Part shown: positions 1 through 64,000 of the stretch, one piece after another
How the letters are laid out: the number at the start of each line of letters is the position of its first letter
How positions within the stretch are numbered: position 1 is the first letter of the stretch
Assembly (NCBI RefSeq): GCF_035818615.1
Contig: NZ_JAYKZY010000002.1
Coordinates: 1,800,501-1,864,500, forward strand
Length of the DNA: 64,000 bases
Reading direction: 5' to 3'
From: Sphingobium sp. CR2-8
GTDB taxonomy: Bacteria > Pseudomonadota > Alphaproteobacteria > Sphingomonadales > Sphingomonadaceae
Position numbers and translations under genes: made by a program
Notes under the pieces: generated by a model
Seen by the model: the letters and a program-made list of their open reading frames with translations, nothing else
What the model was told of the DNA's origin: nothing
The model's database searches: none

Positions 1-426
1 GACGGGCACGTCGACCGCCTCCACCGTCGCCTTGATAAGCGAAGCGGCGAGCGGCAGATCACGCATTAAGGCGCTGCCCGCGTCGCCATTGACGACCTTC
101 TTCACCGGGCAGCCCATATTGATATCGATGATCGCCGCGCCGCGATCGGCATTGAGCTTCGCCGCGTCGGCCATTTCTGTGGGCGAGCAACCGGCCAGCT
201 GCATCGACACCGGCTCTTCCAGCGGATGCCAGGCGGCCTTCTGCAAGGACTGGCGCGTCTCCCGGATCATCGCTGCCGACGCGATCATCTCCGTCACGTT
301 AAGGCCCGAGCCGTAGCGGCGGACCAGCGTGCGGAAGGGCATGTCGGTGACGCCGGTCATCGGCGCCAGGACGACCGGCATGTCGATGGTGACGGGACCG
401 ATGGAGATGGGAGAAAGTTTGCGCAT
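1..426 (-). CDS. dusB: tRNA-dihydrouridine synthase DusB (NifR3 family), C-terminus off the left edge
   Basis: The frame opens at the ATG on the complement of 426 and is still open at base 1, so 142 N-terminal residues are visible and the C-terminal part lies outside the window. The protein begins MRKLSPISIGPV and has the FMN-binding TIM-barrel start MTGVTD (residues 23-28) and the active-site stretch NMGCPVKKV (about 103-111) with the family's catalytic Cys (C106). These are diagnostic of Dus enzymes, which reduce uridine to dihydrouridine in tRNA D-loops using FMN and NADPH. In many alphaproteobacteria dusB precedes ntrB-ntrC; that cannot be checked here. The gene is divergent from ispDF. 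Family assignment is secure; DusB rather than a paralogue rests on the NifR3-like N-terminus. Confidence 0.9.
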   Translation of the reverse strand, partial: MRKLSPISIGPVTIDMPVVLAPMTGVTDMPFRTLVRRYGSGLNVTEMIASAAMIRETRQSLQKAAWHPLEEPVSMQLAGCSPTEMADAAKLNADRGAAIIDINMGCPVKKVVNGDAGSALMRDLPLAASLIKATVEAVDVPV

Positions 427-536
427 GACCAGACTATGAAACTGCCTAAAAAACAGGCAGCCCTTAGCGGAAAAGGACGGCTGCGGCAAGGCGCTCCCCC
501 TTTCGGTCCGTGCCGCGACCCGCTATGCGCCGGACC

Positions 537-1706
537 ATGACATCCAACAGCAAGATCGTCGCGCTGATCGTCGCGGCAGGCCAGGGCAGCCGGGCGGGCG
601 GCGAGGTGCCCAAGCAGTTCCGCATGGTGGGCGGCAAAGCGGTGCTGGCGCATGCCTATGACGCGCTGGCGGCGCATGGCGGGATCGACGCGATCCATAT
701 CGTTCTGGGGGAAGGGCAGGATGCGACGGCGCGCGGCCTGCTGGGCGATCGAGAGGCCGGGTTCGTGACGGGCGCGGAGAGTCGGCGCGGATCGGTGCGC
801 GCCGGGCTGGAGGCGATTGCGGCGGCTGGCGGCGCGGATGTCGTGCTGATCCATGACGCCGCGCGCCCTTTTCTGCCCGCTGCGGTGATCGACCGGTTGC
901 TGGCGGCGCTTCAGGATGCGCCGGGGGCGATCCCTGCCCTGCCCGTGGCCGACACGCTGGTGCGCGGTAAGGGCGGCGTTATGGGCGATGGTGTCGATCG
1001 CGCCGACCTCTATCGTGTGCAGACGCCGCAGGCCTTTCGATTCGACGCCATATGGGCGGCGCATCGGGCGTGGGACATTGCGCGGGACGCCACGGATGAT
1101 GCGCAGATACTCAAGGCGTGGGGTCATGACGTCATTTTGGTGCAAGGCGATGAAAGGCTGGAGAAATTGACCTATCCGCAGGACTTTGCGCGTGCCGAAG
1201 CGGGGCTGGCGACGCCGCGCACGACGCGGGTCGGCATGGGCTATGACGTCCATCGGCTTGCGCCCGACGAGGAACTTTGGCTGGGCGGCATATTGGTGCC
1301 ACATGACCGTGGGCTGGCGGGCCATAGCGACGCTGACGTGGCGCTGCATGCGATCGTGGACGCGATGCTGGGCGCACTGGCGGAGGGGGATATCGGCAGC
1401 CACTTTCCGCCGTCCGACCCGCAATGGCGCGGCGCGGCGTCCGATCAATTCCTGGCCTATGCGCGGGATCGGGTGGCGGCACGCGCGGGCGTGATCGACC
1501 ATATCGACCTCACCATCATCTGCGAAGCGCCCAAGATCGGCCCGCATCGCGACGCCATGCGCGCGCGGATCGCAGAGATACTGGCTGTCCCGATCGATCG
1601 GGTCAGCGTGAAGGCGACGACGACCGAGCGGCTGGGCTTTGCCGGGCGGCGCGAAGGTATCGCGGCGCAAGCGGTTGCCACCCTGTCCCTCCCCGCGCTA
1701 TCCTGA
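537..1706 (+). CDS. ispDF: Bifunctional IspD/IspF, MEP isoprenoid pathway
   Basis: This 389-residue fusion carries two enzymes of the non-mevalonate isoprenoid pathway in the cytosol. Residues about 1-225 are 2-C-methyl-D-erythritol 4-phosphate cytidylyltransferase, with the nucleotide-binding loop ALIVAAGQGSRAGG near residue 10 and the HDAARPF motif near 110. Residues about 230-389 are 2-C-methyl-D-erythritol 2,4-cyclodiphosphate synthase, with the metal-binding GYDVHRL and GHSDADV motifs. A single chain for IspD and IspF is usual in alphaproteobacteria. I chose the ATG at 537; an in-frame ATG at 525 is also possible. pncC starts 4 bp after the stop, so the two are probably cotranscribed. 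Confidence 0.96.
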   Translation: MTSNSKIVALIVAAGQGSRAGGEVPKQFRMVGGKAVLAHAYDALAAHGGIDAIHIVLGEGQDATARGLLGDREAGFVTGAESRRGSVRAGLEAIAAAGGADVVLIHDAARPFLPAAVIDRLLAALQDAPGAIPALPVADTLVRGKGGVMGDGVDRADLYRVQTPQAFRFDAIWAAHRAWDIARDATDDAQILKAWGHDVILVQGDERLEKLTYPQDFARAEAGLATPRTTRVGMGYDVHRLAPDEELWLGGILVPHDRGLAGHSDADVALHAIVDAMLGALAEGDIGSHFPPSDPQWRGAASDQFLAYARDRVAARAGVIDHIDLTIICEAPKIGPHRDAMRARIAEILAVPIDRVSVKATTTERLGFAGRREGIAAQAVATLSLPALS

Positions 1707-1710
1707 TCCC

Positions 1711-2226
1711 ATGCCCGACACCCTATTGCCCGCCCAGCTCGTCGACCTCGCCGAGCGCGTCATCATCGCCAACCGGCGCGCGGGGCGCACGATCGCCGTG
1801 GCGGAAAGCTGCACCGGGGGACTGGTGTCGGCGGCGCTCACCGAAATCGCCGGATCATCCGACGTGTTCGAAGCCGGATTTATTACTTATTCCAATGATA
1901 TGAAGGCGGAACTCCTAAAAGTTTCGCACGATGTGCTGGACACGTTCGGGGCGGTGTCGATCGCCACGGCCTGGGCGATGGCGCAGGGCGCGCTCAAGAA
2001 AAGCCATGCCCATGTCGCGGTCGCCATCACGGGCATCGCCGGGCCGGGCGGCGGCAGCGAGCAGAAGCCGGTCGGCACGGTCGTCTTCGCCCGCGCCGAA
2101 CGCGGTGCCAGCGCCGACAAGGTCGTCGCCGACATGCGACATTTCGAGAATAATGGCCGGGGCGGCGTACGCCTTCAGGCGGCGCTGTGCGCGCTGGAAC
2201 TGCTGCTGCCCGAATCGGCCGCGTAA
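1711..2226 (+). CDS. pncC: Nicotinamide-nucleotide amidohydrolase PncC (CinA C-terminal domain, stand-alone)
   Basis: The 171-residue protein is the CinA C-terminal domain alone. It has VAESCTGGLVSAALTE near residue 30 and the glycine-rich ITGIAGPGGGSEQKPVGTV near 115, both hallmarks of PncC, which deamidates nicotinamide mononucleotide to nicotinate mononucleotide in pyridine nucleotide recycling. The N-terminal MoCF-like domain of full-length CinA is absent, as expected for the stand-alone form. The ATG at 1711 lies just after the ispDF stop; earlier in-frame starts would run into ispDF. Its 3' end overlaps the convergent START-domain gene by 52 bp. Confidence 0.9.
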   Translation: MPDTLLPAQLVDLAERVIIANRRAGRTIAVAESCTGGLVSAALTEIAGSSDVFEAGFITYSNDMKAELLKVSHDVLDTFGAVSIATAWAMAQGALKKSHAHVAVAITGIAGPGGGSEQKPVGTVVFARAERGASADKVVADMRHFENNGRGGVRLQAALCALELLLPESAA

Positions 2227-2648
2227 AGCTGCGCCGCGCGGGTTTCGAACGCGCCGATCATCTTGCGCAGCGCCTTGTCGAAAAACTGGCCGGCCAGCAT
2301 TTCGAACAGGCGGTTCTTGAATTCGAACTCCACCTCGAAATCGACCAGCACCCCGCCCTGCCCGTCGTCGCGAAACGCCCATTCATTGTGGAGATGCTTG
2401 AGCGGGCCGTCGAGATAATCCACCCGCACATGATCGGGGCGATGCTTGACGACGCGCGAGGTGAAACTTTCCTTCACCCCTTTAAAGCCCACGATCATGT
2501 CCGCGACCATTTCGCTGTCGCTGTCGGAGCGGACACGGATCGCGCTGATCCAGGGCAGGAACTGCGGATAGGCGGCAACGTCCGACACCAGGTCGAACAT
2601 CTGCGTCGGGGTGTATGGAAGCTGGCGCGTCTCGTTATGTCTGGGCAT
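2175..2648 (-). CDS. RatA/Coq10-type START-domain protein
   Basis: A 157-residue polyketide-cyclase/START-domain protein beginning MPRHNETRQLPYTPTQMFDL. The pattern YTPTQMFDLVSDVAAYPQFLPW followed by a FEFKNRLFEMLAGQFFDKALRKM helix is typical of the Coq10/RatA family. Bacterial members are linked to ubiquinone binding or delivery to respiratory complexes, or to ribosome association (E. coli RatA). The gene starts 7 bp after the lipA stop, an arrangement common in alphaproteobacteria. The start at 2648 gives the family length; a longer frame would run into lipA. The Ser-rich tail (SGSSSSSAHSAA) reads through the end of pncC on the opposite strand. Its precise function is not settled. Confidence 0.85.
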   Translation of the reverse strand: MPRHNETRQLPYTPTQMFDLVSDVAAYPQFLPWISAIRVRSDSDSEMVADMIVGFKGVKESFTSRVVKHRPDHVRVDYLDGPLKHLHNEWAFRDDGQGGVLVDFEVEFEFKNRLFEMLAGQFFDKALRKMIGAFETRAAQLYAADSGSSSSSAHSAA

Positions 2649-2655
2649 CGAGATG

Positions 2656-3606
2656 TCAGGCCTTCGCCGCAACCTTGGCGAGCTTCGCTTCGCGCGCGGC
2701 GCGCATTTCGGCGAAATCCTTGCCGGCATGATAGCTGGACCGGGTCAGCGGCGACGAGGCGACTTGCAGGAAGCCCTTGGCGCGGGCAATCCCGGCATAG
2801 GCGGTGAAGGCCGCGGGGGTGACGAACTCCATCACCTTGGCATGTTTGGGCGTGGGTTGCAGATATTGGCCCATCGTCAGGAAATCGATGTCGGCCGATC
2901 GCATGTCGTCCATAACCTGATGGACCTCCAGCCGCTCCTCGCCCAGGCCCAGCATGATGCCGGACTTGGTGAAGATCGACGGGTCCAGCTTCTTCACCGA
3001 CTCGAGCAACCGCAGCGACGCATAGTAGCGCGCGCCGGGGCGGATGGTGGGGTAGAGGCGCGGGACCGTCTCCAGATTATGATTATAAACGTCCGGCCGG
3101 GCGGCGACGATCATTTCGACTGCGCGCTCATGCTTGTTGCGGAAGTCGGGCGTCAGGATTTCGATCGTGGTGTTCGGCGTCGTGCGGCGCAGCGCCTCAA
3201 TCACCTTGACGAATTGCGACGCGCCGCCATCGGGCAGGTCGTCGCGATCGACCGAGGTGATGACGATATGTTCCAGACCCATCTGCGCGCAGGCGTCGGC
3301 CAGGTTCTGGGGTTCGTTGACATCCACCTTGCGCGGCATGCCGGTCTTGACGTTGCAGAAGGCGCAGGCGCGGGTGCAGACGTCGCCCAGGATCATCACC
3401 GTGGCATGCTTCTTCGTCCAGCATTCCCCGATATTGGGGCAGGCCGCCTCCTCGCACACCGTGTTCAGGCCCTTGTCGCGCATCAGCTTGCGCGTCTCAT
3501 GATAGGCGGGGCTGGTCGGCGCCTTGACGCGAATCCAGTCGGGCTTGCGGGCGCGTTCGGGACTGGCGGGCTGACCGGGCACGGGGATCGGGCTGATGTC
3601 GTTCAT
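2656..3606 (-). CDS. lipA: Lipoyl synthase
   Basis: This 316-residue radical SAM enzyme inserts two sulfurs into the octanoyl chain on lipoyl domains of 2-oxoacid dehydrogenases and GcvH. Both iron-sulfur motifs are visible: the auxiliary-cluster cysteines in [14 protein letters not shown] and the radical-SAM CxxxCxxC in [13 protein letters not shown]. The C-terminal [12 protein letters not shown] with the Arg-Ser-Ser-Tyr motif is also intact. The start at 3606 ([11 protein letters not shown]) gives the usual length; the longer frame would extend into the divergent carbonic anhydrase leader. It is probably cotranscribed with the downstream START-domain gene (7 bp gap). Confidence 0.97.
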
Positions 3607-3671
3607 GACCCCCAGATAGCGATGCAAGGCCGCTCTTGCCAGCCCCCTATTTGTGCGGCACATCCCCGCGC

Positions 3672-4310
3672 ATGACCGATTTTTCCGACATGCTCGAAGG
3701 CTATCGCCGTTTCCGCAGCATCGGATGGAGCGGACAGCGTGAGCGGTGGGACGAACTGAACGAAGGGCAAAACCCAGGCGTGATGGTGATCGCCTGTTCC
3801 GACAGCCGGGTCGACCCGGCCCAGATTTTCGACACCAGCCCCGGCGAGATCTTCGTCGTGCGCAATGTCGCGGCGCTGGTGCCGCCGTTCGAGACCAATC
3901 CGGGCTATCATGGCGTGTCGGCCGCGCTGGAATTTGCCGTGCAGGTGCTCAAGGTCGGCGAGATCGTCGTCATGGGCCACGGCAAATGCGGGGGGTGCAA
4001 GGCCGCGCTGAGCCAGGATCTGAAGGACGCGCCGCCGGGCGAAGGCGGGTTCATCCATAACTGGATCGAATTGCTGGACGGCGCGCGCGACGTGGTGGTC
4101 GCGCACTATGGCGACCAGCGCGACCGCACGGTGGAACGCGCGATGGAGCAGGAAGCGGTGAAGGTCAGCCTGGCCAACCTGCGCAGCTTCCCCTGCGTCC
4201 GGTCGAAGGAGCGTAAGGGCGAATTGAAGCTGGTCGGCAGTTTCTTCGCCATCGCCGACGGCGTATTGAATATATTGGACGAGGATAGCGGCGTCTTCTC
4301 GCCCGCATGA
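3672..4310 (+). CDS. Beta-carbonic anhydrase
   Basis: The 212-residue protein has the beta-class zinc site: Cys and Asp-Arg in CSDSRVDP (near residue 42) and His-x-x-Cys in GHGKCGGC (near 103). It interconverts CO2 and bicarbonate in the cytoplasm, supplying bicarbonate to carboxylases. The ATG at 3672 gives [16 protein letters not shown], a normal family N-terminus. The following NYN gene overlaps or directly abuts it, so the two may be translationally coupled. Confidence 0.95.
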
Positions 4311-4324
4311 AGGGAGCAGGCGTC

Positions 4325-5146
4325 ATGGCGTTGTTACAGGAAGGTCGGGGCAATATCGCCCTGTTGATCGATGCGGACAATGCGTCGGCGGCGCATTTCA
4401 ATTCGGTGATGACCGTGCTGGCGGAACTGGGCACGGTGAATATCCGCCGCGCCTACGGCAATTGGAGCAAGACGACGCTCAAGACCTGGGCGGCGCTGTC
4501 CGTGGCCCATGCGATCGAGCCGCAGCAACAGTTCGACCTGACCAAGGGCAAGAACGCCACCGACATGAAGATGACGATCGACGCCATGGACCTGATGGCG
4601 TCGGGCCGCGTCGATGGATTCGGCCTGATGTCGAGCGACAGCGACTTCACCCCGCTGGCGACGCGCATCCGGCAACAGGGCATCCCGGTCTATGGCTTCG
4701 GCTCCGCCAATACGCCCGAGGGATTTCGCCGGGCCTGCACCCGGTTCCTGAATGTCGCAGCCTTGAAACCGGCCGAAGTGCCCGTCGCGACCAAGGCGCC
4801 GGCCAAAAGCGCAGCGCCAGCGAAGGCTGCTCCGACCCAGGCGGCCGCGCCACAGGCGGCGCCAGCCAAGGCCGCGACGCCGACGCCCGTCCCTGCCACG
4901 CCGACAACCGGCAAGACGGTCGATGCCGAAGTCGTACGCCTGCTGATCGACGCCTATGATGAGGCGAAGCGCGACGAACGCGGATTCGTGGCGCTGGGTC
5001 CGGTGGGCCAGCGCGTCGGCAACCGGTCCAGCTTCGACGTACGCAACTATGGGTTCAAGCGGCTGTCGGACCTGATCGCCGCCATCCCCAATTTCATCAC
5101 CGAAGTGCGCGAAGGCGGGCAGACCTGGATCAAGCGCGTGAAATGA
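4325..5146 (+). CDS. NYN-domain putative ribonuclease with C-terminal LOTUS/OST-HTH-like domain
   Basis: A 273-residue protein. Residues about 10-150 match the NYN (LabA/DUF88) PIN-like fold, with acidic and polar residues in LLIDADNAS (D16, D18, N19), KNATDMKMTIDAMD and LMSSDSDFTPL, the expected metal-binding set of a nuclease. A flexible Ala/Pro linker of about 50 residues follows. The end (about 200-273) resembles the OST-HTH/LOTUS fold (DAEVVRLLIDAYDEAK, RNYGFKRLSDLIAAI), which binds RNA in other proteins. I preferred ATG 4325 because AAGGGAG lies 8 bp upstream; ATG 4307 overlaps the carbonic anhydrase stop. RNA cleavage is inferred from the fold, and the substrate is unknown. Confidence 0.85.
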   Translation: MALLQEGRGNIALLIDADNASAAHFNSVMTVLAELGTVNIRRAYGNWSKTTLKTWAALSVAHAIEPQQQFDLTKGKNATDMKMTIDAMDLMASGRVDGFGLMSSDSDFTPLATRIRQQGIPVYGFGSANTPEGFRRACTRFLNVAALKPAEVPVATKAPAKSAAPAKAAPTQAAAPQAAPAKAATPTPVPATPTTGKTVDAEVVRLLIDAYDEAKRDERGFVALGPVGQRVGNRSSFDVRNYGFKRLSDLIAAIPNFITEVREGGQTWIKRVK

Positions 5147-5153
5147 GGTGCCA

Positions 5154-5426
5154 ATGGCCCGCCATCTGATGATCCACGGCCGGGTCCAGGGCGTATGGTA
5201 TCGCGCCTCGACGGTCGAGACGGCGCGCGGGCTGGGGCTGACCGGCTGGGTGCGTAACCGTGCCGACGGCAGCGTCGAAGCGCTGGTAGAGGGTGCGGCG
5301 GACGCCATCGATCGCTTCATCGCACTGGCGCATGAGGGGCCGCCTGCCGCCAAGGTCGATCGGATAGATGTAGACGTAGCGGCCGCCGAAGGCCTGGGCA
5401 CGTTCGAGAAGCGCCCGACCGCCTAG
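5154..5426 (+). CDS. acyP: Acylphosphatase
   Basis: A 90-residue acylphosphatase, which hydrolyses carboxyl-phosphate bonds such as acetyl phosphate. The catalytic Arg is in GRVQGVWYRAST and the catalytic Asn in LTGWVRNRADGSVEA, both at family positions. It starts 7 bp after the NYN gene and is probably the last gene of that short plus-strand unit. Confidence 0.93.
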   Translation: MARHLMIHGRVQGVWYRASTVETARGLGLTGWVRNRADGSVEALVEGAADAIDRFIALAHEGPPAAKVDRIDVDVAAAEGLGTFEKRPTA

Positions 5427-5427
5427 A

Positions 5428-5471
5428 GCATTTTCGAAGCAGATGGCGTCATCTGCTGGCTTGGAAAATGC
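5428..5471. repeat. Imperfect palindrome after acyP (extragenic repeat type)
   Basis: Outer arms GCATTTTC (5428-5435) and GAAAATGC (5464-5471) enclose inner arms AGCAGATG (5438-5445) and CATCTGCT (5450-5457). It resembles the extragenic palindromes common in alphaproteobacterial genomes and sits 2 bp after the acyP stop, where it could stabilise the 3' end of the transcript. There is no U-run, so a simple intrinsic terminator is unlikely. Confidence 0.7.
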
Positions 5472-5488
5472 GGAAAACAAACAATAAC

Positions 5489-5528
5489 TAAAGCATAATC
5501 CGATCCGCTATGATCGGATTATGCTTTA
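5489..5528. repeat. Perfect 17-bp stem-loop in the acyP-ettA spacer
   Basis: The arm 5489-5505 (TAAAGCATAATCCGATC) is exactly complementary to 5512-5528, with a 6-nt loop. It is AT-richer than its surroundings and is probably another extragenic repeat family member or a bidirectional 3'-end signal between the convergent acyP and ettA genes. Confidence 0.75.
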
Positions 5529-5553
5529 GGCCCCACCCCCCTCTGCAAAGCAC

Positions 5554-5585
5554 AAAAAAAGAGCCGATCCGTAAGGACCAGCTCT
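5554..5585 (-). terminator. Intrinsic terminator reading from ettA
   Basis: On the minus strand AGAGC and GCTCT pair around a 16-nt loop and are followed by seven U. It lies about 125 bp downstream of the ettA stop. Confidence 0.6.
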
Positions 5586-5658
5586 GAAAGTTTTAGGAGA
5601 GGATGCCTGAAAGGCCCGTTCCGTTTGAAATGTTAGCGTCATCATCGCAAGTGCGAAA

Positions 5659-5699
5659 GGTGATGCTACGATTGCAAAAGTTGCAACCGTAGCATCACC
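5659..5699. repeat. Long inverted repeat directly 3' of ettA
   Basis: GGTGATGCTACG (5659-5670) pairs with CGTAGCATCACC (5688-5699), and the pairing continues inward through TTGCAA with one mismatch, leaving a very short loop. It ends 9 bp from the ettA stop. It could be an mRNA 3' stabiliser or the first part of a two-step terminator. Confidence 0.7.
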
Positions 5700-5708
5700 A
5701 CGTGACCG

Positions 5709-7394
5709 TCAGCGGGTCAGCTTCTTATATGCCAGCGCCGTGGGCCGATCGGCGGCGTCGCCCAGACGGCGGCGCTTGTCCTCCTCATAGGCTTCGAAAT
5801 TGCCCTCGAACCATTCGACATGGCTGTTGCCTTCGAACGCCAGGATATGGGTGGCGAGGCGATCGAGGAAGAAGCGGTCATGGCTGATGACCACGGCGCA
5901 GCCCGCGAAATTCTCGATCGCTTCTTCCAAAGCGCCGAGCGTTTCGACGTCGAGGTCGTTGGTCGGTTCGTCGAGCAGCAGGACGTTGCCACCCTTTTTC
6001 AGCATCTTGGCGATGTGGACGCGGTTGCGCTCACCGCCCGACAGCTTGCCGACATTCTTCTGCTGGTCCTGCCCCTTGAAGTTGAAGGCGCCGACATAGG
6101 CGCGCGTCGACATGTCGTGGCCGTTGACCTTCACATAATCGAGGCCGTCGGACACTTCTTCCCAGACGTTCTTCGATCCGTCCAAATGGTCGCGGCTCTG
6201 GTCGACGAAGCCCAGGCGGACCGTCGTGCCGATGTCGATCTCGCCCGAATCGGGCTCTTCCTGGCCGGTGATGAGCTTGAACAGCGTGGACTTGCCCGCG
6301 CCGTTCGGCCCGATCACGCCGACGATGCCGCCCGGCGGCAGCAGGAAGGACAGATCTTCGAACAGAAGCTTGTCGCCGAAGGCCTTGGTGATGTTCTTGA
6401 ATTCGATCACCTTGCCGCCCAGGCGCTCGGGCACCTGGATGACGATCTGCGCCTTGCCGGGCGAGCGGTTGTTCTGGCCCGCGACCAGTTCCTCGAACTT
6501 CTTGATACGCGCCTTGGACTTGGTCTGGCGGCCCTTGGTCCCTGCCCGAATCCATTCCAATTCGTCATTGATCGCCTTCTGGCGGCCGGTCGCTTCGCGA
6601 TCTTCCTGCTCCAGACGCTTGGCCTTCTTCTCCAGATAGGTGGAGTAGTTGCCTTCGTACGGAAAATATTTTCCGCGATCGAGTTCCAGAATCCAGCCGA
6701 CGACATTGTCGAGAAAGTAGCGGTCATGGGTGATCATCAGGACCGACCCGGCATATTCCTTGAGGTGATTTTCCAGCCAGGTGACGCTTTCGGCATCCAG
6801 ATGGTTGGTCGGTTCGTCGAGGAGCAGAATGTCGGGCTTCTGGATCAGCAGGCGCGTGAGCGCGATGCGGCGCTTTTCACCGCCCGACAGGCTTTCCACC
6901 GACCAGTCGGACGGCGGGCAGCGGAGCGCTTCCATCGCGATTTCGAGCTGGTTGTCGAGCGTCCAGCCGTCGACCGCGTCGATCTGTTCCTGGAGCGTCC
7001 CCATTTCCTCCATCAGCGCATCGAAATCGACGTCTTCGGGCGGGTCGCCCATGATGGTGCTGATCTCGTTGAAGCGGTCCATCTTGTCCGCGATGTCGCG
7101 CGCGCCGTCCTTGACGTTTTCCAGCACAGTCTTGCTGGGGTCGAGCTGCGGCTCCTGCGGCAGATAGCCGACAGTGATATTCTCGCCCGGCCAGGCTTCG
7201 CCGCTATAATCGGTGTCGATGCCGGCCATGATCTTGATCAGGGTCGACTTGCCCGCGCCGTTGGGACCGACGATGCCGATCTTGGACCCGCGGTAGAATT
7301 GCAGATTGATGTTGCTCAACACCGGCTTGGCCGCGCCGGGGAAGGTCTTCGTCATGCTCTTCATGACATAGGCATATTGCGAGGAGGCGGACAT
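5709..7394 (-). CDS. ettA: Energy-dependent translational throttle protein EttA (ABC-F ATPase)
   Basis: A 561-residue soluble ABC-F protein with two nucleotide-binding domains: Walker [10 protein letters not shown] near residues 43 and 360, signature LSGGEKRR and LSGGERNR, and Walker [15 protein letters not shown] and [13 protein letters not shown]. The linker between them contains the ABC-F P-site tRNA interaction motif ([20 protein letters not shown] region). EttA binds the ribosomal E site and gates entry into elongation according to the ADP/ATP ratio. There are no membrane segments, so it is not a transporter. The length matches the EttA subfamily. The gene stands alone between convergent acyP and divergent M28 peptidase. 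Confidence 0.95.
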
Positions 7395-7493
7395 GTTCGG
7401 GCAGCTCCAACGGTAGGATAAGAGGATTTGGCGCGGAGTTAGCGGAGGCGGGACGCATTGGCAAATGAGTGATGGCCCGCTACGCTCCCACCC

Positions 7494-8867
7494 ATGCAGA
7501 AAATCCGATCGGGCACGCTGGCCGCCCTTCTCCTAGGCAGCATTTTCACCCCGCCCCTCGCCATGGCCGCGCCGACCGACAGCGCAGCGATTCGCGCGGC
7601 GGCATTGAAGGACGACGTCGCCTGGGACTTCACCGAAGGGCTGACGACAGAGGTCGGCCCCCGACCCGCTGGCACCCCGCAGGAGGCGCGCGCTCGCGAC
7701 TGGGCGGTGGCGAAGCTGAAAGCGCTGGGCTTTTCCAACGTCCGCGCCGAACCCTATACCATGCCGGTATGGGTGCGCGGGCGCGACGAAGCCCGCATCC
7801 TGTCCCCCTTTCCGCAAAATCTGGTGCTCGCCGCGCTGGGCAATAGCGGATCTACGGGCGAGAAAGGCATAGAGGGCGACGTCGTCTATTTCCCCAGCAT
7901 TGCCGATCTGGAGGCCGCGCCCGCTGCGGCGCTGAAAGGCAAGATCGCCTTCGTCGACCATGGCATGAAGGCGACGCAGGACGGATCGTCCTACGGCTAT
8001 TTCGGGGCGGCGCGGCGGCAGGGGCCGAGCATCGCGTCGAAGAAAGGCGCGATCGCGATCCTGATCCGGTCGATCGGCACCGACCATCATCGTGTGCCCC
8101 ATACCGGCGTGCAGATGTGGGCGGACGGCGCGACGCCGATCCCGGCGGCTGCGCTGTCCGTGCCTGACGCCGAACAGCTCGCCCGCGTCATCGCGCGCGG
8201 TCAGCCGGTGAAGGTGCATCTGACGCTGACGTCCAGGATGTTGAAGGACCAGCCTTCGGGCAACGTGATCGCCGAAATTCCCGGGAGCGATCCGACGGTC
8301 GGCATCGTGGTGGCCGCCTGCCATCTCGATAGCTGGGACCAGGGCACCGGCGCGATCGATGATGCGACCGGGTGCGGCATCGCGGCAGCCTCTGCGCTGC
8401 AAGTGGCCAAGGCGGGCCAACCCCGCCGTACCATTCGCGTCCTGATGGCAGGCGCGGAAGAGGTCGGCGGCGACGGCGCGCGTGCCTATTATAAGGCGCA
8501 TGGGGCGGAGAAGCATGCGTTGGCGATCGAATCGGATTTCGGCGCGGACCGCATCTGGCGCGTCGATTTCAAATTGCCGCAGGGTCATGAGGCTTTGGCC
8601 AAGCGCATCACGGCCGGGCTTGCGCCCTTGGGCGTCGCGGCCAGCACACAAGAGGCGGGCGGCGGCGCCGACATCGCGCCGTTGGTGAAGGCCGGGGTGC
8701 CGGTGATCGACCTGCAACAGGACGGCACCCGCTATTTCGACCTGCACCACACGCCCGACGACACGCTGGACAAGGTCGATGCAGCGCAGTTGCGACAAAA
8801 TGTAGCCGCCTGGGCTGTGACGCTCGATACCGTCGCCAATGCGCCAGAATCTATGGGCGTTAACTGA
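7494..8867 (+). CDS. Secreted M28-family zinc metallopeptidase
   Basis: A 457-residue protein with a signal peptide (MQKIRSGTLAALLLGSIF...AMAA, about 24 residues), followed by a region with a PA-like insert (about 120-260) and an M28 catalytic domain. Zinc and catalytic residues are visible: ACHLDSWDQGTGAIDDATG (His and Asp), MAGAEEVGGDG (Glu-Glu), ESDFGADR (Asp) and DLHHTPDDTLDKVD (His). M28 enzymes are amino- or carboxypeptidases, so it probably trims peptides in the periplasm or outside the cell. It might use the type II system encoded downstream, but nothing in the sequence proves that. Confidence 0.92.
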   Translation: MQKIRSGTLAALLLGSIFTPPLAMAAPTDSAAIRAAALKDDVAWDFTEGLTTEVGPRPAGTPQEARARDWAVAKLKALGFSNVRAEPYTMPVWVRGRDEARILSPFPQNLVLAALGNSGSTGEKGIEGDVVYFPSIADLEAAPAAALKGKIAFVDHGMKATQDGSSYGYFGAARRQGPSIASKKGAIAILIRSIGTDHHRVPHTGVQMWADGATPIPAAALSVPDAEQLARVIARGQPVKVHLTLTSRMLKDQPSGNVIAEIPGSDPTVGIVVAACHLDSWDQGTGAIDDATGCGIAAASALQVAKAGQPRRTIRVLMAGAEEVGGDGARAYYKAHGAEKHALAIESDFGADRIWRVDFKLPQGHEALAKRITAGLAPLGVAASTQEAGGGADIAPLVKAGVPVIDLQQDGTRYFDLHHTPDDTLDKVDAAQLRQNVAAWAVTLDTVANAPESMGVN

Positions 8868-9024
8868 ACTTTTATAGTAGACAACGCCCTGCCGCGTGAT
8901 TCCATCGGTTCACCGGCGCAGAAAAGCATTGATTTGTGCATCGCACACGTTAATGCGGGTCGCTCGCGTAGGGTTACATTTCAAACGTGCCTGACGCGGC
9001 ATAATGCTATGGGAGCCGTACACA

Positions 9025-9237
9025 ATGAAGAAGATCGCTGTTGTTTTCGCTTCGGCCAGCCTGCTGGCCCTCGCCGCTTGCGGTGAGAAGCCTGCCAACG
9101 AAACCGCGAACGCTTCGAACGCCGTTGTCGAAAACGTTGTCGAAAACGCCGCTAACGCTGCCGACAATGCTGCGAACGCTGCAAATGTTGCTGCTAACGC
9201 TGCCAACGTTGCCGAGAACGCTGCGAACGCGATGTAA
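9025..9237 (+). CDS. Small Ala/Asn-rich lipoprotein
   Basis: A 70-residue protein with a lipoprotein signal peptide ending in the lipobox LALAAC (Cys at about 20), then a tail made almost entirely of Asn-Ala-Ala and Val-Glu-Asn steps (NAANAADNAANAANVAAN). The repeat is compatible with a long amphipathic helix on the inner face of the outer membrane, in the manner of Lpp-type proteins, but no homologous family can be named. It is followed by a strong terminator, so the gene is monocistronic. The 150-bp upstream stretch (8868-9024) holds its promoter region; no box is clear enough to call. Confidence 0.8.
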   Translation: MKKIAVVFASASLLALAACGEKPANETANASNAVVENVVENAANAADNAANAANVAANAANVAENAANAM

Positions 9238-9260
9238 TCTTCGCACTAGCGAGATTCTCG

Positions 9261-9290
9261 AAGGGCGGGCCTATATGGTCCGCCCTTTTT
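9261..9290 (+). terminator. Intrinsic terminator after the small lipoprotein gene
   Basis: AAGGGCGG and CCGCCCTT form the stem, with extra GCC/GGT pairing around a TATAT loop. A run of five T follows. Confidence 0.85.
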
Positions 9291-9380
9291 GTTTGTGCCC
9301 CATGGGCCGCGCCACCCTGCCCTACGGAACATCCAGCTTGCATCGCCGGTTGACCCCTTGCGAAACAAGGAGAGATCGTG

Positions 9381-9458
9381 ATGGGCAAGGGCATTTTATT
9401 GTGGCTGTTGGGTGTGCCTATTCCCATCATCCTGCTGCTTTGGTTATTCTTTCACTGA
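9381..9458 (+). CDS. 25-residue single-span membrane protein
   Basis: ATG at 9381 opens a 25-codon frame reading MGKGILLWLLGVPIPIILLL followed by WLFFH and a TGA. AAGGAG at 9367-9372 sits 8 bp upstream, an unusually good ribosome-binding site for this genome, which is the main reason to call it. The product is one hydrophobic helix with a central Pro-x-Pro kink. Similar tiny MGKG-LLWLLG-PIP proteins are familiar in proteobacterial genomes, but I know of no function. It lies between the lipoprotein terminator and tRNA-Pro. Confidence 0.7.
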   Translation: MGKGILLWLLGVPIPIILLLWLFFH

Positions 9459-9513
9459 TCATGTGATCGGCGATTGACGGGACGCGCGCTTCCCCGCTAA
9501 GGCCGCCCTTCGT

Positions 9514-9590
<77 letters not shown>

Positions 9591-9761
9591 CTTCCCACAT
9601 CGCTGGACAAGCAGGCAGCCAAAGAGTGCGAAAATGCTCCATTTTGCCTATTTTCGACTTTTTGGCGCTCAGGTGCTTCGGGCTACCGGTGCGTTAACCA
9701 GACGCGAACGCTATTGGCATATTATGCGACACTTCCAAGATCGATGAAGGAAGTAGAAACG

Positions 9762-9926
9762 ATGCGTCGCTTCGCCCAAAATATATTACGTAGCAATAAG
9801 GGTGCCACCGCCATCGAATATGGTCTGATCGCCGCGCTGATCGCGGTGGCCGCCATCGGCGCGATGACGAGCCTGGGCACAAAATTGGGTCGCACGTTCA
9901 ACAACGTGTCGGGCAATCTGAAATAA
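9762..9926 (+). CDS. Flp/Fap-type pilin component
   Basis: A 54-residue Flp-family pilin: a short basic leader (MRRFAQNILRSNK) with the G|ATAIEYGLIAALIAVAA cleavage/helix motif characteristic of Tad pilins. After cleavage by a Tad prepilin peptidase it would polymerise into Flp fibres for attachment. ATG 9762 is preferred because AAGGAAG sits 8 bp upstream; ATG 9744 gives six extra residues. No other tad/cpa genes are nearby, so the pilin is an orphan here. The adjacent gspO peptidase belongs to the type II system and is convergent. Confidence 0.88.
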   Translation: MRRFAQNILRSNKGATAIEYGLIAALIAVAAIGAMTSLGTKLGRTFNNVSGNLK

Positions 9927-9949
9927 GCGATTGATAGCCTGCCGCCGCG

Positions 9950-10690
9950 TCACATCACGCGCAGGACGACGAGCCAGGCCGGCAATGCGGCAAGCGCGAG
10001 GAAGGTGCCGAGCGGCACATGGGCGGTGCGCCGTCTTGCCCGACCACTGGCCAGCATCACCATCAATCCCGATAGCGATGCGATGAGCAGGATGAAGGGC
10101 AGCGCCTGCCAGCCGAACCATGCGCCCAGCGCGCCGAGCAGCTTCGCGTCGCCCAATCCCAGACCGTCACGCCCACGCAGAACGCGGTAGCCAAGGGCGA
10201 TCCCGACCAGCGCTGCGTAGCCGATCGCCGCGCCGATGATGCGATCGATGAGTATGACGTCGGTCGCCCACATGCCTGCGGTGAAGCCAATGAAGGCGAG
10301 CGGCAGGGTCAGGGCGTCCGGCAACCAGAAATGCCGCCAATCCAGTATCGCCAGCGTCAACAGCATCCAGCCCAACACGGCCCAGGCGACACCCCCAACA
10401 TCGGCCGCGCCACCCAGCGCCAGCGCGCCGATGATCGCGCACGCGGCCTCCACCCGGCCATGCAAGGGATCAATCCGGGCGCCGCAGGTCCGGCACCGTC
10501 CGCGTTGCGCCATTGCGCTGAACAGGGGAATAAGATCACGCGCGCCCAGCGTTCGGCCGCAGCCGTCACAGGCCGATCGTCCACGCATGATGCTGCGCCC
10601 GGCGGGCCAGCGGAGGATCAGCGTGGCGAGAAAACTGCCCGCGATCGCGCCGGCCAGCGCACCGATCAGGGCCGCAACCGGCTGGATCAC
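9950..10690 (-). CDS. gspO: Type II secretion prepilin peptidase / N-methyltransferase GspO
   Basis: A 246-residue integral membrane aspartyl protease that cleaves and N-methylates the pseudopilins GspG-K. The cytoplasmic zinc-binding tetracysteine is CDGCGRTL...CRTCGARIDP (near residues 43-80). The two catalytic Asp regions are ILDWRHFWLPDALTLP and GLGLGDAKLLGAL (GxGD protease motif). The GTG start on the complement of 10690 overlaps the gspN stop (GTGA), so translation is coupled. It is the last gene of the gsp operon. Confidence 0.93.
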   Translation of the reverse strand: MIQPVAALIGALAGAIAGSFLATLILRWPAGRSIMRGRSACDGCGRTLGARDLIPLFSAMAQRGRCRTCGARIDPLHGRVEAACAIIGALALGGAADVGGVAWAVLGWMLLTLAILDWRHFWLPDALTLPLAFIGFTAGMWATDVILIDRIIGAAIGYAALVGIALGYRVLRGRDGLGLGDAKLLGALGAWFGWQALPFILLIASLSGLMVMLASGRARRRTAHVPLGTFLALAALPAWLVVLRVM

Positions 10691-11409
10691 AATGTGCCTT
10701 CGGCCTTGAGCAACTGCACACCGTCCGAACCCGCAAAGCCCGCCTGCCCCAGCGTTGCGGCCAAGGTCGGATCGGCGGTTTCGACCCGCATCTCTGCCGT
10801 GTAGCGGCCCGATCGCCAGATGCGCAGGCTGATCTTTTCCATGCCGGACTGGCTCACCAGGGGCAGCAGCAGCGCGTCGCCATCGCAACTGACGACACCC
10901 GACAGGCCCTGGCTGAGGTTCAGGCCGGGAAACTGCCCCGCCATGCGCGCGCGGACGCGGCCTTCAGCATGGCCGCAGCGCTCGCCCGCATAATAGGCGC
11001 TCACATCCTCCAGCATCAGACTGCCGATCGGCAGCGGGGCGAAGGTCCGGCCAAGCGGCACCGCGCCGGTCACATCGTCCACGCCGATGCGCCCGAACCC
11101 GACGGTCAGCGCGCCGCTGATATCGTCGGCGAGGCCCTTGGTACGGGCGATGTCGAAACGGGCGCGGCCAACCAGCAGCGACAGGGGGGACAGGCCCGCG
11201 CGCACGCTGCCCATCGGCATCTCGCCCAACATCAACTGGTCGATCCGCCCGCTCCACACCGTCCCGCGCACATCCCGTGCGGCGATGCCCAACCGCTCAA
11301 GACCGGCCAGGCCCAGCGCCACCCGCATCGGCAGGAACAGCAGCATGCCAGCCAGAAGGGTCACGCCCAGGATGATCCGCATCCGCCGCGACAGGGACAG
11401 GCCCATCAT
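10687..11409 (-). CDS. gspN: Type II secretion protein GspN
   Basis: A 240-residue inner-membrane protein with one N-terminal transmembrane helix (about residues 11-30) and a periplasmic domain containing RDVRGTVWSGRIDQL and the late SCDGDALLLPLVS segment typical of GspN. GspN is an accessory, often dispensable component. The start overlaps the gspM stop by 4 bp (ATGA) at 11406-11409. Identification leans on operon position as well as sequence. Confidence 0.85.
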   Translation of the reverse strand: MMGLSLSRRMRIILGVTLLAGMLLFLPMRVALGLAGLERLGIAARDVRGTVWSGRIDQLMLGEMPMGSVRAGLSPLSLLVGRARFDIARTKGLADDISGALTVGFGRIGVDDVTGAVPLGRTFAPLPIGSLMLEDVSAYYAGERCGHAEGRVRARMAGQFPGLNLSQGLSGVVSCDGDALLLPLVSQSGMEKISLRIWRSGRYTAEMRVETADPTLAATLGQAGFAGSDGVQLLKAEGTL

Positions 11410-11894
11410 TGGCCCGCGCCCCGCATCAGCACAGCCTGCACCGCGACGCTGCCAGCCGTGGCGGATGGTCGCGCGCTCATGGTTTCGACGCGAACGCCCT
11501 GCGCTTCCAGCGTCGCCAGCCAGGATAGCAGCGCAACCGGCCGTACGGAGGCAATGGCGATCTCCATCCGGTCGCTCCCTTGTGCCTGCGCCCTTTCGAG
11601 CGTCAGTCCCGCTTCGCCCGCGCTCTGGCCGACGAACTGGTCGACCGGCGTGGCCGGGCCGGTGGTGGTGGCATCGCGGGGCAAGGCCTTGAGCTGCTTC
11701 ACCGCCGCGCGGACCGCCGCGTTGCGATCCGTCGCCGCCAGCAGCGTCTCGCGCGCACTGCGCTGCGCCCGGTCGAGCGGCATGGCGATGCCCAGCCACA
11801 GGATCACCAACGCCAGCAGCGCGAACATGACGCCCAGCATCCATTGTTCGCGGGTCGATCGTTCCGACCAATAGGTTGCCATTCGTTCCATCAT
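11406..11894 (-). CDS. gspM: Type II secretion protein GspM
   Basis: A 162-residue protein with a single N-terminal transmembrane segment (MLGVMFALLALVILWLGIAM, about 19-38) followed by a coiled and ferredoxin-like periplasmic part. GspM pairs with GspL in the inner-membrane platform. The start overlaps the gspL stop (ATGATG). A longer frame upstream would run antisense through gspL in another frame and is not real. Confidence 0.88.
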   Translation of the reverse strand: MMERMATYWSERSTREQWMLGVMFALLALVILWLGIAMPLDRAQRSARETLLAATDRNAAVRAAVKQLKALPRDATTTGPATPVDQFVGQSAGEAGLTLERAQAQGSDRMEIAIASVRPVALLSWLATLEAQGVRVETMSARPSATAGSVAVQAVLMRGAGQ

Positions 11895-13012
11895 GACCGC
11901 ACCGTAATGTCCGCCAGCGTCCGCCCGCCCGGATCCTGCGAGGGCGTGGCCGTGATCGTGAAGCCCGCCGCCTGCAAGGCCAGCAGAACCAGATTGATGT
12001 CGTCCGCCTTGGCCGAAGCCAGGGTCGCGCGCACCATGCCGTCGGCATCGCGCGACAGGCTGGTCACCACCACGCCCGGCGCGTCCTGCATCGCGCTCAA
12101 AAGGCCCGCGACCGGCGCGGTGAAGGCGCGCGCGCCCGCGCCACGCGCTGCCAGCTTGCCCTCCATCTCGACCAGCGCCTGGGCCGGGTCGGTGGCGCCC
12201 AGCAGAACCTGTTGCGCCTGCGCCAGGCTTTCGCGATCCAGCCGACTCGCCTCCATATGCTGTTTGGCGATGCCGATCAGCGCGATCATCAGGCTGGCGA
12301 GCAGGATCAGGCCGCTCCATAGCGCGATACGCCCGACGGCGCGGCTGTCCACGGCCGCCCGCCGCACGCGCTTGGCGAAGTCGCCCTGCCGCATATCGAG
12401 CGGCGGCGCATCCAGCGCCGCGATCGCGCGCCCTTCGACCACACCGGCAGGCACATCCAGGATCGCCGCATCGCCGATCAACCCAGGCAGCGCCATGTCG
12501 GCGGTCAGCGTCAGATCCACACCGCGCAGCACGGTCTCGCCGCCGATCGCGCCGCGCGTGAAGCCTTCCTCCGGTTCCGGCAGCAGCAGGGGCGCAGGCA
12601 TGATGATATCGGGGTCCAGCCCGTGATGCTGCGCCTGAAGCAGCCAATGTTGCATGTCGGCCCGGGCCGCCACCGCGACGATGTGCGGCCGCGCGGGATC
12701 GTCCTGCGCGTCGGCGACCGCAAACAGGTGGTCCGCCGGTACAAGCCCCCCGGCCAGTGCCGCCAGACGTGCCGCCGCCCGCCCCTGCCGCACGGGCAGG
12801 TCGGGATGAGTGGTCCAGTAAAGCGTCACCAAGGCCGCGGGCGGGACCAGCATCACGCGCGCCTGCGGCGGCAATTCTGCGATGCCGCAGGCCGCAAGCC
12901 AGTTCGCGCCCACGCCCGACTGCACCAGCGCGCCGTCCACGACGCGCATCCAGCGCGGCTCGGCGTCCGCCGCCTCGGCCAGAAAGACGATCAGCGCGTC
13001 AAGACTGCTCAT
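11891..13012 (-). CDS. gspL: Type II secretion protein GspL
   Basis: A 373-residue bitopic protein: a cytoplasmic actin-like domain (residues about 1-225) that recruits the GspE ATPase, a transmembrane helix (IALWSGLILLASLMIALIGI, near 245) and a periplasmic ferredoxin-like domain that pairs with GspM. The start at 13012 (MSSLDALIVFLAEAADAEPR) overlaps the gspK stop in an ATGA junction. Confidence 0.9.
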   Translation of the reverse strand: MSSLDALIVFLAEAADAEPRWMRVVDGALVQSGVGANWLAACGIAELPPQARVMLVPPAALVTLYWTTHPDLPVRQGRAAARLAALAGGLVPADHLFAVADAQDDPARPHIVAVAARADMQHWLLQAQHHGLDPDIIMPAPLLLPEPEEGFTRGAIGGETVLRGVDLTLTADMALPGLIGDAAILDVPAGVVEGRAIAALDAPPLDMRQGDFAKRVRRAAVDSRAVGRIALWSGLILLASLMIALIGIAKQHMEASRLDRESLAQAQQVLLGATDPAQALVEMEGKLAARGAGARAFTAPVAGLLSAMQDAPGVVVTSLSRDADGMVRATLASAKADDINLVLLALQAAGFTITATPSQDPGGRTLADITVRS

Positions 13013-14016
13013 GCGCCCGCCCCCCAGTTGCGGCGCACCAGCGTGGCCGGGCTTTGCCGCGCGTCGATCAGCGCCCGCTCCACTACCTGCGTTCCCCCGA
13101 CATTCACCGACACGTCCACTCCGAAAAATCCCGTCGTCATCTTGACCTGCGCACTGACTTCCGCGTCCGGCGACAGGCCGACCAGCGACGGCGTCTGCCA
13201 GAACTGGTTCACGCTGCCGTAGCCGTCTGCTGGCCGCCGCGCCAGCAGTTGCCGCGCCTGCGCGACGGTCAATTGCCCCGGCAGCAGCATCGCAAACAGA
13301 GGCGCCTGCCCGGGGAGCAGCGTATTGATGTTGATCGGCGACAAATCCGTGACAGGCAGGGCGCAAATCCAGGGCCGCGCCAGATCATATATGGCGGGGC
13401 TGACGCCGCTGACCGCGCGCAATTCGCTGGCGTCCACCATCATGCGATTGGCGGCGCGATAAGGGCGTGCCATTTGGGCATAGGTTTCGTCCTCCGCCCC
13501 GCCCGGCTGCGGCACGCTGTCGGTATCGATCCAGTCGGCCAGGCTGGCGGCCGCGCCCTGCGCCTGCCCCGCATCGACGCCCAGCGCCTCCAGCAAAGCC
13601 TGAAATTGCAGCACGCCAATGGGGCGCAGCTTCAGGCTGGCGTCAGTCTCGCCGCTGACCACGCTGTTGAGGTTGAAGCAATTGCCCGCATCGGTCACGC
13701 GCGCCGTCGCCACGCCGCCCGGCAAGGGAATAGATTGCGGCGTACCCATCCATCCGCCCGCCAGCGTGATCTTTGCGGGGTTAGAGGCGGTGAGATCGGC
13801 GATGCGCAGCCGCGCCATCTCCGTCGCGGCGTCGGCATAGGCACGTCCCTGATCGACTGCGCCACCGTTGCCGGTCATCCGCGTCGCCAGCGCCACCCGC
13901 TCCAGCGCCGTCGCCGCCACCACCGCCATGACCGCGACCAGCAGCAATACGGTCAGCAGCGCCGCGCCGCGCTCGCTTCTATTTCTGGGGTCAGGCCTCT
14001 TGCGGGGATCAGACAC
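13009..14016 (-). CDS. gspK: Type II secretion minor pseudopilin GspK
   Basis: A 335-residue pseudopilin. The basic leader MSDPRKRPDPRNRSERG ends at the G|AALLTVLLLVAVMAVVAATALER cleavage and helix segment; GspK normally lacks the Glu5 found in other pseudopilins. The long globular domain includes the SAM-like helical insert (LADWIDTDSVPQPGGAEDE) that carries the calcium-binding acidic residues. GspK caps the pseudopilus tip with GspI and GspJ. The start codon is GTG at 14016, overlapping the gspJ stop by 8 bp. Confidence 0.92.
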   Translation of the reverse strand: MSDPRKRPDPRNRSERGAALLTVLLLVAVMAVVAATALERVALATRMTGNGGAVDQGRAYADAATEMARLRIADLTASNPAKITLAGGWMGTPQSIPLPGGVATARVTDAGNCFNLNSVVSGETDASLKLRPIGVLQFQALLEALGVDAGQAQGAAASLADWIDTDSVPQPGGAEDETYAQMARPYRAANRMMVDASELRAVSGVSPAIYDLARPWICALPVTDLSPININTLLPGQAPLFAMLLPGQLTVAQARQLLARRPADGYGSVNQFWQTPSLVGLSPDAEVSAQVKMTTGFFGVDVSVNVGGTQVVERALIDARQSPATLVRRNWGAGA

Positions 14017-14794
14017 CGGCCGCTCCTTGCGCCACGTCCAGCTTTTCCGGCGGACCGGGCGCGACCAGGAAACGCAGCATCACCGGCGGCTCGCCGGCGC
14101 GCGTTACCGTCATTTCGACCGCGCGCGGCAACAGGTCGGGCTGGGTCGGGGTCCAATCCTCCCGCCATTTGCCCTGTGCATCGCGGAACCGCAGCACCAC
14201 CGCCTCGACATGATCGAGCAAGGCGGCGGGATCGTCCCCGGCCGCGCCATCCAATTGCGCATAGGTGCGCCGCTCCAGCCGCCCCTGCCGCACCCAATAT
14301 TCCACCTTTTGCAGCGATGGCCGGGGCAGATCGCCCAGATTGTCCCATCCGCCGCGCACGAACTGCATCACCGGCTGGCTCTCACCCTCGCCATGCGCCC
14401 AGAAGGCAGGGGCCAACGTGCCCGCCTCGGTACGGGTGATGCGCGGCACCGCCTGCCCCAGGTCGCCTGCCAGCGCGCCGCCCGCTCTTTGGATCGCGGC
14501 CATATCATCCAGCCGCGCCTTGATCTGCGCCTGCGCCGACACGCTGTTGCCCAGCAGCAGCACGCCCGCGCTCGCCAGCATGGCGAAGATCATCAGCGCG
14601 ACGAGCAGTTCGATCAGCGTGAAGCCGTGTTCGGCGGAACGCGCGTGATACGTGAAGCCGTGTTCGGCGGAACGCGCTTGAGACGTGAAGCCCTGCTCTC
14701 CCCTCTCCCCGTTCGGTTCGAACCTGTCGAGCACAGGGGCACGCGCAATGGTTCTCGACAGGCTCGAACCGAACGGATTAAGTGACGAGGCCAT
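14009..14794 (-). CDS. gspJ: Type II secretion minor pseudopilin GspJ with an expanded, repeat-containing leader
   Basis: A 261-residue pseudopilin. From the coupled ATG at 14794 (TGATG junction with gspI) the leader is about 57 residues instead of the usual 6-15. It contains a translated inverted-repeat element (SRTIARAPVLDRFEPNGER) and then three GF motifs spaced 11 residues apart (EQGFTSQ, EHGFTYH, EHGFTLIELLVAL). Only the last is followed by the hydrophobic N-helix, so prepilin peptidase should cut there (G|FTLIE). A GTG inside the repeat element (VLDRFEPNG) could give a shorter leader. The mature part is a normal GspJ. It may be partly impaired in membrane insertion; that is inference. 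Confidence 0.88.
   Translation of the reverse strand: MASSLNPFGSSLSRTIARAPVLDRFEPNGERGEQGFTSQARSAEHGFTYHARSAEHGFTLIELLVALMIFAMLASAGVLLLGNSVSAQAQIKARLDDMAAIQRAGGALAGDLGQAVPRITRTEAGTLAPAFWAHGEGESQPVMQFVRGGWDNLGDLPRPSLQKVEYWVRQGRLERRTYAQLDGAAGDDPAALLDHVEAVVLRFRDAQGKWREDWTPTQPDLLPRAVEMTVTRAGEPPVMLRFLVAPGPPEKLDVAQGAAGV
14618..14692. repeat. 33-bp tandem repeat encoding the GspJ prepilin leader
   Basis: CGTGAAGCCGTGTTCGGCGG starts at 14618 and again at 14651, and a diverged third unit (CGTGAAGCCCTGCTC) starts at 14684, exactly 33 bp apart. On the coding strand each unit encodes RSAEHGFT plus three variable residues. The same 25-bp core occurs in the gspI and gspH leaders. Confidence 0.85.
14709..14776. 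repeat. Inverted-repeat element inside the gspJ 5' coding region
   Basis: The arms 14709-14731 and 14754-14776 are 23 bp with one mismatch (CCGTTCGGTTCGAAC type), separated by 22 bp. This is the REP-like family that reads TTCGACAGG...GAACGG in sphingomonad genomes. It is translated as part of the GspJ leader. Confidence 0.85.
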
Positions 14795-15222
14795 CACTCC
14801 ACCACCCGCACGAAGCTCAGGACCACAGGCGACGCGCCGGGCTGGCCGTCGACGGTCAGGTCCACCTGCAACAGCCGCTGGTCGTCCGTGGGCTTGACGG
14901 TGCGGCTCCAGTGCCAGCGCCGCCCGCCATTGTCCGCTTGCCCCTCTTCCTGGCCGACCGAAGGCGTCAGGGGATCGGTCTGCGTCTCCACCATCAGGTT
15001 GCGCGCGACGATCTGGCCCAGCGCCTTGCTGTCGAGGTCGGCGGCGGTTCGCAAGGTCACGCCCTGTAACCGCACCAGCGCCAATGCGGCGAGGCTGAAC
15101 ACGGCAAGCGCGACCAGCATTTCCAGCAACGTGAAGCCGTGTTCGGCGGAACGCTGAAAAGACGTAAAGCCGTGTTCGGCGGAACGCTTTGAAAGCATGA
15201 AGCCATGTTTGCGCCTATCCAC
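14794..15222 (-). CDS. gspI: Type II secretion minor pseudopilin GspI with duplicated leader
   Basis: A 142-residue pseudopilin. The leader contains three GF motifs 11 residues apart (KHGFMLSK, EHGFTSFQ, EHGFTLLEMLVALAVF); the last one is the functional cleavage site, G|FTLLEM, followed by the hydrophobic helix. Two starts are possible: GTG 15222, overlapping the gspH stop, or ATG 15198, which begins exactly at the second leader unit (MLSKRSAEHG). The mature domain is an ordinary GspI, which nucleates the pseudopilus tip with GspJ and GspK. The stop overlaps the gspJ ATG. Confidence 0.88.
   Translation of the reverse strand: MDRRKHGFMLSKRSAEHGFTSFQRSAEHGFTLLEMLVALAVFSLAALALVRLQGVTLRTAADLDSKALGQIVARNLMVETQTDPLTPSVGQEEGQADNGGRRWHWSRTVKPTDDQRLLQVDLTVDGQPGASPVVLSFVRVVE
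15130..15214. repeat. 33-bp tandem repeat encoding the GspI prepilin leader
   Basis: The 25-bp core CGTGAAGCCGTGTTCGGCGG... begins at 15130, recurs with one change at 15163, and a weaker third unit (CATGAAGCCATG) begins at 15196, all at 33-bp spacing. Confidence 0.85.
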
Positions 15223-15669
15223 CGACCATGACCTTTCCCGCCATGTCGACCGTCACGGACACGCGCTCGCCTTCGCGCGCCAGCGTCACGGTCAGCGGAT
15301 CGGTCGGCAGGCCCGTGCCGTCGAAGCCGATCTGCTGCCGCCCATCCTTGCCCACCAGCGCGCGAGTGCCGCTTTTCCAGTTGGCGGTCACGAAGGGCTT
15401 GTCCTGCAGCGTGACCCATTGCCCGCCCTCGCGGCGCTGAAAGCCATAGCCGGAGGCCGACACCCACAGGCCCATTGGGCGCGCAGTCACGACCGCTTCG
15501 TCGCGCGCGGCGGCAACGCGCGCGGCAAAGCGGTCGGCATCATCGATCACGCGCCCGCGCGGATCAGGGATCGCCATGACGACGGCAGCGGAAATGAAAC
15601 CGATGATCGTCAGCACGACCATCAGTTCGATCAGCGTGAAGCCCTGTTGGGCGGAACGCGCAAAGGCAT
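15215..15669 (-). CDS. gspH: Type II secretion minor pseudopilin GspH, start region frameshifted
   Basis: The mature pseudopilin is intact in one frame: QQG|FTLIELMVVLTIIGFIS, then a normal GspH domain ending KVMVGG at 15215. Reading upstream in that frame there is no ATG, GTG or TTG before a TAG at 15725-15727. However, ATG at 15669 lies one base out of frame. Adding a single base in its first codons (the CC or TTT after ATG) would give MPFARSAQQG|FTLIEL, a textbook leader. I therefore give 15669 as the ancestral start. Either this is a real frameshift with loss of the leader or a one-base assembly error. The first in-frame ATG (15622) lies inside the N-helix and would lack the cleavage site. 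Confidence 0.75.
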
Positions 15670-15700
15670 TGAAGCCACGTTCGCACGTCCGCGAGCGCGC

Positions 15701-15755
15701 CCGGCGCAGGCCGGGGCCCAGTGTCTATCGAACTGCGGACCCCGGCCTGCGCCGG
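15701..15755. repeat. GC-rich inverted repeat between gspG and gspH
   Basis: CCGGCGCAGGCCGGGGCCC (15701-15719) pairs with GGACCCCGGCCTGCGCCGG (15737-15755) with one mismatch, around a 17-nt loop. It lies 9 bp after the gspG stop and abuts the damaged gspH start. It is a second repeat family, distinct from the TTCGACAGG type. Confidence 0.85.
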
Positions 15756-15763
15756 AGAACCAG

Positions 15764-16225
15764 TCACAACTCGCTGGAATAGATATCCGCATTTTCTTGA
15801 TCTCCGCCCGGCTGGCCATCCGCGCCCAGCGAACTGATGTCGAACGCGCCCTTGCGGCCCGGCACGGTGTAGACATAGGCGCGGCCCCACGGATCGTCGG
15901 GCAGCTTCTTGATATAGCCGCCGCGGCGATAGCGCTGCGGCTGGGCGAGGGATGCCGGAGGATTGAGCAGCGCCTGCAACCCGTCCGATCCGGCCGGATA
16001 GGTCAGATTGTCGAGCCGATACTGCTCCAGCGCCTGTTCGATGGTGGCGATGTCGGCCTTCGCCTTTTCGACGCGCGCCGTGTCGGTTGCAGGAATGACA
16101 TTGATCGCCACGATCGTCGCCAACAAGCCGATGATGACGATGACGACCATCAGTTCGACCAGGGTGAAGCCCTCTTCTCCCGACCGCTGGTCACCGTTCG
16201 CCCTGAGCCTGTCGAAGGGCTTCAT
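15764..16225 (-). CDS. gspG: Type II secretion major pseudopilin GspG
   Basis: A 153-residue major pseudopilin that forms the shaft of the pseudopilus. The cleavage motif is GEEG|FTLVELMVVIVIIGLLATI, with Glu5 present. The C-terminal half has the GspG signature (DPWGRAYVYTVPGRKGAFDISSLGADGQPGG) with the calcium-loop aspartates. The first residues MKPFDRLRANGD are translated from the repeat element at 16194-16271, so this start codon is itself supplied by a repeat. Confidence 0.94.
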   Translation of the reverse strand: MKPFDRLRANGDQRSGEEGFTLVELMVVIVIIGLLATIVAINVIPATDTARVEKAKADIATIEQALEQYRLDNLTYPAGSDGLQALLNPPASLAQPQRYRRGGYIKKLPDDPWGRAYVYTVPGRKGAFDISSLGADGQPGGDQENADIYSSEL

Positions 16226-16271
16226 TGTCTTTGGCGAAAGAACAGGGCTTCGACAAGCTCAGCCCGAACGG
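16194..16271. repeat. Inverted-repeat element spanning the gspG start codon
   Basis: The arms 16194-16220 (CCGTTCGCCCTGAGCCTGTC...) and 16245-16271 (GGGCTTCGACAAGCTCAGCC...) are imperfect complements of the TTCGACAGG REP-like family. The gspG start codon (16223-16225) falls just inside the loop side of the left arm. Confidence 0.85.
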
Positions 16272-16298
16272 ATTTCAACATGCGCATATTCAACTCCT

Positions 16299-17516
16299 TC
16301 AAGCCCCGGTGAGGCTTTGCAGCTGCAGGATCGGCAGCAGGATGGACAGGATGATGACGGCGACGATGCCGCCCATCGCGATGATGATGACCGGCTCCAG
16401 CATGGCGAGCGCGGTGGAGGTGAAGCTGTCGAACTCCCGCTCCAGATAGTCGGCCGCGCGCTCCAGCATGGTGTCGAGCCGCCCGGCGCTTTCACCGCTC
16501 GCCGCCAGATAGACCAGAAGCGGCGGGAACACGCCGGCCCGGCGGAGCGCCGCCGACAGGCTGCCGCCGCCCCGGATCGCTTCCACGATCTCGTCCGACG
16601 CCTTGCGCAGCACCCGGTTGTGGACGGTGTTCGCCGTCAGCGTCAGCCCCTCCATCAGCGGCAGGCGGCTGGCAACCATGGTGGACAACGTCCGCGCCAT
16701 CCGCGCGGCATGAAGGTCGCGGATCAACCGGCCCAGCAGCGGCAGGCCCAGCAGCATCGCATCGAACCGATAGCGAAAGCCGTCATTTTGCAACGCCCGC
16801 CAGAAGCCGACGCCCCCCAGCACCATCAGGATCAGCAACAGCCACCAATAGGCGGCCAGGAAAGCGGACACGGCCATCACGATCCGCGTCAGCAGTGGCA
16901 ATTCCTGCCCCACCGTGTCGAACTGCTCGACCACCTTGGGCACGACGAAGATCATCAGCGCCGCGACCACGAACACGGCGAAGGTCGCCAGCACCGAGGG
17001 ATAAGCGATCGCGGTCAGCACCTTGGAGCGCATCAGCGCCTGCCGCTCCATCAGATCGGACAATCGTTCCATGATCGTCGGCAGGCTGCCGGAGCTTTCA
17101 CCGGCGGAAATCATCGCGCGATAGAGCGGTGGGAAGCTTTTGGGTTCCGCGCCCAGCGCGTCGGCCAGACGCCGCCCTTCCATGACCCCGCCATGCACCT
17201 TGCCCACGATCGCACGGACATGATCCTGCTCGCTCTGGCGGCCGATGGTGCGCAACGATTCCTCCAGCGGGCTGACCTGGGTCAGCGTCGCCAACTGGCG
17301 GGTGAAGAGCGTCAGTTCCTTGGGGCTGAGGCGCGGCGTGCGCAGCGACAGGCCCGCTCGCTGGCGCGCCGTTTCCACCGCGCCCGGCTCGATCCGCACG
17401 ATGAACATCTTGCGCGCATCCAGCTTGGCGCGGGCATCCTCGATCGTTGCGGCCTTGATACTGCCGCTGCGCTCCCGGCCCGTAGGATCGATGACGCTAT
17501 AGTCGAAATCAGCCAT
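16299..17516 (-). CDS. gspF: Type II secretion inner-membrane platform protein GspF
   Basis: A 405-residue polytopic protein with two copies of the T2SS-F domain (about residues 70-190 and 270-395), each with the G(E)S motif (SAGESSGSLPTIMERLSDLM; AASGESAGRLDTMLERAADYLE), and three transmembrane segments. GspF couples the GspE ATPase to pseudopilus assembly. ATG 17516 overlaps the gspE stop; the next gene downstream, gspG, is separated by a 73-bp gap carrying a repeat element. Confidence 0.95.
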   Translation of the reverse strand: MADFDYSVIDPTGRERSGSIKAATIEDARAKLDARKMFIVRIEPGAVETARQRAGLSLRTPRLSPKELTLFTRQLATLTQVSPLEESLRTIGRQSEQDHVRAIVGKVHGGVMEGRRLADALGAEPKSFPPLYRAMISAGESSGSLPTIMERLSDLMERQALMRSKVLTAIAYPSVLATFAVFVVAALMIFVVPKVVEQFDTVGQELPLLTRIVMAVSAFLAAYWWLLLILMVLGGVGFWRALQNDGFRYRFDAMLLGLPLLGRLIRDLHAARMARTLSTMVASRLPLMEGLTLTANTVHNRVLRKASDEIVEAIRGGGSLSAALRRAGVFPPLLVYLAASGESAGRLDTMLERAADYLEREFDSFTSTALAMLEPVIIIAMGGIVAVIILSILLPILQLQSLTGA

Positions 17517-19046
17517 CGGCGATGGTTTCCGCATCCACCGTGTCGCGGCGCGATACGCGGATCGCCTCCTCCGCCGTGGTCTGCCCGTCGCGCACCAGCG
17601 CGCGCGCGGCCGACCCCAGATTGGGCGCGTTCAGGAAAGCGTGGCGCGCGATCAGCGATTCATCGCCCCCGTCATTGATCAGGCGGCGGATCGTATCGTC
17701 CACCCGGATCGCCTCGAACACGCCGATCCGCCCCTTATAGCCGGTGCCATTGCACTCGGTGCAACCGCGCGCCTTGTAGATGATCGTGCCGGGGTCGAAA
17801 CCCAGCAGCGCACTGGCCGACTTGTCCGCCTGCACCGGCTCGCGGCAATGCTGGCACAGACGCCGCACCAGCCGCTGGGCGATCACGGCGCGCAGCGTGG
17901 ACGCCATCAGGAAGGGTTCGACCCGCATGTCGCGCATCCGCGTGATCGCGCCGACAGCATCGTTGGTATGGACGGTCGACAGCACCAGATGCCCGGTCAG
18001 CGACGCCTGCACCGCGATCTCTGCCGTTTCCCGGTCGCGGATTTCGCCGACCATCACGACATCGGGGTCCTGCCGCAGGATCGCGCGCAGCCCGGCCGCG
18101 AAGGTCAGTCCGACCTTGGCATTGACCTGGGTCTGGCCGACACCCTCCATCGCATATTCGACCGGGTCTTCGACGGTCAGGATATTGCGGCTGCCATCGT
18201 TCAACTGACGCAGTCCGGCATAAAGCGTCGTCGTCTTGCCCGAACCCGTCGGCCCCGTGACCAGGATGATGCCGTTGGGTTCGCTCAATCCTTCGCGGAA
18301 GATGCGATCGGGCGTGCCGGTCATGCCCAGCAGGTCGAGCGTGATCCCGGCATTTTCCTTGTCCAGGATACGCAGCACCACCCGCTCGCCCGCGCGGCTG
18401 GGCAGCGTCGATACGCGGACGTCGAGCAGCTTGCCGCCCAGCGTCAGGCCGATGCGCCCATCCTGCGGCACGCGCCGTTCGGCGATGTCGAGCCGCGCCA
18501 TCACCTTGATGCGGCTGACGACCACCGGCGCGACATGCGGCGGCATGCGCAGCGTTTCGCGCAACACACCGTCCACGCGCATGCGCACGATCAGGCCGGT
18601 TTCATAGGGTTCGATGTGGATATCCGACACGCCCTGCCGCGCGGCTTCGGCGATGATGCCATTGATCAGGCGGATGGCGGGCGCATCGTCTGCACTGTCG
18701 AGCAGATCGTCGGCAGTCGGGATGTCGGCGGCAAGGATGTCCAGTTCATCCGCGCCGACCTCCAGCGACCCAGCCATGGCCGCCGCGCTGCCCTCCATCG
18801 CATAATGGTTGGACAGGTGCCGGTCGAACTGCGCCGGTTCGACGAAGATCACGTCGAAACTGCGCGCCAGATGGCGGCGTACCTCCAGCAGGATGCGCGG
18901 GTCGCTGCCTTCGCGCACGGCAATGGCCAGGCGGTCCCCCTCCACCGGCAGCATGACGACGCCATGCTTGCGCGCGAAGACATAGGGAATGTCGATGGGG
19001 CGGGGGGCGGCAGGATGGGACCCGCCACCAACGGAACGTCACTCAC
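17509..19046 (-). CDS. gspE: Type II secretion ATPase GspE, N-terminal frameshift in a C-run
   Basis: The intact frame (ATG 18954 to 17509, 481 residues) contains the ATPase core: Walker A TGPTGSGKTTTLYAG, Asp box LTVEDPVE, Walker B VMVGEIRDRETAE, His box VLSTVHTNDA and the zinc tetracysteine CQHCREPV...CTECNGTG. Upstream, the same frame encodes PIDIPYVFARKHGVV, conserved in GspE, but has no start before a TGA. GTG 19046 starts MSDVPLVAGPILPPPA in the neighbouring frame; one extra C in the C6/C4 tract (complement of 18997-19007) would join the two into a normal GspE N-terminus. The ATG at 18954 would drop about 30 conserved residues. GspE powers pseudopilus assembly from the cytoplasmic face. 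Confidence 0.88.
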
Positions 19047-19054
19047 ACCAACCC

Positions 19055-19131
19055 CCGTTCAGGCTGAGCTTGTCGAAGCCCTCGCCTTCTTGAAGAAAAG
19101 GACCATCCTTCGACACGCTCAGGATGAGCGG
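19055..19131. repeat. Inverted-repeat element in the gspD-gspE junction
   Basis: The arms 19055-19080 (CCGTTCAGGCTGAGCTTGTC...) and 19107-19131 (CCTTCGACACGCTCAGGATG...) are imperfect complements of the same REP-like family seen in gspG and gspJ. It fills most of the 102-bp gap between the gspD stop and the gspE GTG, a rare gap in an otherwise overlapping operon. Confidence 0.85.
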
Positions 19132-19148
19132 ATGGAGAGGACGGCGCG

Positions 19149-21383
19149 TCACTTGCGCGCTCCACTCGCCGGTATCTCGACCGGCCGCACCACGCCGCTC
19201 GATTGACGGACGGTCGGCTCGATGACCTGCGTGGGAGCCACCGCACCGGCGACCGGGGCCACCACCGCATCGCCGGGCTGTACCGCGACCGGCGGCTGCG
19301 CGCCCATATAGTCGCGCACCAGCTCGTCTATCGTCGGCTCCATGTCGGGATTGCGCTGCAACTGCATGCCCCGGACGTAGCCGTAGCGCTGCTGCGTCAG
19401 CCGCTGGGCGTCTTCCTTGGTCCGCAATATGGTCGGGCGGATGAAGACCATCAGGTTGGTCTTGGACCGGCTGCGGCTGCGCGACTTGAACAATTCGCCC
19501 AGGCCGGGAATATCGGACAGCAGCGGAATGCGCTCGATCGTCTTGCGCTCGTTATCGTCCAGCAGGCCCCCCAGCGCCAATATCTCGCCATCGTCCACGG
19601 TAACGGTCGTCTCGATCTCGCGCTTGTTGATGATGAGGTCGCTGCTAGAGTTGCTGACCGGCCCCGCCACGCTCGACACTTCCTGCTTCAGGAACAGCTT
19701 GATCGCGCCGCCGGTATTGATCTGCGGCTTCACCTCCAGCTTGATGCCGACATCCTGCCGCTGGACGGTGCGGAACTGGTTGTCGAAATTCTGGCTCAGC
19801 GCTTCGCCCGTCGTCACCGGCACCTGCTGGCCGACCAAAATCGACGCCTTCTGATTGTCCAGCGTCATGACCGACGGCGTGGACAGGAGGTTGCTTTCCG
19901 TGTCGGATTTCACCGCATTGATGATCGCGCCGAAAATGCCGTTCTTGCCGATCTGCGTGCCCAGGCCCCCGATGATCCCGGTCGCGCTTTGCAGGCTGTT
20001 GATCGCCGCCTGTTGCAGCGTGCTCGCCAGCTCGCCGCTATTCTGCACTTCGGTCGTGGTCCGCGTACCGTCGGGCGCGACGACGGTCGTCGTTGTCGTA
20101 CCAAGCTGCGTCGCGCCATAGGCCCCGGCCAGCGTCAGCAGATTGGGCGACGCATTGCTGTAGTTGGTCGCGGCAAAGCCGGTCGACGTGCTGCCGATCA
20201 GGAATTGCACGCCCAGCTTCTTGGCCGCCGCGTCGCTGATTTCTACGATGATCGCCTCGACCAATACCTGTTCGCGCCGCGTGTCGACCTGACGGATCGT
20301 TTCGCCCAGCATCCGCTGCACGTCGCTGTTGGCCGCCACGATGATCGCGTTCGCGCCTTCGTAGCGGGTTACGATCGCGGGGCCGCGCGTCGATATGCCG
20401 CCCCCGCTGGAGGAGGCGGAGGCGGATGCCGCCGCGACCGGCGCGGCCGCCTGCGAAGCGGGCGCGGCGCTCGCCCCGCCTGCTGCCGGGGTAGAGGCCG
20501 TCACGGGCTGGCTGGTCGATTGGCCGACCAGCTGCTGCAAGACGGGCAACAGCTTCTCCGCATCGGCATGTTCCAGCCAATAGACCCGGATTTCCGTGCC
20601 GCTCGCCGCCTGCTGGTCCAGTTGACGGGCCATCGCGACAAGACGCGCGACCGTGCCGGCATCGCCCCGGATCGCGACGGCGTTGCTGCTGTCGATCGGC
20701 ACCACGGTCGCATCGGACGGCGCGGCATTCTCGCCGCCGCCCTTGCTAGCCACCAGCGCCTGGAGCGAGGTCGCGATTTCGCGCGCGCCTGCATTTTTCA
20801 GCATCACCATCTGCGTGGCGGACGTGTCGCGATCGATCCGGGCGATCACCTGCCGGATGCGCGCGATATTGTCGGCATAGTCGGCCACGACCACGCTGTT
20901 GCCTGCGCGGTTGGCCGTGACGGAGCCTTCCTTGCTTACCAGCGGGCGCAGCGTTTCCAGCGCGCTCGCCGCATCGATGGAGCGCAGGCGAAACACCTCC
21001 GTCACGAAGCTGTTGCGGTTGGCCGCGCTGCCCACGCTGCTGGGCTGGCCCGCCGCGCCATCGGCGGGCTGGATGCGGTAGGCCCCGCCCGGCGCGGGTA
21101 CGGCGACCAGACCGTTGGCGCGCAGGGTCGACAGCACGATCTCGAAATATTCGGACCGGGACAGGGGGCGATCGGTCACGACCGAAACCTTCCCCTGCAC
21201 CTTGTTGTCGATGATGAAGGTGCGCCCCGTCACCCGCGCGGCATCCTGGATGAAGGCGCGGATATCGGCGTCGCGCACGTTCAGCGTCTGTTGCGCCTGC
21301 AGCGGCGCGGCGATCGGCGTGGCCAGGGCCAGAATGCAGACAATCGGGGCCGTGGCGGCGGTAAGGAGGAATTTGCGGGTCAT
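19149..21383 (-). CDS. gspD: Type II secretion outer-membrane secretin GspD
   Basis: A 744-residue secretin with a signal peptide (cleaved near AAPLQAQQ). Periplasmic N0 (LNVRDADIRAFIQDAARVTG) and N1-N3 domains are split by a Ser/Ala/Gly-rich insert near residues 300-345. The C-terminal secretin domain contains VPVTTGEALSQNFDNQF, the QDVGIKLEVKPQI strand and DGEILALGGLLDDNE. It forms the outer-membrane exit channel. The 3' end is followed by a repeat element; the 5' end overlaps the gspC stop (ATGA). Confidence 0.95.
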   Translation of the reverse strand: MTRKFLLTAATAPIVCILALATPIAAPLQAQQTLNVRDADIRAFIQDAARVTGRTFIIDNKVQGKVSVVTDRPLSRSEYFEIVLSTLRANGLVAVPAPGGAYRIQPADGAAGQPSSVGSAANRNSFVTEVFRLRSIDAASALETLRPLVSKEGSVTANRAGNSVVVADYADNIARIRQVIARIDRDTSATQMVMLKNAGAREIATSLQALVASKGGGENAAPSDATVVPIDSSNAVAIRGDAGTVARLVAMARQLDQQAASGTEIRVYWLEHADAEKLLPVLQQLVGQSTSQPVTASTPAAGGASAAPASQAAAPVAAASASASSSGGGISTRGPAIVTRYEGANAIIVAANSDVQRMLGETIRQVDTRREQVLVEAIIVEISDAAAKKLGVQFLIGSTSTGFAATNYSNASPNLLTLAGAYGATQLGTTTTTVVAPDGTRTTTEVQNSGELASTLQQAAINSLQSATGIIGGLGTQIGKNGIFGAIINAVKSDTESNLLSTPSVMTLDNQKASILVGQQVPVTTGEALSQNFDNQFRTVQRQDVGIKLEVKPQINTGGAIKLFLKQEVSSVAGPVSNSSSDLIINKREIETTVTVDDGEILALGGLLDDNERKTIERIPLLSDIPGLGELFKSRSRSRSKTNLMVFIRPTILRTKEDAQRLTQQRYGYVRGMQLQRNPDMEPTIDELVRDYMGAQPPVAVQPGDAVVAPVAGAVAPTQVIEPTVRQSSGVVRPVEIPASGARK

Positions 21384-22240
21384 GGGCCTTGCACTATGAT
21401 GTTGACCGATGCGACGGCGGCGCCGCGCTCTACGGTCAGGGACAGGCGCGCGCCGGGCGCGATCTGGTTCTGAAGGGTCTGGAGATCGCCGGTCGATCCG
21501 ATCGGCTGGCCATTGACCTGCGTCACGACGTCGCCGGGCCGGAAGCCGACGCCGGTAAAGCCCGGCCCCTTGGACAGGACGGCCAGGCCGGTGACGCGGC
21601 CATTCTGCAACCGGGGGGCAAAGCCGATATCGCGTTTCAGGCTGTCGACGGTCGGCCCGGCCGCTGGCGCTGCGGGCGGTGGCGGAGCAGCGCTTTGCCA
21701 GCCCTCGCCGGAAGAGGGCGGCGCGGCTTCGGGCGCGGGGGTCGACTGGTCGATGAAAATCTGTTCTTCCGCCCCGCCGCGATCGATCGTGACATGGTCG
21801 AAGGCGACGGCTTTCAGCACGACACCGGGCATGATCTCGTCACCCACGGCAAAGCTGTTCTGCACCCCATCGGGCGACGCGATGATGGCGGATCCCAGCC
21901 CAGACCCTTCGTTCAGTCGCACGCCATACAGCGTCAGCGCGAGCGACGTGACGACGCCGCTGCCTGCCTGTTGCGGCGCACCGGTGCGGAAGAAGGGATC
22001 GAAGCTGGCGAAGAGCGCCTGACGCGCGCCGGGGGACAAGAGCTGCGCCTGCCGCCCTTCCCACGGACCGAAGCTGCCGACCGGTGCGACGACCGTCCAC
22101 ACCAGCCGCACCAGTTGGAGCGCCAGCAGGACCAGCAATAAGCGCTCGAACACCGCCAGCCAATCGATCGACGGCGCAGGTCGATCGCGCCTGAAGCCGC
22201 GTCCCAGACTTCGCAGATTATGGCCCAATGGCACCCGCAT
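21380..22240 (-). CDS. gspC: Type II secretion protein GspC
   Basis: A 286-residue bitopic inner-membrane protein with a basic cytoplasmic N-terminus, one transmembrane helix (LLLVLLALQLVRLVWTVV, about 34-51), a homology-region domain (SLALTLYGVRLNEGSG...VGDEIMPGVVLKAVAFDHVTIDRGG) that contacts GspD, and a C-terminal PDZ-like domain (GFRPGDVVTQVNGQPIGSTGDL) that selects substrates. It is the first gene of the gsp operon. The 170 bp upstream contains PhoB-box-like repeats and a plausible -10. Confidence 0.93.
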   Translation of the reverse strand: MRVPLGHNLRSLGRGFRRDRPAPSIDWLAVFERLLLVLLALQLVRLVWTVVAPVGSFGPWEGRQAQLLSPGARQALFASFDPFFRTGAPQQAGSGVVTSLALTLYGVRLNEGSGLGSAIIASPDGVQNSFAVGDEIMPGVVLKAVAFDHVTIDRGGAEEQIFIDQSTPAPEAAPPSSGEGWQSAAPPPPAAPAAGPTVDSLKRDIGFAPRLQNGRVTGLAVLSKGPGFTGVGFRPGDVVTQVNGQPIGSTGDLQTLQNQIAPGARLSLTVERGAAVASVNIIVQGP

Positions 22241-22288
22241 GATGGTGAAAAACGCCCCCGATATGTGTCAGGGTCAGCTAGGCCTGCG

Positions 22289-22330
22289 ATCTTACCACCG
22301 AATGACATTTATATGACTGTAATATGACAT
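22289..22330 (-). promoter_or_regulatory. PhoB-box-like triple direct repeat and -10 for the gsp operon
   Basis: On the minus strand three 11-bp units begin at 22330 (ATGTCATATTA), 22319 (CAGTCATATAA) and 22308 (ATGTCATTCGG), matching the TGTCAT-plus-AT-rich pattern of Pho boxes in exact 11-bp phase. A -10-like TAAGAT (22294-22289) lies 3 bp further downstream. Orientation and spacing fit a PhoB-activated promoter firing towards gspC. Confidence 0.65.
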
Positions 22331-22414
22331 GGGTATCGCAGCTTGCATTTCGCAGATGGCGCGATAGCAACGGCGCCGTCTTCGCTACATTCCCCGTTTC
22401 ATTCGAGTGTTTCC

Positions 22415-23050
22415 ATGACGGCCCCCGATATAGACGCCGACCCGGCCCGGATCGCGGCGCATTCCCGCATCCAACGCGTGCCGAGCAAGGAATTGACGCT
22501 GTTCATCCAGCGCGATTTCCTGAACGGGCAGGAATGTGCGGCGCTGGTCGCCCTGATCGATGCAAAGCGCCGCCCGTCCACCATCGCGGACGCCAATGGC
22601 GACGGCTATTTCCGCACCAGCGAAACCTGCGATCTCGACCATGCCGAACCCTTCGTCGCTGCGATCAATGCCCGGCTGGACGATTTCGTCGGCATCGCCA
22701 CCGCCCATGGCGAACCAATTCAGGGTCAGCGCTATGATGTGGGGCAGGAATTCAAGGCGCATACCGATTATTTCGACCCGAAGGGCGCGGACTATGCCCG
22801 CTATTGTTCGGTGGCGGGCAATCGCACCTGGACGCTGATGGTCTATCTCGACCAACCGGCGGCAGGCGGCGCGACCCGCTTTACGAAGATCGGCAAGACG
22901 GTGCAGCCCGAAAGCGGTAAGCTGCTCGCCTGGAACAATCGGATCGCGTCGGGCCAGCCGAACCCGGCCAGCATCCATCATGGCATGAAGGTGCGGTCGG
23001 GGGTGAAGCATGTCATCACCAAATGGTATCGCGAGCGCCCCTGGGGCTGA
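22415..23050 (+). CDS. 2-oxoglutarate-Fe(II) oxygenase, prolyl 4-hydroxylase-like
   Basis: A 211-residue protein with the P4H-type double-stranded beta-helix fold. Iron ligands are H116 and D118 in AHTDYFD and H188 in IHHG; K198 (ten residues after H188) is the 2-oxoglutarate anchor. FEFK-AHTDYF and LMVYLDQPAAGGATRF are characteristic of this family. Bacterial members hydroxylate proline or other side chains on proteins or small molecules; the substrate is unknown. ATG 22415 is chosen because it begins just before the conserved region; longer frames cross the promoter region of gspC. It is divergent from gspC and shares its upstream region. Confidence 0.9.
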   Translation: MTAPDIDADPARIAAHSRIQRVPSKELTLFIQRDFLNGQECAALVALIDAKRRPSTIADANGDGYFRTSETCDLDHAEPFVAAINARLDDFVGIATAHGEPIQGQRYDVGQEFKAHTDYFDPKGADYARYCSVAGNRTWTLMVYLDQPAAGGATRFTKIGKTVQPESGKLLAWNNRIASGQPNPASIHHGMKVRSGVKHVITKWYRERPWG

Positions 23051-23059
23051 ACGCAAAGA

Positions 23060-24487
23060 TCAGGCCCAGAAGCGCCGAGCGTCCACGAAGTCGGCATGGG
23101 CGTGGGCGGCGGATGACAGCAATGTGGCCTTGTCGCCTTCTCCAGCCGCCATCTCCAGTCCATGGCGCGCCAAGGTCGCAGGGACATTGACCAGATCGTT
23201 GAGCGCGCCCAGCGCGTCCTGCATCCTTTCCAGCTTGCCCACGAACGCCCTGTGCCGACGGCGCGCCTTCTTGCCCTCGAACAATGCACCAAAATATTCG
23301 GCGCCATAACGCAGCTTCTTGGCATCCTTGCGCACGCCGTGGCGCGCCGCATCGCTCAGCCGCTTCATGCCCTTGCCCCGTTTCGCGATCCGCTTGCGCA
23401 ACTTGCGCAACCGCTCCGCCGCGAAGGGCGCGGCCGGTCGATCGGCCGATGGCAATAGCCCGGCGCCATCCGCCAGCCATTCCGCCAGATCGATCAGCAG
23501 CATGCGCACACGCGCCGACGCCAGCCATTGCATCACCCGGTCGCGCGCGACGCCATGCGCCGCCTCCAGCGCCTGCCGCTGTGCAGCGTCCGTCACACGC
23601 ACCGCCAGCACGTCCAGGTCGCGAGCGTCGCCCATGATGCCGGCCAACCAGCGCAACTCGTCCTGAAATCGTGCGACATCCTCCGTGCGCAGCAGCGGCT
23701 TGAACAGGGTCAGGGCCGTGCGCAGGCGGCGGATCGCCACCCGTGCCTGATGCAGGGCTTCGGGCGCGTAGCCGTCGAGCAGCAACGCCTCGTTCAAGCG
23801 ATAATGGCGCAGGCACAGGGCGACGATCTGCCGGAATGCTGCACCGATGGAAACGTCGGGGTCCAGCGCCACCCGTTCCGCCTTATAGGCGGACGGCAGC
23901 GCATCGGTCAGCCGATAGCCGCGTTCCGACTTGCTCAGCACGCCTGGCCGCACCGCGATGTCCGCGTCGATCCGCCGGGCCAGCGCAAACAGCGCGGCGG
24001 GCGCGCCCGACTTCAATTCCAGTTCGATTTCGCAAATCACCTGTTCACGGCCGCCCGCGCGCACCACCCCCTGATCCAGCACCAGTTCGATCACGGCGTC
24101 GTCCTGCGACACCAGCCAGGTGCGGCGCTGCACCTCAACCTCGAAGACGGGGGCGATATCCGCCACCGCTGCGCCCAGCAGCGCCGCGACGGGCGTGCTG
24201 TCGTCGAGTATCGGGATACTGCCGCGCACCGGCCTCTCCCACTCGTCACGGCTGAACAGCCCAGCGCCACCCTGTCCGTTCGCCTTGACGGTCTGGATGC
24301 GGCGACGGCCCGACCGGCGAATGCGCAGGCTTACGCCATGCTCCGCCAATCGGTGATCGGGTGTGTCGAAATAGGTGGCCAGCAGCGTGGCCTTTTCGCT
24401 TTCCAGCGCCTGGAGCGGCGGCCAGGTCGCAAACAGGTCTGCCGATTGCGGCGACAGGTCCAGTTTCAGTTCGATTTCCGGTTGCAA
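23060..24487 (-). CDS. CYTH-CHAD domain protein (inorganic triphosphatase/polyphosphate-related)
   Basis: A 475-residue two-domain protein. Residues 1-about 200 are a CYTH (triphosphate tunnel) domain with the signature EIELKL (residues 4-9), YFDTPDHRLAEHG and basic tunnel residues. Residues about 215-475 are a CHAD helical domain rich in conserved His/Arg/Lys (LHQARVAIRRLRTALTLFKP; KLRYGAEYFGALF). CYTH domains hydrolyse inorganic triphosphate or related substrates, and CHAD domains bind polyphosphate granules. A role in polyphosphate metabolism is therefore likely. Its 3' end is 9 bp from the convergent oxygenase gene. Confidence 0.92.
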   Translation of the reverse strand: MQPEIELKLDLSPQSADLFATWPPLQALESEKATLLATYFDTPDHRLAEHGVSLRIRRSGRRRIQTVKANGQGGAGLFSRDEWERPVRGSIPILDDSTPVAALLGAAVADIAPVFEVEVQRRTWLVSQDDAVIELVLDQGVVRAGGREQVICEIELELKSGAPAALFALARRIDADIAVRPGVLSKSERGYRLTDALPSAYKAERVALDPDVSIGAAFRQIVALCLRHYRLNEALLLDGYAPEALHQARVAIRRLRTALTLFKPLLRTEDVARFQDELRWLAGIMGDARDLDVLAVRVTDAAQRQALEAAHGVARDRVMQWLASARVRMLLIDLAEWLADGAGLLPSADRPAAPFAAERLRKLRKRIAKRGKGMKRLSDAARHGVRKDAKKLRYGAEYFGALFEGKKARRRHRAFVGKLERMQDALGALNDLVNVPATLARHGLEMAAGEGDKATLLSSAAHAHADFVDARRFWA

Positions 24488-24562
24488 GCCTTGCTCCTGC
24501 CAGCGCCCCCGTCGACGGCATGCTCCTTAGCATGGTCCAGCCCGATCATGAAAATGCAAACC

Positions 24563-24624
24563 ATGTCTCTGAACTGTCATATCAATGACCCGCCATTGTC
24601 ACAGAAGCAGCATCACCATGTCAT
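24563..24624 (+). promoter_or_regulatory. Pho-box-like phased TGTC repeats upstream of the lipoprotein-TonB receptor genes
   Basis: Six consecutive 11-bp steps from 24563 include TGTC in units 1, 2, 4 and 6: ATGTCTCTGAA (24563), CTGTCATATCA (24574), TTGTCACAGAA (24596), ATGTCATCTAC (24618). Units 1 and 2 together resemble a canonical Pho box. The last TGTCAT is followed after 10 bp by TAACTG, a possible -10. This is weaker than the gspC site. Confidence 0.45.
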
Positions 24625-24734
24625 CTACCGCGCCTAACTGCCCGCTTCGAGGGCGACAGGGGGCGTTGTCCGAATCGAAATTCCCCTGCGCTCCGCACAT
24701 CAACCATACCGGCGAGCACCGGAGCGGAGACGAC

Positions 24735-26324
24735 ATGGCCAAGATTAACCGTATCCAAACGATCCTGATGGCGAGCTGCGCCTGCGTGGGCCTGAGCGCC
24801 TGCGGCGCCGACGACATCGCTTCGCCGGGCGAAGGCACGATCGTCATTCCGGCTCCGACGCCGACGCCAACCCCCACGCCGACCCCCACGCCCACGCCGA
24901 CCCCGACCGCCGTGACCCCCGCCGCCAGCTGCCCGACGATCGCTGGCCCCGTCCAGCTGACCGACGCCGGCACCATCACGGACGGCACCAACACCTGGCG
25001 CAATTGCGCCTTCCCAGCGCGCTTCACCGCCTCGACCGCCATCTCCAAGCAGGCCGGCGTGATCTATTCGATGCCGGGCCGCGTCGATGTCGGCACCGAT
25101 CAGGGCGCCAGCAGCACCGGCAACAATGTCACGCTGACGATCGATCCGGGCGTCACCATCTTCGCCGCCACCGGCAACACCTTCCTGGCCGTCAACCGTG
25201 GCAACCGCATCAGCGCCGTCGGCACCGCGACCCAGCCGATCGTCTTCACCAGCCGTGAAAACGTGCTGGGCACCAGCACCGACCAGTCGTCGGGCCAGTG
25301 GGGCGGCGTCGTGCTGCTCGGCCGCGCGCGCATCACCGACTGTCTTGCGCCTGCCGCCGCTCCGGGCACGGCAGCGTGCGAACGCGACACCGAAGGCGCC
25401 AGCGGCGCGCTCTATGGCGGTATCGACGACGCCGACAATTCGGGCCGCATGTCCTATGTCCAGATCCGCTATTCGGGCTTCGTCCTGTCGGGTTCCAGCG
25501 AGTTGCAGGGCCTGACCCCCTCGGGCGTCGGCACCGGCACGCAGCTGGACCATATCCAGGTGCACAACAGCTCGGACGACGGCATCGAAATCTTCGGCGG
25601 CTCGGTCCACCCGCGCTACCTGGTCCTGACCGGCAACGAAGACGACAATCTCGACACGGACATGGGCTATCGCGGCACCGTCCAGTTCCTGCTGAGCATC
25701 CAGCGCGCGAACAATGACATCGGCGACGCCTTCCTCGAAACCGATTCGAACGGTGGCACCAACAGCAACGCCAGCGAAGACGCCCTGCCGCGTCAGTATC
25801 TGAAGGTCGCCAACTTCACCGCCATCAACCGCTCGACCACCGGGTCGAACGGTGCGGCCATGCTGCTGCGCGGCGGCGCGGACCTGGCGCTGGTCAACGG
25901 CATCATCGTCAGCCCGACCCAGAGCTGCCTGCGCATCGACAGCGCGCCGACCGTCCGCGACGCCGACACGGCGCTTCAGGATGCCGGCAAGCCGCGCTAC
26001 ATCTCGGTCGTGATGCAGTGCAACAGCACTCCGTACAAGGGCAGCCGCGGCGTCGACCCCACGGTCGTGCAGTCGATCTTCGAAGCCGGCCCGAACAGCA
26101 CGATCAGCTACACCCCGTCGCTGACCAGCCTGTTCATCAACGGCGCGACCGAAACCGCCCGCACCGCCGTCGACCCCAAGACCATCGACAGCAACTTCGC
26201 CACCACCAACTATATCGGTGCGGTGAAGGACAGCAGCGACACCTGGTATGCCGGCTGGACCTGCAACTCGGTCACCGCCAGCTTCGGCACGACCAGCGGC
26301 AACTGCACCGTCATTCCGCGCTGA
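24735..26324 (+). CDS. Surface or secreted lipoprotein with a beta-helix-like body
   Basis: A 529-residue protein with a lipoprotein signal ending in the lipobox GLSAC (Cys near residue 24), a Pro-Thr repeat spacer of about ten PT dipeptides (about 41-60), and a long Gly/Asn/Thr-rich body with parallel beta-helix character (VTLTIDPGVTIFAATGNTFLAV; RISAVGTATQPIVFTS; IDNLD-like turns). Proteins of this type are regularly encoded next to a TonB-dependent receptor in sphingomonads, as here. The PT spacer suggests a tether holding the body away from the membrane. ATG 24735 (MAKINRIQTIL) is the only start that gives the signal peptide. Export by the nearby type II system is a reasonable but untested idea. 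Confidence 0.85.
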   Translation: MAKINRIQTILMASCACVGLSACGADDIASPGEGTIVIPAPTPTPTPTPTPTPTPTPTAVTPAASCPTIAGPVQLTDAGTITDGTNTWRNCAFPARFTASTAISKQAGVIYSMPGRVDVGTDQGASSTGNNVTLTIDPGVTIFAATGNTFLAVNRGNRISAVGTATQPIVFTSRENVLGTSTDQSSGQWGGVVLLGRARITDCLAPAAAPGTAACERDTEGASGALYGGIDDADNSGRMSYVQIRYSGFVLSGSSELQGLTPSGVGTGTQLDHIQVHNSSDDGIEIFGGSVHPRYLVLTGNEDDNLDTDMGYRGTVQFLLSIQRANNDIGDAFLETDSNGGTNSNASEDALPRQYLKVANFTAINRSTTGSNGAAMLLRGGADLALVNGIIVSPTQSCLRIDSAPTVRDADTALQDAGKPRYISVVMQCNSTPYKGSRGVDPTVVQSIFEAGPNSTISYTPSLTSLFINGATETARTAVDPKTIDSNFATTNYIGAVKDSSDTWYAGWTCNSVTASFGTTSGNCTVIPR

Positions 26325-26345
26325 TCGGCACCTGACCTCAACAGG

Positions 26346-26380
26346 GGCGGGGGAGCGTGCGTTGCGCTTCCCCGCCTTCT
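26346..26380 (+). terminator. Hairpin between the lipoprotein and TonB receptor genes
   Basis: GGCGGGGGAGCG (26346-26357) pairs with CGCTTCCCCGCC (26365-26376) around a 7-nt loop and is followed by TTCTTT. It may terminate part of the transcripts so that the lipoprotein is made in excess of the receptor. Confidence 0.6.
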
Positions 26381-26413
26381 TTGCACTGAATTTTCCCAAG
26401 GGGGACGAATAGC

Positions 26414-29113
26414 ATGTCGAAGCCGCTCAGCCTGGCGCGCCTGCTCCTGATTTCCACCGCACTGGTCGCCCCGATGGCGACAGCGCAGACCAGCTCGACC
26501 GCTTCGCCCAGCGGCGGCGACGCCGGCATGAGCACGACGCCCAGCGCCGCAGACGAGTCCGACGCCCAGACCGGCAATGTCGACGTGTCGATCCCCGGCG
26601 CGGACATCGTCGTGACCGGTCGCCGCACCGCCAACATCTCCCAGGCCGCGCCGCAGGTCGTCAACGTCCTGTCCGCCGCCGACATCAAGCGGACGGGCGA
26701 AGGCGACATCGCCGGCTCGCTCCAGCGCGTGACCGGCCTGTCGGTCGTGTCGGGCGGGTTCGTCTATGTCCGCGGCCTGGGCGATCGCTATTCGCTCGCC
26801 CTGTTGAACGGCTCCCCACTGCCCAGCCCCGAACCGCTCAAGCGCGTCGTGCCGCTGGATATCTTTCCGACCAGCGTCATCGCCTCGACGCTGGTGCAGA
26901 AAAGCTTTTCCGCCAACTTCCCCGGTGAATTCGGCGGCGGCGTCATCAACCTGACGACCAAGGCGATCCCGACCGAATCCTATCTGGAAATCGGCGTCGG
27001 CAGCTCGGCCAACACCGAAACCTCGGGGCAGATGGGCTATACCCATTATGGCGCCAAGTCCGACTGGACCGGCTTCGACGACAGCTCGCGCGACGTACCG
27101 CCGCTGTTGCAGGACGCGATCAAGAGCGGCACGCCCTTCCCGAACATACCGCGCGCCGACCTGCGCGCCATCGCGATGCAGTTCCTGAACGCCGACACCA
27201 CGGTGCTTCAGCGCACCAACAGCCTGCCGTTCAACTTCTCCGGCTCGGTCAATGCGGGCACGGCGACGGATGTCGGCAGCGACGGCCGACTGGGCGTGAT
27301 CGCCACGGCCTCCTACAGCAACAAGTGGCGCACCCGCGACACGTTGCAGCAGGCCTCGCTCGACCCATCAAGGGGCGCGGGCAAGAATACGCAGCAGATC
27401 AGCACCGACAACGACGTTACGGTCAACGCTCTGCTGGGCTTCGGGCTGGAACTGGGCGAGCAGAAGCTGCGCTGGACCAACCTCTATATCCGCGACACGT
27501 TGAAGCGCAGCGCGCTGTCGGTCGGCCAGAATGACGGCCAGATCCAGGGCGCGGACTATATGACGCAGAATACCGCCTGGTACGAACGGCAGCTGATCGA
27601 CAGCCATCTGGTCGGCGAGTTCAAGCTGAGCGATGCGCTAAGCCTCGACATGCGCGGCGGCTTCTCCAACTCGCAGCGTGAAGCGCCCTATGAGCGCGAA
27701 TTCGTCTACGTCCGCACCAACCGCGCCCTGACCGAAGACCCGGTCGGCAACCGCTTCATCAACGCGCTCAATCGCCAGCGCGGCGACGCCTCGACCACGT
27801 TCAGCGACCTCAATGAGGATCTCTGGTCGGCGGGCGCGGACCTCAGCTACAAATTCTCGCCGGACTTCACGCTGACGGCAGGCTATGCCTTCACCGATAC
27901 CAAGCGCACCTCCTCGCGTTATGAACTCCATTATGACGCCACCAACCTGCCGCTCGCCGTGCAGCAGTTGCGGCCCGACTATCTGACGTCGGACGCCACG
28001 ATCCAGCTGTACGACATCAGCCTGCTGGAGTTTTCGGGCAATTACCCGGTCTATGACGCGGCGATGCGCGTCCATGCCGGCTATGCGCAGGTGCAGGCGC
28101 AGGTCGTCCAGGGCCTCAGCTTCAATGCGGGCGTCCGCTATGAAAAGGGCGACCAGTCGGTCACGGGCGTCGACGTCTACAATACCGGCATCACGCCCTT
28201 CAACCAGATCAAGAAGGATTACTGGCTCCCCGCCGTCACCGTCACGCTCGAAGCGGCGAAGGGCCTGCAATTCCGCGCCAGCGCGTCGAAGACCATCGCG
28301 CGCCCACAGTTCCGCGAACTCATCGCCCAGCCCTATCTCGACACCGACTCCAACCGTTTCTTCCGCGGCAACCCGTTCCTCAAGGACAGCCAGCTGTGGA
28401 ACGCGGATATCCGCGCCGAATGGTATATGGGCCGTGACGAGCGGCTGATCGGCGCGGCCTTCTACAAGAAGATCGACAATCCGATCGAAACCTTCACCAC
28501 CATCAACGACACCTATAATGTGACGACCAGCTTCGCCAACGCGCCCGAAGCGACGCTTTACGGGTTCGAACTGGAAGCGCAGAAATATGTGCCGATCGAC
28601 GGCTGGGCGAACTCCGATTTCTTTGCGACCCGCCGCATCGCGCTGATCGGCAACTATACCTATACCCAGTCGAAGCTGAAGGTGAAGGACGGGGACACCA
28701 CCATTCCCTATACCTACACCGCAGGCGACCTGCCCGCCGCGTCGGACTATTTCCTGAACGGCGTGCCGCTCACCGGTCAGTCGGACCATCTGGTCAACCT
28801 GCAACTGGGCCTGGAAGATACGGAAAAGCTGTCGCAGCAGACGTTGTTGCTGACCTATGCCAGCGACCGCGTCACCAGCCGTGGTCCCAACCTGCAACCC
28901 GATATCAAGGAACGGCCGGGCGTGCAGCTGGACTTCGTCGCCCGTCAGGGCGTGAAGCTGCCCGGCGGGATCAACAGCGAGTTCAAGTTCGAAGCGCGCA
29001 ACATCCTGGGCCGCAAGTTCCAGGAATTCCAGCAGGCCGGGGACAACCGGGTCTATTATAACCGCTACAAGATCGGCACGACGATCGCGGCCTCGATGAC
29101 CGTCGCCTTCTGA
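26414..29113 (+). CDS. TonB-dependent outer-membrane receptor
   Basis: An 899-residue receptor: signal peptide (cleaved near MATAQT), an N-terminal Ser/Thr/Ala-rich extension, a TonB-box-like DIVVTGRR (about 70-77), the plug domain (QVVNVLSAADIKRTGEGDI...GGFVYVRGLGDRYSLALLNG) and a 22-strand barrel ending in the aromatic TVAF typical of outer-membrane proteins. The YVRGLGDRYS motif marks a receptor subfamily usually paired with a lipoprotein, as here. The substrate is unknown. It starts 89 bp after the lipoprotein gene and probably shares its transcription. Several Gly-rich plug residues and the terminal Phe are intact, so the gene looks functional. Confidence 0.92.
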   Translation: MSKPLSLARLLLISTALVAPMATAQTSSTASPSGGDAGMSTTPSAADESDAQTGNVDVSIPGADIVVTGRRTANISQAAPQVVNVLSAADIKRTGEGDIAGSLQRVTGLSVVSGGFVYVRGLGDRYSLALLNGSPLPSPEPLKRVVPLDIFPTSVIASTLVQKSFSANFPGEFGGGVINLTTKAIPTESYLEIGVGSSANTETSGQMGYTHYGAKSDWTGFDDSSRDVPPLLQDAIKSGTPFPNIPRADLRAIAMQFLNADTTVLQRTNSLPFNFSGSVNAGTATDVGSDGRLGVIATASYSNKWRTRDTLQQASLDPSRGAGKNTQQISTDNDVTVNALLGFGLELGEQKLRWTNLYIRDTLKRSALSVGQNDGQIQGADYMTQNTAWYERQLIDSHLVGEFKLSDALSLDMRGGFSNSQREAPYEREFVYVRTNRALTEDPVGNRFINALNRQRGDASTTFSDLNEDLWSAGADLSYKFSPDFTLTAGYAFTDTKRTSSRYELHYDATNLPLAVQQLRPDYLTSDATIQLYDISLLEFSGNYPVYDAAMRVHAGYAQVQAQVVQGLSFNAGVRYEKGDQSVTGVDVYNTGITPFNQIKKDYWLPAVTVTLEAAKGLQFRASASKTIARPQFRELIAQPYLDTDSNRFFRGNPFLKDSQLWNADIRAEWYMGRDERLIGAAFYKKIDNPIETFTTINDTYNVTTSFANAPEATLYGFELEAQKYVPIDGWANSDFFATRRIALIGNYTYTQSKLKVKDGDTTIPYTYTAGDLPAASDYFLNGVPLTGQSDHLVNLQLGLEDTEKLSQQTLLLTYASDRVTSRGPNLQPDIKERPGVQLDFVARQGVKLPGGINSEFKFEARNILGRKFQEFQQAGDNRVYYNRYKIGTTIAASMTVAF

Positions 29114-29207
29114 CGCACGCCGACCAGCTTCGGATTAATGAAGATAAGGACAAGCCTGCGCCGGGGAACAGTAAGCACTGGCCCGGTTATTCTATGTAAA
29201 GACATGC

Positions 29208-29234
29208 AAACGGCCGGGGCGACCCGGCCGTTTT
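29208..29234. terminator. Bidirectional terminator between the TonB receptor and the TPR gene
   Basis: AAACGGCCGGG (29208-29218) pairs with CCCGGCCGTTT (29223-29233), and T/A runs flank both sides. It can stop transcription from the receptor gene on the plus strand and from the TPR gene on the minus strand. Confidence 0.85.
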
Positions 29235-29310
29235 GCTATCCACAAAAACGAAGAGGCGCCGCCCTTGCCGGACGACGCCTCCTCGGCTCCCTGCACCTTT
29301 TCGGGTGAAA

Positions 29311-29694
29311 TCAGCGCATCGCATAAGCCGGGTTCAGGCGACCCAGCCCCCGCATCGCCACATCGCGCGACGATTCTTCATTGCCGTTAGCCAGCACCAG
29401 CGTCACCTCGGGCGCGAAACGCGCCGAACGATAGGCTTCGCGCGCCTGAGCCATCTTGCCCTGACCCGCATAGGCGTTGCCCAAATTGATCAGTCGCGCC
29501 GGATCATTCTCGCCATAGACCGGCATCGTCGCCAGCTTGCGTTGTGCATCGGCGAAGCGCCCGGCGGTCAGCGCCTTGGCGGCCAGCTGGCCATCGGCCA
29601 CGCCTACCACGACCATCTCTTCGGGGGCCGCCTGAGCGATGCCCGGCGCCATGGCGGCCAGCACCAGCCCTATCATTACAGCGGCCTTCGTCAT
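29311..29694 (-). CDS. Small periplasmic TPR protein
   Basis: A 127-residue protein with a signal peptide (MTKAAVMIGLVLAAMAPGIAQA) and one to two tetratricopeptide-like repeats (LTAGRFADAQRKLATMP; ARLINLGNAYAGQGKMAQAREAYRSA). TPRs mediate protein contacts. It may work with the neighbouring receptor-lipoprotein pair across the terminator, but that is only proximity. The 260 bp upstream (29695-29954) is AT-rich and must hold its promoter; I see no further gene there. Confidence 0.8.
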   Translation of the reverse strand: MTKAAVMIGLVLAAMAPGIAQAAPEEMVVVGVADGQLAAKALTAGRFADAQRKLATMPVYGENDPARLINLGNAYAGQGKMAQAREAYRSARFAPEVTLVLANGNEESSRDVAMRGLGRLNPAYAMR

Positions 29695-29954
29695 CTCCCG
29701 ATCTCCTGAAAAAACTTCCTACGATAGCGAGAAGTATTTCATTTAGATGACATCAGAACAAGAGCGCATCTCACACGGAGAAAAGACTTTCTATCTCAAT
29801 ATATCAATAGGTTATGATTTTTACGCGATAATGTCATAAAAGCGTAATCGAAAAAACAGGTCAAATGCCTTTCGATTCGAATCATACGAATTGCATCCGC
29901 GGACGACGCAAGGACGCGCCGGATACGCATATTTTCGATGCATGGGATAAGGGT
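29695..29954. other. AT-rich spacer between the TPR gene and ssrA
   Basis: About 260 bp, clearly AT-richer than its surroundings and without a supported reading frame. It contains the minus-strand promoter region and ribosome-binding site (TCAGGAGATCGGGAG) of the TPR gene and the 3' flank of ssrA. No repeat or terminator with a U-run is obvious. Confidence 0.6.
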
Positions 29955-30017
29955 CCGGAGGCTTCTGTTGCCCGGCGCCTCCGGGGGCCGCTGAATTCCC
30001 TTCTGTTGCCCGGTGGG
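29955..30017 (-). repeat. Twin hairpins with an identical 14-nt loop segment at the tmRNA 3' side
   Basis: CTTCTGTTGCCCGG on the plus strand occurs at 29962-29975 and again at 30000-30013. Each lies in the loop of a stem: 29955-29962 with 29977-29984 (8 bp, perfect), and 29998-30000 extended by GAA/TTC with 30015-30020. On the RNA both loops read CCGGGCAACAGAAG. Confidence 0.75.
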
Positions 30018-30265
30018 TTCAACCGCGCTATTTTAGAGTAATGTCAGGCCGTGAGGCCCTCAATTACGCTGCAATGGCGAGTGCTTCGTTATCGTTGGCA
30101 CTTGTGAGTTTTGCACAGTTTAACGGCTTACACGGGCCGGGTAAAAATATCGCCTTTGAACACACGTCGATCCTAGTTCGGCCCCGTCAGACGCCCCGTA
30201 ACGGACTGGCCGTCGCGGGACATGTGGTGGAACCGCCGGGTACTGCCCCCGGGTCCGCTGCGTCT
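29955..30265 (-). ncRNA. ssrA: Two-piece, circularly permuted tmRNA
   Basis: On the minus strand the acceptor piece comes first. A T-arm CCGGG/CCCGG with a 7-nt loop is followed by acceptor strand CGGUUCC and ACCA ending at 30225. After a 39-nt spacer that is removed, the coding piece begins GGGGCCG at 30185, and this pairs with CGGUUCC (two G-U pairs), rebuilding the acceptor stem. The resume codon GCC and tag frame occupy 30099-30064: Ala-Asn-Asp-Asn-Glu-Ala-Leu-Ala-Ile-Ala-Ala-stop (ANDNEALAIAA), an alphaproteobacterial tag. tmRNA rescues stalled ribosomes and marks the product for ClpXP. A TATAAT at 30271-30266 may be its -10. The exact 5' end of the acceptor piece and 3' end of the coding piece (two hairpins near 29955-30017) are estimates. 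A plus-strand frame at 30041-30292 is only its antisense. Confidence 0.9.
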
Positions 30266-30382
30266 ATTATACGACACAATTTATCACCATAGCCGGGCGA
30301 ACCCGGCCCGACCCATATGGCCCGGTCCGCATCCTTTTTCAAGTCATGGACTTACAGGACGCAGACGGCGATACAGCAACCC

Positions 30383-31138
30383 ATGTGCATCATGGCCATG
30401 GCATGGGCGGCCCATCCGCGCTGGCGGCTGATCCTGATCGGCAATCGCGACGAATATCATGCGCGCCCCGCAGCACCGCTCGCGCGCTGGAATGATCGCC
30501 CCGGCCTCATCGCCGGGCGCGACCTGCAATCGGGCGGCACCTGGATCGGCGTGTCGGAAGCAGGGCGCGCGGCGATCGTCACCAACTTGCGCGGCTATGG
30601 CGCGCCCCGGCCCGACCGGGCGTCGCGCGGCGCGCTGGTAACCGACCTGCTGGCCGGAGACGGAGACTATGCCGACATTGCGCAGGCCGCGCTCGCCGAT
30701 TTCAACCCGTTCAACCTGATCGCGATAGAGGGCGACCGCGCCCACTTCCTCACCAACCGCCCCGAACCGCTGCGCACCGCGCTGACGCCGGGGCTTTACG
30801 GCCTGTCCAACGGCGCGCTCGATGCGCCCTGGCCCAAGACGCTGGCGCTCAAGGCGGCGCTCCTGTCCTGGTTGACGCAGGATGCGCAGGACCCCGCCCT
30901 GCTGTTCGATCCGCTGCGGCAAGAAACTCTGCCCACCGCCGGCATCGCGCCTGCCCTGCCCTCCGACGCGCCGGACGAAGCGGCCGCCTCGCCCATCTTC
31001 ATCCGCAACCCGCTTTATGGCACCCGGTGCAGCACCGTGATCGCGGTGGATCGGCACGGGCAAGGCTGCATCCTGGAACGACAATTCGACCGCGACGGCG
31101 GTCATGCGGGCGAGACCGCTCTCCGTTTCGCATGGTGA
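30383..31138 (+). CDS. NRDE/TANGO2-family protein
   Basis: A 251-residue protein starting MCIMAMAW, with Cys2 at the position of a possible N-terminal nucleophile, the family-defining GNRDEYHARPAAPLARW, and GRDLQSGGTWIGVSEAGRAAIVTNLR. The C-terminal NPLYGTRCSTVIAVDRHG is also conserved. Eukaryotic TANGO2 has been linked to haem and lipid handling; the bacterial function is unknown. ATG 30383 is chosen so that Met-Cys leads, as in the family; the longer frame from 30317 overlaps the ssrA promoter side. Confidence 0.88.
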   Translation: MCIMAMAWAAHPRWRLILIGNRDEYHARPAAPLARWNDRPGLIAGRDLQSGGTWIGVSEAGRAAIVTNLRGYGAPRPDRASRGALVTDLLAGDGDYADIAQAALADFNPFNLIAIEGDRAHFLTNRPEPLRTALTPGLYGLSNGALDAPWPKTLALKAALLSWLTQDAQDPALLFDPLRQETLPTAGIAPALPSDAPDEAAASPIFIRNPLYGTRCSTVIAVDRHGQGCILERQFDRDGGHAGETALRFAW

Positions 31139-31187
31139 CAGACGGCGATCATTGGCAGCCATTCGAACTGCATGTTATGCTCCCTGT

Positions 31188-31373
31188 ATGAAAGCTCGTC
31201 TCTTCATGCCCCCGGTGATCTTGGGCCTGCTGCTGTTGCTGATCGTCACCACGGGCGACGCGCTGTTGTGGAGCGTGCCGCATGCGCTGGATAAATTGCC
31301 GCCCCGGATATTGACGGTCGCCGTCCTCACCGCCCTCTGGCTGGTGCATCGCTATAGACGGGCGACCCGCTGA
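31188..31373 (+). CDS. Small two-span membrane protein, unknown function
   Basis: A 61-residue protein, MKARLFMPPVILGLLLLLIV and onward, with two hydrophobic segments (about 7-24 and 42-55) and a basic end (RYRRATR). It is flanked by the NRDE gene and trpG on the same strand. No family is recognised; the hydrophobic pattern and positive-inside tail are the only support. Confidence 0.55.
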   Translation: MKARLFMPPVILGLLLLLIVTTGDALLWSVPHALDKLPPRILTVAVLTALWLVHRYRRATR

Positions 31374-31433
31374 CGCGCCATGCGCGATATCCCCCACTTC
31401 CCCCCGCGCTGATCCCGCGCTAAGGCCTTGCCC

Positions 31434-32024
31434 ATGATCCTCGTCATCGACAATTATGACAGCTTCACCTGGAACCTGGTCCATTATCTGATGGAACTGG
31501 GCGCTGAGGTGGAAGTCGTCCGCAACGACGCCATTTCGGCGGGCCAGGCCCTGTCCAGCGGCGCGAAGGCGTTCCTGCTGTCGCCCGGCCCCTGCACCCC
31601 CAATGAGGCGGGCGTCAGCCTGGATCTCGTCGCCGCCTGCGCCGATGCGCACGCGCCGCTGCTGGGCGTGTGCCTGGGCCATCAGGCGATCGGCCAGCAT
31701 TTCGGGGGCAAGGTCGTGCGCGGCGGGCTGATGCACGGCAAGACATCGCCGGTCACGCATGATGGCACCGGCCTGTTCGAAGGCCTGCCTTCGCCCTTCA
31801 CGGCGACCCGCTATCATTCGCTGATCGTAGAGGACATTCCCGATACGCTGGTCGTGAACGCCACCAGTGAAGACGGCTCCGTCATGGGCTTCCGCCACGC
31901 TACGCTGCCGATCCATTCGGTGCAGTTCCACCCGGAAAGCATCGCCACCGAATATGGGCATGACATGCTGGCGAATTTCTTGCGCCTAGCGGGCTTGCCG
32001 GTACGGACGCGTGAAGCGGCCTGA
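31434..32024 (+). CDS. trpG: Anthranilate synthase glutamine amidotransferase subunit TrpG (PabA-type)
   Basis: A 196-residue class I amidotransferase with the start [15 protein letters not shown], the catalytic Cys in [13 protein letters not shown] (near residue 80) and His-Glu in [10 protein letters not shown] (near 170). It releases ammonia from glutamine for anthranilate or aminodeoxychorismate synthase. TrpE is not in the window, though trpE-trpG-trpD-trpC is the usual sphingomonad order. ATG 31434 matches family N-termini. The 155 bp before trpD (32025-32179) shows no clear attenuator. Confidence 0.95.
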
Positions 32025-32179
32025 CCTGTCCTATCGGGCGGGTTCGACCTATCCTGCGCCAGTCGCTTCCCGAATGTTGCGGGAATAGGAAATCAAATTT
32101 CAGGATGTGCGGGAAAAGTGCGAAGTTAAGCGGTGACACCCCCTCGACTCCGCCGCCCCCCGCCGATTAAGGCGACGCG

Positions 32180-33172
32180 ATGAACCGCCTGCCCGATCCT
32201 TCCTCGCCGCTGTCGGCAGACGCCGCCGCCCAGGCGTTCGACCTGCTGTTCGACGCCGACCTGACAGACGCGGACATCGCCGCCTTCCTCGTCGCGATGG
32301 CCCGGCGCGGCGAAACCGCAGTGGAGATCGCTGCCGCCGCCCGCGCCATGCGCGCCCGCATGATCTCAGTTACCGCCCCTGAGGGCGCGATCGACGTTTG
32401 CGGCACCGGCGGCGACGGGCATCACACGCTGAACGTCTCGACGGCTGTATCCCTCGTCGTCGCAGCAGCGGGCGTCCCGGTCGCCAAACATGGGAACCGC
32501 GCCGCATCGTCCAAGGCCGGTGCTGCCGACACGCTCGAAGCGCTGGGCCTGAATCTCGACAAGGCCGCCGCCACCGCCGAAGCGACGCTGGCGGACCTCG
32601 GCATCTGCTTCCTCTTCGCCCAAAATTATCACCCCGCGCTCAAACGGCTCGGCCCGATCCGTCGGACTATCGGGGAGCGCACGATCTTCAACCTGATGGG
32701 CCCGCTCGCCAACCCCGCCAACGTCCGCCGCCAACTGGTTGGCATCGCGCGCCCGGCCTATGTGCCCATCTATGCGCAGGCGCTGGCGGAACTGGGCGCG
32801 GACCGGGCGATGATCGTATCGGGCGACGAGGGGCTGGACGAACTCTCGCTGGCGGGCGGCAACGACGTTGCCGAAGTCTCGGCCGATGGCGTCATCGCGA
32901 TGCGGCGTCTGAGCGCTGCGGACCTCGGCCTCTCCACCCACCCGGTCGAAGCCATCCGGGGTGGCGATGCCGCCCACAACGCCGCCGCATTGCGCGCCCT
33001 CTTGCTGGGTGAGGAAGGGCCGTATCGCGACGCCGTGCTGCTGAACGCCGCCGCCGCCCTTGTCGTGGCCGACGCGGCGCACGACATGCGCGAAGGGGTG
33101 GAGGAAGCCGCCGAGACCATCGACCGCGGGCTTGCCAACGCCCTTCTGAATTGCTGGATTGCCTATTCATGA
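32180..33172 (+). CDS. trpD: Anthranilate phosphoribosyltransferase
   Basis: A 330-residue enzyme of tryptophan synthesis that joins anthranilate and PRPP. It has the glycine-rich PRPP site [16 protein letters not shown] (near residue 73), the [15 protein letters not shown] motif (near 103) and the [10 protein letters not shown] segment. Metal-binding DE of GDEGLDELS is present. Its stop overlaps the trpC ATG by 4 bp. Confidence 0.97.
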
Positions 33173-33960
33173 CCAACAAGCTGATCGAGATTTGCGATTT
33201 CAAGCGGGAGGATGTCGCCCGCCGCCGCGCCGCGACCACTGTCGCATCGCTTCATGCCCGCGCCAGCGAGCAAACTCCGCCGCGCGGCTTCCGCCAGGCG
33301 CTGGATGCCGCGGCACGCTCGGGCTTCGGCCTGATCGCCGAAGTCAAGAAGGCCAGCCCCTCCAAGGGCCTGATCCGCGCCGACTTCGATCCGCCCGCCC
33401 ATGCGCAGGCCTATGCGGCGGGCGGCGCAGCCTGCCTGTCGGTCCTGACCGACGAGCCCTATTTCCAGGGCCATGACGATTATCTGATGGCCGCCCGTTC
33501 GGCCTGCGCCATCCCCGTGCTGCGCAAGGATTTCATCGTCGATCCCTGGCAGGTGCTGGAAAGCCGGTCGCTGGGTGCCGACGCCATCCTCATCATCGTC
33601 GCCGCGCTGGACGACGGGCAGATGCAGGAAATCGAGGATGCGGCCCTGGGCCTGGGCATGGACGCCCTGATCGAAGTGCATGACGAAGCCGAACTGGAGC
33701 GCGCCCTGAACCTCCGCTCGCGCCTGATCGGCGTGAATAATCGCGACCTGCGCGACTTCTCCGTCGATTTCGCCCGCACCTATGAACTGGTGGGCAAGGC
33801 GCCCGAAGGCTGCACTTTCGTCGCCGAAAGCGGCCTAACCAGCCATGCCGACCTGACCACCATGGCCGATCATGGCGTGCGCTGCTTCCTGGTCGGCGAA
33901 ACCCTGATGCGCCAGGCCGATGTCGAAGCGGCGACCCGCAACCTGCTGACGGGGCAATGA
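33169..33960 (+). CDS. trpC: Indole-3-glycerol-phosphate synthase
   Basis: A 263-residue TIM-barrel enzyme. [16 protein letters not shown] carries the catalytic Lys, [12 protein letters not shown] the second Lys, [14 protein letters not shown] the Asn-Asn-Arg motif and [13 protein letters not shown] the Glu-Ser-Gly phosphate site. It closes the indole ring after the TrpF step. The start at 33169 overlaps trpD and the stop overlaps moaC, so trpD-trpC-moaC-moeA are translationally coupled. Confidence 0.97.
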
Positions 33961-34430
33961 CGGGTCTTACCCATCTGGACGAAGACGGCGCGGCGCGCAT
34001 GGTCGACGTCTCGGCCAAGGCGACGACCGCGCGCGAAGCTGTCGCCTCCGGCCGCATCGACATGCGCGGCGACGCGGCGAAGGCGATCGCCGACGGTTTG
34101 GTCAAGAAGGGCGATGTCCTCGCCGTGGCGCGGGTGGCGGGCATCATGGCCGCCAAGCGCACCGCCGACCTCATCCCGCTTTGTCACCCGATCGCGCTCA
34201 GCGCCGTGACGGTCGATTTCGATCTGGACGATAGCGGCGTCACCGTGACCGCCACGGCCCGCACGGCAGGCCAGACCGGGGTGGAAATGGAGGCACTGAC
34301 CGCCGCCTCCGTGGCCCTGCTCACCATTTACGACATGGCCAAAGCGCTGGACAAGGCGATGGTCATCGGCGGTGTGCAGCTGGAGGCCAAGACCGGCGGC
34401 AAATCCGGCGATTGGCGCCGCGCTTCATGA
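33957..34430 (+). CDS. moaC: Cyclic pyranopterin monophosphate synthase MoaC
   Basis: A 157-residue molybdenum-cofactor enzyme that makes cPMP with MoaA. It contains [20 protein letters not shown], the [13 protein letters not shown] motif with the conserved His and [20 protein letters not shown] with the catalytic Lys following ([10 protein letters not shown]). It overlaps trpC and moeA in ATGA junctions; linking tryptophan and Moco genes in this way is common in alphaproteobacteria. Confidence 0.96.
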
Positions 34431-35605
34431 GCCTGCTGCCGGTCGCCGAAGCGCAGGCGCGCCTGTTCGCCCTCGCCACGCGCCTGCCGGTCGAAACGGT
34501 TCCCATCGCCGACGCGACCGGCCGCTGGCTGGCGGACGATCTGCTCGCCATGCGTGACCAGCCCTGGGCCGACCTGTCGGCGATGGACGGCTATGCCGTG
34601 CGCGCGGCCGAACATCCCGGCCCGTGGCGGGTGACGGGGAAAAGCGCGGCAGGGGTTGCCGCGCCATCGCCGCTCGCCCCCGGCGACGCCTGCCGCATCT
34701 TCACCGGTGCGCCCCTGCCGCCGGGCGCGGACGCCATATTGATCCAGGAAAACGCCATACGCGCGGGCGACCTTCTGACGGCCAGCGACGATCCCCTGCC
34801 GACCGGTAGGCATATCCGCGCCGCCGCATCCGACTTCGCGCGCGGTTCGGTCTTGCTCGACGCGGGCAGCCACCTTGGCCCGGCGCAGGTCGCTCTCGCG
34901 GTGCTGGGGGGGCATGGCACGGTGCCGGTCCGCCGCCGTCCGCGGATCGCGCTGCTATCTACGGGCAATGAACTGGTGCCGCCCGGCGCGCCTACCCCGC
35001 CCGGCTTCCTCCCCTCGTCTAACGCGCCGATGCTGGCGGCGCTGCTGGCGGCCCTGCCCTGCGACGTGATCGACCTCGGCATCGTGCCGGACGATATGGA
35101 CGCCATGGTCGCCGCAATGGAACGCGCCGGCAGCGCCAATGTCATCGTCTCGACCGGCGGCGCGTCCGTCGGCGACCATGATCTGGTGCGCCCCGCTTTC
35201 GTCCGCGCTGGCGGGACGCTCGATTTCTGGAAGATCAGGATGCGGCCGGGCAAACCGCTCATGGCAGGACGATTGGGCGACGCGATGTTCCTTGGCCTGC
35301 CGGGCAACCCTGTCTCCGCCTTCGTGACGGCAACCTTGTTCCTCCTGCCACTCGTCCGCCATGTCGGCGGCGCGACCCATCCGCTGCCGCTGGCGACCGA
35401 CGCATCGCTGGCCTCTCATCTGCCTGCCACGGGCGACCGTGACGACTATCTGCGCGCCTGGCGTGCGCCTGATGGCATTGTGTCGGTAACGTCGCAGGAT
35501 AGCGCCGCCACGGCCGCCATGGCGAAAGCCGATTGCGTGATCCTGCGCCCTGCCGGATCGCCACCCGCACAACCAGGAACACGCGTCGTCATCCTGCCGC
35601 TATGA
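34427..35605 (+). CDS. moeA: Molybdopterin molybdenumtransferase MoeA
   Basis: A 392-residue enzyme that inserts molybdate into adenylylated molybdopterin. The N-terminal domain has [17 protein letters not shown], and then [18 protein letters not shown]. The catalytic MoCF-fold domain has [14 protein letters not shown] and [13 protein letters not shown], followed by [14 protein letters not shown]. It starts inside the moaC stop (ATGA). The next gene, lexA, has its own SOS promoter. Confidence 0.96.
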
Positions 35606-35620
35606 TGTGTTCGGGAGTGC

Positions 35621-35663
35621 TTGACTAACCTTCATCTGTTTCCTATGCGTTCCTCATACGTTC
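35621..35663 (+). promoter_or_regulatory. lexA promoter with alphaproteobacterial SOS (LexA) box
   Basis: GTTC-CTCATAC-GTTC at 35649-35663 is an exact GTTC-N7-GTTC operator, the alphaproteobacterial LexA site. A -35 TTGACT (35621-35626) and a -10 TATGCG (35644-35649) are separated by 17 bp, and the -10 runs into the box, so LexA binding would block its own promoter. Confidence 0.88.
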
Positions 35664-35677
35664 CACGGAGGACCGCG

Positions 35678-36349
35678 ATGTTGACCCCCAAGCAGCAGGA
35701 ATTGCTGAGCTTCATTCAGACCCGATTGGACGAAGGCGGCGTGTCGCCCTCGTTCGAAGAAATGAAGGATGCTCTGGATTTGCGGTCCAAGTCCGGCATC
35801 CATCGCCTGATCAACGCTCTGGAAGAACGCGGCTTCATCCGCCGCCTGCCCAACCGTGCCCGCGCGCTGGAGGTGTTGAAGCTGCCCGACGCGATGCATC
35901 GCCCGCCAGCACCCGTGATCGCGCTCAAGCCCAAGGCTGCGCCCGCCATTCCGATCGCCGCCAATGACGTGATCGAAATCCCGCTGCACGGTCGAATCGC
36001 GGCCGGCGTCCCGATCGAGGCTATGGAGGGGCAGACGATGCTGTCCGTCCCCGCCGCCCTGCTGGGCGCGGGCGACCATTATGCGCTGGAAGTCTCGGGC
36101 AATTCGATGATGGAAGCGGGCATACTCGATGGCGACTTTGCGCTCATCCAGCGTACCGATGTCGCTCGCGAGGGCCAGATCGTCGTCGCCCTGATCGACG
36201 AGGCGGAAGCGACGCTCAAATATTTCCGCCGCGAAGGCAGCCGGGTCCGGCTCGATCCGGCCAACAGCGCCTATGAACCCCAGGTCTATGATCCACGGCA
36301 GGTCCGCATCCAAGGCAAGCTGGCGGGGCTGCTGCGCCGCTATAATTGA
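35678..36349 (+). CDS. lexA: SOS repressor LexA
   Basis: A 223-residue repressor-protease. The N-terminal winged helix begins [20 protein letters not shown] and contains [20 protein letters not shown] (recognition helix region). The self-cleavage site is Ala-Gly in [11 protein letters not shown]; catalytic Ser is in [10 protein letters not shown] and catalytic Lys in [12 protein letters not shown]. RecA-stimulated cleavage derepresses DNA-repair genes. ATG 35678 lies 15 bp after the LexA box, so the box overlaps the start of the leader. The 3' end overlaps the convergent comEC remnant by 10 bp. Confidence 0.97.
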
Positions 36350-37512
36350 GGCTTTGGTCGCCATGGCCTGCGAACGGACCGAACTATCCACGGATGCGCG
36401 TCACCGGGCGTGTGGACGGTGTGAACTTCGCCACTATCCAGGCTGATCGACAGCCCGCCGGTGCGCGCCAGCAGCCGACGGTCTATCTTCATCCAGCGCG
36501 GGCTGCACCAGCGTGGCAGGCGGCGATCGCTGACGACGATGTCCGCCGCCGCGCAATCGCGGGCGAAGTCGCGCCGCGCGACCAGCGCATCGCTGCGGGT
36601 GAACAGCAGCCGCCATGGTCGCCCTTTTCTATCGGTCAGGCGGACAGCGCACAGATCGCGGGAACATCGCGCGTCCGGCAAATCCGCGATCGCCGCCAGT
36701 TCGCCATCATAACCCGCGCTTTCGGACAGGACATCCCGCACATATTCGCCCGCCCGGTCGCGCAGTATGGCCATACCGTCACCCGTTCGCACCGCCACAT
36801 GCCGCCCGTCGCCCGTCACCAGAATATCCGGCGGCGAAGCCACAAATGTCGCGACCACCCCGATCAGGACCGGCCCAGCGCCCAGCCAGCGCCATCCGGT
36901 TCGCCACAGCAGGCACCACAGCAGCCCGACGACCGTCAACCCGAACAACGCCATGCCCATGGTCGGCGCCAGCAGGCTCGCCATCGGACTGGCGGCGACG
37001 CTGTGGGCCAGAAGCAGCAACAGGTTCAACGCCTGCGCGGTCAGCCACCAGGCAGGCGCACCCAGGCCCACGACATCCAGCAGCAACGCCAACGCTTCCA
37101 GCGGCATGACGACGAAGGTGGTAAGCGGGATCGCGATCAGATTGGCGAATGCACCCAGCAGGCCCGCCTTATGAAAATGGAACAGGGCGATGGGCATCAG
37201 CACCAGTTCGACGGCAATGCCGGTCGCCAATGTCACGGCCAGGGCGCGCCCGATCTTGCGCGCCAGATCTTCATCCCGCGCCGCAGCGAAGGCGCGAAAC
37301 CGCGGATGTTCGGCGAGCGCCACCAGCGCGGTGACGGCCGCGAAGCTCATCTGGAAACTCGGCCCCGCCAGCGCTTCGGGCCATAGCGCCAGTACCACCA
37401 GCGCGCCGGTCGCCACCAGGCGCAGCGTCACGGCATCCCGGCCCATCGCCAGTCCGCCCAGCACCAACAAGGCAGCAACGCATGACCGCACCGTGGGAAC
37501 CTCGGCCCCGGT
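36340..37512 (-). pseudogene. comEC: comEC, 3' part (C-terminal half of the DNA-uptake channel)
   Basis: Reading from the insertion point at 37512, the frame continues TGAEVPTVRSCVAALLVLGG, which is the exact continuation of the competence-domain core broken off at 38171. It has multiple transmembrane helices, then a C-terminal soluble domain of about 150 residues (VTGDGRHVAVRTGDGMAILRD...HTPGDAHPWIVRS). Its first usable start is an internal GTG at 37491, which would give 383 residues without the N-terminal half. ComEC forms the inner-membrane channel for single-stranded DNA in natural transformation. With the gene in two pieces the channel is unlikely to work. Confidence 0.88.
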
Positions 37513-38170
37513 AGGTGTGGTTAAGGCCTATGGTTAATGCCGAACAAGGGCCAGCATTAGCGAACGAAACATCCTGTTCACGATCTTTGGGTATCATCGC
37601 ACGGCAATCGTTCCGTAGGTATCTGTAATGCTATCATACATCGCATTTGTTCTGGCAGCAGCCACTTCAGACATAACCGTGGATGAGCCAATCACCCGCA
37701 TGTTTGGAGCGGTGACATACTCCGAAGCGATATGTGAAAATCATCGTCAAAGGCATTGCGAGAACAAAGACACGAGGGTCGGCATTTCTGCCCCTCCGTT
37801 CTACATCTACGACATCGGACACGAACTGATCGTCATCCACAAGAACGAAAAATGTATCGGTCGATACTATGTCTCTTATGACGATTTGCGGACCAAAAAG
37901 TCATTATCCAAAGTGCTTTCGACCGAGAGCGGCTGTTCAAAGCAACAAGGAGGACAGGCAGGAGGAATAAGCTCTCAACTGGACGACATTTTTGCCGCCG
38001 CAAAATACATGAGAGAGCGGGCATCGGTCATTTTCGGTCCGATCGAAAAGCGTTGCAAGGTAAAGCGAGACAAAACGGGCTGGCCCATCAGTTCAACGTG
38101 CTGAATGCCATTCTGCCCTAAAATCGCTCAAAACTGCGGATAAATCAGGGTTTGACTCCTATAACGCGCT
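37513..38170. mobile_element. About 0.66-kb AT-richer insertion within comEC
   Basis: The two comEC halves join without loss of a residue (YTLLT then GAEVPTVRSC), so about 659 bp were inserted between codons. The insert is visibly poorer in G+C than the flanks and carries one complete small gene on the opposite strand. I see no transposase, no convincing terminal inverted repeats and no clear target duplication, so the mechanism is unknown. It could be a non-autonomous element or a cassette brought in by recombination. Confidence 0.75.
37628..38104 (+). CDS. Hypothetical secreted Cys-containing protein within the comEC insertion
   Basis: A 158-residue protein beginning MLSYIAFVLAAATSD, a short signal-peptide-like N-terminus. 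The body is polar with six cysteines (AICEN, HCENK, EKCIG, SGCSK, KRCKV and the final STC), suggesting disulfides after export. It has no motif I recognise. Base composition and codon use (many A/T-ending codons) differ from all neighbours, marking it as foreign cargo of the insertion. AGG lies about 9 bp upstream of the ATG. Function unknown. Confidence 0.6.
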   Translation: MLSYIAFVLAAATSDITVDEPITRMFGAVTYSEAICENHRQRHCENKDTRVGISAPPFYIYDIGHELIVIHKNEKCIGRYYVSYDDLRTKKSLSKVLSTESGCSKQQGGQAGGISSQLDDIFAAAKYMRERASVIFGPIEKRCKVKRDKTGWPISSTC

Positions 38171-39163
38171 TGTCAGCAATGTATAACCGATCCCTGCCAG
38201 CGCTCCGCCCGCCGCCGCGATCAGCATCAGCGGCCAGCCCAACGCCGCCCGCTGGCTCAGCGCCATCACGCGCATCAATAGAAAAATGACCGCGCCGATC
38301 AGCGCCGTCACATGCAACCCACTGATCGAGAGCAGATGGGCAAGGCCGCTGCGCCGCATCGCCTCTGCATCGGCGTCGGATATCGCGCCCTGATCCCCGG
38401 TCGCGAGCGCAACCGCTATGCCTGCCGCTGGGCCATCAACGCGATCAAGTATGTGCTCGAACAATCTGGCCCGCAGTGACGGTGAGACCGTGGATGGATG
38501 CAGCACTTCGATCGGCTTGAGCGCTTTCCCCGTCGCGCCGATCCCCTGAAAATAGGCGCGCGCCGCAAAGTCGTAGCCGCCCGGCACGCTCGGCGGTGCA
38601 GGCGGCATCAAGCGGACCCGAAATCGGATCCGCGCGCCCTCCCCCAGTCCCACTGGCACGTCGGCCTCAGCCATGTTGACGCGCACCACTGTCGGCAGAT
38701 CGGGCGCATCGACCGGACGCAGCATCACGCGCACCATCGCCTGCGCTGGGACCGGTCGCACCCCCGTCACCTCGCCCGTCAACTGGACGAAGGTTGCGCG
38801 GGCAAGCGGGGGCTGTCCCAGAATCACTGCCTTCCCCCAGACCAGCAGGCAGCCCATGCAAGCCAATATTGCACCCGCGACAATGATCCGCCGCAACCGC
38901 CCGCCGGCCGGGAGCATCGCCCCCATGCAGGCCATCGCCAACGCCCCGCAGCAAAAGGCCAGCCATGCCATCGCATGGGGTAGGATGAACCAGGCGGATA
39001 TGCCGCCGCCCAGCGCGATCGGCACCCAAAGGCCGATCTGTTCGCGCTCACGCTCCAGCCAGCTTTCCAGCAGCGCCACCCCGCTGCGCGCCAACGCGAG
39101 CGGCCTCGCGCCAAGCGAGGTTTGTCGTGGCTCAAAAGCCATGCTAGGGGGCGTCGCATCCAT
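38159..39163 (-). pseudogene. comEC: comEC, 5' part (N-terminal half), truncated by the insertion
   Basis: The first 331 or so codons of ComEC: an N-terminal DUF4131-like region with transmembrane helices ([20 protein letters not shown]), an OB-like segment (GQPPLARATFVQLTGEVTG) and the start of the competence domain, including LAHLLSISGLHVTALIGAVI, a hallmark of ComEC. It runs into the insertion after YTLLT and ends three foreign codons later (SAL, then TAG). It is divergent from gltX. Confidence 0.9.
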
Positions 39164-39190
39164 GGTTCAGCAAGGCGAATGTCAGGCAAT

Positions 39191-40633
39191 ATGACGGCAA
39201 GTGCAACGGGAATGAACAAGCAGGTGGTGACCCGTTTCGCCCCGTCTCCGACTGGATTCCTGCATATCGGCGGCGCCCGCACTGCGCTTTTCAACTGGCT
39301 GTTCGCCCGTCACCATGGCGGCAAGTTCCTGCTGCGTGTCGAGGACACCGACCGCGCCCGTTCCACCGACGACGCGGTGGCCGCGATTTTCGACGGACTG
39401 GACTGGCTGGGCCTGGGCGGCGATGAGCCTGCCGTGTTCCAGTTCGCGCGCACGCCGCGCCATGCCGAGGTCGCCAACCAGCTCCTGGACGCTGGTCACG
39501 CCTATCGCTGCTACGCCACGCCAGAAGAACTGGCCGAACTTCGCGAGCAGCAGCGCGCCGCCAAGCAGCCAATGCGCTATGACGGCCGCTGGCGCGATCG
39601 CGCACCCGAGGAAGCGCCCGCAGGTGCGCCTTTCGTCATCCGCATCAAGGCGCCGCGTGAAGGCGAAACGGTGATCGAGGATGCCGTGCAGGGCCGCGTA
39701 GTCGTGCAGAATGTCGAACTGGACGACATGATCCTGCTGCGGTCCGACGGTACGCCCACCTATATGCTGGCCGTCGTCGTCGACGATCACGACATGGGCG
39801 TGACCCATGTCATCCGGGGCGACGATCATCTCAACAACGCCTTCCGCCAGTTGACCATCATCAAGGCGATGGGTTGGGCAGAACCGATCTACGCGCATAT
39901 CCCGCTGATCCACGGATCGGATGGGGCGAAGTTATCCAAGCGCCACGGCGCGCTGGGGGTCGACGCCTATCGCGACGAGATGGGGATGCTGCCCGAAGCG
40001 GTGCTGAACTATCTGTTGCGGCTGGGTTGGGGCCATGGAGACGAGGAGATCATCTCGATCGCTCGCGCCATCGAACTATTCGACATCGATGGCGTCGGCC
40101 GGTCGCCGTCCCGCTTCGACATCAAGAAGCTGGAAAATCTGAACGGCCATTATCTACGCGAAGCCGATGATGTCCGCTTGTCGAAGCTTGTCGCGCCTCG
40201 TGTGGAAAAACGGCTTGATATCACTCTTTCGGATACCAATCTGTCCGTCTTGACACAGGCCATGGCTTCGCTGAAGCCGCGCGCCAAGACCCTTAATGAA
40301 ATTGCGGAAGGTGCAGAATTTCTGTTCAAAAATTGCCCGCTCGATTTTGACGAGAAGGCTTCCGCTCTGCTAGATGATTCCGCGCGCGCGCTGGTTCAAA
40401 AGACAGCCGACGCTCTCCAGCCCGTTCAGTCCTGGACGGTTGAAGCGATCGAAGACGCGATACGCCGTGTGGCAGAGGATGCCGGTCTGGGACTGGGCAA
40501 GGTGGCGCAACCGCTTCGTGCGGCGCTGACCGGCCATACGGTCTCGCCGGGGATTTTCGATGTCCTCTTCCTTCTGGGGAAAGAGGAGAGCTTGGAACGA
40601 CTGAACGGTGTAGGGCACGCATCAATCGGTTGA
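39191..40633 (+). CDS. gltX: Glutamyl-tRNA synthetase
   Basis: A 480-residue class I aminoacyl-tRNA synthetase. The HIGH-type motif is [22 protein letters not shown] and the KMSKS-type motif is [13 protein letters not shown]. The anticodon-binding helical domain follows at about residue 330, ending in [23 protein letters not shown] 39191 is chosen because it gives a compact N-terminus; ATG 39179 adds four residues and is also possible. No zinc-binding Cys cluster is seen, consistent with the alphaproteobacterial type. Confidence 0.96.
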
Positions 40634-40653
40634 TGGCACTCAAGGAGAACAAT

Positions 40654-41940
40654 ATGCCGGATAATACAGCCAATTTGACCGTCGGGGGAGAAGCGAAGGA
40701 TTATGCCGTCATGGACGGCACGGTCGGCCCGCAGGTCATCGACGTGCGCAAGCTTTACGCCAATACCGGCATGTTCACCTACGATCCCGGTTTCACGTCG
40801 ACCGCCAGCTGTGAATCCGGCCTGACCTATATCGATGGCGATCAGGGCGTCCTGCTGCATCGCGGTTACCCGATCGGCCAGTTGGCCGAACAGTCCAGCT
40901 TCATGGAAGTCTGCTATCTGCTGTTGAACGGCGAACTGCCGTCGAAGGGCGAGCTGGAAGATTTCACCAACACGATCACGCGCCATACGATGGTGCATGA
41001 ACAGTTGACTGCGTTCTTCCGCGGCTTCCGCCGCGACGCGCATCCCATGGCCATCATGGTCGGCGTGGTTGGCGCGCTGTCGGCCTTCTATCATGATTCG
41101 ACCGACATCAACGATCCGGAACAGCGCCGTATCGCAAGCCATCGCCTGATCGCCAAGATGCCGACGATCGCGGCCATGGCGTATAAATATTCGGCGGGTC
41201 AGCCCTTCGTCTATCCGCGCAACGACCTGTCCTACACCGCCAATTTCCTGCGCATGACCTTCTCCGTCCCCGCAGAAGATTATATTCCCGATCCGGTGAT
41301 CGTGGACGCGATGGACAAGATCTTCATCCTTCACGCCGACCATGAGCAGAATGCGTCGACCTCGACCGTGCGTCTGGCAGGGTCTTCGGGCGCCAACCCC
41401 TTCGCCTGCATCGCGGCTGGCATCGCCTGCCTGTGGGGTCCGGCGCATGGCGGCGCGAACGAAGCGGCGCTCAACATGCTGCGCGAAATCGGCACCGTCG
41501 ATCGCATCCCGGAATATATCGCCCGCGCCAAGAACAAGGACGATCCGTTCCGCCTGATGGGCTTTGGCCATCGCGTCTATAAAAATTACGATCCGCGCGC
41601 GACCGTGATGCAGAAGACCGCGAAGGACGTTTTGGAAAAGCTGGGCGTCAACGACCCGGTCTTCGATGTCGCCAAGGAACTGGAACAGATCGCCCTCAAC
41701 GATCCTTATTTCGTCGAAAAGAAGCTCTATCCCAATGTGGACTTCTATTCGGGCGTGATCCTGTCGGCGATCGGCTTCCCGACCGAAATGTTCACCGTGC
41801 TGTTCGCGCTGGCCCGGACCGTTGGCTGGGTGGCGCAGTGGAACGAAATGATTTCGGACCCAGCGCAGAAAATCGGCCGCCCGCGTCAGCTCTACACCGG
41901 CCCGACCGAGCGCGATTATGTTCCGGTCGGTCAGCGCTGA
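40654..41940 (+). CDS. gltA: Citrate synthase (type II)
   Basis: A 428-residue citrate synthase condensing acetyl-CoA and oxaloacetate in the TCA cycle. Catalytic residues sit in [15 protein letters not shown] (His), [15 protein letters not shown] (His) and [15 protein letters not shown], with the late Asp in YPNVDFYSG. The N-terminal extension is of the NADH-sensitive hexameric type. AAGGAG at 40642-40647 fixes the start at 40654. A strong terminator follows. Confidence 0.97.
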
Positions 41941-41972
41941 TCGATACGGAACTGACCGATACTGAAATACAG

Positions 41973-42001
41973 AAAACGGCGTCCATCAGGCGCCGTTTTT
42001 T
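41973..42001 (+). terminator. Intrinsic terminator of gltA
   Basis: AAAACGGCG (41973-41981) pairs with CGCCGTTTT (41991-41999), followed by more T. Read on the other strand it encodes the last few foreign codons of the frameshifted kinase gene. Confidence 0.9.
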
Positions 42002-43389
42002 AAGCCGGGATCAGCCGCCGACGGGCAGCGACAGGATGAAGCGTGCGCCTTCCCCGGCGCACCGCCGATACAAATGTCGCCATCCATCGCTCTGGCAAGG
42101 CGGCGGGAAATATAGAGTCCAAGCCCACTGCCACCGGCATCGTCGCGGCCCAGTCGTTCGAACTTTTCGAAGATGCGTTCCCGATCCGTCGGCGCGACGC
42201 CCGCGCCCTGATCGATCACCGCGATGCGCGCCTGGCCGCTTTCCCATTCGGTCGCGATGCGGACCTGCGTTCCTTCCGGCGAATAGCGCACCGCATTGCC
42301 GATCAGATTGACCAAGATCTGGAGAACCCGGCGAAATTCGCCAATGGCGGGCAACGTGGCGTCCGGCGCGGGGGCGACGATCGTGATTCGGCGGTCCAGC
42401 GCCTTGACCGTCAGCAGGCCAGCGGCGCGACGACCCAGGTCGGCCAAGTCGATCTCTTCCACCGCGACGCTGAAATCGGGCCGATCGATCGCCTGCAAAT
42501 CGGCCAGATCGTCGACCAACGCCATCAGATGGCGGCCCGCCGCGGCGATATCATGGGCATAGCCTGCATAATCGGGACGTAGCGGCCCTTCCAACTGGGC
42601 GCTGATCGTATCGGCGTTGGCGATGATCCGCCCTAGTGGCTGACGCAGCGACCGGTCCAGCCTCCGCCCGAATTCCGCAGGATAGAGCGACAGCGGCGCC
42701 TCTTCGACCAAAGGCGCAGCCACGGCCCGCTCCATGGGGAAGGCCGTGCCGCGATAGCCGGTCAACTGTCCGGCATGGTCGAACATCGGGAAGGCCGACA
42801 GGCGATAGCGGGCGTTCGCGTCACTCGCCATTATGGCCAACTGGTCGCGAAAGGCAAGGCGTTGCGCCAGGCCACGCAGCATCGCCATGTCGCCGTCACT
42901 ATCGGCTTCCAACTGGAAATAGGCGGAGAAGCGCGTACCTGGCACCGGTGGGCTGTCCGGCAGTATACCGCCCTCGCCCTCTCCTTCCAGCACCATCTCG
43001 AATCGTAGCTGCGTATCGATTTGCCAGGTCCAGCCATCGGCGAGAGCGGCGATATCGGCCTCCCGCCGACCATCGACGGCCGTTACCGGCGGCGTCGGCC
43101 GCTCGCACCAGTCGACGATCGACAGGCTGACGCCCTTGTCGTCCGGCTTCGCCCGCACCCACATGTCGATGTCGCCACGCTGCGCCGCCGCGACAACCGG
43201 TCGCGACACGAGGACTCCCAGCCGCGCCGCCAATCGCGCGATCGCCGCCAATTGCGGGACGGCGAACGGCGCCCCCAGGTCCGCCCCCGCCTCGCGCTGC
43301 AACGCCAGCAGCGGCGCGTCGGCGCTCAGCAGGCGACCGTCATTGGACAGGGCAGCGCGGATGATCGCAGGATGGGCAGGCATGTTCAT
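41986..43389 (-). CDS. Histidine kinase-like protein without the phospho-acceptor His; C-terminus frameshifted
   Basis: A 467-residue soluble protein. Residues about 185-220 look PAS-like (ASDANARYRLSAFPMFDHAG). Residues about 238-300 are a DHp-like helical pair in which the H-box reads D245-R246-S-L-R-Q-P-L, so Arg246 replaces the phospho-accepting His. The HATPase domain is complete: N box NLIGNAVRYSPEG (361-373), G1 DQGAGVAP, G2 GSGLGLY. Near residue 446 (complement of 42054-42062, CCGGGGAAGG) the frame slips; the neighbouring frame would give the normal ending GARFILSLPVGG with a TGA at 42011. The annotated tail reads through the gltA terminator. It overlaps the DUF2336 gene stop (ATGA). 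It may act as an ATP-binding regulator rather than a kinase. Confidence 0.82.
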   Translation of the reverse strand: MNMPAHPAIIRAALSNDGRLLSADAPLLALQREAGADLGAPFAVPQLAAIARLAARLGVLVSRPVVAAAQRGDIDMWVRAKPDDKGVSLSIVDWCERPTPPVTAVDGRREADIAALADGWTWQIDTQLRFEMVLEGEGEGGILPDSPPVPGTRFSAYFQLEADSDGDMAMLRGLAQRLAFRDQLAIMASDANARYRLSAFPMFDHAGQLTGYRGTAFPMERAVAAPLVEEAPLSLYPAEFGRRLDRSLRQPLGRIIANADTISAQLEGPLRPDYAGYAHDIAAAGRHLMALVDDLADLQAIDRPDFSVAVEEIDLADLGRRAAGLLTVKALDRRITIVAPAPDATLPAIGEFRRVLQILVNLIGNAVRYSPEGTQVRIATEWESGQARIAVIDQGAGVAPTDRERIFEKFERLGRDDAGGSGLGLYISRRLARAMDGDICIGGAPGKAHASSCRCPSAADPGLKNGA

Positions 43390-44468
43390 GCGGACGTCAC
43401 TCCGCGTAGATGATCCAGTTTCGTGCGCAGGACGGGGGATGTGCGAAACGCCCGCATGGCGCTGTCCGCTTGTGCCTCGGTCAATGTTTCATAGCGCTCC
43501 GACTCGATGATGATCGCCGCGTCGGACAGGAAGGGCCGCACCGGGCGCAGGGCCAACAATAGATGGCGGTAATCGGCGGCCGATCCCCCCAGGGCCCGGC
43601 ATAAGGATGGCAGTTGCGATACCGGTCCCGTAACCAGCAGAGTGAGCGTCTGCATGATATCGATGCGCAACCGTCGCGCAGCGACTGCGGCAAAGAGCAG
43701 GAAGCGCCGCCTGTCCAGCAACCCGCCGAGCAATTCTGGCGCATCCGCTTGGCTGCCCATCAGACGCACGAGGCGATCGGCCTGTATGATCGGCGAGGAT
43801 GCCTCGTCATGGTCACGCAAAAGCGCCCAGCCCGATCGATCGAACGCCGCCAGCGGCCGATCGCCGCCATCCGTCATGGTCCGCTCCGCCACGACGCCTA
43901 CGCATGCAGCGACGCTCCACATCAGGTCGGCGAAATGTTCGGCCGGAAGGTCCGGCTTCATCGGGGCATCTTCTCCGCCCGTGGCGAGCCAGCGCCCCTC
44001 GGCCAGCGCCAGAGCCGACACGGCCTCGCCCAGTCGGGGGTCGTCCGCAGGCGGAAGGACGCCGTCGTCACCGTCGTCCAGTTGCTCGCTATCACCCTGA
44101 CCGAACTGCCGCAGCATCAGCGTCACACCGGCCCGCATCTGCATATGAGCCAAGAGATCGGGACCGATCAGACTGGAGTTGGAAGCGATCATCGACCAGG
44201 CCAGCGGCGCGGGCCAGCGGTCGAGCGCCGCTGCGACGTCGGGCGCATGGCCGAGCGACAGGCGCAAGGCGATCTCGATCGCGGTGACGCAACCACCCAG
44301 ATGGCGGCGCGTCTCGGCGATCAGCGCGTCGGAACGCGACTGCCCTTCGTCAGGAAAAAAGAAGGCCAGATCGATAGCATGGCTAAGCGGAACGGCGGTC
44401 AGGCCCGACACGGCGCGCGCCATCGACCCGTTGTTGGTCAAGCCTGTGGAAAACGAAGGGGCGCTCAT
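43386..44468 (-). CDS. DUF2336-family protein
   Basis: A 360-residue mostly helical cytoplasmic protein of the DUF2336 type found in alphaproteobacteria, with alternating conserved segments (AETRRHLGGCVTAIEIALRLSLG; FRTSPVLRTKLDHLRG). No catalytic motif is evident. It is translationally coupled to the His-less kinase downstream, which suggests a shared signalling role, for example as a scaffold or partner. Assignment to DUF2336 is by overall resemblance and context. Confidence 0.7.
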   Translation of the reverse strand: MSAPSFSTGLTNNGSMARAVSGLTAVPLSHAIDLAFFFPDEGQSRSDALIAETRRHLGGCVTAIEIALRLSLGHAPDVAAALDRWPAPLAWSMIASNSSLIGPDLLAHMQMRAGVTLMLRQFGQGDSEQLDDGDDGVLPPADDPRLGEAVSALALAEGRWLATGGEDAPMKPDLPAEHFADLMWSVAACVGVVAERTMTDGGDRPLAAFDRSGWALLRDHDEASSPIIQADRLVRLMGSQADAPELLGGLLDRRRFLLFAAVAARRLRIDIMQTLTLLVTGPVSQLPSLCRALGGSAADYRHLLLALRPVRPFLSDAAIIIESERYETLTEAQADSAMRAFRTSPVLRTKLDHLRGVTSA

Positions 44469-44526
44469 ACCGGTCAGAATAATCGCACGTCCTTAAAATG
44501 CACTAAACCGTGCGGACGAAAATCGC

Positions 44527-45693
44527 TTAATCCGGCTTTTTCAGGAGAATGACGCCGACAGAGGCGATCGCCAGCAGGATTGCCACGCGTAACCCGTTCG
44601 CCATCACGCCCGCAACGCCGCTCAGGATCAACAGCGACAGCGCTGTACCCGGCGTGAAGATCATCCATGGCCGTGCCGATCCGGTCCGGCCCCATCGATC
44701 GGCGACCATCAGGATTGCCAGCAACAACACCAGATCGGCCGCCAATGGGCTGCCGCCAGCCAATAGGATGCCCGCCAATATGGTCGTCGGCGCGACGAAG
44801 CCGAACCATCCCTTCACCGGCGCGCGCAACGCCAGGTCGCCCAGCCGGTCGCTGACTTCCGACAGTAGCAATGCGCCAATCAGGAGGAAGAAACCCGCCA
44901 AAGGCCAGCCCAGCGCGACGGGAACCAGCGCCACCGCGCCCAGCGCGATGGCGGCGATCCGGATTTGCAGTCCGGGCACCTGCATCCGCATAAGCGGCGG
45001 GCTGATGATCCGTGCCAGGGGCGCCAGCAAATAATGTTCGATGCCGCCACGCGATCGCGCCCGCCCCGCGCCGACCGCCGTGACCGCCTGCGCCACCAGA
45101 TCCGCCTGCGTCTGGCTTTCCACCAGGGCAACACGCCCTTCCAGCAGGTCGTCCTGCGGCACCGTAATCCGCCGCGCGCCTTTCTGCACCGCCGTCCGCA
45201 CCAGCGTCAGCGCCAGATCCCAGTCGCCGATCATGTCCAGCGTCCCGAACAGCAGATCGGGGCTGATCCGCGCCAGACCGGCCCAGCGCTGGCCCGCATC
45301 GATGCGTTCGAACGGCGCACTGGCGCGACTGTCGTCGGTGACCAGCATGACATTGCCGTCTGTCCCGCCGATGGCGTCGACATGCGCCTGCGATACGATC
45401 GCGCCGTCCGCCACCAATACTATGTCGCTGTCGCGCGGCGCGTCGCGCACCATCGACACCATATCGCGCACCAAGGCCACCGCGATTCCGTCGGCGCTTA
45501 GCCGATCGACCGCTTGCGATAGTGCGGGGGTGATGACGCTGACCAATATCATGACGCGATCGGCACCAGCCCTGACCGCCTGTCGCGCTTGATATTCCAC
45601 CAGCGTCTGACCGGCGAAATAAAGGCTCGCACGTAAACCAGCGGGCGAATCGCCCGATGCGCGATTGGCGCTCAGAATTGCGGCGAAACTCAT
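44527..45693 (-). CDS. Nucleotidyltransferase-like/membrane fusion protein, degenerate CDP-alcohol phosphatidyltransferase-like
   Basis: A 388-residue protein in two parts. Residues about 1-200 resemble a MobA/NTP-transferase fold (FAGQTLVEYQARQAVRAGADRVMI; DIVLVADGAIVS) but lack the usual GGxGTR loop at the N-terminus. Residues about 210-388 are membrane-spanning (about six helices) and begin GIEHYLLAPLARIISPPLMR, which resembles the entry to CDP-alcohol phosphatidyltransferases, yet the DGxxAR...GxxxD catalytic motif is not present. An inositol- or glycerol-phosphate lipid role is possible but unproven. It lies between DUF2336 and an Hpt-like gene on the same strand. Confidence 0.6.
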   Translation of the reverse strand: MSFAAILSANRASGDSPAGLRASLYFAGQTLVEYQARQAVRAGADRVMILVSVITPALSQAVDRLSADGIAVALVRDMVSMVRDAPRDSDIVLVADGAIVSQAHVDAIGGTDGNVMLVTDDSRASAPFERIDAGQRWAGLARISPDLLFGTLDMIGDWDLALTLVRTAVQKGARRITVPQDDLLEGRVALVESQTQADLVAQAVTAVGAGRARSRGGIEHYLLAPLARIISPPLMRMQVPGLQIRIAAIALGAVALVPVALGWPLAGFFLLIGALLLSEVSDRLGDLALRAPVKGWFGFVAPTTILAGILLAGGSPLAADLVLLLAILMVADRWGRTGSARPWMIFTPGTALSLLILSGVAGVMANGLRVAILLAIASVGVILLKKPD

Positions 45694-45773
45694 GTCGTGG
45701 CGCTAATGGACCCGGTTGTTGTGGGGCGACCTTTTCGCAAGGCCGCGCCGTTCGCGCAAGCCACGCCAAGCAC

Positions 45774-46085
45774 CTAAATCGGTGAGGCCTGATCCAGGCC
45801 AGCCAGCGCGGCGCGCAGTTTGCGTAATGCGCGTGGATCGCCGGGCGCCGCAGCCGCAGCCTCATCGGCGAGCGCCATCAACGCGGTCAGGCCAAAGCTC
45901 GCCGCCAGCCCCTTCAAACGCCAGGCCGCCAGTGCCCAGTTCGCGTCGCACCGCGCCCGGCTCAGCAGATCGACCTGCCGTTCGGCGCTTTCCAGAAAGG
46001 CGAGGCGCAGATCGGCGATGAGTGCGCTGTCTTCGCCGACGGCGGCCGCCAGAGCGGCATGAAGGGCGCCAGGATCATAGGACAT
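45774..46085 (-). CDS. Hpt-like protein without the phospho-acceptor His
   Basis: A 103-residue helical protein with the Hpt signature AxRLKGLAASFG, but the position before RLKG, normally His (AHRLKG), is Trp55 (ALAAWRLKGLAASFG). The remaining helices (FLESAERQVDLLSRA; ALMALADEAAAAA) fit an Hpt four-helix bundle. It cannot accept phosphate in the standard way. The gene is divergent from the large coiled-coil gene, 80 bp apart. Confidence 0.75.
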   Translation of the reverse strand: MSYDPGALHAALAAAVGEDSALIADLRLAFLESAERQVDLLSRARCDANWALAAWRLKGLAASFGLTALMALADEAAAAAPGDPRALRKLRAALAGLDQASPI

Positions 46086-46165
46086 GGCGACAGACGCTAT
46101 CGGGCTTGCGTTAAGTTTTGGTAACAGGGCATTTCCGCGGGCGGAAAAGATGCTAGGATGGAAGC

Positions 46166-48838
46166 ATGACAGGGGGCAGCACCATCGTCGAGTTCTGGCG
46201 AGACGAACAAACCGCGACCGGCAACGAGTTGCAGATGGACGATATTTTGCTTTTGAAACAAGCCGTCCTGGACATAGACGAAGATGGCCAAGTCGAGGGC
46301 GTCGACGAAAGCGGGGTGAAGCGGATACGCTGGGCCTTGTCGCTGGTCGGCGTCGCCTGGTTGGGCTTTGCCGGTTGGGCGATCGTCTCGTCCGGCGATC
46401 TGGCCGCCGGGCCGGCCGCCTGGGCCGATGCCCTTGTCACGCTGACCATCCCGTTGATCCTGCTTGCCGTCTGCTACCTGCTTCTGGTCCGTAATAGCCG
46501 CACCGAATCGCGTCGCTATCTCGATACGGCGCGTGCGCTGCGCACCGAAGCCGACGTGCTGGAACTCCGCCTTGCCCGGATCAGCAATCAACTCGAAACC
46601 GCGCGCCAGGCGATGCAGGATCAGGCAGAACTGCTCGACAGCTATGGCGCGGCCGCCAGCAGCAATATGGAAGCGTCCGCCGAACTGATCGCCGGGCGCG
46701 CCCAGACCACCGCGGACAAGGCCGAAACCGCCGAACGCGCCGCCATGGCATTGGTCGCGCGAATGGACATGCTGATCGGATCGATCCCGGAACTGGAGGA
46801 CCGCACCGGTCGCATGACCGCGCAGATGATGGATAATGGCCATGCCCTGGCCGAGCGGATCGATACGCTAGAGGCGCGGCTGCATGCCTTGGGCGAATTG
46901 TCCGACGACGCGCGCGCACGCACCATGTCGGCGACCAAGAGCCTGGCTAGCCAATTGACGCAGTTGCAGGAAGCCACACGATCCGCGTCGCAGGAAGTGA
47001 CCGGCATGGCCGAAATCGCGTCGGGCCGGATCGATGCGACCGCGCAGGATGCACGGCAGGCGATGGACCGCAGCCGTCAGGATCTGGAATCCCATGCAAG
47101 CGCATTGTCGACGCTGGTCGAATCGGCGCAGATCGGGCTTGCCGACACCAGCGCGCAGGTGCGACAGACGCTCACGCAGGATCTGGATGCTGCCGAAGGC
47201 GATCTGCAAAGCCGTCTGGAACGCGCCCACCGCGCTATCCAGAGCGGGCTGGCGACGACCGACGAAGCCCTGTCCCGCCGCGCCGAGGCGCTCGAAGTGC
47301 TTGTCGCTGCGGCGGAAAAGGGGATCGGGCAGGCAAGCGAAAATGCCCTGGCGGTGCTCGAACGCGACATGGAGGCGATGGAAATCGACCTGCGTCGGCG
47401 ACTGGACGCCGCGTTGCAGCGGGCGCAGGAAACGCTGGCGATTACCGATGGCGGCCTGAGCAGCCAGACGGCGTCGCTCGATGCCCTGATCGCGCGATCG
47501 CGCGAAAGCCTGACGGCAATCGGCGACGAGACTGTCGCGGGTCTGAGCGATACGATTAGCGATGTCGAAAGCCGCCTGCATCATGTCAACGACATGATCG
47601 AGGGCCAGCGCAGCCTGATGTCCAGCCTGCACGACAGCCTTAACGATACGATCACCACGACCGAAGGACGCTTCGCAACGCTGGAGGACAATGCGTTGGC
47701 GCGCGGCGAGCGGCTGACCGGTGCTCTGGTGCGCATGACCGAGGAAACGCAGCGAATCGACAAGGCGCTCGCCGCCGGAGGCATGACTGCCGAAAAGCTG
47801 ATCGGCTGTGCGGAAACCTTGCTCGTGGCGCTTGATTCGAGCGTGCGGGAATTGGACGAAACCTATCCGGCGGCGCTCGAACAATTCGATGCGCGACTGG
47901 AACAGAGTCGGACATTGTTGGGCAGCGCCGCGCCGGAGATGGAGCGACTGGAGGCGATATCGGAGGCTCTAGTAGGTCGTACCGAAGAGGCGGAAGAAAT
48001 GCTGCGCGGCCAGGGCCGCCGCCTGACCGAATGGCTGGAAAGCACGCAGGGCGGACTGGAAGCCAATCGCCAGCTGGTGGAGAAGCTGCGGACGACGTTG
48101 GATGCCGCGCATCAGGACGCGACACGCATCACCGAAGGGGCAGGCCCGCTGCTGGTCACGGCGCTCTTGCGGGTGAAGGACACGGCGGATCAGGCCGCGG
48201 AACGCGCGCGTCAGGCGCTGGGCCGTGCCATCCCCGACGCCGCGCAACAACTGGCCGAAGCCAGCGACGAGGCGATGCAGGCTGTGATCGGCCAGAAGGT
48301 CACGGCGCAGATCGAACAGGTTGCTCGGGTCGCGGAGGAAGCAGTCAAGGCCGCGCATCAGGCGTCGGAGCGTCTGACCCGCCAATTGCTGACCATCGCC
48401 GATACCAGCGCCAATGTGGAGCAGCGGATCGTGGAAGCCGAACGGGCTTCGGAAGATCGGGATCGCGATCATTTCGCCCGTCGTTCGGCCTTGCTGATCG
48501 AATCGCTCAACAGCACGGCGATCGATGTCGCCAAGATCCTGTCCAACGACGTTACCAACTCTGCCTGGTCCGCCTATTTGAAGGGCGATCGCGGCGTGTT
48601 TACGCGCCGTGCGGTGAAACTGCTGGACGCAGGCGAATCGCGCGAAATCGCGCTCCACTATGATAATGACGCCGAGTTCCGGGATCATGTGAACCGCTAC
48701 ATCCATGATTTCGAAGGGATGTTGCGGATCATATTGTCCGCGCGCGACGGCAATGCGCTGGGCGTTGCCATCCTGTCGTCCGACATGGGCAAACTCTATG
48801 TCGCGCTGGCTCAGGCGATCGAGCGGCTCCGGCAATGA
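46166..48838 (+). CDS. 890-residue inner-membrane coiled-coil protein with conserved C-terminal domain
   Basis: A large protein with a short cytoplasmic start, two transmembrane helices (about 57-75 and 88-108) and then about 650 residues of nearly continuous heptad-type helix rich in Ala, Glu, Arg and Leu (for example LEDRTGRMTAQMMDNGHALAERI). The last 130 residues are globular and look conserved (ILSNDVTNSAWSAYLKGDRG; RYIHDFEGMLRIILSA). The architecture recalls membrane-anchored polarity or scaffold proteins of alphaproteobacteria. No enzymatic motif is seen. The start at 46166 (MTGGSTIVEFWRDEQ) has a weak GGA upstream; ATG 46235 is possible. Confidence 0.75.
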   Translation: MTGGSTIVEFWRDEQTATGNELQMDDILLLKQAVLDIDEDGQVEGVDESGVKRIRWALSLVGVAWLGFAGWAIVSSGDLAAGPAAWADALVTLTIPLILLAVCYLLLVRNSRTESRRYLDTARALRTEADVLELRLARISNQLETARQAMQDQAELLDSYGAAASSNMEASAELIAGRAQTTADKAETAERAAMALVARMDMLIGSIPELEDRTGRMTAQMMDNGHALAERIDTLEARLHALGELSDDARARTMSATKSLASQLTQLQEATRSASQEVTGMAEIASGRIDATAQDARQAMDRSRQDLESHASALSTLVESAQIGLADTSAQVRQTLTQDLDAAEGDLQSRLERAHRAIQSGLATTDEALSRRAEALEVLVAAAEKGIGQASENALAVLERDMEAMEIDLRRRLDAALQRAQETLAITDGGLSSQTASLDALIARSRESLTAIGDETVAGLSDTISDVESRLHHVNDMIEGQRSLMSSLHDSLNDTITTTEGRFATLEDNALARGERLTGALVRMTEETQRIDKALAAGGMTAEKLIGCAETLLVALDSSVRELDETYPAALEQFDARLEQSRTLLGSAAPEMERLEAISEALVGRTEEAEEMLRGQGRRLTEWLESTQGGLEANRQLVEKLRTTLDAAHQDATRITEGAGPLLVTALLRVKDTADQAAERARQALGRAIPDAAQQLAEASDEAMQAVIGQKVTAQIEQVARVAEEAVKAAHQASERLTRQLLTIADTSANVEQRIVEAERASEDRDRDHFARRSALLIESLNSTAIDVAKILSNDVTNSAWSAYLKGDRGVFTRRAVKLLDAGESREIALHYDNDAEFRDHVNRYIHDFEGMLRIILSARDGNALGVAILSSDMGKLYVALAQAIERLRQ

Positions 48839-48854
48839 AGCCAGGTCGTCGCGT

Positions 48855-49316
48855 TCAGGCGATTACCTTGCGGAAATAAACAACGCGCTCGGTTTCCAGG
48901 AAACCGAGCGCGTTGTGAAAGTCGTGGCTCGACAGGTTGGTGATATCAGCGTCCGACGCCATTTCGGAACAGCCCTGCGCCCGTCCCCATGCCGTTACGG
49001 CATCGATCAATGCGCGGGCAGCGCCTGATCGCCGCGCATCCGGCTCGACATACAGGCCTTCCACGAACAGGACCGGACTGGTGTCGCAGCCATTGACATA
49101 GTCATGGCGCAATGCCGCTTCGACGAAGCCGATGGCGTCCCCCGAAACGTCGAGCGCCAGGAAGGCGACATGCCCCTTTCCATGCGCGACCATGGCGGCG
49201 ATATCGTCCCGATGTTCGGCTTCGCTTCCATCCGACCACAGAAGCGCCCGCAATTGCGACCAGCGATCCAAATGGACCGCTGTCCCACGAACGATCCGCG
49301 CTGCCGGCCAGGTCAT
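48855..49316 (-). CDS. GNAT acetyltransferase of the AAC(6')-like type
   Basis: A 153-residue GNAT enzyme. The sequence order matches chromosomal aminoglycoside 6'-N-acetyltransferases: RSWLRALLW-type start (DRWSQLRALLWSDGSEAEHRDDI), VEGLYVEPDARRSGAARALI (acetyl-CoA P-loop region), AWGRAQGCSEMASDADITN, then SHDFHNALGFLETERVVYFRK. The family can acetylate aminoglycosides, but natural substrates of chromosomal copies are often unknown. The start overlaps the DUF1467 stop (ATGA). A 37-bp near-perfect palindrome lies in its 3' coding part. Confidence 0.82.
   Translation of the reverse strand: MTWPAARIVRGTAVHLDRWSQLRALLWSDGSEAEHRDDIAAMVAHGKGHVAFLALDVSGDAIGFVEAALRHDYVNGCDTSPVLFVEGLYVEPDARRSGAARALIDAVTAWGRAQGCSEMASDADITNLSSHDFHNALGFLETERVVYFRKVIA
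48880..48916. repeat. 37-bp perfect palindrome inside the acetyltransferase gene
   Basis: The arms 48880-48897 (ACAACGCGCTCGGTTTCC) and 48899-48916 (GGAAACCGAGCGCGTTGT) are exactly complementary around a single A at 48898. It covers the codons for NALGFLETERVV, so both strands can be read as NALGF-ETERVV. Confidence 0.92.
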
Positions 49317-49582
49317 CGACCGGCGCGATAGCCGGGCAGCATGTCCAGGGTGAGCCAGCCCTGCACATAATTAGCGTAATAGAGCGCGAACAGGATCGTC
49401 GCCAATATCGTAGCGCGCAGCATCACGACACCGGGGCGGAAATTGCTGGGCGCACTGTCCGCCTGCCCCTTCAGCAGCAATTCGCCCGTTTCATCGGGCG
49501 TGCGTATGCCGAAGGGGAGCATGATGAAGGCGCTGATGACCCACATCAGGAAATAGATGGCGAAAACGGCATAAAGGTTCAT
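49313..49582 (-). CDS. DUF1467 membrane protein
   Basis: An 89-residue protein with two transmembrane helices (YAVFAIYFLMWVISAFIMLPFG; ATILATILFALYYANYVQGW) and the DUF1467 signature PFGIRTPDETGE between them. The family is almost confined to alphaproteobacteria and is usually found downstream of rnj or nuo genes, as here. Function unknown. It starts 10 bp after the rnj stop. Confidence 0.9.
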   Translation of the reverse strand: MNLYAVFAIYFLMWVISAFIMLPFGIRTPDETGELLLKGQADSAPSNFRPGVVMLRATILATILFALYYANYVQGWLTLDMLPGYRAGR

Positions 49583-49591
49583 GCGGCGTAA

Positions 49592-51229
49592 TTACGCTCG
49601 AACGAGCAGAACGTCCACTATAGGCTTTTTGCCTGTCCAGCGCGTCGCGGTGCGGCGCACGGCCAGGCGGACGCGTTCCCGCAGCGCTTCATCTTCCAAA
49701 GATCCTTTGGGGATGACAGCCGCGGCTTCATCGGCCGCCTCGGCCAGGAACGCCGCCTTGTCCTCCTCGACCGGAACGCCCTGCGTCCGCAGCGCCGGTT
49801 CACCGATCAGCTTGCCCTTGCGATCGATCGCCACGGCGACACTGATCTGGCCGTGCAAGCCCAGCTTGCGCCGTTCGTTGATCGTCGCGCCGTCGGCCGG
49901 CAGGATGACGTCGCCGTCCAGAACGAGGCGTCCAGTATCCTGCTGCCCGATGATGGCGGGCGCGCCGGGCGCAAGCCGCAGCACGTCGCCGTTCGACTGC
50001 ACGACGGCATGGCGAATGCCGCTTGTGATACCAAGCCGCGCCTGTTCCGCCATATGGCGACGCTCGCCATGGACCGGTAACAGGATTTCGGGCCGTATCC
50101 AGCGATACATGGCTTCGAGTTCGGGACGGCCCGGATGACCGGACACATGGACTTCGGCCTGCCGGTCGGTGACCATCAATATGTTCTTCTGCGCCAGCGC
50201 ATTCTGGATGCGACCGATGGCGATTTCATTGCCCGGGATCTGCTTGGAAGAAAAGACGACCGTGTCGCCTTCGGCCAGTTTGATCGGATGGCTGTCGAAT
50301 GCGATACGGGCCAATGCCGCGCGCACTTCGCCCTGGCCGCCGGTGGCGATGATCATGACTTCGTCGCGAGGCAGATGCATCACATCGTCCCAATCGACCG
50401 TCGGCGGGAAATCCTTGAGATAGCCAGCGGCCTTGGCCGTGCTGATGATGCGATCGAGCGACCGGCCCGCAACGCAGACCTTGCGCCCTGTCGCCGCAGC
50501 GACTTCGCCCAGCGTCTGAACGCGCGCGGCATTGGAGGCAAAGGTCGTGACCAGCACGCGGCCTTTGGCGTCCGCGACGGTCTTCATCAGCCCTTCGCGC
50601 ACATCGCCTTCGGACCCGCTAGCCTTGTCGTTGAAGACATTGGTGCTGTCGCACACCAGCGCCAGCACGCCTTCATCACCGATGACGGTCAATTCGGCCG
50701 GGGTGGAAGGCTGGCCCAGCAGTGGTCGCTCGTCCAGTTTCCAGTCACCGGTATGGAAGATGCGGCCATAGGGCGTATCGATCAGCACCGCATTGCCTTC
50801 GGGAATCGAATGGGCGAGCGGGACATAGCGGAACCCGAATGGGCCAAGGTTGAAGCTGCCTTCATTCTGGATCACATGCAGCTTGACCTCCTTCGAGAGG
50901 CCTTCTTCTTCCAGCTTCAGACGGATAAGTCCTGCTGTGAAAGGCGTCGCGTAGAGCGGCACGCCCAGGTCGGCGGCCAGATAGGGTATCGCGCCGATGT
51001 GATCCTCATGCCCGTGCGTCAGGACGATGCCAAGCAGGTCGTCGCGCCGTTCTTCGATGAAGCTGAGGTCGGGCAGCACCAGTTCGATGCCGGGATAGGT
51101 GGGGTCGCCGAAGGTCATGCCTAGGTCGACCATGACCCACTTGCCCTGGCAGCCGTAAAGATTGACGTTCATGCCGATCTCGCCAGACCCGCCGAGGGCC
51201 AGGAAGATCAGTTCATCCTTGGGTGTCAT
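49592..51229 (-). CDS. rnj: Ribonuclease J
   Basis: A 545-residue metallo-beta-lactamase/beta-CASP nuclease with 5'-3' exo- and endoribonuclease activity in RNA processing and decay. Zinc ligands are in LTHGHEDHIGAIPYL, and VHGERRHMAEQARL supplies the late His motif; the beta-CASP domain contains TTFASNAARVQTL and [34 protein letters not shown] is a standard N-terminus. Its ATG overlaps the coaX stop (TAATG). Confidence 0.95.
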   Translation of the reverse strand: MTPKDELIFLALGGSGEIGMNVNLYGCQGKWVMVDLGMTFGDPTYPGIELVLPDLSFIEERRDDLLGIVLTHGHEDHIGAIPYLAADLGVPLYATPFTAGLIRLKLEEEGLSKEVKLHVIQNEGSFNLGPFGFRYVPLAHSIPEGNAVLIDTPYGRIFHTGDWKLDERPLLGQPSTPAELTVIGDEGVLALVCDSTNVFNDKASGSEGDVREGLMKTVADAKGRVLVTTFASNAARVQTLGEVAAATGRKVCVAGRSLDRIISTAKAAGYLKDFPPTVDWDDVMHLPRDEVMIIATGGQGEVRAALARIAFDSHPIKLAEGDTVVFSSKQIPGNEIAIGRIQNALAQKNILMVTDRQAEVHVSGHPGRPELEAMYRWIRPEILLPVHGERRHMAEQARLGITSGIRHAVVQSNGDVLRLAPGAPAIIGQQDTGRLVLDGDVILPADGATINERRKLGLHGQISVAVAIDRKGKLIGEPALRTQGVPVEEDKAAFLAEAADEAAAVIPKGSLEDEALRERVRLAVRRTATRWTGKKPIVDVLLVRA

Positions 51230-52008
51230 TATGTTTTCAAACTCCGTTCGTGCATCAGCGCGAGGCCCTGAACCGTCAGGTCCGGCGCGATCGCATCGAA
51301 AATATCGCTGTTGTCATTGAAGAGGACCGCAAGGCCTCCTGTCGAAATCACTCTGGTCGGTCGGCCGATCTCCGCCCTCATGCGGGCGACCAGCCCCTCC
51401 ATCATCGCTACATAGCCCCAGAATACGCCGATATGCATGGCGTCGACCGTCGTTCGGCCGATCACTGACCGGCTTTCCGGCGGCGCAATGGCGATCTTGG
51501 GCAGCTTTGCCGCGGCTGCGACCAGCGCATCGAGCGACAGGTTGATGCCCGGGGTGATGATGCCCCCTTTATACGCGCCGCAATAATCCACCACATCGAA
51601 TGTCGTTGCCGTACCGAAATCGATGATGATCAGGTCGCCGTCGTAGAGATGGTGGGCGGCGATCGCATTTACAACCCGATCCGCGCCGACCGAACCCGGC
51701 TCCGCGACATCCAGTTCGATGCCCCATTCGACCGGGGCCTGCCCCGCGACCAGCGCCGTCGTCTTGAAATATTTGTCGGCCAGCACCTGAAGATTATGCA
51801 AAGCACGGGGCACCACCGTGGCGATGATCACTGCATCGACATCGCTGATGGCATAGCCTTCCAACTGCAAGAGCTGGTTCAACCACACGACATATTCGTC
51901 GGCGGTGCGGCGCGGATCGGTGGCGATCCGCCATCGTGCCTTGATATCGCGCCCGTCAAGCAGCGCGAAAACGACATTGGTGTTACCCGCGTCGATCGCG
52001 AGAAGCAT
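51229..52008 (-). CDS. coaX: Type III pantothenate kinase
   Basis: A 259-residue kinase of the ASKHA fold that makes 4'-phosphopantothenate, the first step to CoA. Phosphate-binding motifs are [16 protein letters not shown] at the N-terminus and [15 protein letters not shown] near residue 130; [15 protein letters not shown] and GGIITPGI are also typical. ATG 52008 begins the conserved motif exactly; the longer frame has no support. Confidence 0.96.
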
Positions 52009-52018
52009 GGCCCGTTCC

Positions 52019-52726
52019 TCAACTGAGAATGATATCGCCCGCGTGAATGGCATGGCTCTGCCCATTCGCCAAGCGCAGGATCAACATGCCCTGCCGGTCG
52101 AGCGTGTCGAACATGCCTTCCACCATACCGCCATCAGGCAGCATGACCCGCATCGTCGTGCCGGTCGGATGGGCGTTCAGCAGCCAATGGGTGCGGACGG
52201 GATCGAGGCCCTGCGCGCGCCAGATGGACAGCCAATGCCCGAAAATCTGGGCAAGCCGATCATAGAGAATTGCCGCCTGCGCATAGGCTGCGCCCTGTTC
52301 GGCAAGGCTGGTGACCGGACGGTCCAGGCCCATCGGATGATAACTGACATTGATCCCAATCCCGACGATGATCGCGTCGCCCGCCCTCTCCAGCAGGATG
52401 CCGGCGATTTTGGCGCCGTCGACCAATATATCGTTGGGCCATTTGATCCGTGCCTGCCCGTCGCATAGCGGTGCGATCAACGCGTGAACGGCATTGGCGG
52501 CGACCAGCGCCAGTGTGTGGGGCAGCGGATCGTTCGGCAGAAGCCGAACCAGCGTGGAGCAATAGAGATTGCCGTCCGGACTGTCCCAGGTGCGGCCCAT
52601 GCGGCCCCTGCCCCCGGTCTGGCGTCCGGCGCGCAGCCAGCTGCCGTCGGCTGCGCCCTGCCCCGCCAACGCCAGCATGTCGGCGTTGGTGGAGCCGGTT
52701 TCCTCGACGTAGCGAAGCAGCGTCAG
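52019..52726 (-). CDS. birA: Biotin-[acetyl-CoA-carboxylase] ligase BirA, start codon unclear
   Basis: A biotin protein ligase without a DNA-binding domain. The catalytic region is clear: [22 protein letters not shown] (biotinyl-AMP loop), [18 protein letters not shown] (Lys-Trp-Pro-Asn motif) and [10 protein letters not shown], followed by a C-terminal SH3-like part. The frame upstream of ATG 52678 encodes [13 protein letters not shown], with the conserved ETGSTN substrate motif, so the real start is further upstream. In that frame no ATG, GTG or TTG exists before it; the best candidate is a CTG at 52726 overlapping the nuoN TGA (CTGA). That gives 235 residues. Confidence 0.85.
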
Positions 52727-54159
52727 AAGAGCGACGCCGCCGCGGCGGCGCTCGCATGATCCAGCACGGGGTTGAGCAGATAGCCCAGCACGATCACGAC
52801 AGCGCAGGCGGTCAGGATGACATTTTCGACCGGGCCGCCCTTCGCTTCATACGCCATGGCCGGTTCGTCGAAATATATCGTCTTGATGATCTTGAGGTAA
52901 TAAAAGGCACCGATCACCGAGGCCGCGATACCGAAGGCGGCCAGCGCAGTCAGGCCCGACGCCACCGCCGCATCGAACACCAGGAACTTCGCCCAGAAAC
53001 CGAAGAGCGGCGGGATGCCGGCCATCGAGAACATGAAGATGGCGAGCGCGGCAGCCAGGCCCTTGCGCGACTGCGACAGGCCAGCCAGGCTGGCGATCGT
53101 TTCTACCGGCTTGCCGTCCGCATCGCGCATTTGCAGGATGCAGGCAAAGCCGCCGATCGTCATGACGACATAGATCGCCATGTAGCTCATCGTAGCGGCA
53201 GCGCCAGCGGGCGTGCCGGCGGCCAGGCCGATCAGCGCGAAGCCGACATTGTTGATCGACGAATAGGCCATCAGGCGCTTGATATTGGTCTGGCCGATCG
53301 CGGCCACCGCACCGAGCAGGATCGATGCGAGCGCCACGAAGATCACGATCTGCTGCCAGTCCAATCCTGCCGGGCCAAGCGCTTCGATCGCGACGCGTAC
53401 GGTGAGGCCAATCGCCGCGACCTTGGGCGCGCTGGCGAAGAAGGTCGTGACCGGGGTCGGCGCGCCTTCATAGACGTCGGGCGTCCACATATGGAACGGC
53501 ACGGCGCTGATCTTGAAGGCAAGGCCAGCCAGCACGAACACCAAGCCGAACAGTTCACCCTTCGACACGCCATCGCCCACCGCCACGGCAATGCCGTCGA
53601 ACGCGGTGCTGCCGGTGAAGCCATACAGCAACGAGATACCATAGAGCAGGATGCCGCTGGCGAGCGAACCCAGCACGAAATATTTGAGGCCCGCTTCGGA
53701 AGAGCGTTCGTCCTGCCGCATGAAGCTGGCCAGAACATAGGAGGCGAGACTGTTCATCTCCAGGCCGACATACAGCGTCAGCATGTCGCCCGCCGACACC
53801 ATCATGCCCATGCCGATGGCGGCGAACAGGATCAGGACCGGATATTCGGGACGGGGGTTGCCGCCCACCGCGAAGAAGCGCGGGGCCAGCAGGATGGCCG
53901 CCGCGGCGGCGCCATAGATTAACGCCTTGGCAAAGGCCGCGAAGGCATCAGCACGATAGAGGCCATCGAAAGCATCAGGCCCATGGGCGAGAGAGACGGA
54001 CAAGGTCAGGCCAGCGATCACTAAGGTAACGACCGAAAGCCAGTTTATGACACGGGCCGAACCCTCGCCAGCAAAGGCTGAGACGAGCAGCAGGCCAAGC
54101 CCGCCCACCGTCAGAACGAGTTCCGGCAGGACCGCCAGAAGGGAAGCGGAGTCAACCAT
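52723..54159 (-). CDS. nuoN: NADH-quinone oxidoreductase subunit N
   Basis: A 478-residue antiporter-like proton-pumping subunit of complex I with 14 predicted transmembrane helices. It shows the subunit's Lys/Glu pattern (YVGLEMNSLASYVLASF; FKISAVPFHMWTPDVYEGAP; KRLMAYSSINNVGFALIG). It is the last nuo gene in this order, followed by birA with a 4-bp overlap. Start codon overlaps the nuoM stop. Confidence 0.95.
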   Translation of the reverse strand: MVDSASLLAVLPELVLTVGGLGLLLVSAFAGEGSARVINWLSVVTLVIAGLTLSVSLAHGPDAFDGLYRADAFAAFAKALIYGAAAAAILLAPRFFAVGGNPRPEYPVLILFAAIGMGMMVSAGDMLTLYVGLEMNSLASYVLASFMRQDERSSEAGLKYFVLGSLASGILLYGISLLYGFTGSTAFDGIAVAVGDGVSKGELFGLVFVLAGLAFKISAVPFHMWTPDVYEGAPTPVTTFFASAPKVAAIGLTVRVAIEALGPAGLDWQQIVIFVALASILLGAVAAIGQTNIKRLMAYSSINNVGFALIGLAAGTPAGAAATMSYMAIYVVMTIGGFACILQMRDADGKPVETIASLAGLSQSRKGLAAALAIFMFSMAGIPPLFGFWAKFLVFDAAVASGLTALAAFGIAASVIGAFYYLKIIKTIYFDEPAMAYEAKGGPVENVILTACAVVIVLGYLLNPVLDHASAAAAASLF

Positions 54160-55705
54160 TAATGCGCCTCCCCGTGCGCCGGTGCTTCTTCATGATGGCC
54201 CTCACTTGCTGGCTTGGGCGCACCCATCTTGATCTTGGAATCTCCTGCGGGAGCCGCAGGGGCGAGGCGCGCTTCGAGCGCGCGAATGTCGGACCGCATC
54301 GGGGCGAGGAAGCTTTCGGGATAGACTCCCATCCACAACACGGCGGCAGCGATCGGCGCGAGCAACCAGATTTCCCGGCCCGACAGGTCGGGCATGGCGG
54401 CGGCATCGGCATTGACCTGATCGCCATAGCAGATGCGGCGATAGAGGTAGAGCATATAGGCCGCGCCCAGGATGATGCCCGTGGTGCAGACCAGCGCCAC
54501 CCAGCTCGACGCCTGATAGATGCCCATCAGCGAGAGGAATTCGCCGACGAAGTTGCTGGTGCCGGGCAGACCGACAGACGCCATGGTGAACAGCAGGAAC
54601 AGCGTTGCATAGCGCGGCATGTTGATGCTGAGGCCACCATAGCGGCTGATCTCGCGGGTATGTAGGCGATCGTAGATGACACCTACGCACAAAAACAGTG
54701 CGCCCGACACCAGGCCGTGACCCAGCATGACCATCATCGCGCCCTCGATACCTGCCTGATTGAAGGCGAACAGACCGACGGTCACGATCGCCATATGTGC
54801 GACCGAGGAATAGGCGATCAGCTTCTTCATGTCCGACTGAACAAGGGCGACCAACGAAGTATACACCACCGCGACCATCGACAGGCCCCAGACCAGCGGC
54901 GCAAGCTGCGCCGAGGCTTCGGGGAACATCGGCAGGGAGAAGCGGATGAAGCCATAGCCACCCATCTTCAACAGCACGCCCGCCAGGATCACGGACCCCG
55001 CCGTCGGCGCCTGAACGTGCGCATCGGGCAACCATGTGTGGACCGGCCACATCGGCATCTTCACGGCGAAGCTGGCGAAGAAGGCCAGGAACAGCCAGGT
55101 CTGGACATGGGGATCGAAATTATAGGCCATCAGGACCGGAATTTCGGTCGTGCCCGCTTCGTGCACCATCCACATCATCGCGATCAGCATCAGAACCGAG
55201 CCGAGCAACGTGTAGAGGAAGAATTTGTAAGAGGCGTAGATCCGGTCTGCGCCCCCCAGATGCCGATGATCAGATACATCGGGATCAGGCCAGCTTCGAA
55301 CATGATGTAGAAGAGGTAGAGATCCTGCGCCGTGAAGACGCCGATCATCAGCACCTCCATGAACAGGAAAGCCGCCATATATTCGCCGACGCGCTTGTTG
55401 ATCGCGTTCCAGCTAGCGCCGATGCAGATCGGCATCAGGAATACAGTCAGCGCGATCAGCATCAGGGCGATACCGTCGATACCCAGCGCCCAGGCGAAGC
55501 GACCGAAGACCGGCGCATATTCCTGGAACTGCCATTGCAGACCGCCCTGGTCGAAATTCATCCACAGGACGATGCCCAGGACGAAGTCCACCAGCGTGGC
55601 GATCAACGCGATCCAGCGCGCCGCGTTGGCGCCCGCGAACAGGCAGGCGATGGCCCCGGCCATCGGCACTGCCATCATCAGGGAAAGGATGGGGAAGCCG
55701 TCCAT
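54159..55705 (-). pseudogene. nuoM: NADH-quinone oxidoreductase subunit M, frameshifted at a G-run
   Basis: Two frames together encode a full NuoM of about 515 residues. The first (ATG 55705 to 55190) runs [19 protein letters not shown] through MYLIIGIWG, and the second (through 54159) continues [20 protein letters not shown], then the proton-channel core ([33 protein letters not shown]). The junction is a six-G run on the coding strand (complement of 55252-55257); one more G would restore the frame. NuoM is a core complex I proton pump with 14 helices, and the flanking nuo genes are intact. A single-base sequencing or assembly error is therefore more likely than a true pseudogene. Confidence 0.9.
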
Positions 55706-57822
55706 TATCGTGTCATCGCCCAGGTTGCGGCCGCGGCTAGCCCGATGAGCATCACCAGCGCGTAGGTGTAGAGGTAGCCGGACTGAAGCCGACGGGTGAT
55801 CTTGTTGCCCTGCACGACCAGAGCAGCCAGGCCATTCGGCCCGAAGCGGTCGATGAAGCCCACATCACCGAACTTCCAGAAGAAGCGGCCGATGGCGAAG
55901 GCAGGCTTGACGAACAAGAAGTTATACAGCTCGTCGAAATACCATTTGTTGAGCAGGAACGTGTAGAGGCCGGTGAAGGTCGCGACGAAACGCTGCGGCC
56001 AGTCGGTGTTCTTGATGTAGCTCAACCAGGCGACGAGCAGACCGGTCAGCATCACCGTGAACGGCGCGAACTTGACCCAGGTCGGCACTTCATGCGCCGC
56101 GTGCATCAGGTGGCTGTCGAACGATAGCGCGCCCTTCCAGAACTCTATGCCGCCTTCCGGCCCGATGAACTGGTCGTGGAAGACGAAGCCGGCGAACACG
56201 GCCCCCAGGCTCAACACGATCAGCGGGATCAGCATGACCAGCGGGCTTTCATGCGGATGGTAACCACCCGTGCCGTCGCCTGCATCATGGGCATGATGAT
56301 GGTCGTGACCATGCGCTGCATGGGCATGCGGCTCATGACCAGCATCTTCCTGCGACGGCGCGTCGTGCGCGTGGTCGTCATGACCGTGCGCGTCATGACC
56401 GTGCGCGTCATGCCCATGCGCGTCATGCAACGCGTGCTGGATATGCTCCGACTGGGTCCAGCGCGGCTTTCCGAAGAAGGTCAGGAAGACCAGACGCCAG
56501 CTGTAGAAGCTGGTCAGCAACGCGGCGAATACGCCCACGATGAACGCACCGGTGCCAGCGCCGCCAGCGGCATAAGCAGCCTCCAGAATGCCGTCCTTCG
56601 AATAGAAACCGGCAAAACCCACGCCGACGATCGGCAAGCCGACACCGGTGATGGCAAGTGTGCCGAGCGTCATCGTCCAGAAAGTGATGGGGATGCTTTT
56701 CCGCAGGCCGCCATAATAGCGCATGTCCTGCTCATGGTGCATCGCATGGATCACCGAACCTGCGCCCAGGAACAGGAGTGCCTTGAAGAAGGCATGCGTG
56801 AAGAGGTGGAACATCGCCGCGCCATAGGCACCGACGCCCGCTGCAAAGAACATGTAGCCCAGCTGCGAACAGGTCGAATAGGCGATGACGCGCTTGATGT
56901 CGGTCTGCACCGTGCCCACGGTCGCGGCGAACAGGCAGGTTGCGGCCCCCACATAAGTGACCACCGTCAGCGCCGTCGCCGAGGTTTCGAACATCGGCGA
57001 CAGGCGGCACACCATGAAGACGCCTGCGGTAACCATGGTTGCCGCGTGGATCAGTGCCGACACAGGCGTCGGGCCTTCCATCGCGTCCGGCAGCCAGGTG
57101 TGCAGGCCAAGCTGCGCCGACTTGCCCATCGCGCCGACGAACAGAAGCAGGCAGAGAACCGTCATGGTATCGAAGCGATAGCCCAGGAAACCGATGGTCG
57201 AACCGGCCATGGCGGGCGCAGCTTCCAGGATTTCCGGGATCGATATGGTGTTGAACACCAGATAGGTGCCGAAAATGCCCATCATGAAGCCGAGGTCGCC
57301 GACGCGGTTGACGACGAACGCCTTGATCGCGGCCGCGTTGGCCGACGGCTTACGGAACCAGAAACCGATGAGCAGGTAGGAGGCCAGGCCCACGCCTTCC
57401 CAACCGAAGAACATCTGGAGCAGATTGTTCGCGGTCACGAGCATCAGCATCGCGAAGGTGAAGAGCGACAGATAGGCGAAGAAGCGCGGCTGATCCGGCT
57501 CCTCGTCCATATAGCCCCAACTATACAGGTGGACCAGGCTCGATACGCTGGTGATGACCACCAGCATAACGGCGGTCATCGTGTCGATGCGCAACGCCCA
57601 CTGCGCATCGAAGCTGCCGCTTTCGATCCAGGTGAACAGCGGCGTGACATGCGCTTCCGCGCTGCCGGTCAGGAAGGGAATGAAGATCGCCCAGCTCATG
57701 GCGCAGGCTGCGAACAGCGCGCCGGTGGTGACGATCTTGGCCGGCAGCTTGCCAAGGGCCTTGTTGCCGAGGCCCGCAATGGCAGCAGCCAGCAGCGGTA
57801 GAAGGACGATAAGCTGGATCAT
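55705..57822 (-). CDS. nuoL: NADH-quinone oxidoreductase subunit L with a His-rich loop
   Basis: A 705-residue proton-pumping subunit with 16 transmembrane helices and the long lateral helix at the C-terminus. Core motifs are [39 protein letters not shown] and [15 protein letters not shown]. Between about residues 458 and 520 there is an unusual loop of repeated His-Gly-His-Asp/Ala units ([19 protein letters not shown] and more). The stop overlaps the nuoM start (TAATG). Confidence 0.95.
56378..56430. repeat. 15-bp tandem repeat coding for the NuoL His-rich loop
   Basis: CGTCATGACCGTGCG recurs at 15-bp spacing about three to four times with single changes (CGTCATGCCCATGCG), encoding HGHDA units on the minus strand. 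Copy number could vary between strains by replication slippage. Confidence 0.75.
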
Positions 57823-57832
57823 GGAACTTGGC

Positions 57833-58138
57833 TCAGCCCTTCATCTGATTGATGTCATCGACGGCGATGGTGCCGCGACCGCGGAAGTAGATCACGAGGA
57901 TGGCAAGGCCGATGGCCGATTCACCCGCCGCGACGGTCAGCACGAACATCGCGAAGACCTGGCCCACCAGATCGCCCAGGAAGGCGCTGAAGGCGACCAG
58001 GTTGATGTTCACACTCAAAAGGATCAGCTCGATCGCCATCAGGATGATGATGACATTCTTGCGATTGATGAAGATGCCCAGCACCCCCATCACGAAGAGG
58101 ATGGCGCTGACCACCATATAATGTTGAAGGCCGATCAC
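57833..58138 (-). CDS. nuoK: NADH-quinone oxidoreductase subunit K
   Basis: A 101-residue three-helix subunit with the conserved membrane Glu residues in [19 protein letters not shown] and [19 protein letters not shown], part of the proton path. [18 protein letters not shown] is a standard N-terminus. Its start overlaps the nuoJ stop by 4 bp; nuoL follows 10 bp after its stop. Confidence 0.96.
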
Positions 58139-58746
58139 AGCTCCACCCCCTGCCCGATGGGCTGATTGATGTTGCGCACAGCATCTTCCGGACGGCGCCG
58201 GTTCTGCTTGGCGATATTCTGGCCCTTCACGCCGCCACGTGCGCGGTGCGTCAGGACGATCGCCCCGATCATCGCGACCAGCAGGACAACGCCCGCCGCT
58301 TCGAACAGGAAGATGTAGCGCGTGTAGAGGAGCGTACCGACCGCCTTGATGTTCGACACGTCAGGCGCAGCAGGCGCTGCGCGCTGCGCCAGTTCGATTG
58401 GCCCCACGCTCCACAAACCGATGCCCAGAATGATCTCGGCCAGGAGCACCAGCGCGATCAGAAGACCGAAGGGCAGATAGCTGACGAAACCGGCCCGCAG
58501 TTCGGCGAAATCGATGTCCAGCATCATGACGACGAACAGGAACAACACCGCGACTGCACCGACATAGACTATGACGAGCAGCATCGCGATAAATTCCGCG
58601 CCGAGCAGGATCATGAGGCCCGCCGCGTTGAAGAAGGCCAGGATCAGCCACAGCACCGAATGAACGGGGTTGCGCGACAGGATGGTGAGCGCGCCACTGC
58701 TCACCACCATGATGGCGAACACGTAGAAGGCGAGGACGTGAATCAC
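58135..58746 (-). CDS. nuoJ: NADH-quinone oxidoreductase subunit J
   Basis: A 203-residue five-helix subunit. [42 protein letters not shown] contains the characteristic pi-bulge helix region. The start is GTG at 58746 (reading [13 protein letters not shown]); longer frames would start within non-conserved sequence. A 29-bp gap separates it from nuoI. Confidence 0.94.
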
Positions 58747-58775
58747 AGGTTCATATTCCCTTTGACGCGCGCGGC

Positions 58776-59261
58776 TTAACGATAGGGGGCATCGGCGGCA
58801 AGGTTCGCGGCGATCGCGCGTTCCCATTTGTCGCCGTTTTCCAGGAGCTTGTTCTTGTCATAGATCAGCTCCTCGCGGGTTTCGGTCGCGAACTCGAAAT
58901 TCGGTCCCTCGACGATGGCATCGACCGGGCAGGCTTCCTGGCAGAAGCCGCAATAGATGCACTTTGTCATGTCGATGTCGTAGCGCGTGGTGCGGCGGCT
59001 GCCATCGTCGCGCGGCTGCGCCTCGATGGTGATCGCCTGCGCAGGACAGATCGCTTCGCACAGCTTGCATGCGATGCAGCGCTCTTCCCCATTGGGATAG
59101 CGGCGCAGCGCATGTTCGCCACGGAAACGGGGCGAGATCGGGTTCTTCTCATAGGGATAGTTGATGGTCGCCTTGGCCTTGAAGAAATATTTCAAGGTCA
59201 GCGCGTGCGCCTTCACAAACTCCCAGAGGGTGAAGCTCTTGATATAATAAGCGAGGCTCAT
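58776..59261 (-). CDS. nuoI: NADH-quinone oxidoreductase subunit I
   Basis: A 161-residue 8Fe ferredoxin-like subunit that carries clusters N6a and N6b from the peripheral arm towards quinone. Both CxxCxxCxxxC motifs are present: [16 protein letters not shown] and [16 protein letters not shown]. The N-terminal amphipathic region ([17 protein letters not shown]) anchors it to the membrane. It overlaps nuoH by 4 bp. Confidence 0.97.
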
Positions 59262-60307
59262 TGTGCGCCTCCATAGCGCGTCAGCATGAGGAAGCCCGAT
59301 ACCAGGAAGACGAAGAGGAGCGAGGTCGGCAGGAAGATTTTCCAGCCCAGCCGCATCAGCTGGTCATAACGGTAGCGGGGCACCGTCGCCTTCACCCAGG
59401 AGAAGACGAAGAAGAAGAACAGGATCTTGGCGAACAGCCATAAGATGCCCGGCACCAGATAGAGCGGCGCCCAGTCGAACGGCGGCAGATAACCACCCCA
59501 GAACAGGATCGCATTGAGCGCGCACATCAGGATGACGTTGGCATATTCGCCGAGCCAGTAGAGCGCGAAGGCCATCGACGAATATTCGGTCTGATAGCCC
59601 GCGACCAGCTCGCTTTCCGCTTCGGTCAGGTCGAAGGGCGCGCGCGCCGTTTCGGCCAGAGCCGAGATCAGGAACATGATCGCCATCGGGAAAAGCAGCG
59701 GATTGAAGCCATTGCCGTTCAGGAAGCCATAATAGCCCTTCTGGCTCTCCACGATCGCGGTCAGGTTGAAGCTGCCGGCCCACAGCACCACGGTGATGAT
59801 GACGAAGCCGATCGAGACTTCGTAACTGATCATCTGCGCGCTGGCGCGGATCGCGGAATAGAAGGGATATTTGGAGTTGGAGGCCCAGCCCGCCAGAATG
59901 ATGCCATAGACGCCCAGCGAGGAAATCGCGAGGATGTAGAGCAACCCGACATTGATGTTCGCCAGGACCACGCCGACCTGGAAAGGTATGACGGCCCAAG
60001 CCATCAGCGCCACCGTAAAGGTAATGATCGGCGCGATCAGGAACAGGGCCTTGTTCGACGCCGATGGAACGATGGTTTCCTGCAGGAAGACCTTGAGACC
60101 GTCCGCGAAGCTTTGCAGCAGACCGAAGGGACCAACGACGTTGGGACCACGGCGCAGCGCCATCGCCGCCCAGATCTTGCGGTCGGCATAGATGATCATC
60201 GCGACTGCCAGCATGACCGGCAGCGCGATCGCCAGGATGCCGATGATGGTCGACAGGAACCAGGCGCCTTCGAACGGCACGCCCAGATTTTGGAAGAAAG
60301 CGGTCAC
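59258..60307 (-). CDS. nuoH: NADH-quinone oxidoreductase subunit H
   Basis: A 349-residue eight-helix subunit forming the quinone chamber. Conserved acidic and arginine loops are [28 protein letters not shown] and [20 protein letters not shown]. The start is GTG 60307, overlapping the nuoG stop; the ORF continues upstream in that frame only into nuoG sequence. Confidence 0.96.
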
Positions 60308-62310
60308 TCTGCGGCCTCCGCGTAGGTCACGCCGTGGACCAGCTCGGCCGAACATTGCTGCATCGTCGGGCTGGCGCGGCAGATGGCGTTGGTCAGGTAG
60401 AAATCCTTGATCGGCGAACCCAGTTCACCGGTCGCGCCTGTGGGCAGCGAGGGGATGGACCAGCCATAATCGGCCAAGCCCTCGACACCCAATGCGGGAA
60501 CCGCCTTCGCCATTTCGGCACGAAGCGCGTCGAAGCTGTCGAACGGCAGCGTCGCGCCCAGCGCTTCGGAAAGCGCGCGCAGGATCGACCAGTCCTCGCG
60601 GGCATCGCCCGGCGCGAACACGGCCTTTTCACCGAACTGCACCCGGCCTTCCAGATTGACGTAGGTGCCCGCCTTTTCGGCATAGCTTGCGCCCGGCAGG
60701 ATCACATCCGCCGCATGCGCGCCCTTGTCGCCATGATGACCGACATAGACTTTGAAGCTGTCTTCGAACGCCGCGTAATCGACTTCGTCCGCGCCCAGCG
60801 ACAGGAGCAGCTTGGGCTTGGCCGCTGCAACCGCCTTGATGCCCCCCTGCGTCGCATAGCCCAGCATCAGGCCGCCCATGCGGGCCGCCGCGAAGTGCAG
60901 GACGTTATAGCCGTTCCAGTCGTCCTTGATCAGGCCCAGCGTCTCGACCAGCGCCAGCGTGTCGCCATGCGCGCCGTCCTTGGCCAGCACGCCGCCGCCC
61001 ACGATCATCGCGGGACGGGCCGCCTTGCCGAATGCTTCGATCACCGCTTCCGGCAGCTCGGCGAGCAGCGACGCGTCGTTGCCCAGCCATTCGACCTTGT
61101 AGGTCAGGTCGACTTCGGGCCCAACCGCGAAGACCTTCGCGCCCTTCTTGATCGCCTTGCGGATGCGCGTGTTCACCAGCGGCGCTTCCCAGCGCAAATT
61201 GGTGCCGACCAGCAGAATGACGTCCGCCGTCTCGATGCCGTTCAACGTGGTGTTGAAGTTCACCGAGGACAGGCTCGACACGTCGTAGGACAGACCCGTC
61301 TGACGCCCTTCGAGCAGCGTACCGTCCAGCTTTTCGACCAGCAGCTTGCCCGCAAACATCGTCTCGCAATCGAGCAGGTCGCCCGCGATCGCGGCTACGC
61401 TGCCGCCATGCTGAACCGCTGCGACGGCGGCAAAGGCTTCCGCCCATGTCGCAGGCACCAGCTTGCCGTCCTTGCGAACATAGGGCTTGTCCAGGCGCTT
61501 GCGGACCAGACCGTCGACATTATGCCGGGTCTTGTCGCTCGCCCATTCCTCGTTCACGTCGTCATTGATGCGCGGCACGGCGCGCAGCACCTGACGACCA
61601 CGGCTGTCGAGGCGTATATTGGTGCCGACCGCATCCATCACGTCGATCGCGTGGGTCTTCTTCAATTCCCACGGACGCGCTTCGAACGCATAGGGCTTGG
61701 CGGTCAGCGCGCCGACCGGGCACAGGTCGACCACATTGCCCGACAGCTCGCTCTTGGCGGCATGTTCGAGATAGGTCGTGATCTGCATATTTTCGCCGCG
61801 ATAGATCGCGCCGATTTCCGGTACCCCCGCGACTTCCTCTGCAAAGCGCACGCAGCGGGTGCACTGGATGCAGCGGGTCATGACCGTCTTGACGATCGGA
61901 CCCATATTCTTCTCGGTGACGGCGCGCTTGTTTTCGTCATAGCGCGACGAGCCACGGCCATAAGCGACAGATTGGTCCTGAAGGTCGCACTCACCACCCT
62001 GATCGCAGATCGGGCAGTCGAGCGGGTGGTTGATGAGCAGGAACTCCATCACCCCTTCGCGCGCCTTCTTGACCATCTCGCTATCGGTGCGAATGTCCTG
62101 ACCCTCGGCCGCCGGGAGCGCGCAGGAGGCCTGCGGCTTGGGCGGTCCGGGCTTCACCTCGACCAGGCACATGCGGCAATTGCCCGCGATGGACAGCCGC
62201 TCATGATAGCAGAAGCGGGGGATTTCCTTCCCCGCCAGCTCGCACGCCTGGAGGACTGTCGCGCCCGCCGGGACTTCGAGTTCTACGCCGTCAACTTTGA
62301 CCTTCGGCAT
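60304..62310 (-). CDS. nuoG: NADH-quinone oxidoreductase subunit G
   Basis: A 668-residue iron-sulfur subunit. The N-terminal 2Fe-2S domain has [19 protein letters not shown], then the His-Cys cluster ([20 protein letters not shown]) and [16 protein letters not shown], followed by a molybdopterin-oxidoreductase-like fold without a cofactor site. It carries the electron chain from NuoF-E to NuoI. nuoF ends 3 bp upstream. Confidence 0.96.
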
Positions 62311-62312
62311 GA

Positions 62313-63653
62313 TTACTCCGCTGCCTCCATGACGGGGGCGCTACCCTTGTTTTCATTGATCCGGCGCTCGATTTCCGGGCGGAAATGCTTGATGAGGCCC
62401 TGGATCGGCCAAGCCGCCGCGTCGCCCAGCGCGCAGATGGTGTGGCCTTCGACCTGCTTGGTGACCTGATGCAGCATGTCGATTTCGGAAAGGTCTGCGT
62501 CGCCGGTGCGCAGCCGCTCCATCACCCGCCACATCCAGCCGGTGCCTTCGCGGCACGGCGTACACTGGCCGCAGCTCTCATGCTTGTAGAAGTAGGAGAG
62601 ACGCGAAATGGCGCGGACGATGTCGGTGGACTTGTCCATGACGATGACGGCGGCGGTGCCAAGGCCCGAACCGACCGCCTTCAACCCGTCGAAATCCATC
62701 GGCGCGTCCATGATTTCCCGCGCAGGGACTAGCGGCACCGAGGAGCCGCCGGGGATCACCGCCAGCAGATTGTCCCAACCGCCGCGAATGCCGCCGCAAT
62801 GGCGGTCGATCAGTTCGCGGAACGGGATCGACATCAATTCCTCGACGACGCAGGGCTTGTTCACATGGCCGCTGATCTGGAACAGCTTGGTGCCGCGATT
62901 ATTCTCACGGCCAAAGCCATTGAACCAGGCCGCCCCACGACGCAGGATCGTCGGCGAAACCGCAATGCTCTCGACATTGTTCACCGTCGTCGGGCAGCCA
63001 TAGAGGCCCGCGCCCGCCGGGAAAGGCGGCTTTAGGCGCGGCTGGCCCTTCTTGCCTTCCAGGCTTTCGATCTGCGCGGTTTCCTCGCCGCAGATATAGG
63101 CGCCCGCGCCACGATGGACGAAGACGTCGAAATCATAGCCCGAACCGCAGGCATTCTTGCCGATGAAGCCCTTTTCATAGGCCTGCTCGACCGCAGCGAA
63201 GAGCACCTTCGCCTCATAGATGAACTCGCCCCGGATATAGATGTAGGCGGCGCGCGCCCGCATCGCGAAACCGGCGATCAGCGCACCTTCGATCAGCTTG
63301 TGCGGATCGTGGCGAATGATCTCTCGGTCCTTGCAGGAGCCGGGTTCGGATTCATCGGCGTTGATGACCAGGAAGCTGGGACGGCCGTCCTTGCTTTCCT
63401 TGGGCATGAAGCTCCACTTCATGCCGGTCGGGAAGCCAGCGCCGCCACGGCCGCGCAGGTTCGACGCCTTGATGGTGTCGATAATCGCGTCCTGGCCGAT
63501 TTCCATCAGCTTCTTGGTATTGTCCCAATCGCCGCGCTTCATCGCCGCGTCGATGCCCCAATCCTGGAAGCCATGGACGTTGGTGAAGATGCGGTCCTTG
63601 TCGGACAACGGGCCGACAAAAGGTGCGGGTGCCGGTGCGGAGGCCTCTGGCAT
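62313..63653 (-). CDS. nuoF: NADH-quinone oxidoreductase subunit F
   Basis: A 446-residue subunit with the NADH and FMN sites and cluster N3. FMN/NADH motifs are [17 protein letters not shown] and [14 protein letters not shown]; the cluster cysteines are in [15 protein letters not shown] and the late [15 protein letters not shown] 63653 is preferred over 63659 because GGGGAG lies 7 bp upstream; it overlaps the nuoE stop (TGATG). Confidence 0.96.
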
Positions 63654-64000
63654 CACCATTCTCCCCGATAGTCGTGATTTTCCGTGACCATCTCCTTGAG
63701 GGTCGTGGGACCGCCTTCGGGTGCGCTGGTCTGGCGATCGATCTGCGGGCCGATCTTGGGCTGGCCGCCGGTGGCCAAAGTCTCCAGCACCGCGCTCATG
63801 CTGTCATAGGTCAGATCTTCGTAATTATCGTCGTTGATCTGGACCATCGGCGCGTTGGCACAGGCGCCCAGGCATTCGACTTCGGTTAGGGTGAACAGGC
63901 CGTCTGGCGTCGTGCCGCCCTTGATCAGCCCCTTGTTCTTGCAGGCCGAAAAGACATCGTCCGATCCGCGCAGCATGCAGGGCGTCGTGCCGCACACCTG
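63653..64000 (-). CDS. nuoE: NADH-quinone oxidoreductase subunit E, N-terminus off the right edge
   Basis: The C-terminal 115 or so residues of the 2Fe-2S subunit carrying cluster N1a. Cluster cysteines are visible in [14 protein letters not shown] and [15 protein letters not shown]. The frame is open to base 64000, so the start lies outside the window. It is the electron-entry partner of NuoF. Confidence 0.95.

Follow-up and report, generated by a model that had tools for sequence, protein, structure and literature searches.

Short in-frame DNA cassettes at the prepilin peptidase site of type II secretion pseudopilin genes in Sphingobium and other genera of its family

The window, by which we mean the whole 64,000-nucleotide stretch of Sphingobium sp. 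CR2-8 DNA that was analyzed, contains a type II secretion operon on its minus strand in which gspD, E, F, G, H, I, J, and K are recognized by NCBIfam profiles, with gspE (624.7 bits) slightly below its cut-off of 630.25. The NCBIfam equivalog cut-offs are passed by gspJ (125 bits versus 64.85) and gspI (82.8 bits versus 44.35) and barely by gspH (81.2 bits versus 80), and in each of these three frames a GF is followed by a helix with glutamate at +5, as expected of the minor pseudopilins of type II secretion systems. A 312-residue frame at 9950–10888 of the minus strand gave no NCBIfam match and has CxxC pairs and a GLGD motif, which we take to be those of prepilin peptidases, so that the processing enzyme is likely to be encoded near the end of the same gene run; this putative peptidase frame adjoins what is presumably a Flp-like pilin frame on the plus strand (9558–9926).

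The window contains five copies of a 25-bp core, three without mismatch (14618, 14651, and 15130), one with one mismatch (15163), and one with two (15635), and 100 shuffles of the window gave no match to it. Tandem Repeats Finder reports a 33-bp period at 14618–14692 and 15132–15209, and a 21-base pattern searched at up to three mismatches through the whole host genome gave seven matches, namely the five copies in the window and two scattered ones with three mismatches. The window gspI and gspJ each contain one native GF and two 33-bp cassettes, gspH contains one native GF and one cassette, and gspG contains no cassette (Table 1). A sequence-only reading of this locus had described three GF motifs in each of the gspJ and gspI leaders as copies of one 33-bp unit, which holds for two per gene (14618/14651 and 15130/15163). 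The third, in gspJ at 14684 and in gspI at 15196, agrees with the unit in the GF codons and a few neighboring bases alone, and from its sequence it is most plausibly the native cleavage site rather than a unit copy. The same reading was right to place the core in the gspH leader as well, where the two mismatches form a complementary pair in a hairpin stem (G..C changed to C..G), and it overlooked a second GF 11 residues upstream in gspH.

Table 1. Pseudopilin genes, cassettes, native cleavage sites, and palindromes in the window
Feature	Position	Strand	Remarks
gspJ reading frame	14009..14797	-	leader of about 57 residues; start overlaps gspI stop
Two 33-bp cassettes, gspJ leader (TSQARSAEHGF, TYHARSAEHGF)	14621..14686	-	between native GF and mature TLIEL; cores 14621-14641 and 14654-14674
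Native gspJ cleavage-site codons (GF of GEQGF)	14687..14692	-	probably the native site, now buried in leader
Dispersed palindrome in gspJ leader	14709..14776	-	26-nt arms, 92% complementary; 184 genome matches to a related 22-nt pattern at up to 2 mismatches, one at 14755
gspI reading frame	14794..15222	-	GTG start overlapping gspH end
Two 33-bp cassettes, gspI leader (MLSKRSAEHGF, TSFQRSAEHGF)	15133..15198	-	cores 15133-15153 and 15166-15186
Native gspI cleavage-site codons (MDRRKHG/F)	15199..15204	-	probably the native site; unit-free L146 has VDKREQG/F, then mature TLLEM
gspH open frame	15215..15724	-	leader off usual frame compared with relatives; without ATG, GTG, or TTG start
One 33-bp cassette, gspH leader (NAFARSAQQGF, C..G stem variant)	15638..15670	-	core 15638-15658
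Native gspH cleavage-site codons (CERG/F)	15671..15676	-	probably the native site; in L181 CERGF is joined directly to TLIEL
Dispersed palindrome in gspH leader	15701..15755	-	19-nt arms, 95% complementary; 159 genome matches to a related 20-nt pattern at up to 2 mismatches, one at 15737
Palindrome of the same dispersed kind, gspG leader	16194..16274	-	second arm matched at 16250; arm pairing judged by eye

The best-matching named loci for the window operon belong mainly to Sphingobium, and the gsp operon was compared in 88 of 94 genomes sampled from the genus; the other six comprise three with no gspJ match (G004, G064, and G077), two with weak matches (G061 and G068), and one (G018, locus L206) that was read separately. 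A unit was defined as ACG or a similar codon, nine variable bases, and a 21-base core ending in GGCTTC, together 33 bp, and was counted at up to four mismatches in the 21 core bases (148, 77, 40, 26, and 14 units having zero, one, two, three, and four mismatches, respectively). The cassette core is CGTTCCGCC(G/C)AAMA(C/G)GGCTTC, and the encoded peptides are RSAEHGF, RSAQQGF, and RSAENGF. The 88 operons contain 318 such units, all on the coding strand and none on the minus strand, with 305 of them in frame (90 before gspG, 85 before gspH, 48 before gspI, and 82 before gspJ), seven out of frame before gspI, and six unassigned to a gene. At least one unit is present in 81 of the 88 genomes and at least two in one gene in 50, with a maximum of 13 per operon, and the leaders without a unit number 36 of 88 for gspG, 42 of 87 for gspH, 59 of 87 for gspI, and 50 of 87 for gspJ. 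The survey did not recognize gspH of L171, gspI of L187, or gspJ of L197, and for this last reason five L197 units upstream of the expected gspJ stand outside the 305. Successive units lie 33 bp apart in 142 of 143 gaps, the single exception hinting at a decayed unit, and 161 of the 162 arrays include the unit at the functional peptidase site. The upstream units are followed by glutamate at +5 in 17 of 144 cases, and the extra GF sites look inert, one of the possibilities raised in the sequence-only reading; glutamate is found at +5 of all 349 functional sites, which is no independent test since the motif used to find the relatives requires it. The count of units per leader, which an alignment of the operon in relatives was expected to reveal, varies from 0 to 7 per gene across the 88 operons, and relatives whose genes never share the core, the case that would have spoken against a shared unit, did not occur among the genus operons.

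Several operons depart from the common arrangement. The seven out-of-frame units are found in L124, L135, L140, and L143, where they lie 122–188 nt before the gspI site and are perhaps relics severed by a palindromic insertion. A single one-mismatch unit at L182:3163 lies shortly downstream of gspJ and may belong to the leader of gspK. The gene order is G-I-(H)-J instead of G-H-I-J in 11 of the 88 operons (L158, L162–L165, L167, L169, and L171–L174, with H unrecognized in L171). In genome G231, two contigs (L244 and L245) have 100% identity over 1740 bp and differ in unit numbers in gspG and gspJ, probably because the arrays broke the assembly, or else through a mixed population, and the array numbers of this genome are unreliable.

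The leaders that harbor the cassettes are of very uneven length, the distance from the upstream stop to the mature start ranging from 10 to 292 nt in the genus operons, with one of 502 nt. Frame is kept across this distance in 72 of 77 G-H, 76 of 76 H-I, and 74 of 76 I-J junctions, and less well in the group with G-I-H-J order (8 of 11, 10 of 10, and, for H-J, 8 of 11). Judged by this pattern, the leaders look translated and nearly free in length apart from frame, a freedom that would explain why dispersed palindromes gather there too: inverted repeats with 11-nt arms occur in 59 of 134 G-H, H-I, and I-J leaders of at least 60 nt, compared with 6 after shuffling, and no such excess was seen in the G-I-H-J group (2 of 23 leaders versus 1 of 23 shuffled). 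A search of window positions 13000–17000 against Rfam at E ≤ 1 gave six matches far below the gathering scores, on or around the palindromes and none on the cassettes, so no known RNA was recognized. The window gspH is itself unusual in that the stretch from its last in-frame stop to the mature start (15638–15724) contains no ATG, GTG, or TTG, which makes it the only start-less leader among 87 of gspH and, with gspJ of L149, one of two among all 349. The spacing between gspG and gspH departs from the usual frame, and beside the frame break a G run within the palindrome looks shorter than in L080 (Sphingobium psychrophilum); the break is either a real frameshift or an assembly error.

Within the unit cores the third codon positions hardly vary, and the codons used there are elsewhere uncommon. 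CGT accounts for 0.86–0.96 of the arginine codons in units and for 0.12 in 11 reading frames of the window, TCC for 0.92–1.0 versus 0.20, and GCC for 0.95–1.0 versus 0.31, and the wobble fixation extends to the upstream units and to other genera. The core can fold as GCCG-AACA-CGGC or, in a common variant, as GCCC-AACA-GGGC, the loop-closing pair being G-C in 203, C-G in 85, G-T in 10, and unpaired in 20 of the 318 units. Among 108 distinct cores the mutual information of this pair (positions 9 and 14), 0.34, is the largest of all 210 pairs; the next pair has 0.164, and shuffled columns reach at most 0.204. Both natural variants give the same hairpin, with modest fold z-scores of −1.3 to −2.8, and the two mismatched combinations fold less well; the other inner stem pairs are nearly invariant and the outer three are not kept by compensation, so that the evidence for a hairpin is suggestive. 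The 9-nt spacers behave differently from the cores, with 212 distinct spacers in the 305 units and with adjacent units differing by 38.7% in spacers and 7.8% in cores. Between the 25 closest genome pairs, which are not independent of one another, spacers differ by 33.9%, cores by 7.3%, mature genes by 4.8%, and four-fold synonymous sites by 13.3%. The spacers outpace neutral sites, a sign that whole units are often replaced or inserted, and the contrast between spacers and cores means that core conservation may reflect either selection on the core or recombination limited to matching cores. Homogenization within genomes was considered as its cause and rejected, as core identity between different genes is 0.880 in the same genome and 0.879 in different genomes, and as genes of the same genome agree in stem type no more often than permutation predicts (862 of 1000 shuffles reached at least the observed agreement).

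These properties of the core could be explained if it were a functional nucleic-acid element, either an RNA hairpin or a DNA dyad, maintained in pseudopilin mRNA by selection because, for example, it tunes the translation, stability, or stoichiometry of G, H, I, and J, with the peptide and the cleavage site as side effects. Such an element would account for the fixed wobble bases, the covarying loop-closing pair, the hairpin common to both variants, and the hint of decay in only one of the 143 internal gaps, but it fits poorly with a presence so patchy that most gspI leaders have no unit, with the uncompensated outer pairs and modest z-scores, and with a covariation that is mostly of two types, for which a few founder events could suffice. 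We regard a selected element of this kind as unlikely, although it is the most probable of the alternatives.

The relation of the cassettes to the native cleavage site can be read from the sequence above the arrays and from relatives with fewer units. Of the 162 arrays, 71 have a GF exactly 11 residues above their 5'-most unit, and all other tested offsets (3–21) total two. The residues before this GF are ER in 17 arrays, EA in 6, EN and EQ in 5 each, EE, ED, and EH in 4 each, QQ and KH in 2 each, and others in the remainder, and in 187 unit-free leaders the residues before the GF are ER in 36, EA in 24, EQ in 19, and EE in 12. By this resemblance the sites at −11 appear mostly native and older than the units, with few (EH, QQ, and KH) resembling the unit itself; their GF codons are variable, GGCTTC in 48 of 71 and other codons in 23, whereas those of the units hardly vary. 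Differences in unit number were followed in 113 pairs with at least 75% flank identity, which overlap and do not all include an empty member. In gspI, L189 and L118 agree at 35 of 36 positions leading up to the native GF codons, after which L118 has a clean extra 33 bp ahead of the mature part; a clean insert is likewise seen on comparing gspJ of L143 with that of L120, though the native site there is GGTTTT, and gspI of L179 and L195 differs by 66 bp. In the window, gspI reads MDRRKHGF, MLSKRSAEHGF, TSFQRSAEHGF, and TLLEM in succession, compared with VDKREQGF and TLLEM in L146, and gspH reads CERGF, NAFARSAQQGF, and TLIEL, compared with CERGF and TLIEL in L181, where the 36 upstream bases are 75% equal and whose unit-free gspH leader is the same as that of L080. 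It follows from the empty-site pairs and from the comparison of the window with L146 and L181 that the native site has been overtaken and not duplicated. The leaders listed for Xanthomonas and similar outgroup loci contain no units, and from such unit-free outgroups and the patchy distribution we infer that the unit-bearing state is derived and arose by insertion rather than by deletion.

The overtaking of the native site bears on the view taken in the sequence-only reading, that the leader unit was copied and amplified in place, each gene duplicating the end of its own native leader by local slippage. The part of that view concerning a unit shared by adjacent pseudopilin genes and growing in tandem is borne out: 33-bp tandem arrays with identical spacers exist, such as the four tandem TFAR units of L206, spacer identity within an array is 0.589, and the identical spacers in 32 of 230 same-gene pairs indicate tandem duplication within the array. 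The native leader itself was not duplicated, since the 5'-most GF has different, native-like surroundings and the RSAEHGF cassettes come after it. With the site above the array differing in sequence and codons, the extra sequence in empty-site pairs not being a copy of the flank, and the same core recurring in four genes and 13 genera, the empty-site pairs refute slippage as a sufficient account, and we consider it very improbable. Copying between the genes, also proposed then, is real and confined to a minority of cases, with 10 of 471 same-genome pairs from different genes sharing a 9-nt spacer against a permutation mean of 0.97 (0 of 500 permutations were as high); the clearest example is L194, with 63 nt common to gspH and gspJ. 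The spread of units is partly accounted for by their duplication in tandem and by occasional copying from one gsp gene to another.

The cassettes are nearly confined to this operon. A stricter pattern applied to whole genomes matched in 78 of the 94 genus genomes, with 243 of 249 units falling in the gsp operon and six not located (two each in G052 and G068, one each in G080 and G081). In a sample of the family, 29 of 397 genomes matched, including 9 of 11 from the genus, and outside the genus the matches comprised 20 of 386 genomes and 12 of 95 other genera, so the core search in other genomes found cassettes well beyond the host. In the non-genus loci, one from each of the 20 genomes, all 50 arrays are followed by TLVE or TLIE, and a GF lies at −11 in 15 of 48 arrays and at another offset in one. 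At the level of the class, 4 of 385 sampled genomes matched including the host, the other three giving single one-mismatch matches with no pilin start within about 140 translated bases. On plasmids, a 57-residue query found two gspG genes, aligned from query residue 22 or 23, that is, from the last unit position and the mature start. At about 2527–2577 of locus L210, a gspJ-like start is preceded by two units with a spacing of 30 bp, the sole such spacing among the loci listed. The "three genes" of the sequence-only reading are too few, as four genes and 13 of 96 sampled genera of the family are involved, and the finding has a wider reach, and is of greater interest, than was stated there. No such cassettes appear in the titles and abstract openings of the literature matches listed, in a search whose coverage leaves out most subscription papers, and RSAEHGF as text gave no match.

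A hairpin beside a fixed, cut-like sequence, found in sense orientation only and regenerating its target with each insertion, is what a single-strand transposon-like element of the REP or IS200 kind would produce, with a Y1 (HUH) transposase inserting 3' of GGCTTC. However, Y1_Tnp (PF01797) is present in only 23 of the 94 genus genomes and absent from 60 of the 78 that bear units, the mean unit number is 2.09 with it and 2.83 without it, and few units lie outside the gsp leaders although a six-base target is expected to be common genome-wide. Transposition by Y1 or RAYT enzymes is disfavored by this failure of the transposases to track with the units, and we give it little credence. That the cassettes are an assembly artefact, as long arrays that break assemblies, the unequal G231 contigs, and the off-frame window gspH might suggest, is refuted for the family as a whole by the recurrence of similar short arrays across separate assemblies, 81 of 88 in the genus, and across 20 genomes from other genera, and its probability is negligible.

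The explanation that we consider probable, if far from certain, is that 33-bp cassettes insert between the native GF codons and the mature helix codons of gspG, H, I, and J and are hidden by the processing of the leader. It draws directly on the 33n-bp differences from empty sites, the lock on frame and strand, the arrays that reach the peptidase site, the tandem growth and partial copying between genes, the conservation of the core at the nucleotide level, the covarying hairpin pair, and the near-confinement to the gsp operon. An insertion before the mature codons (ACG CTG ...) would supply a new G/F site and leave the mature helix unchanged, so that the prepilin peptidase would cut 11 residues further on and the insert would be removed together with the leader and become nearly invisible to selection. 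Prepilin peptidases are established to act in a manner that predicts the removal, by one cut, of all that lies upstream of F(TLxEL), and on this basis the peptidase most likely hides the inserts and leaves the finished protein unchanged. The cassettes probably spread between gsp loci by template switching or gene conversion, for which short homology could be provided by GG-TT-ACG at the left junction and, at the right one, by the conserved codons of the mature N-terminus, perhaps helped by pausing at the core hairpin; the arrays would then grow and shrink by 33-bp slippage, and a dedicated transposase would be unnecessary. Some observations sit less easily with this account. The rates of core and spacer change imply either very frequent replacement of units or selection on the core, and plain hiding calls for no such selection. 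For most units, the genome that carries them offers no donor with the same spacer, so that the source usually goes unseen; the left homology is sometimes weak, given the native sites that are not GGCTTC; and another left junction or decay must be assumed for the 91 of 162 arrays with no GF at −11. The cassette may even be self-propagating, a new kind of DNA unit specialized to the prepilin peptidase site that regenerates its own target and a working cleavage site, its product being erased each time by the host peptidase as an intron or intein is by splicing, with the pseudopilin leaders as a safe harbor for it and for other small repeats, but this more ambitious proposal is possible rather than probable.

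If the inserts are indeed cut away with the leader, signal-peptide processing would be a third route, beside RNA and protein splicing, by which small DNA inserts can be hidden in the genes of a secretion machine. The empty-site pairs and the variants of the hairpin offer a direct way to test how the cassettes spread. Annotation of these pseudopilins will put start and cleavage sites in the wrong place if any GF but the last is chosen, and the arrays could serve as strain markers.

Among known systems, the Rickettsia palindromic elements (RPEs) are small in-frame repeats in alphaproteobacterial protein-coding genes that are kept as coding sequence (Ogata 2000, cited in PMC10969869). The cassettes are likewise in frame inside coding sequence, but RPEs are about 150 bp long and occur in unrelated genes, whereas the cassettes are 33 bp, tandem, and located in nearly one operon and one site rather than in many unrelated genes, with a product placed for predicted removal by a peptidase. 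REP sequences and CGTC-tagged palindromes are short hairpin repeats with GTAG or CGTC tags (PMC3733652). The cassettes also form a palindromic hairpin, and dispersed palindromes share the same leaders, but REPs are scattered and of high copy number, whereas the operons that were read have 1–13 cassettes per unit-bearing genome in one orientation and the host genome has five near-copies. The cassette core has neither tag, as it begins with CGTT (on the other strand, with the following codon, CGTG), and the association with a Y1 (RAYT) transposase that characterizes REPs was not found. Intragenic minisatellites (VNTRs) are in-frame tandem units whose number varies between species. The cassettes too are tandem and vary in copy number between relatives, and they differ in that the first cassette does not copy the flanking sequence and in that one and the same unit recurs across four genes and 13 genera. 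Inteins and introns offer an analogy, as the product of the insert is removed and the mature protein is unchanged, which is also predicted for the cassettes; these have no self-splicing, however, and would be removed by the host prepilin peptidase only because the insert lies on the leader side. Their GF site followed by a hydrophobic helix with glutamate at +5 is that of class III (prepilin) signal peptides, the usual leaders of which are short, about 5–30 residues, whereas cassettes and palindromes here extend the leaders to the lengths given above. On these comparisons, the cassettes are filed as a variant of in-frame coding repeats.
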